Shown here: positions 1 through 64,000 of the stretch, in pieces
Numbering within the stretch: the stretch's first letter is position 1
Layout of the letters: each line of letters starts with the position of its first letter
Assembly: GCF_964355755.1 (NCBI RefSeq)
Contig: NC_092680.1
Coordinates: 9,029,001 to 9,093,000 of the forward strand
Source: Antedon mediterranea
Lineage: Eukaryota > Echinodermata > Crinoidea > Comatulida > Antedonidae
Direction of reading: 5' to 3'
Length of the DNA stretch: 64,000 nucleotides
Program-made: the position numbers and the translations under genes
Notes under the pieces: generated by a model
Database searches by the model: none
The model's input: the letters and a program-made list of their open reading frames with translations, nothing else
What the model was told of the DNA's origin: nothing

Positions 1-592
1 CAGATTGATGTTGCATGCGTTTTGTATATTCAAGATGATAATGTATCAGAGGTAACATCATCACATCTGCGATATAAAAGAGGAATTACCAAATTGATGT
101 TGCATGCGTTTTGTTTCTTTTGTACATTTGACCAAAAAACTAAAAAAAAGTTAAACTTTTTGTGCATTAAGAAGTTAGGTTTTAGTAATCGTCACAGTAG
201 GCCTAATCATCATTCAGTCGGAATCACTTTGTATTAAAACAAAAGGGGTTTTAATTATTTATTCTTATTAAAATGAACAATAAACTATTACATTGTCTAC
301 ATTTGTAAGAGTGGTATAGGCGCATCATCGGTAATAAATTTATTATTGTTTGCTTTCTTTTTTGATTTTTCTCTTTTACTGGGCTTTATTTTTATGTATA
401 TTTATATATTTATAGTTTTATAAATGTTGTATTTTCTCTTGTTTGTTATGTGCAATTTGGACCCCATTGGAAATGGGCTGGTTTTTCCGGCCTAATGGGT
501 GTTCCTGATGCTCGTTATTTTGTCTTTTGTCTGTTTGTTATTTTAATGTTGAGCATCAAATAAATTCAATCAATCAATCAATCAATCATTTT
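1..592 (+). repeat. LINE 3' tail ending in an (AATC)n microsatellite
   Basis: No gene is visible in the first 600 bases. From about 380 to 592 the sequence has the look of a non-LTR retrotransposon 3' untranslated end: T-rich text, a small GC-rich hairpin (GACCCCATTGGAAATGGG), then AATAAA followed by five AATC repeats at 568-591. The family cannot be named from this piece. Short open frames here have no recognisable domain. Confidence 0.4.
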
Positions 593-1307
593 ATTAATTT
601 AGTATTTCCCGGTAATATTCATCGATATCATTCACCATGACAACTGAATTTGTATTCTTTGAATAGGCCTACTGCCCTCGATATAAAGTTCATTAAGAAT
701 TGATCTTATAAATCATGTAGGAATTAAAGCTCTCATGAGAAATTTAGCTTTTGAAACAGGTGACATGACTTATCGAAATTGGCTTACATTTATGAAACAT
801 GAATACAAACTTTTCATGCAGTTAACTTTGGTCCGCTGAGCATGCTCGTCTGGTATACAATAATCGTATAGGCCTTCTAACCAAGCATATATTGTGTTCC
901 ACGATGAAGATATTAGTAAGGTGAGGCCAATTGTGTTTATAAAGTTTATACACCTTGATTTATCATTGGTACTGTAGGCCTATATTAAAGTTTCCGTATT
1001 TCAAACGGATGACATTACTTGGCGATATTACCCTCGATTATAAAAACTTGTGGAGAGTACGGGTTATTGATCTATACTGTGATTTTGTTATTGAACATAA
1101 ATTAAAACAGGTTGTTTAATTAGCATAGGTTGGTTTTTAGATTAGACTAATGAACGGACTTTATGAATTTCACTTCTTGGATTGGCTGACACTTGTCAGA
1201 TTGATCACACTGATTAAATATTAAAATGAATTATTAATTGAAATGGACACACGTAATTATATACAAAAATTAATTGAAAAAGATAACCCATGACTTCTAT
1301 CTATCTA

Positions 1308-1384
1308 TGACTTCTACTTCTATGCTCGACTGACTTCTACTTCTATGTTCGACTGACTTCTACTTCTATGTTCGACTGACTTCC
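1308..1384. repeat. 23-bp minisatellite, about three copies
   Basis: Three near-identical copies of a unit GACTGACTTCTACTTCTATG plus three bases lie head to tail. The rest of 600-1500 is AT-rich sequence in which I see no gene. Confidence 0.7.
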
Positions 1385-1530
1385 GAGACAGTTTGTTGTC
1401 GGTTGCTGAAATAGTTTGATTAATTTTCAATTGTTTTTACACAGTCTGAGCCCTATAATAAACTGACTGATAAAGAAGAAATCTTGCTACACAACACTGA
1501 ACTGGTTCCGGGAAAATAGAAGTTGGTAGA

Positions 1531-1746
1531 GTGCAACGATTGAGTTTGGTTGATACCAAAATGAGAATAAATCCCAAGACAATTGTTACAAACAAGAAAA
1601 CGATACTTCTTGTCAAAAAAAGTTCTGAGAATTCTTCAATATGCCTAATTGATATATTTCTAGTGTTACTTAAAGTGTTAGCTTTCTTGCTTGTCTTTAG
1701 TTCTTGTGTAGCCGTTGCATATTTTATATTTAAATTCTTGTTTTAA
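1531..1746 (+). CDS. Small open frame ending in a membrane segment (unrecognised)
   Basis: A 71-codon frame begins at a TTG-preceded region and ends with about 28 strongly hydrophobic residues (roughly residues 40-71) after a basic first half. It could be a tail-anchored small membrane protein or the last exon of a gene whose earlier exons I cannot identify; an AG lies at 1519-1520, just upstream (GGAAAATAG). No homology is recognised, and a chance frame in AT-rich DNA is the main alternative. Confidence 0.15.
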   Translation: MQRLSLVDTKMRINPKTIVTNKKTILLVKKSSENSSICLIDIFLVLLKVLAFLLVFSSCVAVAYFIFKFLF

Positions 1747-1749
1747 AGA

Positions 1750-3760
1750 AATACCAGCAACATTATTTCCACAACTTGTGGATCATGACGAGTGACGCAA
1801 ACTATTGTTGGACCCAAGAAAGCATGTTTTTACACTATTGAAAAAGTATTAATTAAGTTTTAAATCGTGATAAAAACAAGTTTATGAAAATGTTCGAATT
1901 GCACATTTTTGTTTATACCTCTTATCAGGTTTTGTGTTTACAATTGATATTATCTGTATGGTAGCAGTTTATTACTGAGCAGGAAGTAATTCCCTGAACT
2001 GAGCAAAATGACTCCGATAACGTAGGCCTACAGGCCTACGGTCAATCAAGAATATGGAAAAAAACCGATCTTCATGTCGATAAGATAATAGCAGGGAAGA
2101 CTCTTACCTGATAGTAGGCCTATCATATATAAGCTTCATGGAAAATCTTTTATTATTAAAAATGTATTTGTAGTCGTGGCATTAATTAAATGTTTTTACT
2201 TTGTATGTATTTTTTTTATGATTTTCCAAAAAAAAAATTACATATAGGGCCTACACGTACATAATAAACAATAATACTGCAGTGTTAGTAGATAATAGGG
2301 CGGCAGACTAAACACATACGTAATTTGATATATATTTAAAATTCTTGTTCATTGCTGTTTTCATTTATGTCTATCATTGTTTATCGCTTTGTGGTACAGT
2401 ATAAATTTATAATTTGTTGAAATAGGCCTATATAGCCTCCATGATCTATAAGAAAATAAGTCCAAATAAAATATTGGTGTGTTTCGCAAACTCTCTGTTA
2501 TTTTTTTTCAATGTAGAAAAGTACTTTTAATTTAAAGAAATGTTTACTCATACAAGAAATTGGATTCAAATAAAATTATTGATGTTAGTACTGTATCAGT
2601 TATTTTTGTACAGTGTTTTTAGGATATTTTTAATTGACCTAATTTATTTTAATGATATTCATAATTTGATTTAATAATTTGATATACTGTAATAACAATA
2701 GGATTTAGGCTATATTATTTTGTATGTATTTTTTTTTTATTCTGAAAGTAATATAATGAATTTCCATTTTAAGTGGACCAAGCAATTTCTTGAATCTAGA
2801 CTCTTCAATAATATAAGTTTTTAATTTTAAAGATATAGGCCTATTGTCCCCCTGAAAAAAATATTTTATTGCTGAATATGTTACACATAGCCTAATAGTT
2901 ATTCACTTTGAAAAAATTGGATCGGCAAAAAAATTATTTACCTGAAAAAACTATAATTTACACCAACAAATAGTCAAATCGTCTGTTAAGCAATGAGTTT
3001 TTGGTTAAATTTAACTGTTTATTTTGTTTTTTATAAGTGAAATCATCTTTTCTATGGAATTGAGTAACTTCATTAAAACTCCAAAATGGTCTATTAAAAG
3101 TCTGAAATCTTTATTTGTCATGATTTTTGGGAGATAATATTTCTTAACGTAAAATTTCCATCAGCATACAATATAAATATGAATTTAATAATATTATTTT
3201 AAAAAGTATAAAAACATACACGTACACTGTGCACATGATTTCCGACTGTAGGCCTACATAATCAATTTAAATTCTAAAGTAATGGTATAGGTCTCCACAA
3301 GCTTTGCTAGGCTAGCTATAATCGGACATACCTTTACATTAGAAGATTGTTCAAATCATGTAAATAAAACTTTTTCCGAGCGGGAACCTAGCAGCTCCCC
3401 TCTTTTAGTTTGCAAAAGTAATCTCGAAAAGAACTCCATGTGTAAAAGAAGCCCACCCAAGATTGCTAAAAATAAAAGAGCACATGGGCTTCTTTTCGAG
3501 CTTTTATGGCAATCTATGAAAAAATGAATGGAAAAATGAATGCCATACAACTTTGTTTCTGATTTTTTTCAAAATGAAAGAGAAAAAATATTCATTAAAA
3601 AAAATATCCGTAGAGGTTCGAAACCAATCAATCTAGAGCTGAGAGCACTCACCCGTTACGCCACAAAGTACATGACGGAACAGCTGATAATAGTCTATTT
3701 ATACGTGTATTACGTAATTCATCATTGCGTCATAAATATCCTATTAACCTTGTTAAAACC
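1750..3760. other. Gene-free AT-rich stretch
   Basis: I see no exon-like sequence on either strand. It contains several scattered TAGGCCTA-type octamers (for example around 2022-2040, 2120, 2425, 2835 and 3250) and homopolymer A or T runs. A small open frame at 3356-3550 on the minus strand has no recognisable domain. Confidence 0.5.
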
Positions 3761-3765
3761 AAAAT

Positions 3766-4560
3766 GACCAGTTAGCTCAGTCGCCTGAGCGTCGTGGTTA
3801 TCGATTCGTTGTTATCAAAAGGTGTTTTCATGTACAAATTTAAGAATAATTTATTACCAGCTAACTTTTCTAATTATTTTGTTAGAGTAAACTCAGTTCA
3901 TAATTATGGCATCAGGTCCTTTGATACTTATCGTCCTTATAATTTTGTTACCGATATGGGTAGAAACACTATCAGAGGACATGGTCCAATTTTATGGAAC
4001 AGTATTCATGTTTCTATTCGTAATTCATCATCTGTCAAAGTATTTAAAAAGTTGTATAAACATAATTTGCTCTTAACTTATCAATGAGTGTTACAAATAT
4101 GTTTTACATTGTTCTTTTGCTTTGTTTGGTTTTATTGCACTATTTGTTTGGTTTTATTGCACTATCTTTGAGTTCATATGCCAACATGTTTAGCTAGTAT
4201 TGTCTCGTCCTGTGCTTCAATTATGTTTGTATCATGTATTAATTATTTTGTTAAGGTGGCCAAATACTGTACGAGCTTTGCTCTTTTATGGTCATCCTTC
4301 CATTTTTGCATATATTCATTACACTTGTTTATATTGGAAAATAAAAACTGAAACTGAAAACAATTACACGTATGTCGTGGGTTCGATTTCCACGCTGGTC
4401 GGTGGAATAGAGTTAAAGCTATGTGAGCAACTGTGTTTGGGGTTCACAGAATTATACGTCCCCCTTTCCACCACACATCATGAGGCGACAACATCAATGC
4501 ATCTGGTGATGTGCTAGAAACGACCCCAAAAGGCATGTGGCGGGGCCTTAGTGCTGAGCC
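3766..4560 (+). repeat. tRNA-derived SINE interrupted by a LINE 3' fragment
   Basis: GACCAGTTAGCTCAG at 3766-3780 is a tRNA-like 5' half with a good A box. GGTTCGATTTCCACGC plus CTGGTC at 4380-4400 is a matching 3' half: a B box and an acceptor strand complementary to GACCAG. Between them (about 3798-4365) lies the LINE 3' end listed separately. The word GTCGTGG occurs on both sides (3791-3797 and 4374-4380) and may be the target duplication. After the tRNA-like part, 4400-4560 looks like the SINE body. The split reading is inference. Confidence 0.5.
3798..4365 (+). pseudogene. LINE reverse transcriptase 3' fragment (CR1/jockey-like)
   Basis: The frame to 4087 encodes the typical last ~90 residues of a non-LTR retrotransposon polymerase, with a GxGPxLWNS-type segment (HGPILWNSIHVSIRNSSS) followed by a basic C-terminal helix. 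A T-rich 3' UTR follows and ends in an A-rich tail (AAAATAAAAACTGAAACTG) near 4360. It is strongly 5'-truncated, so it is a dead copy. Confidence 0.7.
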
Positions 4561-4737
4561 AGGGAGAGCACATTTAAAGTTTGACTTGTTAATCAATGTT
4601 GCTACAATGGTAGCGAAATGTCCGATTCATGCAAGATAAAATAAATATATCAACAAAATTAATAAGTATTGTTTTTCTTTTATTTTGAAGAGAATTGTTA
4701 AGTCTTGTCACACTATAAACTTTATGTGAAACAAGGC

Positions 4738-4880
4738 CAACAGCCATTAAGTCGCGTGCTACAATGCATAGTGATACCGGACCGACAGACAGACCGACAG
4801 ACCGACAGACCGACAAACCGACAGAGAGACAGACCGACCGACATAGTGAACTATAGAGTCGCGTCCACGCGACTAAAAAT
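4738..4880. repeat. GTCGCGTG-bounded element with internal (CCGACAGA)n, copy 1
   Basis: The element starts AAGTCGCGTGCTACAATGCA, has a CCGACAGA-type microsatellite at about 4781-4842, then ATAGTGAACTATAGAGTCGC and a small palindrome GTCGCGTCCACGCGAC. The same structure recurs at 9630, 60971 and 61664, so it is a dispersed family. Confidence 0.75.
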
Positions 4881-5640
4881 GTGATGTGCCCATAATGGAC
4901 ATGATGATGTCATACCACTATCGTATTTGGGAATTTTACTACCACATATTTGGGCAAACTAGTTTGATAGTTAATACTACTAGTTTTTGAAAAATAGAGC
5001 TACTAAATTAAATTAAAATACACTGGAAATGTCAGGCCTAGGCCTAAACAAGTGAAGCTTTTTGCCTTTTGGGAACGAGTGCGTTTGCACCCCCGCACCA
5101 GGAACTCCCTTTTCGGACACCGCTGCATTTATCACGCTTCCGTTCTTTGTGTTGATTGGCTAAATGCGGATGTCCACGACACGTGCTCTGATTGTTGCTT
5201 GTTGAGACTTACAATTGCCTGACTACTAAACTATCAAAGAATATCACATCGCAAGAATGCGACCCCAAATGAGTAATCCGCGGTTTTCCCTGTAACACTA
5301 ATATTGTCCATGCGATAGGGCGCCGCCATTAGTCAGGATGTATACAACTTTTTGTGACGGTCACACAAATCTAAGCCGTGACGCATTCTTTTTTTCCCTA
5401 TGCAATTAAGGCAGAAATCATGAATAATTCATTACCTTCATTATTTTCTATTATAAAGAATTGCAAGATAGCTGATCTACTTCCTAAATATACTAAACCT
5501 AACCAAACTGCTTTAACTGCCTTCTCAGAAAGCTGAACTCTTTCGTGAATAATGATGTACTTTTTATGTTTCACCAGAGTGTTATTCTTAGTAACTTTCA
5601 ACTGTAGTGTGTTAAATATGAGTGATATGATAAAAGAAAC

Positions 5641-6060
5641 TTGACGTACCGTACTATGAAAACTGCTATTAAAACAATAGGAAGGAATGTCAATGTTATC
5701 GACGCAGTTTACAGGCATGATGTTATTAGCCAAGTTAAGAAAATAATGGAAGATAACTCACACCCATTGAATGATAAATATGTTGTTAATAAATCAGGTA
5801 GAATTCGTCCTTTAATGTGCAATACCACTCGATGTAGGAAATCATTTGTCCACAACTCTATTCATGTTTCCAACTCAACATTTCAAATATAGTTGTTTTT
5901 TATTCCTTATCTGTAAATATAACTTGTTTACTATATAGTTTTAATGTAGTGTATGATATTTTTAATGTTTTATATAATTGTATGTGTTTTTAAGCATCAA
6001 GGAAAACCAATTTCATGCTTGTTGTGTTCATGACAATAAAGATTTATCTTATCTTATCTT
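5641..6060 (+). pseudogene. LINE reverse transcriptase 3' fragment
   Basis: The 83-codon frame to 5892 resembles the extreme C-terminus of non-LTR retrotransposon ORF2, including FVHNSIHVSNS, where other copies have a LWNS motif. The 3' UTR ends in AATAAAGATT followed by three TTATC-type repeats at about 6042-6060. It is 5'-truncated and inserted in the MITE-like element. Confidence 0.55.
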
Positions 6061-6180
6061 AATGTCTTGACATGTTTCGAGAAACTATTCTCATCATCAG
6101 AACAGAAAAAGACATAGCTACGTACTTACGGTTTTCTGTTCTGATGATGAGAATAGTTTCTCAAAACATGTCAAGACATT
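6061..6180. repeat. Long near-perfect hairpin with CTGATGA...GAAAC arms
   Basis: Arms of about 49 bp (6061-6109 and 6132-6180) are reverse complements with a single mismatch (C versus T) and are separated by about 22 bases. Each arm contains CTGATGATGAGAATAG next to TTTCTC and GAAAC (AAAAC in the right arm). The perfect reading is on the minus strand in the left arm. See the findings for a possible Penelope/hammerhead link. Confidence 0.85.
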
Positions 6181-6754
6181 TTAAGGCAGTTTGCTTATTT
6201 ATCAAATGCCTCAAAATCGTGATTTTAACTCGAAAGTTTGGAGGAATCATGAATTATAATTCTATTTAATTATTATATCTATTAAATCAAGTATTCTTTA
6301 GTCTGTATACATTCCGCCCTTATGAGGGCGGGCATCACTCTCTGTTACTAATGCAAAAAATCGCGGATTCATTCTTGATCTTTTTTTGCTGCTATCACTC
6401 CTGAGCTATATTTCCTATACCATCCTGGCTAGTTGAGAATTCTCAACTATTTTATGTTTTTTTCTACCTTTCTGGAAAATGATATAATCCAAATTGTATT
6501 AATACTACCAGTAATAAATATTTAGAAACACTTGCATACCTTCACTAATTTTAGTTGTTTGTAGTTTAAGACAATCTTAGTGATATTTAAATGAAAACAA
6601 TACGATAAAAACTATTGTGTCTGTATTTTACAAGACTATGACTTCCGTATAACGTGCATTGTGGGTACTTCAATTTTTATAGAAAAGCTAGGGAATCCTA
6701 ATTTAGTAGGCAGCATATGGGGGCGGGGCAACCAAACTTGCTTATCAAACCAAA

Positions 6755-9480
6755 GCACAGTAAAGCAAAGGATAAAATTAATGTACGATCCAGTTTACCA
6801 CTGTTCTCGACTATAGTCATTTTGGTATACTTGAGCACAGTGATAAAGAATAGGATAAACTTAACAATATACAACAAATAGCATTAATGTACGATCCAGT
6901 TTAACACTGTTCAACTAGCCTATAGTCATTTTGGATACTTGAGAACAGTGATAAAGAATAGGATAAACTTAACATTATACAACAAATAACATTAATGTAT
7001 GATCCCGTTTAACACTGTTCTCAACTATAGTCATTTTGGTATACTTGAGCACAGTGATTAAGAATAGGATAAACTTAACAATATACAACAAATAACATTA
7101 ATGTACGATGTAGTTTAACACTGTTCTCAACTATAGTCATTTTGGTATACTTGAGCACAGTGATAAAGAATAGGATAAACTTAACAATATACAACATATA
7201 ACATTAATGTACGATCCCGTTTAACACTGTTCTCAACTATAGTCATTTTGGTATACTTGAGCACAGTGATAAAGAATAGGATAAACTTAATAATATACAA
7301 CAAATAGCATTAATGTACGATCCAGTTTAACACTGTTCTCAACTATAGTCATTTTGGTATAGGCCTACTTGAGCACAGTGATAAAGAATAGGATAAACTT
7401 AATAATATACAACAAATAACATTAATGTACGATCCAGTTTAACACTGTTCTCAACTATAGTCATTTTGGTATACTTAAGCACAGTGATAAAGAATAGGAT
7501 AAACTTAATAATATACAACAAATAGCATTAAGGTATGATCCCGTTTAACACTGTTCTCGACTATAGTCATTTTGGTATACTTGAGCACAGTGATAAATAA
7601 TAGGATAAACTTAATAATATACAACAAATAGCATTAATGTACGATCCCGTTTAACACTGTTCTCGACTATAGTCATTTTGGTATACTTGAGCACAGTGAT
7701 AAAGAATAGGATAAACTTAATAATATACAACAAATAACATTAATGTACGATCCAGTTTAACACTGTTCTCAACTATAGTCATTTTGCTATAGTTAAGCAC
7801 AGTGATAAAGAATAGGATAAACTTAATAATATACAACAAATAACATTAATGTATGATCCCGTTTAACACTGTTCTCGACTATAGTCATTTTGGTATACTT
7901 GAGCACAGTGATAAAGAATAGGATAAACTTAACAATATACAACAAATAACATTAATGTATGATCCTGTTTAACACTGTTCTCGACTATAGTCATTTTGGT
8001 ATACTTGAGCACAGTGATAAAGAATAGGATAAACTTAATAATATACAACAAATAGCATTAATGTATGATCCCGTTTAACACTGTTCTCAACTATAGTCAT
8101 TTTGGTATACTTGAGCACAGTGATAAAGAATAGGATAAACTAAACAATATACAACAAATAACATTAATGTACGATCCCGTTTAACACTGTTCTCAACTAT
8201 AGTCATTTTGGTATACTTGAGCACAGTGATAAAGAATAGGATAAACTTAATAATATACAACAAATAACATTAATGTACTATCCAGTTTACCACTGTTCTC
8301 AACTATAGTCATTTTGGTATACTTGAGCACAGTGATAAAGAATAGGATAAACATAAAAATATACAACAAAAAACATTAATGTACGATCCAGTTTAACACT
8401 GTTCTCAACTATAGTCATTTTGGTATACTTGAGCACAGTGATAAAGAATAGGATAAACTTAAAAATATACAACAAAAAACATTAATGTACGATCCAGTTT
8501 AACACTGTTCTCAACTATAGTCATTTTGCTATAGTTAAGCACAGTGATAAAGAATAGGATAAACTTAATAATATACAACAAATAACATTAATGTATGATC
8601 CCGTTTAACACTGTTCTCGACTATAGTCATTTTGGTATACTTGAGCACAGTGATAAAGAATAGGATAAACTTAACAATATACAACAAATAACATTAATGT
8701 ATGATCCTGTTTAACACTGTTCTCGACTATAGTCATTTTGGTATACTTGAGCACAGTGATAAAGAATAGGATAAACTTAATAATATACAACAAAAAACAT
8801 TAATGTACGATCCCGTTTAACACTGTTCTCAACTATAGTCATTTTGGTATACTTAAGCACAGTGATAAAGAATAGGATAAACTTAATAATATACAACAAA
8901 TAGCATTAATGTACGATCCAGTTTAACACCGTTCTCGACTATAGTCATTTTGGTATACTTGAGCACAGTGATAAAGAATAGGATAAACTTAACAATATAC
9001 AACAAAAAACATTAATGTACGATCCCGTTTAACACTGTTCTCAACTATAGTCATTTTGGTATACTTAAGCACAGTGATAAAGAATAGGATAAACTTAATA
9101 ATATACAACAAAAAGCATTAATGTACGATCCAGTTTAACACTGTTCTCAACTATAGTCATTTTGGTATACTTGAGAACAGTGATAAAGAATAGGATAAAC
9201 TTAACAATATACAACAAAAAACATTAATGTACGATCCAGTTTAACACTGTTCTCAACTATAGTCATTTTGCTATACTTGAGCACAGTGATAAAGAATAGG
9301 ATAAACTTAACAATATACAACAAATAACATTAATGTACGATCCAGTTTAACACTGTTCTCAACTATAGTAATTTTGGTATATTTGAGCACAGTGATAAAG
9401 AATAGGATAAACTTCGAATAAACAGCAAATAACATTAATGTAAGATGCCGTTTAATACTGTTTTAAACTATAGTCATTTG
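6755..9480 (+). repeat. 106-bp satellite array, about 25 copies
   Basis: A unit of about 106 bp repeats head to tail for 2.7 kb. Landmarks in each unit are TGTACGATCC, TTTAACACTGTTCTCAACTA, TATAGTCATTTTGGTATACT, TGAGCACAGTGATAAAGAAT and AATATACAACAAATAACATT. Copies differ by a few substitutions and degrade towards 9400-9480. Each unit holds an imperfect inverted repeat: CACTGTTCTCAA and TTGAGCACAGTG around a ~20-base spacer. No coding potential is seen. Confidence 0.95.
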
Positions 9481-9629
9481 AGTATAATTAATCACAGATA
9501 AAGAATAAGATCAACTTTAATACTATTTATTAAATAAAAAAAACTAATTCTATATTAACACATATTATTTACATATACTTTCACTGCTGATTTCTAGTAT
9601 AAACAGGCCATAGGCCTATACATGGCTGC

Positions 9630-9715
9630 AGTCGCGTGCTCAAATTTGAGTTGGTGTTTACCGACCGACCGATCGACATAGTGAGCTGTAGAGTCGCGTT
9701 TGCACGCAACTAAAA
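9630..9715. repeat. GTCGCGTG-bounded element, copy 2 (short)
   Basis: GTCGCGTGCTCAAATTTG, then CCGACCGACCGATCGACATA, then GTAGAGTCGCGTTTGCACGC and AACTAAAA. This matches the family at 4738 but has only a few CCGA repeats. Confidence 0.65.
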
Positions 9716-9824
9716 AGTTCACAAAAACCGTAGGACGGGCACAGGGAAGTTTGTTCGAAACTCCAACCCCTCCCCTGGCTATTCATCTACAAATAAAGTG
9801 TCTATTACCGTACTTTTAAAAATC

Positions 9825-11035
9825 TATTTATATCAATACCTATCAACGTATGTACGTGTGCATATTATATATACAAAAATATATACATCAACATAAATGT
9901 CATATCATCTACAGTCATTGGTGTTATTTCACTTTTAATATTAGTAAATCCAAAGGCAAAATACTGAAATAATAACAATGCTGTGGTCTCAATGGAGATA
10001 CAAAAAAAGAAGCGAAAAGCTAAATCCAAACGATAAAGTAAAACAGCCAGAAAAGTTAGCAGAGTTTTCGGGCAACACTAGCCCTTCATCAGTGCAAGTG
10101 AGGGTACTTGTACAAGATAGTGTTATTTAACGTTTAGTCGATTTATATCAATACACTCATCAACATATGTACGTGCAATTCACGTCTACAATCAATAGTG
10201 TTAATTCCTCTTTTAAAAGTCGATTTATATCAATATACTCATCAACATATGTACGTGTCCACGTCATATTCATCTATAAATATTAGTGTTATTTCACTTT
10301 TAAAAGTCGATTTATCAATATACTCATCAATAAATGTACTTGTCCACGTCATATTCATTTACAAATCAGTGTTATTTCACTTTTCGAAGTCAATTATATC
10401 AATATAGGCCTACTCATCAACATATGTACGTGCAATTCACGTCATATTCATATATGATCAATAGTGTACAACTAATAGTGTTATTTCACTTTTAAAAGTC
10501 GATTTATATCAATATACTCATCAATAAATGTACTTGTCCACGTCATATTCATCTGCAATCAATAGTGTTATTTCACTTTTAAAAGTCGATTTATATCAAT
10601 ATACTCATCAACATTATGTACCGTACGTGTCCACGTCATATTCATCCTCAAATATTAGTGTTATTTCACTTTTAAAAGTCGATTTATATCAATATACTCA
10701 TCAACATATGTAAATCGTGTCCAAGTCATATTCATCTACAAATATTAGTGTTAATTTGACTTTTAAAAGTCGATTTATATCAATATACTAATCAATATAT
10801 GTACGTGTCCACGTCATATTCATCTACAAATATTAGTGTTATTTCACTTTTCAAAGTCGATTTATATAAATATACTACTCATCAACATAATGTACGTGCA
10901 ATTCACGTCATATTTATCTACAATCATTTGTGTTAATTCCACTTTTAAAAGTCAATTTATATCAATTACTTATGAACATATGTACGTGTCCGCGTCATTC
11001 ATCTACAAATATTATAGTGTTATTATGTTTTTCAT
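9825..11035 (+). repeat. 87-bp minisatellite, about 10 copies plus a divergent one
   Basis: The unit is about 87 bp and includes AGTCGATTTATATCAATATA, CTCATCAACATATGTACGTG, TCCACGTCATATTCATCTAC and AATATTAGTGTTATTTCACT. Good copies run from about 10125 to 11035, and a degenerate copy lies at about 9825-9930. Open frames here are artefacts of the repeat. Between 9940 and 10125 there is non-repetitive sequence with a CTGATGA...GAAAA motif on the minus strand at 10062-10092. Confidence 0.9.
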
Positions 11036-11575
11036 ATTATCACTGTGCTCAAGTATATGAAAATGACTATAGTTGAGAACAGTGTTAAACAGAATCGTGT
11101 ACATTAATGTTATTTGTTGTATATTGTGCTCAAGTATACCAAAATGACTATAGTTGAGAACAGTGGTAAACGGGATCGTACATTAATGTTTTTTGTTGTA
11201 TATTGTTAAGTTTATCCTATTCTTTATCACTGTGCTCAAGTATACCAAAATGACTATAGTTAAGAACAGTGGTAAACTGGATCGTACATTAATGTTATTT
11301 GTTGTATATTATTAAGTTTATCCTATTCTTTATCACTGTGCTCAAGTATACCAAAATGACTATAGTTGAGAACAGTGTTAAACGGGATCGTACATTAATG
11401 TTTTTTGTTGTATATTGTTAAGTTTATCCTATTCTTTATCACTGTGATCAAGTATACCAAAATGACTATAGTCGAGAACAGTGTTAAACGGGATCGTACA
11501 TTAATGTACGTTTTTTGTTGTATATTGTTAAGTTTATCCTATTCTTTATCACTGTTCTCAAGTATACCAAACCAT
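11036..11575 (-). repeat. 106-bp satellite, inverted copies
   Basis: About five copies of the satellite of 6755-9480 lie here as reverse complement (CTATTCTTTATCACTGTGCT, CAAGTATACCAAAATGACTA, TAGTTGAGAACAGTG). With the left array they flank the 87-bp minisatellite as inverted arms. Confidence 0.95.
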
Positions 11576-14200
11576 ACCTAGCCAATTTGGTATATTTTAT
11601 ATACCTGCACTCCTACCATCCATACCAGTACTCTAGCTAGAGGCACGGTCCTACTAAACACCACCAGATACCACCAGCCAGGCCTATACTATAGTTATGT
11701 AAGATTAGAAAGCAAATACTTGTTATTGACAGATACTTTTTAGGCCTAGTAGTAGGCCTATCATCAGTCTTATTAATTAGGCATAAACTAGTTATTTTGT
11801 ACTGTAGAATAGTGGGCCTAGCTAGGCCTAGGCTACCCTAATAGCTAGAGTGTAGGCTACTACTAGGCCTAGGCCTAGGCCTACCTAGTCCTACCTAGCC
11901 TAGGGTTTAATTAGGCTAGGCCAAGCGTTTTAGCCTTGCTAGGTCTAGGCCTAGGATTGTTTGGTCGTTTGTTGACATAATTAACACTACAGTTATAAAA
12001 TCCTCGCGCCTCGTTGAAATATAACCTTTCATCATTCACCTCATGCCATTATATGTACCATTTACACATTACACTTAAACATTCATTATTTTGTATACCA
12101 ACAACATAAAATAAATTATGGAGAAGTAAAATATAAATAATAACTTAAAATGGTGGTCAATATTGAGACTTCAATTTAGGATGTCAAATGGAATAATTTC
12201 TGGGAGTAAGTTCCTAATGTTTAAGTCTAAAAGGTTTTGTCAGTATTACTATCAGTTATATCTACAGTATAGGGCAATTAAAAAGAGAAGATGGATTACA
12301 ATTTACATTTAAAGCATACAATACAAAGTACCAACTTCAACATCAAATATAAATATAGAATCATTAAGAATTATAAAATGTTTAAAGATGTATTGTCCCT
12401 TTGTCAAATTCCAAAAAAATAAAAATAAAAAGATTTCGAAAAAAAGTGGGTCATTTTGAAGTATCACAATAGTTATTAACTTTGACCAAAAAATAGTCGG
12501 AAAAAAAAATCATTTTCAAATCACGTTTTTTGGTTCAAAAAATAACTTTGACTTCCAGTCAAAGTTTTAGATCAAAACATATCTCATAATGCAATGCGCA
12601 TATTTGGCTGCTCTGTATGCATAATCATAAAACTTCCTAGAGATCGGTGTGAAAACACCTTCTCAACCGTGACAAGTTGTAAACAATCCTGATTAGCATC
12701 ATGCATGTATACTCATGGTTTGAAATCTTTGTTTACTTTGTTTTCCAGACGAAATGTAATCAAATTAATTTAGCTATTAATTACGTAAAATTGTTGTTTT
12801 TGTCTTGAATTTTCGACTTAAAGTGAATAACTTTAATATTACAAGTGATTTAAAGGGGGATTCTGGGTTTAAAATTGCTTCTAAATATCGTTTATTTATT
12901 AAATAAAAAATATCATAGCAATATAGACATGTCAGAATGAAGAAGTAATAACGAGAAATTAGAAAAATTAAATTTCATATACATTTTAGGGTAAATTCAT
13001 GGAAAGTCTGTTTTTCAGCAGCTTAGGGAAGCTCATTAATATTCACAAAATCACGTCATCAGTGGATTCCAAACTCGCGATGTCAAGCTTGTACGTTGTG
13101 TTCTCTCTCCCCTGTCAAACGACGACCACCCGATCATTGTGAAATACATTTTTTTGTAGATTTTCTAAGCTAGGCCTAAAGTGTAATAATAACAGTAGTA
13201 GCATATATTTATTTGACATTTAATGAAATACAAAATTTAGTACAGATTACGGAGTCATAAATTATACTATTTTTATACCTCGAATAGTACAGATCGTATA
13301 TCGGCTTCACGTACTAAGCCTAGGCTAGGCCTAGCCTAAATCATTTTATTCATGTGTGAGAGCCATTTCTGATTAGGGGGATTCCATGCCACGATGGCTA
13401 CGTTAAAACATTGGGGCCATCATTCATGGGCCTAGCTAGCCTATTACTAAACGATTGGCCCATAAATAACAAAACTCAGTGGATTCCAAACCCATCCTAT
13501 CAAGCAAACTCCTAAACAATGTAAACCTAAAACGTTCTACAAAAATCGGCTGTAAATATTGAGGCAAAACAAGGTCCGATCGCCGTCCGCACGTATGGTG
13601 TCCCGATCGTCTAATAAGTAGGCCTAAAATAGGCCTAGTTTACTCTCCAAAAAAGCGGATACTGCATCAAGCACGTAGACCTGTAGTAGGAAGGAGACCT
13701 AGCCGATCCGGCCCAGTTAAAAATTGAGCTAGCTAGTGTAGTAGACCCTATGCGAATTGATACTACCAGGCCTTTTATTTACTATAATAAGCTACACTTG
13801 TTAAAATTAACAATACTTATGTTTACAAATATTCCAACTCTCTCTAATTCGAGCTATATTATCTATACCATTCCGGTAGGTCGAGTCGACCTTCTATCAA
13901 ATACTGTACATCGTTCATGTTGTGATTGTAGTCGGGGTATACTCGACCCGACCAGTTTGGTATTGTATACTGTATCTGCTTATCACGTGACGATGCCAGG
14001 CATGGGCAGAGAGAGCGCGTGTATCGTCGTCTCGCTCTCCTCGCTCAGCAGGAATGTATACGTTACGCTTCATTGATTTTGAAGGCTTTCCCTAAGTCAG
14101 TGCGAAAATCGGCAACGTAAAGTGCAAACTTATCTAATTTTTCGCTGTTTTGATGGATTTTCATAGAAAATTGACTTTATAAATGGGAAGACCGACTAAA
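11576..14200. other. Gene-free stretch with dense GGCCTAG motifs
   Basis: 11740-11950 is packed with TAGGCCTAGGCCTAG-type words. 11935-12110 is one half of a repeat seen again at 37640-38000 and 47380-48430 (CATCATTCACCTCATGCCAT). The remainder is AT-rich. An open frame at 13750-14076 has no recognisable domain; it overlaps a small inverted repeat of GGTCGAGT/ACTCGACC. I see no gene. Confidence 0.5.
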
Positions 14201-14229
14201 ATTACATCAGATAAGTATAATTTTAAAAA

Positions 14230-14625
14230 AGTAATTGATATGGTTAATGATAACGAGTCGTCGGAAGATTGACCATTTCACGAATTTCCTATTCTGTAAC
14301 CACAGTGTGATTTTGCCGTAGCTGCACTTGTAATCTGGCCTCATTTCACAGCCTTCGTTCTGCTTCACTGGGCGCTTATATAAATTGAAACTTTTACCGT
14401 TCAAGAGACTAAACAAATATATTTTACATTTTTTACTATTCATTTTAAACCCGGAACCCCCCTTTAAATATGTAAAGGCAATCCTGTCACAAGATTGTAA
14501 TCTTTTTGGGATTTGCCTTCGTCCATTTTCTTGTTTTATCACTTGCCATTTTGTTTTGTTACTTTTGTCTTTTAATTAGACGTGAATAAATGTTCTTTGA
14601 ATTGAATTGAATTGAATATGGCCAA
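14230..14625 (+). repeat. LINE 3' end with (GAATT)n tail
   Basis: The sequence has a retrotransposon 3' UTR look: AGATTGTAATCTTTTTGGGA, then AATAAA near 14587, then four GAATT repeats at about 14597-14617. Frames on either strand are short and unrecognised. Nothing else is seen until 15300. Confidence 0.45.
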
Positions 14626-15309
14626 TTAAAATTTAGTATATTTTGACCTTCATTTTTTTGTGTTTCAATCTTTAAGTTAATAATATATAAAATGCTAACT
14701 GTATTAAATTATTTAATAGACTGATGACATCAGGCACAAAATGATTAATCTTTTTATATTCCAACGTACGTACATGGCGTGGCGTTTGTTGTGCAGATAA
14801 GTAACTTGTTAAAAAATGAAAAGTTCAAATCTAGTTATTCTTGCTTGTAATACTAAACCATTCATGGCCCTTTTCTGCTGGACGGTATATTTTTGGTAGC
14901 AAAAAAGAACATAAGAATAAAATAAAAGCACATCAATCAAGCTCACGACAACTTCTGCTAGGAGGCACAGTCAGTTGTCTTATTCGATTGGGAACTTTCG
15001 TTGTCAACTTAAAGATTCATTGATTACTTTTTTTATTTGAATTGTAAACGGATTGTGCTCAACAGAAAATCATTCGAATAGAAAACGTTAACAACGCAAG
15101 CTTTTTCTTTAAGAACAATCTCAACGCTCAACATACTCCATTAAATAAGTAGTCAACGGAAAATTAAATGATTGGAAAAACTATACTCAGTACTATACCC
15201 ACGTATGAACAAAATTTCACTTCGTCCACTTGGTATGTATGCCAAGATTTTAATTAAAAACTATGATGAAACAGATTTACAAACAATCAACTTGGCTATC
15301 GAGACCATA

Positions 15310-15760
15310 AAGAAATGGGCCCGATCATCTCTATGATGGGCCTGTTTGTCTCTATATGATGGGCCCAATCATCTCTATGATGGGCCTATGATGGGCCCGC
15401 GTTTGTCTCTATATGATGGGCCCGATCATCTCTATGATGGGCCCGTTTGTCTCTGTATGATGGACCCAATCATCTCTATGATGGGCCTGTTTTTCTTTAT
15501 GATGGGCCCGTTTGTCTCTATATGATGGGCCCGATCATCTCTATGATGGACCTGTGTGTTTCTATACGATGGGCCCAATAATCTCTATGATGGGCCTGTT
15601 TGTCTCTATATGATGGGCCCGTTTGTCTCTATATGATGGGCCCGATCATCTCTATGATGGGCCCGATCATCTCTATGATGGGCCCGATCATCTCTATGAT
15701 GGGCCCGATCATCTCTATGATGGGCCCGTTTGTCTCTATATGATGGGCCCCGTATCCGGA
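15310..15760 (+). repeat. ~21-bp GATGGGCCC minisatellite, block 1
   Basis: About 21 copies of units built from CTCTATGATGGGCCCGATCA or TCTCTATATGATGGGCCCGT are arranged head to tail. The open frame through it is repeat-derived. Confidence 0.9.
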
Positions 15761-16030
15761 CAACCACCCCTGGACAATTACCACCCGGACAACTACCACC
15801 CGGACAATGAACCCCCTAGGACAACTACCACCCGGACAATTACCCTCTACGACAACTACCCCTTAGGACAAGTTCCACCCGGACAACTACCCTCTAGGAC
15901 AACTACCCCTTAGGACAAGTTCCACCCGGACAACTACCCCCTAGGAAACTACTCCCTAGGACAACTACCCTCCTAGGACAACTACCCCCTAGGACAACTG
16001 CTATGCCCTTAGGACAACCACACCTATATC
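15760..16030 (+). repeat. ~16-17-bp GGACAACTACCCCCTA minisatellite, block 1
   Basis: The unit is close to GGACAACTACCCCCTA and varies with CCGG or TTAGG junctions. It abuts block 1 of the GGGCCC minisatellite directly. Confidence 0.9.
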
Positions 16031-16500
16031 ATGACACCTACACCTTAGGTTATAATTACTATCTTGTAAAACTTACTGAACTTCAAAGCATAAGGAGAGA
16101 GATTGATCTTAAATGAAAGCTTTTGAATTTTTTAATATGCGTATCGTCGGCAGTTATTTTACATTAAACGAGAATCGATCAAATTATTAAAACGTATTCC
16201 AATCTTGAAAAATAAAGGGGTGGCTTATTTTATTCTTGTGTGACATGAAGATGCCGTAAATAAATCTAGGAACATACTGTACAGTTTACCTAGCTGCACC
16301 AGTCAATCAAACAGTCTTTCATTTTAATGAACTATGAACTAACAATCTTTCTCCCTACGTTTTGAATGTCAGTAAGTTTACAATCGTAATTATAACCTAA
16401 GGTGTAGGTGTGGTTGTTCAGAGAGTGTTGTTGTTCTAGTGGTGTAGTTGACCTAAGGGCATAGCAGTTGGACTAGAGGGTATTAGTTGTAAGATAGTGG
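16005..16500. repeat. Inverted pair around unique DNA
   Basis: ATGCCCTTAGGACAACCACA and CTACACCTTAGGTTATAATT near 16006-16055 recur as reverse complement at 16386-16465 (AATTATAACCTAAGGTGTAG ... CCTAAGGGCATAG). About 330 bases lie between them. 16500-17030 shows no gene or repeat that I can recognise. Confidence 0.75.
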
Positions 16501-17034
16501 GACTGGAGCAGCCCCTAAATATCGATAAAATTGACCCGATTTTGTTCTCTCTTTTCTTTTTCAATCCAGTAATATTGGAATATTGGTTTGGCTTTTATTA
16601 CTTCATAGAAGAACTTTAATTTATTTGTTTTTTACATTTTCTCCCCACTCCTGAGAAAATAGGATAATAAACGTTTTTAGAATAATTATATCCATGATGT
16701 ATTTATGACTTAAACATTTCTACTTATTTCATTTTATTCCAAATCGTATTCTACAGCAAAGAACCTCCTAATGTTACTTTAGATTTAAAAAAAACCTACA
16801 CCTATATTACATTAGACGATTTGAAAATCAATCTCTCTCTCCCCCGTTTGACAGGTTCATACATTTCTTAGTTTTCCTATTATGAAAACATATCTAACTG
16901 CGCCAATTGAGGAAATAGTTTTTCATAGTTTGTCCTCGTAGTCCCCTCCTCGCACACAATTTGATTTTACAATACAATTGGGACCAAAAGAAGCAGCTTG
17001 TTAATTTGGTTACCAATCGTAGTTGTCCAAAGGT

Positions 17035-17152
17035 GTAGCGTAATTGTAATTTTCCTAGTGGGTAGCTAGAGGGTAGTTGTCCTAGAGGGTAGTTGTCCTA
17101 GAGGGGTAGTTGTCCTAGAGGGGTAGTTGTCCTAGGGGGTAATTGTCCTAGA
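17035..17152 (-). repeat. GGACAACTACCCC minisatellite, inverted block 2
   Basis: GTAGTTGTCCTAGAGGG-type units repeat about six times. They are the reverse complement of the block at 15760-16030. Confidence 0.9.
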
Positions 17153-17455
17153 CCCGATGGACCCAATCATCTCTATGATGGGCCCGTTTGTCTCTATATG
17201 ATGGGCCCGTTTGTCTCTATATGATGGGCCTGATCATCTATATGATGGGCTCGATCGTCTATATGATGGGCCCGTTTGTCTCTATACGATGGGCCTGATC
17301 ATCATGATGGGCCCGATCGTCTATATGATGGGCCCGATCGTCTCTATTATGTACCCGATCATCTATATGATTGGCCGGATCGTCCATATGATGGGCCCTA
17401 TCGTCTTTATGATGTACCCGATCATCTATATGATGAGCCCGATCGTTCATGGACG
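17153..17455 (+). repeat. GATGGGCCC minisatellite, block 2
   Basis: About 14 copies of a ~21-bp unit (CTATATGATGGGCCCGATCG) lie in the same orientation as block 1. Open frames on both strands here are repeat artefacts. 17460-18480 has no gene that I can recognise. Confidence 0.9.
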
Positions 17456-18489
17456 TAATTGTCTGTTTACCTACAACTGTACTGGCATAGCTAGATGGCC
17501 TAGCCTACCTACATAACTACTTTCTAGTATTGCTTACTGTAAGAATGTGGTTTAGAAGTCGAAGGTGAAAATCTCAAAGTGACATTTACATCACTTTTGT
17601 TTTTGAAAAATCCCAAGGCTATTTTTAGATGTACAGTAGAAGGAATTGTTGACACACAGTTTGTATGGGTTCAAGTATCTCCTCCTTCATGTTATCTGTC
17701 TCTAAGATCTGATAAATAACTCATTTGAGTTTGAATGAAATCTCATGTCATTGGTAGAGACAAGGACACCAGAACTAAAGCTAAAGCTCTGTCTACAATT
17801 AACTAGTTTGACAAAAAAGTGGGAGGTACCCAAATATGGTAGAGATATGCCCTGCCGATATGTTGTAATAATTAAAAAAATAAATGTTGTGAAATTTGGA
17901 CTTTGTTTCACTATCAAATTTTATGTTACAAGCACAACACAGGAGTATTTGTGACATTAAAACTTGTTTTGAAACTGAAAATTATCAAAAAATAAAAGCA
18001 TATGAACAGGCTGACTGAAAGATTTAAATAACTAGATATAAGAGCAGAATCATTTATAAAAAAATTTTCACCTCTCTGATTAATTAGCCTGATACAATGG
18101 AACATAGAGTTGAATTGGGAAGGTGAACCTTAGTGCTAATTGAATGACTGAAAAAAAAAATTTCAGAGAATTAATAATTAATATATAATTTTATAGTTCC
18201 TTAATTACATATGATGATTAGTACTCATTACAGTATAAACCATATTCTTGTATATATAAACCATACATTGACTTTCAGAAGGAGAAAGTCAAATGTATGT
18301 ACAGTATTTACCAGAACTGGCTAGTTAATTCCATGGTGTACGCTATTCAAACACGTAGTACTTTCAATACCGATTTCGTTTGACCTTCTCATTATGAAAG
18401 TCAAGCTGTGACTCATTGTGCATGCATTGCAAGCAGGCATGATGCAATCATGTGAGAACAAGGTCCAATCAGACAATAGTATTAATACA

Positions 18490-18582
18490 GCTGACTTCCC
18501 TTTGAATTGCTCAATTGTAATTGAGATTCAAGAAGAACAGTCTGTTTCGTTCCTACACAATAACTAGTCTACTGTAAAACTG
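18490..18582 (+). other. Probable 5' non-coding exon of the perilipin gene
   Basis: A strong donor (CTG|GTAAGTATT) ends at 18582, about 520 bases upstream of the acceptor that precedes the first coding exon. The upstream text has an AT-rich TATA-like stretch near 18478-18486 (AGTATTAATACAG). The transcription start is not determined. Confidence 0.4.
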
Positions 18583-19110
18583 GTAAGTATTTGCTGTGTT
18601 GCTTAGGCCTGCCTATGTAGCTGTTTTTACACTAGAATCTAGAGTTATTAAAGGCTAGTACTGTACAAAGTTAGTGTTGGAAATAATTTCTTAATCATTA
18701 GTCTAATTAATTATTCTTTTAGTTTATTTTGCTGCATTGCATTTAATTATCATACATTTTATTATTAATAATGTTATATGCAGTCGTATTGTATCATTAC
18801 TGTATTGTGAAATTCTATTCCATTCTGTATTTTTATATTAAAAAAAGTTAAACTCTTATTGTCAAAAGAATTGTTGGATAAATTATACTTAATGGTTTTT
18901 GACTATTGCACAAAGTATTGGAAACGACACATTTCAGTTCACATGTCAATCTATAGAATATATTCATCCCTCGTTCGTTTTACAGGAAATTGTCCCCTTA
19001 ATGAGTGTCCCTTAAAAAGCAATGGCGATGCCCAACAAAGGAGGAGTCGGTTCTGCTATAATGTTTATTAAATACTGTATTAGTTCATATTTTATATTTA
19101 CAGAACCACC

Positions 19111-22100
19111 ATGTCTACTGAGGTAATCCCGCAAGTACCAAGTACGATGTACTCTCGTGTTCTTAGCTACCCAATGGTGTGCACTGCCATCGATCAGGTA
19201 GCCAATGTCTACAACATGTCAAAGGAAAAGAGTGGCCTTATTCGCTGTACCTTTGAAGTTGCTGAGAAGTCAGTAGCCTTGGCTGCTGCCACTGCTAAGC
19301 CTGTTGTGAATCGATGTGAAAAGCCCAGTAAGTTTATTGGACACAACTTTTTTGGGGAAAACTTTTAATTTTGTTATCAAATCGATCAATTCCCTTATTT
19401 ATATTATTGAATCCATTTCAGTAGTCAAATGAATCAATCATTAAGCAATTAATCAATACATTATTAATCAATACAATAATCAATTGATCTGTAATTCATC
19501 AATCAATCAGTTCAATCAATAGTGGTGTAAATTTTTAGCCATTTAAGCTTCATGTTTAATCTATTTTAACATGAATTGGAATGTAGTTTGACTGAAATGT
19601 GTTTATATTTACAGTTGCCATGGTGAACGGTTATGCTTGCAAGCAGCTTGATAAATTGGAGGAGAAAGTTCCAATCATTACTGAACCAACTGAAAAGGTA
19701 AGTGTTATAGGTCTTAATAGATCTCCTAACAATTGTCTTAAGCAACATAATTGCAGGCCTATTTGCAACTGTTCAAAGCATTTGGAAAATAAGAAATAGT
19801 GTCCTGACTAAACCACACTACCATATTTATTTAAACAGCCACTTCCATATTTTTCGTTACCTTGTGAAACCCAATCTCCAACTTGAATTTCAACTGCAGG
19901 TATGTTTAGAACATAAATGATTATTGGATTTTGAAAGTTCACTGATTTATCATCAATTGTAGGTTGTGTCAAAGGTTAAAGATGAGACCTGGAAGGTCAT
20001 TGACAACAGTAAGAAAAGCAGCACTGCCTACATGAATGGATTAGTTGATACTCGTGTTGGTAATCTGGTGTTCAGTGGTGTTACAACTGCCTTCACTGTC
20101 ACTGAAAATGCTGTAGATTACTACTTGCCATCAGATGATGAGAAACTGTCTGATGATGAACAAGAACAAAGTATGTTTATTAAGCATCAATAAGATACAG
20201 TATTGATATAGTTGTATTAAAGTGAACATCTTTAATCACAATTATAACCTGTAATTCGTCAAAAGTGAAAGATTGGTTAAACATAAATAATGAAATTCCA
20301 CTGTTGAGGTTTTATAATGTGTGTTCTGTAAACAACACAGTGTGAATTTTTCAAAAATTGAAGATTTGAAGTTGGATAGTATATTTGCCTTAGAATTTAA
20401 ATAAAATTCATAACAAGTTACTATTAACAATCTTATATATTGGAAGATTAAATTGATTTTTCTGATAAAATAAAAGTTTAAAGTAGTTTGCTTCATCATG
20501 TGATGGTTTCCTCAATTGTTTTTAATTTGAAAGACATTAATTGAGTTATTTCTTTTTTCAGTTGCTGATGAAGTAGTTCAGGGTCCACAACATTCCCTTG
20601 TGGTTGATGAAGAGCCTGGTTCCATCAAGCGTGTAACTACCTTGTCAAGTAAGGTCCGTCGTCGTCTCTACCAGCGAGCCATCAAGAAAGTTCATTATAT
20701 TCAGAAGAGAAGTCAGGAAACCATTGACAGACTTCACTTTACTGTGGACTTGGTAAGAAATAATTCACATGTTTATATTATAAATTAATTAATTCAACTG
20801 GTTTAGGGTAGATGTGTTATACTACAATATTGTGGGGCATTTATTCGAGGAGGTGTTTATCCAAAATGATGTTCTACGCGTTTATTCGAATAAATACTGT
20901 TTTTTGGCTGTTTCTATATAGTTTACACAATTGTGATAAAGCACAGGGGATTGAACATAGAAATGAACTTAGATTGCATAATATGTTGAACATTTAAGAG
21001 TAAAAAACTACCTAAAATTCAGTAAATACTTTTATTTAAATAATTGAACTAATTAGGGTGATTTCAATTTTAAAAAGATGAAATATTGCTCCTAAGATGA
21101 TGGAACATTATTAAGGTTTTTCAAATTTCTCTAAAGATTGATTATGCTAAGAAGAACATCGATTCAGCCAATGAGAACGTACGTGCCAATGTGAGAAACA
21201 CTCAAGAAACATTGTGGAAAACATGGAATGATTGGACAACAAATGAAGAGGAGGAAAAAAATGAGGATGTTGATGAAGACGAAGAAACCTTAGACAACGA
21301 GGGAAACCATGCCGAGGTAAGCAAAAACTATGATAATAAAACACTTTTTGAAAAGGACCAAATCACTGTACAATTTTGGTGGATCATATTTCATGTAGTC
21401 AATTACATCTGACTGTGGACAAGTACAGGTCCATATCATAGTGTAGCATAATCTAAATTGGATCAACAAAGAAATGAAGTGTCCAGAATGTATATAGTAA
21501 ACTGGTTTAATCAATACATTAAAGTTTAATAGGCCTAGGGTTTTGTACTTCCGATTAGGAAAATCAGTAGTATAGTTAATTTAGGCCTGATCTCAATTCT
21601 GTAAAATATATAGTAAGTTTAATAAAAAATATTGTTGTTTAATTTACAGGCAGCAGAAAAGAAGACTTTGGCAATTGCCCGTGTACTTTCAAAACGTTTA
21701 AGAATCCTCAGTGTTAACCTAGCAACAACTGTCTCCATGATGCCCCAGAACATTCGTACAAAGGTCAATGATGGTCTTGTTGTTGCGGATTCCCTGTATC
21801 ATACACTTCAAGAGGTTTGTATATAAATGCAACATTGTACTGATGCTGTAGTCTAGTCATCAGACCTTCATGTCTGTAGTGCAACATAATTGGTGTTATC
21901 GTATAAATATAAAATAACAAATAAATAAATATATTTTTTCTTATAGGCTAAATATTTCCGAGACCTTCCAAGCAATGTAGTAACCAGTGCAAGACATCAT
22001 CTTAACTCCCTTCAAGAACTAACAATGGATGTTGGCGACTACATCTTAACCATGAGACCTCTACAGTGGCTGGTAGGTGCAAACTCTTACTATTACTGTG

Positions 22101-24916
22101 CTTCATGTAATGTTTCTTCAATATATGTATCTGTGTTAGCAGCAATGGCAAAACCTGTAGTGTGCCAGATCTTGGTGTTTCCCAGGCTGTGTTTAATTAC
22201 ATTAACAAACCATTAATATATTTGCAAGAACAGCCATCTACTATTTTGATCAAATATTACATTTCTCATTGCATGCTATACAGATGTTTTGTATTTTTTT
22301 TTATACAGTTATTACTTTAAATCATCATTAATTTGCATGTTTTTTACATTTAATTAATTTATTAATTAATAAAGCCGGGCACAATGAGAACTCTAGCAAT
22401 CTGGCATATATGCTAGAAAATTAATTTCTGGTACTGTACACACCAGACTATTCCTGCTAGTTGGCTCTTGTGTGTGTCAGACATAAGGTGTTAATTACAC
22501 TTATTTAACATTTTATATACCTAATATACCGCAGTTTAGTATTTTTTGTAAATATACCTGCTTTAGTGGAATGCTTTGATTTTTAATTAGCTAATGGTGA
22601 AGGCTGCATGTAATTATTCTTGGTTTTTTTCATAAATGCTTTTAGTAGTAAATAGTCATTTACATCCATGCCTCTTTCTTTTCCCTTCTCTTTTTATCCA
22701 TTTAGGTATCCCGACAGGTGAGAGGAAGTGAACAGGAAACAGAAATCACCATGGATGATATACCAGAAAGGGGGGATGAGAGTAGTGAAAAAGTTGATGA
22801 TGAGGGTGAAGAGAAAGAGGAAGAAGTGGATGAAGAAGAGAGTGATAAGAAAGAGGATAAACAAAAAAATGATGATGATGATTATGAATTTTATGAGGAT
22901 CTTACAGAAAGTGATGCTAGTGACACAGAGATTTGACTATCACAAAATAATACTTCACTAATCATGAAAGCGCATTTAGACGCTGAAAATGTTCTAAATT
23001 GTTGTTTGCAGTTAAGTGTTTTTAGCTTAAATAGATCAGCACCAGTTAATTGGGGTGTACAAAGTTGCATGAAATTAAATGCAAAACTTGTATTAAAGGT
23101 GAGGGATTACCATACTGGTTCCATAGTCACTTTAGAATACAAGCTGTCTGGGGGTATCCACATCCCTGAGATAATATCGGCATTTAACAATGGAATGAAA
23201 TTTGTTGGAAAGGAATAAGCTTTGTGTGTGTGTTGTCATAATAGAGAGCTTTGATTTGTAACCACGTAAGAAAAAGTCATTTCAATTAATGTGTTGTCAG
23301 TAGTTGCCTAGACCTAGAAACCATTAAAACTGTTTCAAGGTGGGGAGCACGGAAACACATCCCAACTTCCCTGCATGCACACAATGAATTGACATGTCAT
23401 TGGTCGTCGCAAATCAAAAGCTCCTGATTAGTATCTGGTGTGAATGCTATATGTGATATATATTCGGATATACACTTTACTAAATGTGATAAATATTCAC
23501 AACTTCCCTTTCATCTATTTTGTAACACTAGTAAGTTTGATAACACTTGATTTATCATAAATTTATAATTAACAAGCTATTAATATTGCTGTTGTTATCC
23601 TCCGTACTCTTGCCTTATTGTTTTCATTATTGAATAAATTCATAATTTGAGATTTCCATGTTTTTGTGTTGGTTCCTATTTTCGATAGTTGTTTTTACTA
23701 ACATTTTATTTATTAACACTGGTGTATCACCTCAAAATCACTTTAAATTTGCTCATTGTTTATTGAAGATATAAATTATAAAACATTTGTAAATGCTATT
23801 CTACAGTTTTGTACAGTATGAATTTTTGTAACTACACTATTTCTCTATTCAACTTGATAACTCATAATAATATTTTTGGTCTTATGGGGAGGAAGGGGCA
23901 GGGAGGAGAATACACCTAACTATTGGATATAATGTATATAAAAACTGAAGTATCAGAAATGCATGCTTTCAAGCAATGTTCAATTTTAATAAAAGACCAA
24001 TAAATTGTGTTTTATTAATTCTAAAAATACAGTAGTTGTATTCTTTAAATAAAAAAAAAAATGATTTTGAAGATTTGAAGCAGATGAGGCCAATATAAGC
24101 AACATATTTTTTTTTTCATTTTGTACATTCTGTATCTAAACAATAAATAATTTGTAGAAAACTTAAACTGTGATCACATAATCATCCAGTCTGCTACATT
24201 AAAGACCTGCACCAATTCTGCTGATGAGTCCTTTGTGGTCTAGCAGCTGGTATAACAATTCTTTATTCTGCTTTCCATAAGCTTCACAGTACTTGTTATT
24301 ACAGTAATCCGAATGAACATAATGCAATTCTTTATGTTATTAAATAGTCATTTTACCTTGAAACTAAAGACATCAAGGTAGTTTAATACTCATTTGCATA
24401 CCGTAATAAAGTATGACATGGCATTAAGCTTTTGTTGCAACAAGATGTAAATCTGCTGGTGCCATGGTTCAAATGTAATGGCGTGTGTCATGGCAGAATT
24501 GTTCAAACATTACACAGGCTACCATCTATTTTCGACAGGGTGATACATTGCTAAATTTCATTACCATGCACTATCATCACTTGTGTGCACAAATGTCATC
24601 ATATTTAGTAAATTTAACAAAATATGAAACTGTTAGTTGCTGTACATTTTTATATTTTATGTTTTAAAAATGTTTTGTTATTTCCTTTGAAGCACTGTAC
24701 ATAAAATAAAGTACTAAGTATTCAGCACATGGTTTAATAGTCATGTTATAATGTCTACACTTCACGTTTCACATCTTTTATATCTTTTTTTTGTGACATT
24801 TTGTGTGTATTATTTTACAGGTTCCTGAGGTTGAAATGGATGGCATAGAGTTTGATTTTGGTATGGGCTCTGACCAAAATGACGTGGATCTCTTCAGTAG
24901 TGAAAACAGTGATTAA
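19111..24916 (+). CDS. Perilipin-family lipid droplet protein, 8-9 coding exons
   Basis: The coat protein of lipid droplets; family members control lipase access to stored triglyceride. Coding exons: 19111-19327, 19615-19697, 19963-20170, 20562-20752, 21137-21316, 21650-21814 and 21947-22072, then either 22706-22936 or 24821-24916. All junctions are GT..AG and in phase. The start lies in ACCACCATGT, just after an acceptor at 19103. The first exons give the N-terminal PAT region (SRVLSYPMVCTAIDQV, VNGYACKQLDKLEEKVPII). A middle segment like the perilipin 11-mer region follows (residues ~100-165), then a basic helix, an acidic stretch (EEEEKNEDVDEDEE) and the C-terminal four-helix bundle ending MRPLQWL, close to the family's usual PLEWL. 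Length is 466 aa with the long terminal exon and 421 or 425 aa with the distal one. The family assignment is firm; which vertebrate paralogue it matches is not decidable. Confidence 0.9.
22706..22936 (+). CDS. Perilipin alternative last exon (acidic tail) with internal donor
   Basis: The acceptor TTTAG precedes 22706 and the frame runs in phase 0 from the preceding exon to a TGA at 22934-22936. It encodes 76 residues dominated by E, D and K. After the first 12 bases (VSRQ) there is a consensus donor CAG|GTGAGA at 22717/22718. Using it would make a 12-base microexon that joins in frame to the distal exon at 24821. A poly(A) signal AATAAA lies at 23633-23638. The open frame at 22964-23218 lies in the putative 3' UTR and has no start context or homology. 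Confidence 0.7.
   Translation, partial: VSRQVRGSEQETEITMDDIPERGDESSEKVDDEGEEKEEEVDEEESDKKEDKQKNDDDDYEFYEDLTESDASDTEI
23243..23425. mobile_element. Small MITE in the perilipin 3' region
   Basis: Terminal inverted repeats AGAGAGCTTTGATTTGTAAC and the complement of GTCGCAAATCAAAAGCTCCT bound about 180 bp. Related copies lie at 28453-28582 and 48913-49067. Confidence 0.6.
24821..24916 (+). CDS. Perilipin distal alternative last exon
   Basis: The acceptor TTTTACAG precedes 24821. The 31-residue tail starts VPEVEMDGIEFDF and is acidic and serine-rich (SSENSD) before TAA. AATAAA follows at 24943-24948. Phase 0 fits both the exon ending at 22072 and the internal donor at 22717. Confidence 0.7.
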   Translation, partial: VPEVEMDGIEFDFGMGSDQNDVDLFSSENSD

Positions 24917-25089
24917 GCCTTTTGACTTTAAATCATACTTTTAATAAAATAAAATACTGTAGTTAATTAAAAACTTAAATTACCATACTGGCCACAATTA
25001 GTACCTGCTTTTTGAGGTTTTACAGTAAATATTCTCATTTTTATACTGTTACTAAAATTAACTGTTATAATAATCTGTTACATTAATAT

Positions 25090-25650
25090 TATTGTTGTCA
25101 AATTTACATAGCGCTTTTAACAATACATTATTGTCCCAAAGTGCCTAAAATAAAATAAAGATGGGAGAAAAACAGATTGAATTACAAAGAACAAAAAAGG
25201 TGGGGTTTTAGAATATTAGCTGGAAACGTTTCTTTTTTTAAATATAACTATCCTAAAATATATTATTTGTAACTGTAGTTTTATTTATTGTTAAAGTATT
25301 AAAAAAAAAAAAAAATATATCTGTCACATAGATTTTGTTTCAATTTTGGTTGCATTGAGAGCCGGCCATAAGCAGCACAGCACAGAAAACATGTGCACAT
25401 GCTCACAAACCAGTTAGTGGTAAGATGATCAGTTTGTATCACATACAGTTTGAAATGTTCTTAGTTTTATTTTATTAATTATAATAAAATAAAAAGAAAC
25501 GTTCTTGTTTCTATTATTTTTACGGTCGTAGCCATCAGTACGATTGGTAAGGTTTCAATGTGACCAATTTTTCAGAGAGGCTTTTGACAACCCAGAGGCT
25601 TGAGCTTGCGAAAACCGGACCACTTTATTTTTAGTGGCTACATCACTGAT
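25090..25650. other. Intergenic AT-rich sequence
   Basis: After the perilipin poly(A) signal I see no exon. A poly(A) run lies at about 25301-25314, and inverted AAATAAAATAAAA words suggest old element ends. Confidence 0.4.
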
Positions 25651-25661
25651 TTTATTAGGTT

Positions 25662-25703
25662 ATATGCATTCATGCATATAACCTCTTGATTCTGTCAGAA
25701 TCT

Positions 25704-25734
<31 letters not shown>

Positions 25735-27060
25735 TTTTTTCCTTAGCACTATTTGTCCGTCAATTATCTTGATATCAGTTTCATCTAACTAAGTCAATTT
25801 TTCAGAGTATATTTCTTATGGCCAGGAATCGATGTGGTTATGTTTTCACGGTGCGCAATCAAACATTACGCGGTCTACGCGCGATTTAACAAAATCACGT
25901 TTGTAATCATATCTTCACAAGCATGAATCACTTTTAAACAAAATTTGGTACTCATAAATTTCAGGTCATATTTCATCATATGGCAATACAATTACGTGCG
26001 TAGCGCATATAACGCATGCGTACGCACGCTTAAAATGTTCAACATTTTCAGAATTTATTTTCGATTAAATTAGAGTACGTTTCAGGCAATTTTAAGCGTT
26101 TAAAAAATTGCCATAAGTGCGCAGATTTTTGCACGCGCAATGCGCGTCAAACGTTATTGCGCACTGTTTTTGTCCGATTACTGTTGTATAACCTTTCTTT
26201 AACAATATCATCATATTGTATTAACTTTTCAACGCGAAACAGCGTTATACGAGCACGTCAAAAGTGACAGGCTACGCACGTGTAAGTTAACAAAATGGTG
26301 AAAATATGCTAAATTTTAAAATTAATATATATCGTTAGAATGCTCGGGAACACCGATTTTTTATTTCATTTTCTTGAAGTGTATGTATCATATGTATGAT
26401 TTATTATGAAATTAAGAGAACAAAAGTTGATTAAGTCATCATTAATGGCATATTAAATTTACAAAAATTAATTTCAACAATCAAACAAATTATAACATTT
26501 TCTTAGGCCGAAATAACAAACTTAACATTAACTTTCTAGTTAAAAGTATATAGTTTGACAGTGCATCATTTTTAAAAAGCTTTAAAGATGTCATCATAGT
26601 AAAACATTATCATTGCGGTATGTAATAATCTATCTGCACCAAAGTGGTTACTGCATAGTAAATACACGGAGGAATATTTCCATAATTTTTAGTCAGTTGT
26701 GTATGGCTCGGTGGTCTTTGCTCGTGTCTATAGCATTCAAGGTACCGAGTTCGAGTCTCACCTTGGGAAACGAAACGAAATAAGATTTTTTTTATTACCC
26801 GTATTGTTTATTCAATTGTATTTCTTAGTGTATAGATTATACAGATGATTTATAATGAAATTTATTTAAAAACACAAATGTGGTTCATTATAACATTATA
26901 TACGCAGAAGGATCTTTGATCGGATTGTGATACCGGCTATTGTATTTGCGTTAGCAAGATCCTATTATATATTATAAATAACTAAAGATTCTGAGAAAAT
27001 CAATCAATAAAAATATCTTAAATCAATCAATTATCTTTATTTAAATCAATGCATATAACC
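25662..27060. mobile_element. DNA transposon-like element with terminal palindrome and tRNA-like insert
   Basis: The left end is the palindrome GGTTATATGCATTCATGCAT plus ATAACC; the right end is TGCATATAACC at about 27050-27060. GATTCTG near each end adds to the inverted ends. A (TTTA)n microsatellite lies at 25702-25738. 25750-26290 is closely similar to 61110-61610 (TCTTGATATCAGTTTCATCT ... ACGAGCACGTC). A tRNA-like stretch lies at 26704-26770. No transposase frame is visible, so it is non-autonomous. Confidence 0.55.
26704..26770 (+). other. tRNA-like sequence with A and B boxes
   Basis: TGGCTCGGTGG resembles a tRNA A box and GGTACCGAGTTCGAGTCTC a B box plus T arm, spaced about as in a tRNA. 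The acceptor strands do not pair convincingly, so this is a tRNA-derived or SINE-like remnant rather than a gene. Confidence 0.4.
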
Positions 27061-27069
27061 TATAATTCG

Positions 27070-28440
27070 TCATAGTGACGAATTAAATCTAGTTATCATT
27101 TTGTATTTGTTAACAATAGACTCTGAATTGGATTACACAATTTTGTGTGATCTTCGTGAGTCATTGTAAGCTGTGATTTAAATAGGTGTATACAGTGCTA
27201 ATGTTTTGTTGTACAAATGACCAAAGACAAACAAATAAATTTTATTAAATATATTTAATAAAATACTTTACCATGGAGACAAAACAATAATGTAAATAAT
27301 TAAACATTTAAATAATTTATAAGTCTTAAACTTGATAATTAAATGATGCCTAGATCAATATCTAGTACTTTCTTAAACTCTTCATGGAAGCACAAATTGA
27401 CATAAATGTTCTGAATCATAGTGAATAATTGTGTAGGCCTAGAATAAATAAAACAGATATCTCAAATGAACACATATCAATAATAATGATAATAACAAAC
27501 TGCTGTAACAAAAGAATTCAATACACTTTAAAAAACCTGGTTTTCAGTGACTCAAATGACAACCATATAAAACAAAATTTTTGTTCTGTGATCCGCATAA
27601 ACATAACATACAGTAGGGAAACCCCTATTTATGGTACATCCCTATTCAGAGACACCTATCTATGAAAAGGCCACTTTCATGTAAAATCAATTAGAGGAAA
27701 TATATTGTTAGTAACCCACACCTATTCAGGGGAGATCCCTATAAAAAAAAAGAGGTTTTTGGTTACTAAAAATTGTCTCCTTAATAGTGTTCTACTGTAT
27801 GTGGTTCTAAATTAAAATAACTAAAGGCCAAACTGTTGGAAGGGGTCTTCAACCTGTACATTTGTTGCATACCAAAACAAAGTAATAGTAATATATACCT
27901 TCTTTCATAATCACATACTACTCTTGGTTATTCTTATTCACAATTTATACAAACAATTATTTGAAAAAAAAACCACCATTTATATAATATGCTTCTAGCA
28001 CAGTATCTATAGTAAAACATAGAGCAAAATAAACACTAACAGCATCTATATTAGCTTTGGACTGAATAACATTTTTGGCCAAAATACTGTATTCTGTATT
28101 TCATATGTAAATGAAATAAGTACCATTGCTCTTATAACACAAGGTTTCCACCTTTGGCAACTTATAATGTTTAAATTAAAATTGAGTTTATGATTTTTTA
28201 TTTATTCCAGAAATAAAGTTTACAACTATCAATAATGCTTCTGTTTTAAAATATTTTTACTCTGACACTAATTAAAAAACAAGTTTATTTTTGGCACTTT
28301 TTTTTCAATAGAATGAGTACGCTTAACAGAAACGTGTAAATACAGCATATGGTGCTTAAGGTTGTGAAATAAATGCAGCATACCAAAATGCCTTATAATA
28401 TCAAAATAATTAATTAATGCTTTATCCTAGAAAATGCTGA
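27070..28440. other. Intergenic, no gene seen
   Basis: AT-rich sequence between the perilipin and clpX genes. A short frame at 27429-27665 on the plus strand has no recognisable domain. Confidence 0.45.
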
Positions 28441-28452
28441 CTGCACCACAAT

Positions 28453-28582
28453 AGGGAGCCTTCGATTTGTGTGATGACCGATGACTTGGGCATTGATGTG
28501 TTATCGGTTGATGCCTGGGCCTGGAAACCACCAAAACTGTGTCAATGAATAGCAAGTCACAACGAAAAATCTAAAGCTCCCT
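28453..28582. mobile_element. Small MITE, second family member
   Basis: AGGGAGCCTTCGATTTGTGT and the complement of CGAAAAATCTAAAGCTCCCT are terminal inverted repeats around about 130 bp, about 245 bp downstream of the clpX stop codon. Confidence 0.65.
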
Positions 28583-28825
28583 ACGCACGTTTTGCAGATA
28601 ATAATTATATAAATGATACCTATAATGTATGTCTGAAAAAAAAATATATTTTCAATATTTTTTGGGTGATTCATTTTTTTTTATTTTGAACTATATCTTT
28701 GTTGTCACGCAATTTATATTTTGTTCATTGATAAAATGTATATTACAACAACAGTGTAAATTCTGTCTACACAGTCCAAAGAAACTGTACACAAAAATAC
28801 AAGCTTTACACATTAAAAAAGTAAT

Positions 28826-36468
<7,643 letters not shown>

Positions 36469-36469
36469 A

Positions 36470-37640
36470 GTGGACTATTTGGAGTACAAATAGACACAAA
36501 ATTTCTGATTTCAATAATTAACAAGTTCGTCAAGTGTTTCTTTACACTGAAGATTCAGTAAGTTGTTCAATATACCAGCACAAAACACTAAAATAAAGAA
36601 TATTTTTGTATTATACTATAGTTTACTTCTTTACAAAATGATTTAAAAAACAAAAAAATTGATTGTAGTATCATACAGTACATGTGACTTAAGTTAAACC
36701 GTGGAGGAATTATTTCTCCAGGCAGTTTACGATTAAATCAGTAATATTTGAAATTGGTCACGTTTTATTTTGATATATAGCCTATAGGCCTAGTGTCGTG
36801 ATTATAAAATCAACTATATTTTGTATGGAGCACTGCTAGCTATGCTTTTGATCACACCAGTCATGTTTGAAATAAAATTAATAAAATTAAATAATAAATA
36901 TTTAATTGATAATAATATAGGCCTAGGCCTAATAAATGTTTGTGTTTTATTTCGACTTATACAAAATACTGGGAGTTAATTTCATCGCAACCAAATGTGT
37001 CATTCTTGACCCACAATGTAGTGTACCCAGGTATTCAGTGCTAAAACTAAATTAGTGTACTTATAGGCCAAGCTCAGCTCAGAACATTAGCCCTCAACTA
37101 GCTGGTAACTGGGAATCGGGAATCTCTCTAGCCCTCTAAACGTACCTACTACTACTAGCGGGATAGCCTAGGCGTAGTTTTACTTTTAGCGAATTTAGCT
37201 TCAGATTAGGAGGCTAGCTAGCCTAGGGTAGGCCTAGGAAATAGGCATAGGCTAGTAGTAGTAGAGCGGCAACACTCCTCCAGTCTAGGCTAATCATACA
37301 TTTTCATATTTATATTCTTTTAAAATGTCTCAATTTAGAGCTATTCTAAAATGTCTAATACTGCAGCGACATTTGTATAATATTAATAACTTACTAAACA
37401 GCAAACGTAGGCTGACTGGTTTTCTCGTTTTATTAGAAATGATCACCACAATCATCACAACATACACACACAAAAAAAACACAACATCATTCACAGCGCC
37501 CTCTATTTTGACTGTATTTATGATGTAATATTTAGAGGAGGACAATACATGATGTCACATGTGACAATAATATACAGTAATTTTATATATAGATACCTCC
37601 TAATTAATACACTGTAGGCTTACTAGAATAATGTACGGTA
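36470..37640. other. clpX upstream region
   Basis: The sequence upstream of the clpX start includes its promoter, which I cannot delimit. TAGGCCTA and CCTAGGCC words are dense at 36780-36930 and 37150-37260. A plus-strand frame at 37325-37528 (67 codons) is not recognised. Confidence 0.4.
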
Positions 37641-38000
37641 TTATACAAATAATGAATGTTTATGATAGTGTAATGGTACAAATAATGGCATGATATGAGG
37701 TGAATGAAGAAAGGTTATACTTCAACGAGGCAAAGCCGAGTTGATATATAACATTTCATCATTCACCAAATTACACGAATATAAAACATTCATTATTTGT
37801 TTTACATAACATCTAAATAGATGCCTGTCATTTGAATCAAATCAAAAGGTAGGGCCTAGGCCTAGCAAAAGGCCTAAATTTTATTCATATTGATTAAAAC
37901 AGTAACATGTGGTTATAAACACACCTACACTGTAGTGTTAATTATGTCAACAAACGACCAAAAAATCCTAGGCTTAGCAAGGCTTAAACTCCTATGCCTA
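37641..38000. repeat. Foldback repeat family, copy 1
   Basis: ACAAATAATGAATGTTTATG with GTGTAATGGTACAAATAATG at the left is matched by the complement at the right (ATAAAACATTCATTATTTGT near 37803), so 37641-37803 folds back. The following 200 bases (TTAATTATGTCAACAAACGA) also recur at 11935-12000 and 47380-47420. The whole recurs in inverted orientation near 48170-48430. Confidence 0.7.
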
Positions 38001-38659
38001 GCCTATACTAACATACCTAGTCCTAGGTAAACTGGGAAGCCGAATCTGAATAATTGACATTTTAACATTACAATTAAATATTGTAGGTGATTATTGTAAT
38101 TGTTTTATGAATTGTACAAATATTAAAATGTTAAATACCACCTCCATGTTCAAACCAGCTGTTTTATTTAAGGATGTTATTATGTGGCATTAAAATAGTA
38201 TATTCAACAACAGAAGAAGTAGAAGAAATAGAAACAACTTTTGTAGGCCTACAGAGGAGAATAGGAATGTTAGGGTTAATCGTCCACTAAGCCAAAACTA
38301 TTTTGATATCTAATTTTCAGCTTTACATACATTTTCATTCCTAAATGATTAATGCATCATAAATCGTTGTAAAGTTATAGACTATTTTCTGCAAATTTTT
38401 TTAAAAATCGATTTATAAATTTGTATTTCATGCTCATATTACCGAAATATTCAGCCACAGCTTAACACAAGCTACAGTATGTACACGAACCGACAAGGTA
38501 CACTTTTTCTTTTGTAGACGCCATTTTAATTTCCCGATCGCATTATAAATAGTATAGCTTCAGCGGGCATAATTATAGGCCTAGTCTTACTTTCTTTACA
38601 ACTGTATAATATAATGGATATAAATCAAACACATAACAAAAAAATCAAGATCAAATAAG

Positions 38660-38900
38660 TTAAAACTGCCTCAATACAAGTTTATTAATACGACGTTTCG
38701 GCATAGCCAATCACCAGGTGAAGATTGTAACAAAGGATAACATAATAAGTCACAAAATTACATAATAAAACAAATCAGCCAATCAAAGACGGAACAAACA
38801 AAATGCATAGTTATAAAAGGCACGCCTCCAAAAGCTTTGGGGTACAAAGCAGAAATGGTTGCTTATAAAGCAAGACATTTAAAACAAAGACAAACACTTC
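38660..38900 (-). repeat. Possible Penelope-like element remnant
   Basis: CGACGTTTCGGCATAGCCAA at 38691-38710, followed by a CACCAGGTGAAG stretch, is of the type found at ends of Penelope-like retroelements. On the minus strand, about 39065-38940, a short frame reads KVCNDSETSRRFVEKRLIVK and may be a retroelement C-terminal piece. Family assignment is tentative. Confidence 0.35.
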
Positions 38901-39499
38901 AAGCGTGAATAATTGTTAATATGAATGTCTCTGGCAAAATTAATGTTTAAAAGATCTAAATTGTACATTTATGCCGGTAGGGGCAAGAGTGCCAAGCTTA
39001 ACAATTAATCTTTTTTCTACAAATCTACGAGATGTCTCAGAATCATTACATACCTTACACCAGAAATTGTAATATCCGAAAAGGAATTCTTATTACAAAA
39101 ATGGGTGCTATAGTTAACCCGGGAGTATAGTTTAATAGACCTTAAATGTTCTACAAATTTATCACCCAACCTGCATTCAGTTTCTTCACCAATAATAATA
39201 TGGATAGTGATATTAATCAGAAGATAATGTGTTATTGTGAATTGATGACGACATTAAAATAAAACACGAAGATAGCAATTTTGGAACAACATATTATTAA
39301 CATGTTGAAGAAATTTGGACACGTAGAATAAGAATGTGTAGATGCACGCTCTTTTAAATGTGATGAACTATGACGCAAAAGATGAAATACGACTTTTTAA
39401 ATTCAACTTGCCATATGATGACGTCACAACACCCGATACATAAATGTTTGCATGAATTTGTATCTACAATTCAACAGCTTCCAGAAAACGGGAGTTCAA

Positions 39500-40440
39500 T
39501 ACGAGGCATTTTTTAAAATGGCCGCTAATTTTATATAAAATGTGCATAAAATCGGATCTAAATATGGTATATGCACGATCTTGGTGTACTGTCTAAAAAC
39601 ACATGTACTTCAGACATGTATCATTCAACATGCTCCCTATCAGTGGATATTGCCAAGTACTTCACTTAGTTTCTGAGTGCTTTCATTTGTTTGTCTGTTT
39701 GTTAGCAGGATTACTCAAAAGTTATTGCAAGATCTTTACCAAAATTAGGGTTAGATAGATATGTGGTCAAGTTCCACTCCATTACATTTTGGAGGCAATC
39801 CGAACCACGGCCCCAATTTTGAATCACTTTTTAGTATTATTTTCAGACCTGCTGGTGTTAAAAGATGGGAGAGAATTTTAAAAAACCAGCGAGCAGTCTT
39901 AAAGTAACAAGTAAACTGAAACTGCATTTTATCGAGAACTACTTGTCCAAAAAAGCTATTTAGATCCGATTTTATGCACATTTTATATTCAATTAGCGGC
40001 CATTTTGAAAAATGGCCGCCATTTCAATACTAGGCAAAAACTAAGTGTCAACAGGGCATAATGGATTCCGTGTGTGAAGTGCATGTGTTTAGACACCAAG
40101 ATCGTGCATATAACATATTTAGATCCGATTTTACATGCACATCTTATATAAAATTAGCGGCCATTTTGAAAAATGGCCGCCAGTTTAATACGCGGCAAAA
40201 ACTGATCAACAAGGCCTAATGGATTCCGTGTGTGAAGTGCATGTGTTTAGACACCAAGATTGTGTATCTACCTTATTTAGATCTGATTTCATGCACATTT
40301 TATATAAAATTGACGGCCATTTTTCAAAATGTCAACAGGGCTTAGAGTGATCAGAAGGGTTTAATTAGGATATCTATGTTGACAGCCTCTAACATTCCAC
40401 TCCCCCTAACTCATTTTTTTTCCAAATTTTTTGCCTAAAC
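39500..40440. repeat. ~160-bp tandem/foldback repeat with GGCCATTTT hairpins
   Basis: TTTAGATCCGATTTTATGCA, CGGCCATTTTGAAAAATGGC and ATTCCGTGTGTGAAGTGCAT repeat with a period near 160 bp from about 39959 for roughly 2.4 copies. An inverted partial copy lies at 39503-39620, so the block is a foldback. ATGTGATGA(A/G)(C/A)TATGAC words at 39357 and 40458 bracket it. No gene is seen to 41280. Confidence 0.8.
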
Positions 40441-41289
40441 TATCTGGGAGAAAATAAATGTGATGAGATATGACCAAAGAGGCAAAAATCCTATATTTTT
40501 TTGGCCATAGATGTGGGTAATGGGTAAAAAATAAACATAAATTAATAGTGTGTGCCGCCAACATTTTTTACACTTCTACTGTATACATTTTAAAAACCCC
40601 AACTATGTTTACACAATATTCATTATTATAGTAGGCCTATATACGATAAACATAATAATACATAAATAATTAGAAACATCTATCTGTTAATATTTATTAA
40701 GTTACATACGTCTAAAGTCATTTAAATCTGAAAAAAAGTAAAACAATTGTATTAAACCACACGTCGTTTTGATTGCACGTTGTATGACAAACGGCACACG
40801 CGGCGTTTCATACATTCAATTGTGTTTCAATTGGCGCTTGGCGGCCGTTTCAGTCGTCGGCGGCCGTTTCGGCTGTAAACCGTTAGTGATCATGGGGCTT
40901 TGGTATGAAACTTACTTGAATCCAAAACGTTTCAGTTGTTCGCGAAATCTGTCAGTTAAGATATTTTTGTCAGAGTCTGTTGGAATGTTGATGTTTGTTG
41001 TAAGTGGTGACTGATTATTCAACAAACAACCATCCATATATAAACATAGCCTACCTAGGGCTAGGCTAGGCCTAGGCCTAGCCTAGGCTAGGCCTAGAGA
41101 GCCTAGCTAGCCAATCCCAAACTAGTATTAGTAGTACGCGTACTCACAAAGTCGCTCCATTTTTACTTTGGTTGATGAATATTTATTATTGTTTTTATTT
41201 TTTATTTTACAAGTCTTGTTGGAGTAGGAGAAAGATGTGTGCCTTCAAAAAACCTATTAATAACATGCCTTATAAAAAGTACATGCTTG

Positions 41290-42130
41290 CTAGTTGGTTA
41301 TCCGCACTTGGCGGATAACCTCTTGTTATTTGTGTTATGCGCGATTTGAACGATTTGCGCAATTTGAAATTGCGCAAAAAAAATCCTTGCGCAATTTGAA
41401 TTGAAACATGTGTTTCAAATTGCGCAAGCAACGTATTAAATTGCGCAAGTAATCTGCAAATTGCGCAAGGTTTTTCGACAGATTGTGAAATCATGCACAC
41501 CCATATTTTTATAGTAATTTCTAAGAATGATTCAAAATTAAACATAAATATCGCATTTCCTTATTTTAGTAGTGCAAATATTGTTATAAGTTAGCATACC
41601 GTCGAAGAACCGACGAAGGAAAACGAAGCGGTGGTGTTCCACCAGGCGGGCGCGGCGCGGGCGGCCGGCTATACTACTCTAGCCTAGCTAGGGTCTGGAC
41701 TACTGATACTGACTAGGTTACATGGCCTAGCTTAAACTAATATTAAAAACTTAAAAAGTGAGTATTAAACATTATCTTCATTGAAATGGTCTTATTTATA
41801 TAATAAAATACTAAATTTTAAACTCCTCTGCCTAGGCCTAGCCTAGCCATGTATGGGAAAATTTACAGTTCGTTTTCAAATTGCGCAAAGGTGTCATATT
41901 GCGCAAGAACTATCTTGCGCAATTTACAAATTGTGCAGCGCAATTTAAAATTGCGCAAAGATTTTCTTGCGCAATTTGAAATTGCGCAAGTTGATTGCGC
42001 AATTTGAAATTGCGCAAAAAAATCCTTGCGCAATTTTAAATTGCGCAAGAATTCTTTGCGCAATTTCAAATTGCGCAAGGATTTTTTTGCGCAATTTCAA
42101 ATTGCGCAAATCGTTCAAATCGCGCATAAC
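41290..42130. repeat. Terminal palindrome and arrays of the palindrome ATTGCGCAAT
   Basis: GTTATCCGCACTTGGCGGAT plus AAC at about 41297-41319 is a palindromic element end; the same end recurs inverted at about 43496-43518. Next to it (41355-41470) and again at 41878-42118 are clusters of TTGCGCAATTT/AAATTGCGCAA, with about 20 copies of TTGCGCAA in all. Between the clusters (41480-41870) lies ordinary sequence. Several overlapping open frames on both strands are repeat artefacts. Confidence 0.85.
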
Positions 42131-42297
42131 ATTTGTATTTAGGATTGTTCCTTTTAGTTTGTACTGTACTGTAGTGTAGGTTACATAACAAGACAAATAG
42201 GTTGAGGTGGCCGAAAACGGTACCTGATCCAAACAAATTTGTAAACATATAATATAGCCTAGTTTAACTTAAGAAAGATAATTAATATTATATTATT

Positions 42298-44808
42298 CGC
42301 CGTGGTTAGGATTCCGGCACCGGAACTCAACTGCCCAGCAGGGATTCCGACACGCTATTGCGCATGCCCAGAGCGAGGTAATCGGCGACTCTATACTTAT
42401 CAACAGCGATGGATTATTTCATAGCTGCGCCACACGGTGAACTAGCCTAGATGCCTTCTAATATGGGATCCACTAATCTAGGCTAGGGCTACCAGTTAGA
42501 CTACGTGACCAGTGGGCCTATAGTATTTATTTTGTAATTAAAAAGTGGTTGCTTCATTCATATATAAAATTCATATCATTATGAATTATATAAAGATAGT
42601 TGATTGACCTAGACAATATTAAAATCTCGGAGAAAAAGAAATACGTATAAGCGTGATGCGCTCCATTGAATGTGATGAGCAATAACGAAAGACAAAAAAA
42701 TTCTATATTTTACATTCGTGTGGCCATATGATGACGTCACAACATCCGTGAGGTAAAAATTCTGCATGAATTCATATCTACAACATATCTGCTTACATAT
42801 TAAGTTAAAAAAATTAGGGGTAATCGTTGATCCTGAGAAGCTATAAAACATTCAAAATAGGCATAATTTTGACAACATTTTGTAACTTTTTCAACTAAAA
42901 CGCGTGCAAATGGGCTAAATCAACGTGTTCGTATGACGTAATTTTAATTTGAAATGATGTCAATCTTTTTGAAAATGACTAGGAAAGGCTGGAAAATCAC
43001 AATTCAAGAGAAAAAAACATGATTTTCATGCTCTATGCGCACCGTGCGCGTAATATTTTTCGCGCGCGCGGTAATTTTGTACATGCTTAAAATGACATGA
43101 AACGCGTAGAAAGTTGATTAGAAATTATTTTTGCGCATTTTGAAATTTTAAATGCGCGTGCGCGCGTAACTTTGTGTAAAACACGCAATTTTTTTCAAAC
43201 AGAAAGTTAGCGCATGATATAAATTAAACTTTCACAAAGTGTCAATTAAAAATCACTTTTAGTTTTTAATCTATGATCAATCATAAAAAATCATAAAATC
43301 GCGCGTAAGTCACGTTGCGCAACTCTGACGTAATTTAAAAATAGGAGGTGCACAACTTCACGTAAATGCCCACATGTTGTCAAAGTTATAAAATGTTATG
43401 TTTACACATTTTAGAGAAACGCTCTACACAAAAATAGCGAGAAAGAAAGAAGAATAATACAGAAAAAAATATTGATCCCATACAATAACAAGGAGTTATC
43501 CGCCAAGTGCGGATAACTAATTACATGACTAGTTTTTTGATTTTTCATAACGCATTATACTGTACATATACAACATGCAATCACAAGTTGATTTGTTGAC
43601 GGCAGCCACCGCGTGGATGTGAAAAAACTGTTCGGGAAGTCAGGGTCACAACGCTAAAAACAGCATTACGATTCTTAGATAGATACTGATACTTATTAAT
43701 ATCATTATAATTATTTTAACGCGTGGCGTAGTCATATTTTAATTATTAATTCATGTATGGCATAGGCCAAGTTTCATCCATCGCTCTCTCGCTCGCGCAA
43801 CGACTATCTAGGCTACAGTAAATCCCTATAACACTCCGACTCTCCGTGGTGTGGCACTATTATTAGCAAAGAATATATATCACAAGAATGAGTATTCCGC
43901 GATTTTTGCATGAGAAATTTGTAACAGAGAGCGCCAGTGAGTGATGCCCGCCCTCATAAGGGCGGATGTATACATACTAAATAAGACTTGATTTAATAGA
44001 TATTATACATGTCACATTAAATAGAATTATGATAATAGTTTTTGCAATTGTAAACTATTTTATAATACATATTTACTGTATTAACAAACTAGTGTACATT
44101 CACTTTTACAGAAAATTATTTACTAACATGCTAAGTTAATTCACAAAAAAGGCCTAACACAGCAACACCAAAAATCAATGAATCGTTACTCAGCACGGCC
44201 TATTCTTTACCATTGCCGTGTACTACTCTACGCCCGGTAAATTAAGTATAAAATTAAGTATAAAATACATGTTATTAATAGGACAAAATGTTAAATGTTA
44301 TTAACATTTATTTGTTTTACCAGAAACAAGTTAAATATAGGAATATTATTAAACAATCCTTCGTGAAAACGCGTAAACACCAACAGGCCCGGTCACGCTA
44401 TCGTAGCGCCCGGTTGATAAAGCAAACTGTTTATACGGCAGTTTTTACTAAATAAATTGCATAAAACGAACAATTAAATATCCAAATAGTATTTAACATG
44501 ATGTTGGCATGTAGTTGATAACATTTTTTATCATGAAAATACTACCGGTGGTCTAGCCTTTGATTATTGAAACCGTCACAAAAAGTTGTATACATCCCAG
44601 ATACATCCACACTTATGGCGGCGCCCTACCACATGGACAATATTACTGTTACAGGGAAAATCGCGGAATACTCATTCTTGTGATATATATTCTTTGTTAT
44701 TAGTGCAAGCTATAATTCACTTCCCAGAGCTCTGGACATGCGCAATAGCGTGTCGGATTCCCTAACGGTGGGCAGTTGAGTTCCGGTGCCGGAATCCTAA
44801 CCACGGCG
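42298..44808. mobile_element. Mutator-like non-autonomous transposon, 2.5 kb, 9-bp target duplication
   Basis: Terminal inverted repeats of about 80 bp start CGCCGTGGTTAGGATTCCGG and contain CACGCTATTGCGCATG, differing by one small indel and a few substitutions. The 9-bp TATATTATT flanks both sides (42289-42297 and 44809-44817). No transposase frame is seen. Other elements are nested inside (the 43868-44695 MITE and the palindromic end near 43518). A 9-bp duplication with long inverted ends is typical of Mutator-like elements; the superfamily call is inference. Confidence 0.85.
43868..44695. mobile_element. 828-bp MITE nested in the Mutator-like element
   Basis: Perfect inverted ends AAAGAATATATATCACAAGA continuing through ATGAGTATTCCGCGATTTT. 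An internal CGCCCTCATAAGGGCG hairpin and a GGCGGCGCCC block link it to the copy at 5236-6387, which lies in opposite orientation. Confidence 0.85.
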
Positions 44809-44883
44809 TATATTATTCGGCATAGGCAGTACAGATAGATATACATAATTATTTAAATGTGAAATTTTATAGGGACCGTAGGC

Positions 44884-45000
44884 TACGTTGGCCCATCATA
44901 CAAAGTCGCCCCATCGCAAAGTTGCCCAGACACAGTCGCCCCGACGCAGTCGCCCCATCGCAAAGTCGTCCCAACGCAAAGTCGCCCCATTGCAAAATTG
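44884..45000 (+). repeat. 16-bp minisatellite (AAAGTCGCCCCATCGC)n
   Basis: About seven imperfect copies of AAAGTCGCCCCATCGC. The 300 bases between this and the aquaporin exon at 45301 are AT-rich intron sequence. Confidence 0.8.
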
Positions 45001-45300
45001 TTTATAGCACTTTACATTAGAAATGGTACTGTATAACATTTTAAATTTATTTATACACTATATTAAAAAATTACTTAAAAATTAATTAAAGTTGTATATA
45101 TATTGATTAAATTATAAAATAATATAAACCCTTTCAATACCTACTGTAATCTAAAGATTTTAGTTTTAAATTCGGCTATGTAGCAAGGCCACTATCTAGC
45201 CCTAAAGACATTGTTTCCTTTTATTGTCAACCTTAATTTGTTATGATTACGAGTATATATTTTATTATTGTATTTTGAAAACTTATTACATTTATTTCAG

Positions 45301-48300
45301 CTAATTGGATGCAATCAAATTAACTATTCAGAAAGCAGTTATACAACCATTAACCTCCAAATAGCTCTGGGGTACACACTTGGTTTATGTCTGTGTTTTG
45401 AAAATGGTAAGCTTTAGTTTTTTTTTTTATTAGTGTTATTATTAATGCTGCTGTCAATCCCTATTCTGGGAACTCCTATTAAACACTTTTAAAGAGGTTC
45501 ATGTACTACTGGTTTTGTCAGCTAGTACATATTTAGTTAAATTGGGACGATAAAAGGTGATGGTAAACATTAGGGACTTTACAGGACGGGAGGCTACAGG
45601 ATGGCGCTCATGGATAATTTATGCAGTGGGAAGAGCTAAGCATGAAATTCTGTCGTCTTAACTTTTTAAGGGCTATATAATTACCATTTTCCCGTTCTAC
45701 TAGAAAAAAATGTACATATTACCTTAAATATACAGTTCAAATTACACTTAGAAGTGGAATTTTCAAAATAATAATAATATTTGAACTTCTAATTTAATTG
45801 TTTGACGAATTAAAATTGTTATTCGGTTAAAATGGCTGTCCTAAAAGCAATACATTTTGCGCGGCGTTTAAATGCGAGGCCTCTAGCTAGAAGGCTTATG
45901 CTGTATCACCAGAGTCAAGCAATTCAGAAGGGCGCGCCCCGAGACAGAGGAGGGAGAGAGATTCTACCGGTGCATTAACAGGCTATGCCGAGTCACTGTT
46001 TATGATTTTACGCTCTAGCGAACACAGGATATTTGTCTTCTTCTCCTAACCATCCTGTTTCGTAAAGTCCCTAATTTTAAAATAAGGACGTATATTTTAC
46101 TTGACAGGTGGCTTCTTAAATCCTTCTATAGCATTGGTGGGCTGGATACTTGGTAAAATAGACACAAAGGAGCTAGCTGCAGCCGTATTGGCTCAGTTCT
46201 TTGGTGCAATTTGTGGTGCAATACTGATGAATGCCATCAGTTATGGTAATGTATTTTATCTCTGTAACGTTAAACAAAAAGGTTCTTAACAATAAACAGT
46301 TATAGCAACAACAAGTTAATTATTAAGGTTCCAAGCATCTGCTGTGTATAAAATGTTGATCTTTTTAAGTAAGTAAGTGAATTCTTGGTTAAATATTATA
46401 CATTAATTGATTTTTATGATTTTATACTTCAGATAATGTACCAGTTGCGAAAGAAACAGGTTTTTTTACATTAATTTATGAAAGGATTGTCGGCAAATCA
46501 GAGAATGAAGTTCCTAGCATATTAGCAGTATGATATTTTTTTTTCTGTCTTGCTTTTTGCATTCTTGCAGTAGTAGCCATATTCACATTTGTACACGTTT
46601 TGGTCCTGGCCCTGCTTTCAATACGCAGCAATGCAAGGATCAAACATGGCAACTTACTGGAAAATGTGTGTAAAAATATTGTAAATATGTTATGCATTAC
46701 CAATTTGTGAACTGTGTGGTGCATTGTGTCATGCTGGTGGATGTCATTGTAGTAATGACATGCGGTTTACTACTATTTCACCATATACAGGTAGCAACTT
46801 ATAATTTACATACAGTACTAACCCCTATAGTTTTCTGAATGACAGGCATACTAGCATACATAATGATTCATGACATAGTGTTCTAAAAGGTGTGTGAACT
46901 ATTTGTAACTGTATATATAATATGTAATATTATATAACACCTTAATAAATTCCTGTCATTTGGCGTGCAATAGTATGCACTATTAAATGATCGTTTAATA
47001 GTACTTTTTTTTCGTGTACGAAAATGAAAATCTCTTAGCGTTTGCTAAATATTTTTTTTTAACATTGCTTTTGAAATACAACAGCGCCACCTATTTTAAA
47101 TGTTATGACTGGTTTCGCGATGGAAGTACATTTTTGGAGAGATATATATATCTACTAATTTAGATCAAAAATTCATTTAAATTTGCTTTAGATCGTTTTT
47201 AGGATTTTGATTAATTAATGAGAACATCTCTACAAGACGTGGAATCGTTGGAAAAAATACAATTATCCTAGATGAATTCCAGTTGCCTGTCGAAGTTTCG
47301 TATTAGGTATTTGCTGCCTTTCAGCCTAGCTAGTAGGCCTAAGCCTGTTAGTACTATTAGGCTTTTTAGCCTTGCTAGGCCTAGGATTGTTTGGTCGTTT
47401 GTTGATATAATTAACACTGTATTATAAAATCCATATAAATATAATATTTAATATAATATTAAACAAGCACGAATGTGCAATACTCGGGGTACAGCGAAAG
47501 AAGCTGTATACAGACGTATACAGTTAGAAAGTAAAGAAAATAGGTTTCGCCAGGGCTCGAAACGGGACCTTCTGCGTGTTAAGCAGACTTGACAACCACT
47601 ACACTACGAAACCTCTTACATTAAAAATGTGGGTTACAGAAATTTTTTTAATCCATTTAAATTACAAATAAATGGTAATAAGCACAAAGCAAAATAAACA
47701 TGTGTAAAAGTGATAATTACCGATTACACAAAATAAGTATTTTAAAAAATAATAAAAATAAGATATACTCTGTATAATTATCATATTGCGTATACAGTAC
47801 TTTTCACCATAAATTAAAAAAAAAAAGGTTTCGTCCGGGCTCGAACCAGGTACCTTCTGCGTGTTAAGTAAACGTGATAACCACTACGCCAAGAATCCGC
47901 ATATAACCATATAACTACATAACGCTGTGGTGTGTGTCACACATTGTGGCTTCTTAATTAAACAAATTAATTAACAAAAAATTAAAAATCCGGCTCTATA
48001 GCTTTGAGGACATGTCCCTGTAGTATGTTCATGCCAAATCCCAGCTCAATAATATAACGAATAAGGGAGGAGTAGTACTTTAAAAATCGCACTTTTTACT
48101 CAATAGTGTCCAGATGGAGGAAGAGAAGGAGAAAATGAGTAAGTACTAGACTCGGGTACCCCGAGTAAAAACAAATGTTACTGTTTTAATCAATGTGAAT
48201 CAAATGTAGGCCTTGGCTAGGGCTACCTTTTATTTGATTCAAATGACAGGAATATATTTAGATGTTATATAAAACAAATAATGAATGTTTTATATTCGTG

Positions 48301-51300
48301 TAATGGTACAAATACAGTATAATGGCATTTGGTGAATTCGCCTCGTTGATATATAACCTTTCATCATTCATCTCATGCCATTATTTGTACCATTACACTC
48401 ATAAACATTCATTATTTGTATAATAATGTACTGTATGTATGGCAATACATACATACATCATTATATCTCATGTATTTATTGCCAAGCATTGCAAACCAAA
48501 ATGTGTGCAAGAGCTAACAGAACTAAATCAAATGTTTTTTTTAGAATAATGCTAATAATAATTTTAGCATTTGTGTTATAAATTAAATCTTAATCTTGAA
48601 TGACCAACCAACAATTTACATAACCTAGATATACATTTCAGTGTAAACACAAATCTTTTTTTTTTCATATTTTCTAGTTTTTTACAAAGTCTGCCTTGCT
48701 AATGATAGGAGTGATGTCAATCATCGATGAACGTGGTATTAATGCCCCAAAGTATTTGCAACCATTCATGATTGGTACAATCCTTTTCTCCATTGGACTG
48801 ACAACCAATCGCAAAACGTACTGTTTTTTAAACCTTGCACAAGATATATCTCCACGAATTATCTTGAGTTTTTTTTGCAAAAGCTGCGAGACTCCCTGGG
48901 CGTGAGTATTATAAGGAAGCCTTTTATTTACGATAACCAACGACTTGAGAAAAGGCTAGGTCATGTCAAGTGATTGTCGTCAGTCTGCATTATACACGCA
49001 TTGAATTGACATGACCAAGTTAGGTTGTCTGTCGTCGCAAAAATCTAAAAACTACCTATTATTGTAGTTAGTGATTTGATGTGATGTATTTATTTTATTT
49101 ACTTTTTTTCTTCAAAAAATGAAATTGATTTAACATATATTTTATTATACAGATATTGCCTGCTTAGAGGTTAAATATAAGATTTGACATCCCCTAGGGA
49201 ATGATATTTTATTCGATGGAATTAATTTCCCGAAGCGCGAAGCGCTATTAGAGAAATATATTCCCTTGAACAAAATTTTATTCCCAAGGGGTTGTCAAAT
49301 CTTATATTTTACCAATATAAAAGGCGATATCTGTTAACAACAAGTTGAATATCTACTGCTGGGTCGGGTGTAGCTAGGCCTCCTTTGTAATAAGCCTGTC
49401 TCCTAGTTGCATTCACCTTACCTTGCGAAGAATAATATACAGATAATAATTACTAATTAATAATTCCTTGGCAATAAAATATTCACCTAGATCTAGGTTG
49501 TTGAAATTAACAGAAGAATTTCCATCAATAAGCCTACATTAACAATAATCATATTATAATCAGTCAGCCTAGGCCGAATAATTCTTCTTCGTCTTCTTCG
49601 AGGAGCCGAATCACCAGATGTTCACAGCATAACTGGTTTACTACCATGAGTATTAATCAATCACAAACAGTCTTTCATCACATCTAGGGAGGACTAATAA
49701 CAAATGAGGGCGCTATGTATGCATAGCCAAATGCGATTGTTGCCAGACAAAAATTACAATATCATCGTACTTGAGAATTTGCTGAATTTTATGTGTTATT
49801 GACAGGGACACGATAATTACGCGAAAATTACTCAGTCAATATCATCGTACTCAAGAATATATACGATCCTCGCAGCGGTAGTCATGTGATGCAGTTTCAA
49901 CCAATCACGTTCATGTATTTACATAGGCTATGTAATATATATATATATATTTAACATATATTTTGTATATATAATATACACTAAAATTATGTTTTGTTTT
50001 GTAGGCCTTATAACCAAACAGCTGGTGGGTGGAAAATAGAAATATTTGGACCTGTAATAGGAACAATCATTGGTGCATTTATTTACGTAATATTCATTGA
50101 ATTGCACCATAAACCATATGGTAAGCTATTACTGTTGCCTTTTATCGTTTGATAGTTTTGTTTTACAATTATTTTTAAAGAAGCAGGGTCTACAATGTAA
50201 AACAATAATTCTATGTTTAATACAGTAATTCAATAATATTACTAACATAAGTACTGTAGGCCCTACTTTAATGTAATTAGCATAACAGTGTTCTGGTTCC
50301 TGTAATAGTATCTACTTCTAACTATTTTTTTTTAAATTTTGAAAATAATGTTTAGTTCCTGGTTTAATTTTGTGTTTCTGTTATTCAGATTATGTTAAAG
50401 CAGAGGATACTGATGTTACTGATGATGGTGCAATTAGTGACGGTAAGGGTATAATAAAGTTTAATCCAAATAATTGGAAAGATGCTCATATTACACCTAT
50501 TCTTAAAGTAGGTTCCCGTGTTGAACCATCTAACTACTGTCCTATAAGCCTTACTTCTGTTGTGTGTAAACTCCTTGAGAAGTTTATAAAAAAATCTATT
50601 ATGCACCATCCTAAATCTAATAATTTACTGAGCAAACACCAACACGTTTTCGGTCCCGTCGATCCTATCTTACCCAACTTTTAGAATTTTTCCAAGATTT
50701 ACACAATGCTAAGGACGATAGTGACCCAATAGATATTATCTATCTTGATTGCAGAAAGGCTTTTGACACTGTACCACATATGCGACTTATGTCCCAAACT
50801 TGTATTCTCCAATGGATTTCAAATTTTCTTAGTCATAGACGTCAATGTGTCTCAGTCAAAGGATCTTTTTCTTCATGGCTTCCAGTTGTTAGTGGTGTGC
50901 CCCAGGGCTCCGTCCTTGGTCCTATTTTATTTCTGGTGTTTGTGAATTATCTATTAGATGATCTTAGATCAAGCGGCAAAATTTACAGACAAATATGTAC
51001 CCCACATGACAGTGTTATTCTTCAAGATGATCTTGAGAAGTTACAGGTTTAGAGTCATAAATGGTTGTTGCACTTCAATGAAAAGAAATGCACAACTTTG
51101 CATGTTGGACTATGAAATCCTCAACATTGTTATTCATTAGGTGGCTCATTGTTAACTACCTCTAAAGAGCAAAAAGATTTAGGTATTACTGTTACCTCTG
51201 ACTTAAGTCTACGGTTCATGTTGGTAAGATTGCCGCAAATTCAATGATAGGTACTATTCGACACGCCTTTACCTTTATGGATTCCAAAATGTTTCTTGCC

Positions 51301-52178
51301 TTATACAAAACTTTAGTTCGTCCTATTTTGGAGTTTTCTGTTCATCATGGTCACCGTAATTAAAGAAGAGCATTATTAAACTTGAGAAGGTTCAAAATCA
51401 TTCAACTAAGTTAGTGTCAGAACTCCAAAATCTTTCTGCACAGGAACTGCTTTCTAGGTTTGGTCTATCGTCACTCGAAGATAGACGTAGTAGAGGTGAC
51501 ATGATTGAAACTTATAAGATTGTTCATGGTCTTGACAATGTTTGTTTTTCCGACTTTTTGACTTTCCAAAATTCTTCTGGCCATTTTACACGAGGTCATC
51601 CTTTTAAGTTGTGTAAACCTCGGTTTAATACATTTAGTAGAGCCTCTTTCTTTGATTTACACATGGAACTCATTACCCTTTCACATTGTTTCAAGCCCAA
51701 CACTTAACACTTTCAAACGAACATATGACTCACACATAAACACTATGAGAGGAGGCAGCCTCTACGAGTAAATACTCTTTGCCTCCTTATTTCACTAAGG
51801 TAAGCATCACACCACCTCCTGGCTTTGTTTTTAAAAAGCCTTATCCTAGTGGTTTTATGAATAGACTACAGCATTCTAATCAGCACAGTCAACCATTTGC
51901 TTGATTGTAAACTTGTTGATGTAAAGGTTTAATTTCAATAAATTATTACTATTTTCTATATGCTTGGTTGAGCTTTGTTTTACTTATTGTTTTCTTTTGA
52001 AAATGTTGTCTGATACAACTCATAATCTCATAATTTGTTTTGGAGTATAAGAATTATTTTTAAATAACATGGCAATTGTTATATTTCAGACATTTCAGAC
52101 AACACCTATCGTTATGATGAAGTGAAACAAGATGTTGATTTTGTACGGTCAAGAAAAGTGGCTAACAGTAGGAACTAA
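45301..52178 (+). CDS. Divergent aquaglyceroporin-like channel, 3' part (7 exons, 273 aa visible)
   Basis: A membrane channel of the MIP family. Exons: 45301-45406, 46108-46245, 46433-46527, 48678-48901, 50005-50120, 50389-50442, 52090-52178; all GT..AG, phases consistent to TAA. The N-terminal exon encoding the first membrane helix was not found and must lie upstream. Recognisable segments: TINLQIALGYTLGLCLCF (helix 2), GGFLNPSIALVGWILGK (first pore half-helix and helix 3), AVLAQFFGAICGAILMNA, a Gly-rich-to-polar loop, ALLMIGVMSIID (helix 5), PFMIGTILFSIG, LNLAQDISPRI (second half-helix) and IFGPVIGTIIGAFIYVIFIE (helix 6). The aspartate after the second box (position +2) is the aquaglyceroporin mark. 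Both boxes deviate: NPS for NPA at 46119-46127 and NLA at 48831-48839, and the pore arginine after it is Gln. The cytoplasmic tail is acidic. All exons are open, so it is probably not a pseudogene. Confidence 0.88.
45572..46072. mobile_element. ~500-bp MITE filling an aquaporin intron
   Basis: AGGGACTTTACAGGACGG at the left and CATCCTGTTTCGTAAAGTCCCT at the right form short inverted ends. The element takes up most of the 700-bp intron 45407-46107. Confidence 0.7.
47543..47613 (-). tRNA. tRNA-Val(AAC)-like, probably degenerate
   Basis: On the minus strand the sequence begins GGTTTCG and ends CGAAACC, a perfect 7-bp acceptor stem. GTAGTGTAGTGGTTGTCA is a typical tRNA-Val D arm. TCTGC and GCAGA enclose the loop TTAACAC with anticodon AAC. 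The T arm (CCGTTTCGAGCCCTGG) pairs poorly and is one base short; the total is 71 nt. It lies inside an aquaporin intron, antisense. Likely a pseudogene or tRNA-derived repeat; a live gene cannot be excluded. Confidence 0.55.
47829..47901 (-). pseudogene. tRNA-Val(AAC) pseudogene, second copy
   Basis: GCGTAGTGGTTATCACG, TTACTTAACACGCAGAAGG and CTGGTTCGAGCCCGG identify the same tRNA-Val relative 290 bases away. The acceptor strands do not pair (GATTCTTG against CGAAACC) and the anticodon stem is weakened. Confidence 0.6.
48170..48430. repeat. Foldback repeat family, copy 2
   Basis: ACAAATAATGAATGTTTTAT at 48274 and its complement ending CATTCATTATTTGT at 48420 fold back on each other. 48170-48260 matches the flank at 37810-37900 in inverted orientation (TTGATTCAAATGACAGGAAT). 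Confidence 0.75.
48913..49067. mobile_element. Small MITE just after an aquaporin exon
   Basis: AAGGAAGCCTTTTATTTACG and the complement of GTCGCAAAAATCTAAAAACT are inverted ends like those at 23243 and 28453. It begins 12 bases after the exon end at 48901. Confidence 0.6.
49173..49309. repeat. 137-bp foldback sequence
   Basis: AAATATAAGATTTGACATCC at the left pairs with GGTTGTCAAATCTTATATTT at the right. The middle contains GAAGCGCGAAGCGC, so almost the whole segment can form one imperfect hairpin. Confidence 0.85.
50450..51955 (+). pseudogene. LINE reverse transcriptase fragment inside an aquaporin intron
   Basis: Pieces in several frames encode a non-LTR retrotransposon polymerase of CR1/jockey type: WKDAHITPILKVGSR, NYCPISLTSVVCKLLEKFI, IIYLDCRKAFDTVPH, GVPQGSVLGPILFLVFVN, then the C-terminal region ELQNLSAQELLSRFGLSSLEDRR. 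The catalytic FADD segment is missing and frameshifts are frequent. A 3' UTR ends near AATAAATTATTACTATT at 51935-51955. It fills almost the whole intron 50443-52089, and its first piece is in frame with the upstream aquaporin exon. Confidence 0.8.
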
Positions 52179-52619
52179 TTCACTGTGTGCATTTCCTCAA
52201 TGATTTTTTGTTGCCACAGTTTTACCAAATGATATGGGTCCAGGCATACAGATCTCTATGGTCCAGGTGACAACCAGTGTAGGTCATAGATCATCAGAGA
52301 AGCTCCATATTAGAGGTTAAAAGAATTGAATCAATATGATTATTTTGTAACAATTTGACTGACGAGTGCTAATACCGTAAAGATACTTCTACTGCAAATT
52401 TAAATGACTACCGATATTTATTTTTTATACTTTTGATTTGTATTTTATTTATTGTTTTTACATTCCAAATTAGAAATTCATCAAATTTTCCTTTTATAAT
52501 TTTATTTTTATATCTAAAAATACTAAAATTGAAATATGAAATTGAAGATGAATTTCTAAACAATTTTATATCATTACTGTATAAGGAATTAAATACATTA
52601 GTTTAAAACAAATTATTAG

Positions 52620-53945
52620 CCAGCAATTATTGATACTCTGTTTTTAGACATGAGCAAAGCATTTGATAAAATGCCCTTCGACATCTTATTAACAAAAATT
52701 GCTGTAAATTTTAATATTCAAGGTAATATCTGGAAATGGATATCTTCATACTTGACTGACAGGAATCAGAAAGTTTGTTTCAGGGGGGCTACTTCTTCCG
52801 TACTTCCAGTCACATCGGGTATACCTCAGGGCAGTTGTCTTGGTCCAATTTTATTCAATATGTTTGTGAACGATGTTAATCATAATGTTTCTTCTGAATG
52901 TTTTCTTTTTGCAGATGATATAATACTATATAGACACAGACAAAATGCCAACGATATTGTTAATTTGCAAAATGATATAAATATTTTATCTAATTGGGCT
53001 GATAAGAATCAAATGAAATTCAATGTCAACAAAACTAAATTAATGCATATCACCAGAAAGCGTAACTTTGTTAAGCCGTTGTACTTTCTTAATGGTGAGA
53101 CAATTGCGGTGGTTGATAGCCATAAACATTTAGGAGTACATATCGATTCTAAACTGAATTGGAATGTTCAAATCAATAATCTAATATCTAAAGCTAATCG
53201 AATGTTAGGCTTTATTTTTCTGTAGCCGGAAATTGTTCTCCAGACGCAATTTCGTGTCTGTACAAAACTTTGGTGCTACCTATTCTAGAGTATGGTTTGC
53301 CGGTGTGGGGCCCCAGAAATGGAGGACACATAAAACGCCTCGAACAGGTTCAGCGACGGGCCTCTAGACGTATTCTGGGACCCCACTGCGGACCTATATC
53401 ATACGACGAACGTTTAATAACTTTGGGTTGGTTATCCTTACGTGATAGACTTTTAATGATTTTAATTTCCTTTATATTTCGTTGTTTTTATAATGTAACT
53501 TGTTGTAGTACTGTAAATAATAATATCCATATCAATCAACGCCATCCTGAATTACTCACATTTGTCCACCCTTTTGCACGTACCGATACTTTAAAATATT
53601 CGTCTATCAACAATTTTCCTGTTATATGGTCATCACTACCCTCCATAATCAAAGATCAAGCAGTTACTCTTCCTTTGAAAAATTTCCTGTCGAAATTGAA
53701 AAAAATATCTGCTTGATCAACGCTAAATTTATTTTAATTGTATAGGTGTATTTTAAATTGTGTAACACAGTAATACAAATTAATTAAATTTTTTATATAT
53801 TCTGTATATTTTATATTCATTTTTAACTTGTATTAAGTTGTATGTTACAGGGATTGCGGACACAAATGTGTTATGGCGCTCTGTTGCTGTCGCAACCCCT
53901 GGACCGCTTGTTGTCGAATAAAGAAATGAAAAAATGAAAATATGC
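52620..53945 (+). pseudogene. Second LINE reverse transcriptase, one frameshift from intact
   Basis: The frame 52650-53225 encodes the RT fingers and palm: DMSKAFDKMPFDILLTKI, GIPQGSCLGPILFNMFVND and CFLFADDIILY with the catalytic FADD. The frame ends in TAG at 53223-53225; the polymerase continues in another frame (AGNCSPDAISCLYKTLVLPI, ending KISA*) to 53716, so a one-base change near 53217-53225 separates them. The 3' UTR ends at AATAAAGAAATGAAAAAATG near 53920-53940. The 5' portion (endonuclease) is absent. It lies just downstream of the aquaporin stop codon. Family: CR1/jockey-like non-LTR element. Confidence 0.85.
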
Positions 53946-54814
53946 AAACCATTTTATAGATATTCGATCGATTTTACTTTCTTTATTACTTCTAACTCAT
54001 ACTGTTTTAACAATTATTTATATAGATACTGTAAGAGAACGTATTGTAGACCATAATAATATGAGTTGTAAAAATGGCAAAACTTAGTTTTTAAAAGTAA
54101 ATATTTTAAAAAGGATTAATGAAGTTAAATGAAGTTGTATATTAATATTTATTATGAATGTCGACAAATTGGTTGCGATAAAAATATTTGTTTTTAAATG
54201 CTTAGTGTCCAATTGTGTGTGCTTACAAATTATTCTTGTATTTTTAATAGTACATTTAAGTAGTATAATGCAGATCATAGAAGAAGTACAACAGACAAAT
54301 CAAATTGGTTCACCTCTTTCATTGGAGTAAAATTCATGTGTACAGAGATTCATTTAATTTGCATATGTTTAATCAGTCCTGTCAATTTTAATGTTAGTGT
54401 TTGATTTATATAACAACAAATTAATATTACTGTATTCCAAACAGGTTATATTCATTTATTGTGATTTATACATGCCCATTATCTAATGTATATATTTTTA
54501 CAACATTTTAAATGTTTGGTGTGTAATTGTACATTGTGATTTTGTAGTTTAAGCATTTGATGCTTTTAAATGTAGGCAATGGTAGAACAGACACTGTCAA
54601 ATGTAAGCAGTCGAATACCTACTTGCCTTTGGCTTGTTTTTTTCTCTTTAAGTAAGTAAGTAAAGCAAATATCATGAATTATTAATCGAGTCAAAACCTT
54701 GCACATTCACATTAATAATTTGTACAGGAATGGCTAAGTTCTGTCTTTATTTTGGAAGTTACATGAGGGAGTTCAACTTCCTGTCCTGTGTATTCTTAAA
54801 TCCAGCTTATATGT
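53946..54814. other. 3' flank of the TIR/PIDD-like gene
   Basis: AT-rich sequence that must hold the minus-strand gene's 3' UTR. No other exon is visible; an open frame at 54084-54278 is low-complexity. Confidence 0.4.
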
Positions 54815-57800
54815 TCATTTTGATGTAGCTCGTGGTCTGTAGTTCATCCCGGTCTTTGTTAACAACCACTGCGATAAATCGCATCTACCTTCTTTAATCA
54901 GTGCGCATGACAATTGTTGAATCTTTTTCAAGTCTCCGTGTGTTGAATGACACCATTGCATCAACATCTCAAAACTACGTTCTCTTGTATGGCTGTAATC
55001 GAGTTTCAATCGTTGAATTTGTGCGTTAGATAATCCAAGATGAATACCGAGACGAGTCCATTCAACCCCTAATTTGTCAGTTAGTTCCAGAATTAAGTTT
55101 TCGGACAGTAGGCTTAGACCTAAATCTGTAAATATACAATTTTGATTACTGTTAGTACATTTTATTACTGATCAAACGTTATTGGAATTATCGATGTCTT
55201 TGATAGTGTCATCCTACTAGTAACCGTTACGACATCGTTATTACTATTATGGTAATTATTATCTTTCAACAATCATCATCGTCATCACATACTTGTCTTC
55301 ATCTTCATTAGGACAACCACTTTCATTTTAAACTAAGAATATCAATTCCTAATCCACTATTATTCAATGCTAACTCTAACTTGAGTTTAGAGGTTTACAA
55401 AACTAACCGTTACTATGTGGCTCTTCTGAACGAATTCTTTCTCGTTGTAACGTAATTCCATATTTCTGAGGTGTAAACGTGTTTAAGTATTAAATTTGGC
55501 AATATAAACAATTGTAGAACAAAAAACACCAAGGAAAACAAGACAAGTGTATACTACATTGACAAATTAAACTTTTTAAATATTAATTTTAAACGAGAAT
55601 GGAAGAATATATTGGAAAAAAGACTAGGTAATAAATCTGTTATACTCTATATAATAATATGAGTGAATGTGTTTGTCCATTGATGAAACAATCATCGCAT
55701 CTATAATAATAATAATAATAATAATAAGATTTTTATAGCGCACATACCACTCCAGAGTGCTCAAGGCGCATTTAAAAATAAAAAAGAAATAAATCATACA
55801 AATTCCTGACAATCTATTATTATTCATTATTAAGGACTATTTAAAACTGAATTATTTCACATACCTTAAGACTAATATCAAACCCCACCAGAGGTGCCCA
55901 TGTGCTGTCAGCATTCCTACGTTTGATTAAATGGTTCTCATAGCTTTCCAATTTGTTTACGTAATACATACATTTTCCCAGATAACACCGACGATGAATA
56001 TCCTTTTGTGGGTCAACAGACTCTACCAAAAACTCTTCCTTCACTCGCACATTTTTATAAAACCGAAAAGTAATTTCGTTTCTACCAACGATTCTTATAT
56101 TGCCTTCTAGGGCGATCTTGACCAGTTGGCCTTCTTGGATCATGACGTCTCTACTTGGTGCTGGAGGTCCGCAGTAGTTATCTTCCTTAAGTTCTACCAC
56201 TGCGTCTTTGCATTGTGCACTTGGAACAATTCGTGTTATAAAATTCTCTTCATTGTCTTTATGGTGGTGGAGAATAACGTTTGCAGTTTGTTGTGCACAT
56301 GTGTTTTCCAGAATGTTAGCTACGTCAGGCAGAAGATCGGTCGAATTTGTTTCGATGACAACCATTTTGTTCCTAAAAAAGGCATTGCTTATATTATTCG
56401 TTTGTCAACTTATTTAGGTCTTTTTATGAGTGTCATTTACTGGGAATAGATTGTGACGCTTTGAAATCATACAATTGTCAAATGAGCTACATAACACTGG
56501 AAGGGTGTTAAATATCACGTAACATGTTTTTAACTCATCAATAAGTAACGTAAAATTTACCGTGGGATTTCTTACATACATAGGTTCCTGAAAAGTATGT
56601 TTTCTGGTTGTTAGCGAAGCGATAATGTTTGGGCTAATAACAGGTGTTTCATAGTTTTCTTTTCTGTTTTTCTGTATCAATAATTATTCTGATGACCTGT
56701 TATAAATATGTAAATTACGTAGCAAAACCTACCAACCTTTTGTTTAGTTTATTGGTATGAAAAGAGATAGTGCCATCATTGGGTTTTTGAATATCAAAAA
56801 CATCACATGTTCTCCATGATCCTGTGTGTAATTTGGAAAGAACATAGATTGATGACATTTCTGACTTTTCATGTTTCTTGCCAGTTGGAGCCGTACGAGG
56901 TCGATGATGTTTGTCTTCTGCATTAGTATTGACGTGGTTTCGAATTGGAAGTGTAATTTTAACTGGTAGGACAACATTTGTTGCGTTACTTATTGTTAGT
57001 TCAACAATTAAGAAAGGACTGTAAGATACCACTTTGTGTTGATTCAAGTTCGAAGAATGTTTAGTTATCGGTTGAACCTAGAAAAAAAAAATTGATAGAT
57101 TTGAAATCGTCACCACGTCGAGTTGGGTGGTTCGCGAAAACGGAACATGATTGTATTACATTACGTTAGAATATGTGAACAGAAATTGGATGTATGTTGT
57201 CCTATTATGTGTATATAATGTTGGATATGTTGGTAGTTGGTTGCACAACTTCAGATTAATACATCATACATAGCAAGATTACTGCTATTGCCATTTTAAA
57301 GAAAACTGTGACATGCGTTATGTGTATTCCGAATCCCTTACCATAATTTGCACCTTCTCTGACGTACATAGATTATTCGGATCAAACGTCAAACGCACTT
57401 TAGGTTCAGTATGCGAACTGATACTACCACCATTTTTGTCAATCGTTACTCTATCTCTCTCCAACCCAATGACAATACAATATATTCCAAACGGTTTGTC
57501 TTCTATTTTGCAAACAGGTTTTTCCTAAAGGTTTCGAAAAGTAATAATAATAATTATTGTTTTATTAGATTAGACCAAGCTTGGAATTACACAAAATCGG
57601 AAGACTTCTTTTGACGTCTAACTTATCCAATTGATTATTTTCAAACACACTGTTGGTTTGTATTTGATATCGTATCTTAATTGAAAAGAAATGTATTATA
57701 GACATGTTAAATGAAATAATGTACACATAGACTTACCTGATGGTTTACGATTGATGAGGTGGTGACTGTATTCCAGCTTGTACCATCATCAATAGAAGAC

Positions 57801-60254
57801 TTGACGATAAGTCGTTCTGACGTCACGCTTTGGTGATGACGAATAGGTATTTGAATTGTAATTAATGAATCCTTATAGACGTTTTCAGTCATGTCTATCT
57901 TTATAATATCACTTATAAGTTCCTCGCCATCTTGTAGTGGTAGATGAACGGTATTTGACACATTTGTGACAGTAGTAACAGCATTATCCAAAGAGGTGGA
58001 AACAAAGCACAACAGTTGGTCGGTTTTGTCATCCATGAATCTGACAAAGATAAGGTGTAGTTAAGGACTTTTGCTAAAGATGCACTGTCTAATTAATTTT
58101 GAGTGATGTATCATGCTCCATATGACGAAATTTTCCAGTATCATAGACAAATTCTATCACTCAGCATCACATACAGGCTCGCATGTGAAACACGTGTGTT
58201 GCTTTATCGCAGAATCTGCCTATATTTGAAAACATAATAGTTGCATAATTCAATATTTTAGTTATTTACTTACCGTTGCACCTTTTCTTTTCGTTGTCTT
58301 CCTTTTAACGTATGACGTTCTTCTCTTAAGACTGGGTGTTGCGTTAAGATATCTACTATAGGTTTATTATGTACACGGCCTAATTTTCTAATTCTTCGAG
58401 ATGATGATGTTTCGACTTGGTTCCTTGTAGCTGACACTTGCTTGCTAATCATAACTTCAGTTGGTGTAGGAAGTTGGTTTACTGGTGGAAGCTAACAGAA
58501 AGTTGTATTAGTTGATTTACCTTCCAATTATAAGTAACCAATAATTGTAGTAATGTAATATTTATAATTGAGAGAGAATTCGTTTCTTCAGATATAATTG
58601 CTCATTTCTTAAATGCGACATGATCATGCTTCATGTAAAAGTATTTAGTGTTTGTGTAACTGTTTTAGTTAATCTTAACATTATATCATGTCATTTATAG
58701 CCTAAAACAATTGCTCAATGATGTAAATATATAGGCCAGAATAGCTTACTATTAGGCCTAAACTTGTTATCGTTACCTTCTTAGTACTAGATATACCGCC
58801 ATGACTTTTCACGATTTTAACTATTTCTTCCAGTATATTAGAAATTGACGTTCCAAATTGAGAGATTTGTAAAAGTTGTAAGTTTTGGTAACATCTTTGA
58901 AGTTCAGCAACCCATCCGTATATCTGCTTAAACTCTGTTTCCATGTTAACAACAATGATTGGTTTATTGTACAAACAACTATACCTACATACTTGAATAA
59001 ATATTGCAGTATCGACAATTAAATTATTTTTCTTTAAAAAATGCAACAAAATAGGAAATATGGTTACATTTAAGAAAAAAATATCTAGAAAAGCAATTGG
59101 TCATATTGTGTTAAACAACATACTATATACAGTTGATAAAACGAACATTAATTTGTGCTCTTTGACCTTTCTTAAGTGATTTAACAATGTTTATCTAATA
59201 ACGCGACGACGTATACCCACTTAAAGCACTGTATGAGACGACCCTCGGAGTACTTACGTATCCACAATTATAGATAATGAAGCTGTACTTAGCATAAATA
59301 ACAACACAAATTGAGTGTGTTATGTAATACAATGCTATTAACTATTTCTTACTTGTTTTGCAAACGTTATTTTCCATATTTATCTCAGATAGATACACGA
59401 TAACAGCTACAGCGTGTTTAACGCTATCTGACAAACTATCCAATATAAGATCTTCAGATACGTCGATGTCAGCTCGGACCGCAATTCCATGTTCCAACAA
59501 ATGATTCCATATTTTTTTAACATTCCTGAAAAATCAACAAAAAAAACGAAAAAAAAAATTGACTAAAAAATTCGAATTTCTTAGTCTATTTTTTCAGACC
59601 AAATTACCAGTAGAACATGATTGTACACTATACAATCTATCAACCTTCAACTGCTTCTGTAGTACGATGTACGACTCATTTGATTATGTCTGTTAATGTT
59701 ATTATAAACCAAAAGGAATAAATTAGTAACATCATCAATGTACGTAATTTATAAATGTATAAGTTTGAAAATATGACAAGTCAGTAAAGCGTTATGCTTT
59801 GAATTTACAAGTTGATGAATAAAAGAAATGGAAATATATCGTAAAGAAAGAAAATAACGTTCTGTGTAATATCACTTAAATATTCATTGATAAATAGATA
59901 GATAGACATATACTGTAACCTTTACCATATTGTTTATCATTGCAATAAAAGTGGGTTGCCCCCACAAAAGAGAAAAAAAAAACATTTTCAAATCTTTAAT
60001 TGATAATAATATTTTATATAATCTTTTAACCTCAGTCTATGTAATATCACTTAAATAATCATTGATAGACATATATACTGTAACCTTTACCATATTGTTT
60101 ATTATTGCAATAAAAGTGGGTTGCCCCCCCAAAAAAGAGAAAAAAAAGAAAGAAAATAAGTAATAAGATAAACTTACTTCTCATCAGAGTAATCGTATGT
60201 CATCAAAACATAACCGGTAGTTTTAAATCGACTATGCCTTGATGTTGGGTCCAT
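54815..60254 (-). CDS. TIR-ZU5-ZU5-UPA-Death protein (PIDD1-like with TIR), 10 exons, 795 aa
   Basis: Exons 5' to 3': 60254-60178, 59525-59353, 58991-58777, 58491-58274, 58040-57737, 57524-57342, 57077-56737, 56372-55865, 55465-55408, 55125-54815. All are GT..AG and the phases close exactly (2388 nt). Residues ~13-150 are a TIR domain (GYVLMTYDYSDE, VKHAVAVIVYLSEI, NKPIIVV, GWVAELQRC). 156-228 is a basic linker. ~229-350 and ~350-520 are two ZU5 domains (DDGTSWNTV; NGGSISSHTEPKVRLTF). ~525-675 is a UPA domain (YCGPPAPSRDV, EITFRFYKNVRVKEEF, ADSTWAPLVGFDISL). 695-785 is a Death domain (LGVEWTRLGIHLGLSNAQIQ, RSFEMLMQWC). This is the C-terminal architecture of PIDD1 with TIR replacing the leucine-rich repeats. 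It is probably a cytosolic innate-immune or death adaptor. The autocleavage HFS motifs are absent. An upstream coding exon cannot be excluded, since the frame is open to about 60321. Confidence 0.88.
55706..55727. repeat. (AAT)n microsatellite in an intron
   Basis: Seven consecutive AAT units in the 55466-55864 intron of the TIR/PIDD-like gene. Confidence 0.9.
59860..60145. repeat. Direct repeat of about 105 bp in intron 1
   Basis: TAATATCACTTAAATATTCA to GCAATAAAAGTGGGTTGCCC at about 59868-59960 recurs at about 60041-60127 with few changes. Both copies are followed by an A-rich run, which suggests two insertions of one element or a local duplication. Confidence 0.8.
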
Positions 60255-60319
60255 GCCTTTTACTTCTTTTGTTTTTGTGTTCAAAAAGCTTAATTCAAAA
60301 GACGGAAACAACAGGGTAT

Positions 60320-60970
60320 CTTATTTTGTTGAGATGAGGCACATTTGGTTAAGAAACAACACCTAGAAATACGTGTTTTCTCCCTTAACTCTTCCTCCGC
60401 CCAGACGAATTCAGGGTCCGCTCATAAGCTAATAAAAAAATTAAGCCATTATACTTATACCAGGGCTGAAATATTTTCATTTTCAACAAAAGTGTTATGT
60501 TTAATCTAAACATTGGAAAAACAACTTACCAACTTCCCTTGACCGCACCTTTAATCAAGTCACTATCAACTAACAATCTGATACCGTATAGTATGTTTAC
60601 GGTATGATTTAATCTGATTTTTACAAGTCAACCAATCAGTGAGTTTCACTTTCTTGATTAAATAGCTCGGAAAAACAAAAAATGAGACAATTATGATATA
60701 AGACATCAGATTCACGCATAATTCATAGTTGGTCGCAAAGTGATGAGCTTTTACGTTGATTAATTTTTTAGAACCGATAATCTCCATCCATATGCGATAT
60801 AAGGATAAAATAATATGTAATAATTAAAATGAGATTATAGATACTGTATTAACCTTTCAGTCGTAATCAATATTTTGACTAAAAAACTAGTCCTATACGA
60901 AGATTAAAATTAATGATTTTTACACCGTGCACTATATACCAAAATTATAACATTATTACAACTATCGTGT
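60320..60970. other. Upstream region of the TIR/PIDD-like gene
   Basis: It should include the 5' UTR and promoter, which I cannot delimit. A minus-strand frame at 60566-60787 (73 codons, one hydrophobic stretch) has no recognisable domain. Confidence 0.35.
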
Positions 60971-61090
60971 TTTTAGTCGCGTGGAAGCGACTCTATAGTT
61001 CACTATGTCGGTCGGTCGGTCTGTCTGTCTGTCTGTCTGTCGGTCTGTCTGTCGGTCTGTCTGTCTGTCTGTCTGTCGGTCCGGTATCAC
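60971..61090. repeat. GTCGCGTG-bounded element, copy 3
   Basis: TTTTAGTCGCGTGGAAGCGA, CTATAGTTCACTATGTCGGT, then about 80 bases of GTCGGTCT/GTCTGTCT repeats ending CCGGTATCACTATGCG. The following 61110-61610 is a separate segment closely similar to 25750-26290. Confidence 0.8.
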
Positions 61091-61109
61091 TATGCGTTTT
61101 ATCGCTTTC

Positions 61110-61610
61110 TGACCTTATCTTGATATCAGTTTAATCTAGCTAGGTCAATTTTTCACAGTATATTCCTTATGGCCAGGAATCAATGTGGTTATGTTTTGAC
61201 GGTGCGCAATAAAAAATTACGCGGTCTACGCACGATTTAACGAAATCACGTTTGTAATCATATCTTCACAACCATGAATCACAATTAAATAAAATTTGGT
61301 ACTCATAAATTTCAGGGCATAAATCATCATATGGCAATACAATTACGTGCGTAGCGCATGTAACGCATGCGTACGCGCGCTTAACATTTTCAAAATTTAT
61401 TTTCGATGAAATAAGAGTACATTTCAGGCAATTTTAAGCGTTTACAAAATTGCCATGAGTGCGCATATTTTTGCGCGCGCACTGCGCGTTAAATGTTATT
61501 GCGCACTCTTTTTGCCCGATTTCTGTTTTCTTGACTTACTTTTCAACTCGAAATTACGTTATACGAGCACGTCGAAAGTGACAGGCTACGCACGTGTAAA
61601 TTTAAAAAAA
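61110..61610. repeat. Dispersed repeat shared with 25750-26290
   Basis: Over about 500 bases it matches the internal part of the element at 25662-27060 (GGCCAGGAATCAATGTGGTT, ATTACGTGCGTAGCGCAT, ACGAGCACGTC), with substitutions throughout. It is rich in CG-containing words such as GCGCGC, unlike its surroundings. Confidence 0.8.
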
Positions 61611-61663
61611 ATAAATGTTTTTAAACATTTCAACATTTTTAAACATGTTCAGTAATTTCGGTC

Positions 61664-61785
61664 AGTATAGTTCACTATGTCGGTCGGTCTCTCTGTCTGT
61701 CGGTCTGTCTGTCGGTCTGTCTGTCGGTCTGTCTGTCGGTCCGGTATCACTATGCATTGTAGCACGCGACTTAATGGCTGTTGGC
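61664..61785. repeat. GTCGCGTG-bounded element, copy 4
   Basis: TATAGTTCACTATGTCGGTC, a GTCGGTCT repeat block, then CCGGTATCACTATGCATTGT and AGCACGCGACTTAATGGCTG: the reverse complement of copy 1 at 4738. Confidence 0.8.
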
Positions 61786-61789
61786 CTTG

Positions 61790-63360
61790 TTTAAATATAG
61801 GCACATTTCTGCAATATACTGTTGTATAAGAAAAACAGTATATTATTCTGTTTGGAACATCCTTTCTATACGTTAGTAAATCTTGGACCAGAGAAAGGTG
61901 GTTGGTTGGTTGGTTAAATGCGTTGCTTCCGATCCACAACAGAATTTAGTGTTCAAAAGAAAATGACATTGTAAATGTGTTGAAGACTTTAGATCGCTAC
62001 CGTACTGAAGTAGCGGGAGACATAATTTCAATTGAAAAAATGGTGAAAATATGAAATATATTATTTATTGCTTAGTGTAGGTGTGATAGGTTTTTTTTTA
62101 TTAGGCATTAAATAATAACGTAAGGATGTGTATCAGTGCTTGAATCAACACGACTCAGTCGTTCATCATCTAAACGTTGTCTAGTTTCAAATACACTCGC
62201 GCGCGTCATACTGACCAATACCTTAAGAGGAGACGGTTAAATAAACTAAGCGTAAATTAACTCATTGATGGTTTCTTTCAAGATCTATACACCGTATAAT
62301 CATAATTGTGACGTCACAATGGCTTGCTTCCTACTCCTTAAATTAAAAAAGTACAATAACGGCTTTGTAGCATTGCATCTGCAGCAATATACATTGCAAT
62401 AATCACCTTGTTTAAGCAACACAACCGACACCAATCCCTAAGCAGACGAATATGAGGTAAGTGATGTTTATAGGCCTACTGGAGTGCCATCAGAAATATA
62501 TATATAAAGCCCTACATATAATATTTGTTTATGGTTTAATACGCCTGATAAATGATACCCAAGTTCCATAAAGATGGCTCAATTGCCGAGTTAGATTTGT
62601 TATGTCTTGGGTTCGTGCTTCCATGGAACACGGAGAATGAAGATGATAATAATTCGTTCTCAATCTTAATGAAACATTATATTATTGTTTATTATTATTA
62701 TTATATTAATTGGTTTTGATATTATTAGGTAAGGTCTATAATCACTTAATGTAATTTGCTTCATAAATGAGTGGAAGTATATAAACACCCTTATTATTTT
62801 TTTTTTCAATAGAAAGTGCACTGTCTCGCACCACCAAACATTTATGATATGGAAAAAATTATGAACAGATACTTTGTCACATTATATTAAAACCACATTA
62901 TAATGCTATTTCCCCCACCCCCAATCTCCCCTAAAAATTAAGACAGCCATGGACTCCTCCATTTATTCAATGGGTTCACAATTAGAAATGAATCGGAAAT
63001 AACTTTTCATCGCAGTGTAGTCTTTAATTACTAATCTCGTTTATAAAATACAAAATCAATTAGTAGATTCATACAATTTGTTATTGCTAGCTGTTGTTAT
63101 TTAACAACTGCAAATTGAATTTAACGTAGGTAAACAATATAGGCCTAGCGATAGTTAGTTGCCAGTTCCATTTATCTGTGTAACGTAACGTTTTGCCAAC
63201 ACACACCGCGACACACGGCGGCATGCGATGTTCTGCGGACCATACAAAAGGTCCTGGAAAGGGGCGTAAATAGTAAGGCTAGGCCTAGCCTACGGATATA
63301 AGACTCTAAATAACTACTACCACTTCATAGATGAGGTAGTGATTTAAATGTAGTAGCCGA
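61790..63360. other. No gene seen; one isolated splice-donor-like site
   Basis: GAATATGAG|GTAAGTGATG at about 62450-62468 could be the end of a 5' exon of a gene to the right, but nothing else supports it. The rest is AT-rich with TAGGCCTA words. Confidence 0.3.
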
Positions 63361-63370
63361 AATAGTCTTA

Positions 63371-64000
63371 ATGCCAAGAGAGAGGCGACCTCCTAAACGG
63401 TTTAGAAGTAAGTTTTAATAATGTATTATGCAATACAACTTCTCCCCAAAACTGCAGAAACTTGCTTGTTGTTGGGGGACGTCGTTTGTATTTGACATCG
63501 GGCGGCCCTGGAGGTAGTGCAGGCCCTATAAAAGACTTAAGAGGCCTAGGCATAAGGGGAGCATAAGTTGGCATGGATTCTGTACTGGCTGGTCGTAGAG
63601 TAGGCTAGGTCTAGGTTTTTACTTTCTTAAGAATAAGGATAATCTTAAGTCTAAGATTAATGCAACTAAGAAGAATATGTAGGTAGGCTAGCCTAGAAGA
63701 GCCTGTTTCAATTAATCTAAAAATTGATATCAATAATAATTTATTGTTTATTATTTCATTAATTAAAAAAATTAATTAGAATTATTAGACCTAATAGAGG
63801 TAGTCCCAGGAGTATTACATTTTTAGTCATCGGTTAGCAGATGAGACTAAACTGTTCCAGGGAGGTGCTGTAATATTTTTATACCTCCCTGTGTAAACTG
63901 TCCACTATTTTGTATGCATTTGTTTGTTTGCTTTATATATATGTATCAAACATTTTTGATTGTGGTACTTCCTTGTTTTTTTTTTACAGCTTCCACTGAC
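63371..64000 (+). CDS. Possible 5' coding exons of a gene running off the window
   Basis: ATG at 63371 opens 37 coding bases (MPRERRPPKRFR) that end in a consensus donor A|GTAAGTTTT after 63407. At the right edge a strong polypyrimidine tract and CAG (63987-63989) precede CTTCCACTGAC. Joining them keeps an open frame (TSTD). The first exon is basic. No family can be named from 16 residues; chance is a real alternative. Confidence 0.3.

Follow-up and report, generated by a model that had tools for sequence, protein, structure and literature searches.

Results

The window, i.e., the whole stretch of 64,000 nucleotides of Antedon mediterranea DNA analysed here, contains a gene of 10 exons on the minus strand, running from 60254 to 54815. 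With AG at the acceptors and GT at the donors, the exons splice together without a break in phase, giving 2388 bases (795 amino acids and a stop codon); both span and length agree with the original prediction. The predicted TIR domain (58777..60254) is divided over exon 1 (60254-60178), exon 2 (59525-59353) and exon 3 (58991-58777), and is followed by a basic linker in exon 4 (58491-58274; phase 0 in, phase 2 out), for which Pfam gave no family match. Next come the first ZU5-like domain in exon 5 (58040-57737), the second ZU5-like domain with the stretch following it (56737..57524) in exon 6 (57524-57342) and exon 7 (57077-56737), the UPA-like domain in exon 8 (56372-55865; 508 bases), a short linker of 58 bases in exon 9 (55465-55408; phase 0 in, phase 1 out), and the Death domain with the stop codon in exon 10 (55125-54815). 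The intron phases are 2,1,0,2,0,0,2,0,1, and an AATAAA begins 64 bases past the stop.

When the protein was compared with Pfam, the predicted Death domain exceeded the cut-off (E 7.3e-9), while the TIR_2 model matched residues 18-103 below its cut-off (17.8 bits against 28; E 0.0048) and the ZU5 and UPA models gave no match. Nor does the window TIR figure among the 92 TIR_2 hits listed genome-wide, and a TIR profile made from the window gene and its paralogue (see below) retrieved no TIR from the PDB. Scored with a profile built on 11 other TIRs from the same genome, however, the window TIR reached 20.8 bits, whereas the highest of 2000 shuffles reached 12.5, and the TIRs of both copies scored above all 2000 shuffles. 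In addition, the TIR intron phases 2 and 1 are common to the window gene, the paralogue and a neighbouring TIR gene. Across the genome, PF17217 and PF17809 have four and two exon matches listed, every one at other loci. AlphaFold predictions of single exons (pLDDT 39.2 for exon 8 and 36.1 for exon 5) were not used.

The same contig carries, at a distance of 7 Mb, a paralogue with identical layout (G000:C11:16215020-16209467). The two copies share 29% identity over 100 positions of the TIR part (pairwise E 3e-10) and 26% over 576 positions elsewhere in the protein, and exon 8 has the same length in both. The paralogue passes the Pfam cut-offs for TIR_2 (E 1.9e-11, 45 bits) and Death (E 1.4e-9), with no match to the TIR model PF01582 and none above cut-off for ZU5 or UPA (UPA_2 falls below, with E 0.11). 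Its intron phases equal those of the window gene, with the proviso that its splice sites were chosen from a candidate list by reference to the window gene and that the fourth phase was deduced from the phase in which the following exon is entered. The counterpart of exon 9, sought under the expected phases, is an exon of 49 bases with the phases of window exon 9 and good splice sites. When the genome was searched with the paralogue, none of the 21 best matches listed represented a third gene built this way. A candidate TIR-Death gene adjoins the paralogue and has the TIR intron phases of the window gene.

The second, very diverged copy with an identical layout argues for a real and old fusion gene. 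It bears on the question of whether a TIR gene (exons 1-3) and an adjacent ZU5-ZU5-UPA-Death gene (exons 5-10) of the same strand merely appear to be joined. Such a reading could draw on the weak Pfam score of the window TIR, on the many other TIR and Death exons that lie apart in this genome, and on the counterpart of exon 4, which was not found in the paralogue, where the TIR-to-ZU5 join follows from phase and strand. We nevertheless consider it very unlikely, as order and strand are identical in the paralogue, whose phases (exon 3 exit phase 0, ZU5 entry phase 2) require a linker exon entered in phase 0 and left in phase 2, to which window exon 4 corresponds; moreover, exon 3 of the window gene terminates at a splice donor only 285 bases from exon 4.

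A decaying or non-expressed copy is very improbable. Reverse-transcriptase-like frames are present past the 3' end of the gene and its TIR sequence is diverged, but the 2388 coding bases hold no frame break and no lost splice site, and reading frames kept at 26-29% identity between the two copies imply long selection.

For the C-terminal part, a profile of the two copies matched ankyrin-1 (1.8e-13) and ankyrin-2 (2.5e-13) collinearly over ZU5-ZU5-UPA-Death, with profile positions 35-223 aligned to the ZU5 tandem of ankyrin-2 in 4d8o. The first ZU5-like domain (57737..58040) aligns to that of the paralogue, and ankyrin ZU5 matches cover residues 324-435 in the second. Three introns of the module match an ankyrin-like gene of the same genome in phase, one of them in exactly the same alignment column; this is the phase 0 intron inside exons 6-7. 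The UPA-like domain (55865..56372), assigned from similarity z-scores and intron phases, is entered in phase 2 and left in phase 0, as in the ankyrin-like gene. Ankyrins are built as ANK repeats-ZU5-ZU5-UPA-Death; the window protein resembles them in the collinear profile match and the introns in phase, and differs in being TIR-headed, much shorter and free of any ankyrin repeat match in its 795 amino acids (Pfam). Together, the paralogue, the common introns and the collinear ankyrin match back the domain order that had been predicted (TIR, basic linker, ZU5, ZU5, UPA, Death), and one intact ten-exon gene with this architecture is supported by the sequence and the paralogue.

The original prediction called the module PIDD1-type, and this held in part. 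The cell-death protein PIDD1 consists of LRR-ZU5-ZU5-UPA-Death, and its Death domain binds RAIDD, leading to caspase-2. The window protein has two ZU5, UPA and Death in the same order; Death is recognised by Pfam, and ZU5 and UPA only through the profile, the paralogue and the introns. Its UPA and Death parts align with human PIDD1 (sequence not taken from a database) with a pairwise E of 3.6e-13, as does the ZU5-to-Death part of the paralogue with an E of 1.5e-10 (the same sequence). The window UPA is slightly nearer to human PIDD1 (the same sequence; z = 5.9) than to the ankyrin-like gene (4.1), and gave 24.3 with the paralogue, 33.7 with a UPA-Death gene on C7 and 1.5 with an UNC5-like gene of the same genome. 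On the other hand, the window ZU5 tandem is nearer to the ankyrin-like gene (z = 15.9 against 5.1 for PIDD1; 6.6 against 5.5 in the paralogue), and the two-copy profile preferred the Death domain of RIPK1 (5.2e-8) over that of PIDD (5.7e-7).

The autocleavage motif of PIDD1, HF/S, stands after each ZU5 (PMC3210808). Neither the window protein nor the paralogue (taken without its linker exon) contains an HF dipeptide or an HF/S site, and Pfam lists no leucine-rich repeats in the window protein, where the TIR exons and the linker take that place. Querying the genome with the ZU5-UPA part of human PIDD1 (the same sequence) yielded a pair of weak hits (E 0.117 and 0.169), the second of which led to an LRR-ZU5-ZU5 gene on C2 that carries an HFS site. 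Because HF/S is absent and this separate gene carries HFS, the window gene is not simply a PIDD1 gene with its LRRs swapped for a TIR.

This evidence makes it unlikely that the gene is the PIDD1 orthologue of the animal, encoding its self-cleaving PIDDosome. The E values of the alignments with human PIDD1 would fit such an orthologue, as would the PIDD Death domain scoring best among solved structures for the window protein alone (E 2.9e-5); yet in the genome list of 67 matches to the Death domain of PIDD, that of the window protein ranks 15th, and the missing cleavage site, the C2 gene and the ZU5 tandem all count against it. PF10461 had no match over the cut-off across the genome (best E 1.87), which says little, as the C2 gene with HFS was missed too. 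The window protein is probably not self-cleaved in the way of PIDD1.

An NAD-related role of the TIR, also raised in the original prediction, is not favoured, as the conserved glutamate is an isoleucine in the window copy. This residue, which is described in PMC7075850 and lies between strands C and D, is a valine in the paralogue; at the aligned position, 10 of the 11 other TIRs of the genome have glutamate and one has aspartate, and the neighbouring TIR gene retains it. An enzymatic TIR of the SARM1 kind, controlled by the ZU5-ZU5-UPA-Death part, would find some backing in metazoan SARM1, a TIR NADase (PMC7075850), and in the paralogue TIR, which matches TIR_2 and not PF01582. A glutamate two places past the usual one in the paralogue leaves some doubt; even so, with the residue replaced in both copies, we consider such an enzyme highly improbable, and the window protein probably does not consume NAD.

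Discussion

A separate adaptor usually links TIR and Death complexes. A polypeptide carrying a TIR and, at the opposite end, a PIDD/ankyrin module would connect them directly. The window protein is most likely a scaffold of this kind, an adaptor from TIR to Death that neither cleaves itself nor acts as an enzyme. In such a scaffold, the TIR may dock on other TIR proteins, e.g., the probable Toll-like receptors encoded in this genome, the ZU5-ZU5-UPA block could hold or present the Death domain, as in ankyrin/UNC5-type modules, and the Death domain might nucleate a Death-domain complex and thereby recruit a partner. That one intact gene encodes this adaptor, and that it would work as a non-cleaving PIDD1-type scaffold with TIR input, seems to us more likely than not. 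More tentatively, the two copies may represent a so far undescribed animal adaptor family, TIR-ZU5-ZU5-UPA-Death, which would join Toll-type TIR complexes straight to a PIDDosome-like Death assembly without MyD88 and without self-cleavage, and would be old enough for 26% identity between two members; this is possible rather than likely.

Several known systems share parts of this layout. In MyD88, TIR and Death also stand on one chain, with Death N-terminal and TIR C-terminal (PMC7075850); the order is reversed in the window protein, where the TIR comes first and ZU5-ZU5-UPA lies between. UNC5 and FIIND proteins likewise have ZU5-UPA adjoining a Death-fold domain, Death or CARD (PMC3210808), with one ZU5 against two in the window protein, and the window UPA shows little similarity to the UNC5-like gene (see above). 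Compared with PIDD1, the C-terminal order and the UPA and Death similarity (to the human sequence used above) are common, while the TIR and basic linker, the missing LRRs and HF/S, and the ankyrin-like leaning of the ZU5 tandem set the window protein apart. A further related system is that of the 'direct connection' hybrids of amphioxus, e.g., TIR-NB-ARC-WD40, where a TIR is likewise joined directly to an apoptosis scaffold (PMC2575513), although that scaffold is of the Apaf-1 type. The term 'ZU5' is absent from the main text of PMC2575513, and the order TIR-ZU5-ZU5-UPA-Death was not found in the literature searched.

The gene also offers a natural case of a ZU5-ZU5-UPA-Death module that lacks the autocleavage motif of PIDD1, and with two diverged copies and an LRR-headed gene in one genome it can be asked when TIR heads and LRR heads joined the module. 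Regarding related loci, the C7 gene has an acidic N-terminal part followed by ZU5-like, UPA-like and Death domains, with no TIR seen by eye in the frames read and no C7 match listed in two TIR scans of the genome. The piece read at C6:19.15 Mb holds, by eye, two Death-like frames only. The many TIR and Death exons elsewhere in the genome are possible partners, and CARD exons are present as well.

Gene structure and domain matches

When the ten exons of the TIR-headed gene in the window (minus strand, 60254-54815) were re-joined, using AG acceptors and GT donors, the reading frame was kept throughout, and the 2388 coding bases gave 795 residues and a TGA stop, exactly the coordinates and length of the original prediction. 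G+C is 0.376 in the exons vs. 0.287 in the introns, and an AATAAA begins 64 bases past the stop. In a Pfam search of this protein, Death was over its cut-off (E 7.3e-9), whereas TIR_2 (E 0.0048) reached 17.8 bits, under the cut-off of 28; two further, weaker matches were also under cut-off, and neither ZU5 nor UPA was matched in the 795 residues. Searched alone against the PDB, the protein hit PIDD in its Death domain (2.9e-5), and its residues 324 to 435, taken over the listed chains, matched the second ZU5 domain of ankyrin structures at a best value of 0.00012. For the window copy taken alone, the TIR and ZU5-UPA assignments are tentative.

By eye, we recognised ClpX-like ATPase exons with a zinc-binding N-terminal part (30185-35912, minus), retroelement open frames resembling reverse transcriptase, which are split into several pieces and start close past the gene's 3' end (50349-53716, plus), and GTCT/GTCG-type short tandem repeats upstream of the gene (60990-61090, 61649-61829).

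A diverged second copy

When the whole assembly (354 Mb, 18 contigs) was searched with the window protein, 37 matches with E of 0.1 or less were listed: 10 are the window gene itself, 23 are exons matching the Death part alone, one is a UPA-like exon on contig C7, and three (ZU5, UPA, Death) belong to a gene at 16.21 Mb of contig C11. When this locus was read, TIR-like frames were found upstream on the same strand. The paralogue (C11, minus) has TIR exons 1-3 at 16215020-16214947, 16214519-16214350 and 16214216-16214032; the linker exon was not located between these and exon 5 (16212746-16212425), which is followed by exons 6-7 (16211983-16211807, 16211267-16210918), the UPA exon 8 (16210694-16210187; 508 bases, as in the window gene), a short exon 9 (16209959-16209911) and the last, Death exon 10 (16209807-16209467). 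The intron phases are 2,1,0,2,0,0,2,0,1 in both genes, an agreement that is not fully independent: the window gene guided the choice of the paralogue's splice sites among the AG/GT candidates listed, the entry phase of the next exon supplied its fourth phase, and its short ninth exon was looked for with the expected phase.

The two proteins are 29% identical in the TIR (100 aligned positions, pairwise E 3e-10) and 26% in the rest (576 aligned positions, E 2e-43), and the paralogue is over the cut-offs for TIR_2 (E 1.9e-11) and Death (1.4e-9). Among the matches listed in assembly searches with either protein there is no further gene with this layout. Backed by a diverged second copy, the window gene is, in our judgement, a real gene of uncommon architecture. 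The listings and passages covered by the literature search describe no protein in which TIR is joined to ZU5-UPA-Death. Amphioxus is reported to have many TIR hybrids, TIR-NB-ARC-WD40 among them (PMC2575513), from which the window gene, a TIR hybrid as well, differs in carrying ZU5-ZU5-UPA-Death instead; TRADD-N proteins with FIIND or UPA-ZU5 (PMC8195603) and combinations of ZU5 and NACHT in cnidarians and sponges (PMC8260672, PMC12909245) are also on record.

The TIR head and its possible origin

A profile built from 11 other TIR domains of the same genome, with the window gene and paralogue left out, gave 20.8 bits for the window TIR and 26.1 for the paralogue, while the highest of 2000 shuffles reached 12.5, in agreement with the predicted TIR nature of exons 1-3. 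Two results speak against it: the paralogue (E 0.23), and not the window copy, was among the 92 matches listed in a TIR_2 scan of the genome, and no TIR structure came up when the PDB was searched with a profile of the two copies' TIRs. In the same genome, 16 TIR exon matches cluster at C3:5548621-5658729, perhaps Toll-like receptors, and 12 serial TIR_2 exon matches at C11:5616407-5664235 look like tandem copies.

Directly downstream of the paralogue, on the same strand, lies a TIR-Death candidate (C11 about 16208075-16205712, minus; TIR_2 E 5.4e-21, Death E 4.6e-15) with the conserved glutamate kept. Its TIR intron phases are 2 and 1, as in both TIR-headed genes, and its Death exon likewise begins in phase 1. 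Such like phases in a neighbour suggest that the TIR exons of all three may have a common origin; either a tandem duplication with joining or a loss of the middle part could account for it.

Kinship of the ZU5-ZU5-UPA-Death module

The module had been predicted to be of PIDD1 type. A profile of the two copies matched ankyrin-1 (1.8e-13) and ankyrin-2 (4d8o, 2.5e-13) collinearly from the ZU5 tandem through Death, with a weak UPA piece (2.7 bits) in the case of 4d8o. The RIPK1 match of its Death part (5.2e-8) is somewhat stronger than the PIDD one (5.7e-7). The window Death domain ranks 15th among the 67 matches listed to the human PIDD Death domain in the genome.

Judged by its ZU5-ZU5-UPA_2 exons, a gene at C6:26.46 Mb looks like an ankyrin. 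Its phase 0 intron in the second ZU5 shares an alignment column with that of the window gene (the paralogue's is three columns off), its phase 2 UPA-start intron lies 40 residues before the matching aspartate, 39 in the window gene (nine columns apart in the automatic alignment, beside an X-filled stretch), and the phase 0 UPA-end intron is common to both. Its intron between the ZU5 domains is in phase 1, vs. phase 0 in the window gene, and it has further introns of its own.

Similarity z-scores were taken from 300 shuffles, with several segments joined by eye; the human sequence in these and the LRR comparisons is one that we take to be PIDD1. The window UPA scored 33.7 with a C7 gene, to which it is nearer than to the paralogue (24.3), 5.9 with PIDD1, 4.1 with the ankyrin-like gene, 1.5 with an UNC5-like gene and 0.7 with an LRR-headed C2 gene. 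The window ZU5 tandem scored 24.7 with the paralogue, 15.9 with the ankyrin-like gene, 5.1 with PIDD1 and 0.9 with the C2 gene, and the window Death 18.7 with the paralogue, 18.1 with the TIR-Death neighbour, 16.5 with PIDD1, 9.2 with the C7 gene and 2.5 with the C2 stretch. For the paralogue, PIDD1 and the ankyrin-like gene gave 9.5 and 7.9 (UPA) and 5.5 and 6.6 (ZU5 tandem). Profile matches, introns and z-scores place the module in the ZU5-ZU5-UPA-Death group but not specifically with PIDD1, so that the predicted PIDD1 type is only half borne out.

Possible function

PIDD1 is reported to cleave itself at HF/S after each ZU5 (PMC3210808), and an HF dipeptide occurs neither in the window gene nor in the paralogue, read without its linker exon. 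A glutamate present in >70% of TIRs is described as critical for NADase activity (PMC7075850). The window gene has isoleucine at this position. In the paralogue the residue is valine, with a glutamate two places later, and among 11 other aligned TIRs it is E in 10 and D in one. The absent HF and the replaced glutamate favour a non-enzymatic adaptor, in which, judging from the families, TIR would be the docking part, ZU5-ZU5-UPA the holder and Death the recruitment part. Of the proposed TIR-to-Death link, Toll-type docking is kept on this family basis, and the NAD-related reading is disfavoured by the I/V residues.

Other genes with related domains

The C2 gene (C2:9987715-9985679, minus) is one open frame of 679 residues with leucine-rich repeats (LRR_8 6.6e-11; 34.5% identity to human PIDD1 over 110 residues) and two ZU5 stretches (ZU5 5e-10), followed by HFS past the first and HFT past the second. 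Downstream frames, Death-like by eye, extend the locus to C2:9987715-9982892 (minus). It is likely an LRR-type PIDD1-like gene, an assignment not proven because its presumed UPA stretch gave no alignment with PIDD1 and a PF10461 scan of the genome did not find it; the genome thus seems to keep such a gene alongside the two TIR-headed ones. The C7 gene (C7:24047810-24041150, minus), with a long acidic N-terminal part and ZU5-like, UPA-like and Death exons, is possibly DTHD1-like. Two adjacent frames at C6:19148390-19147611 (minus) are Death-like by eye.
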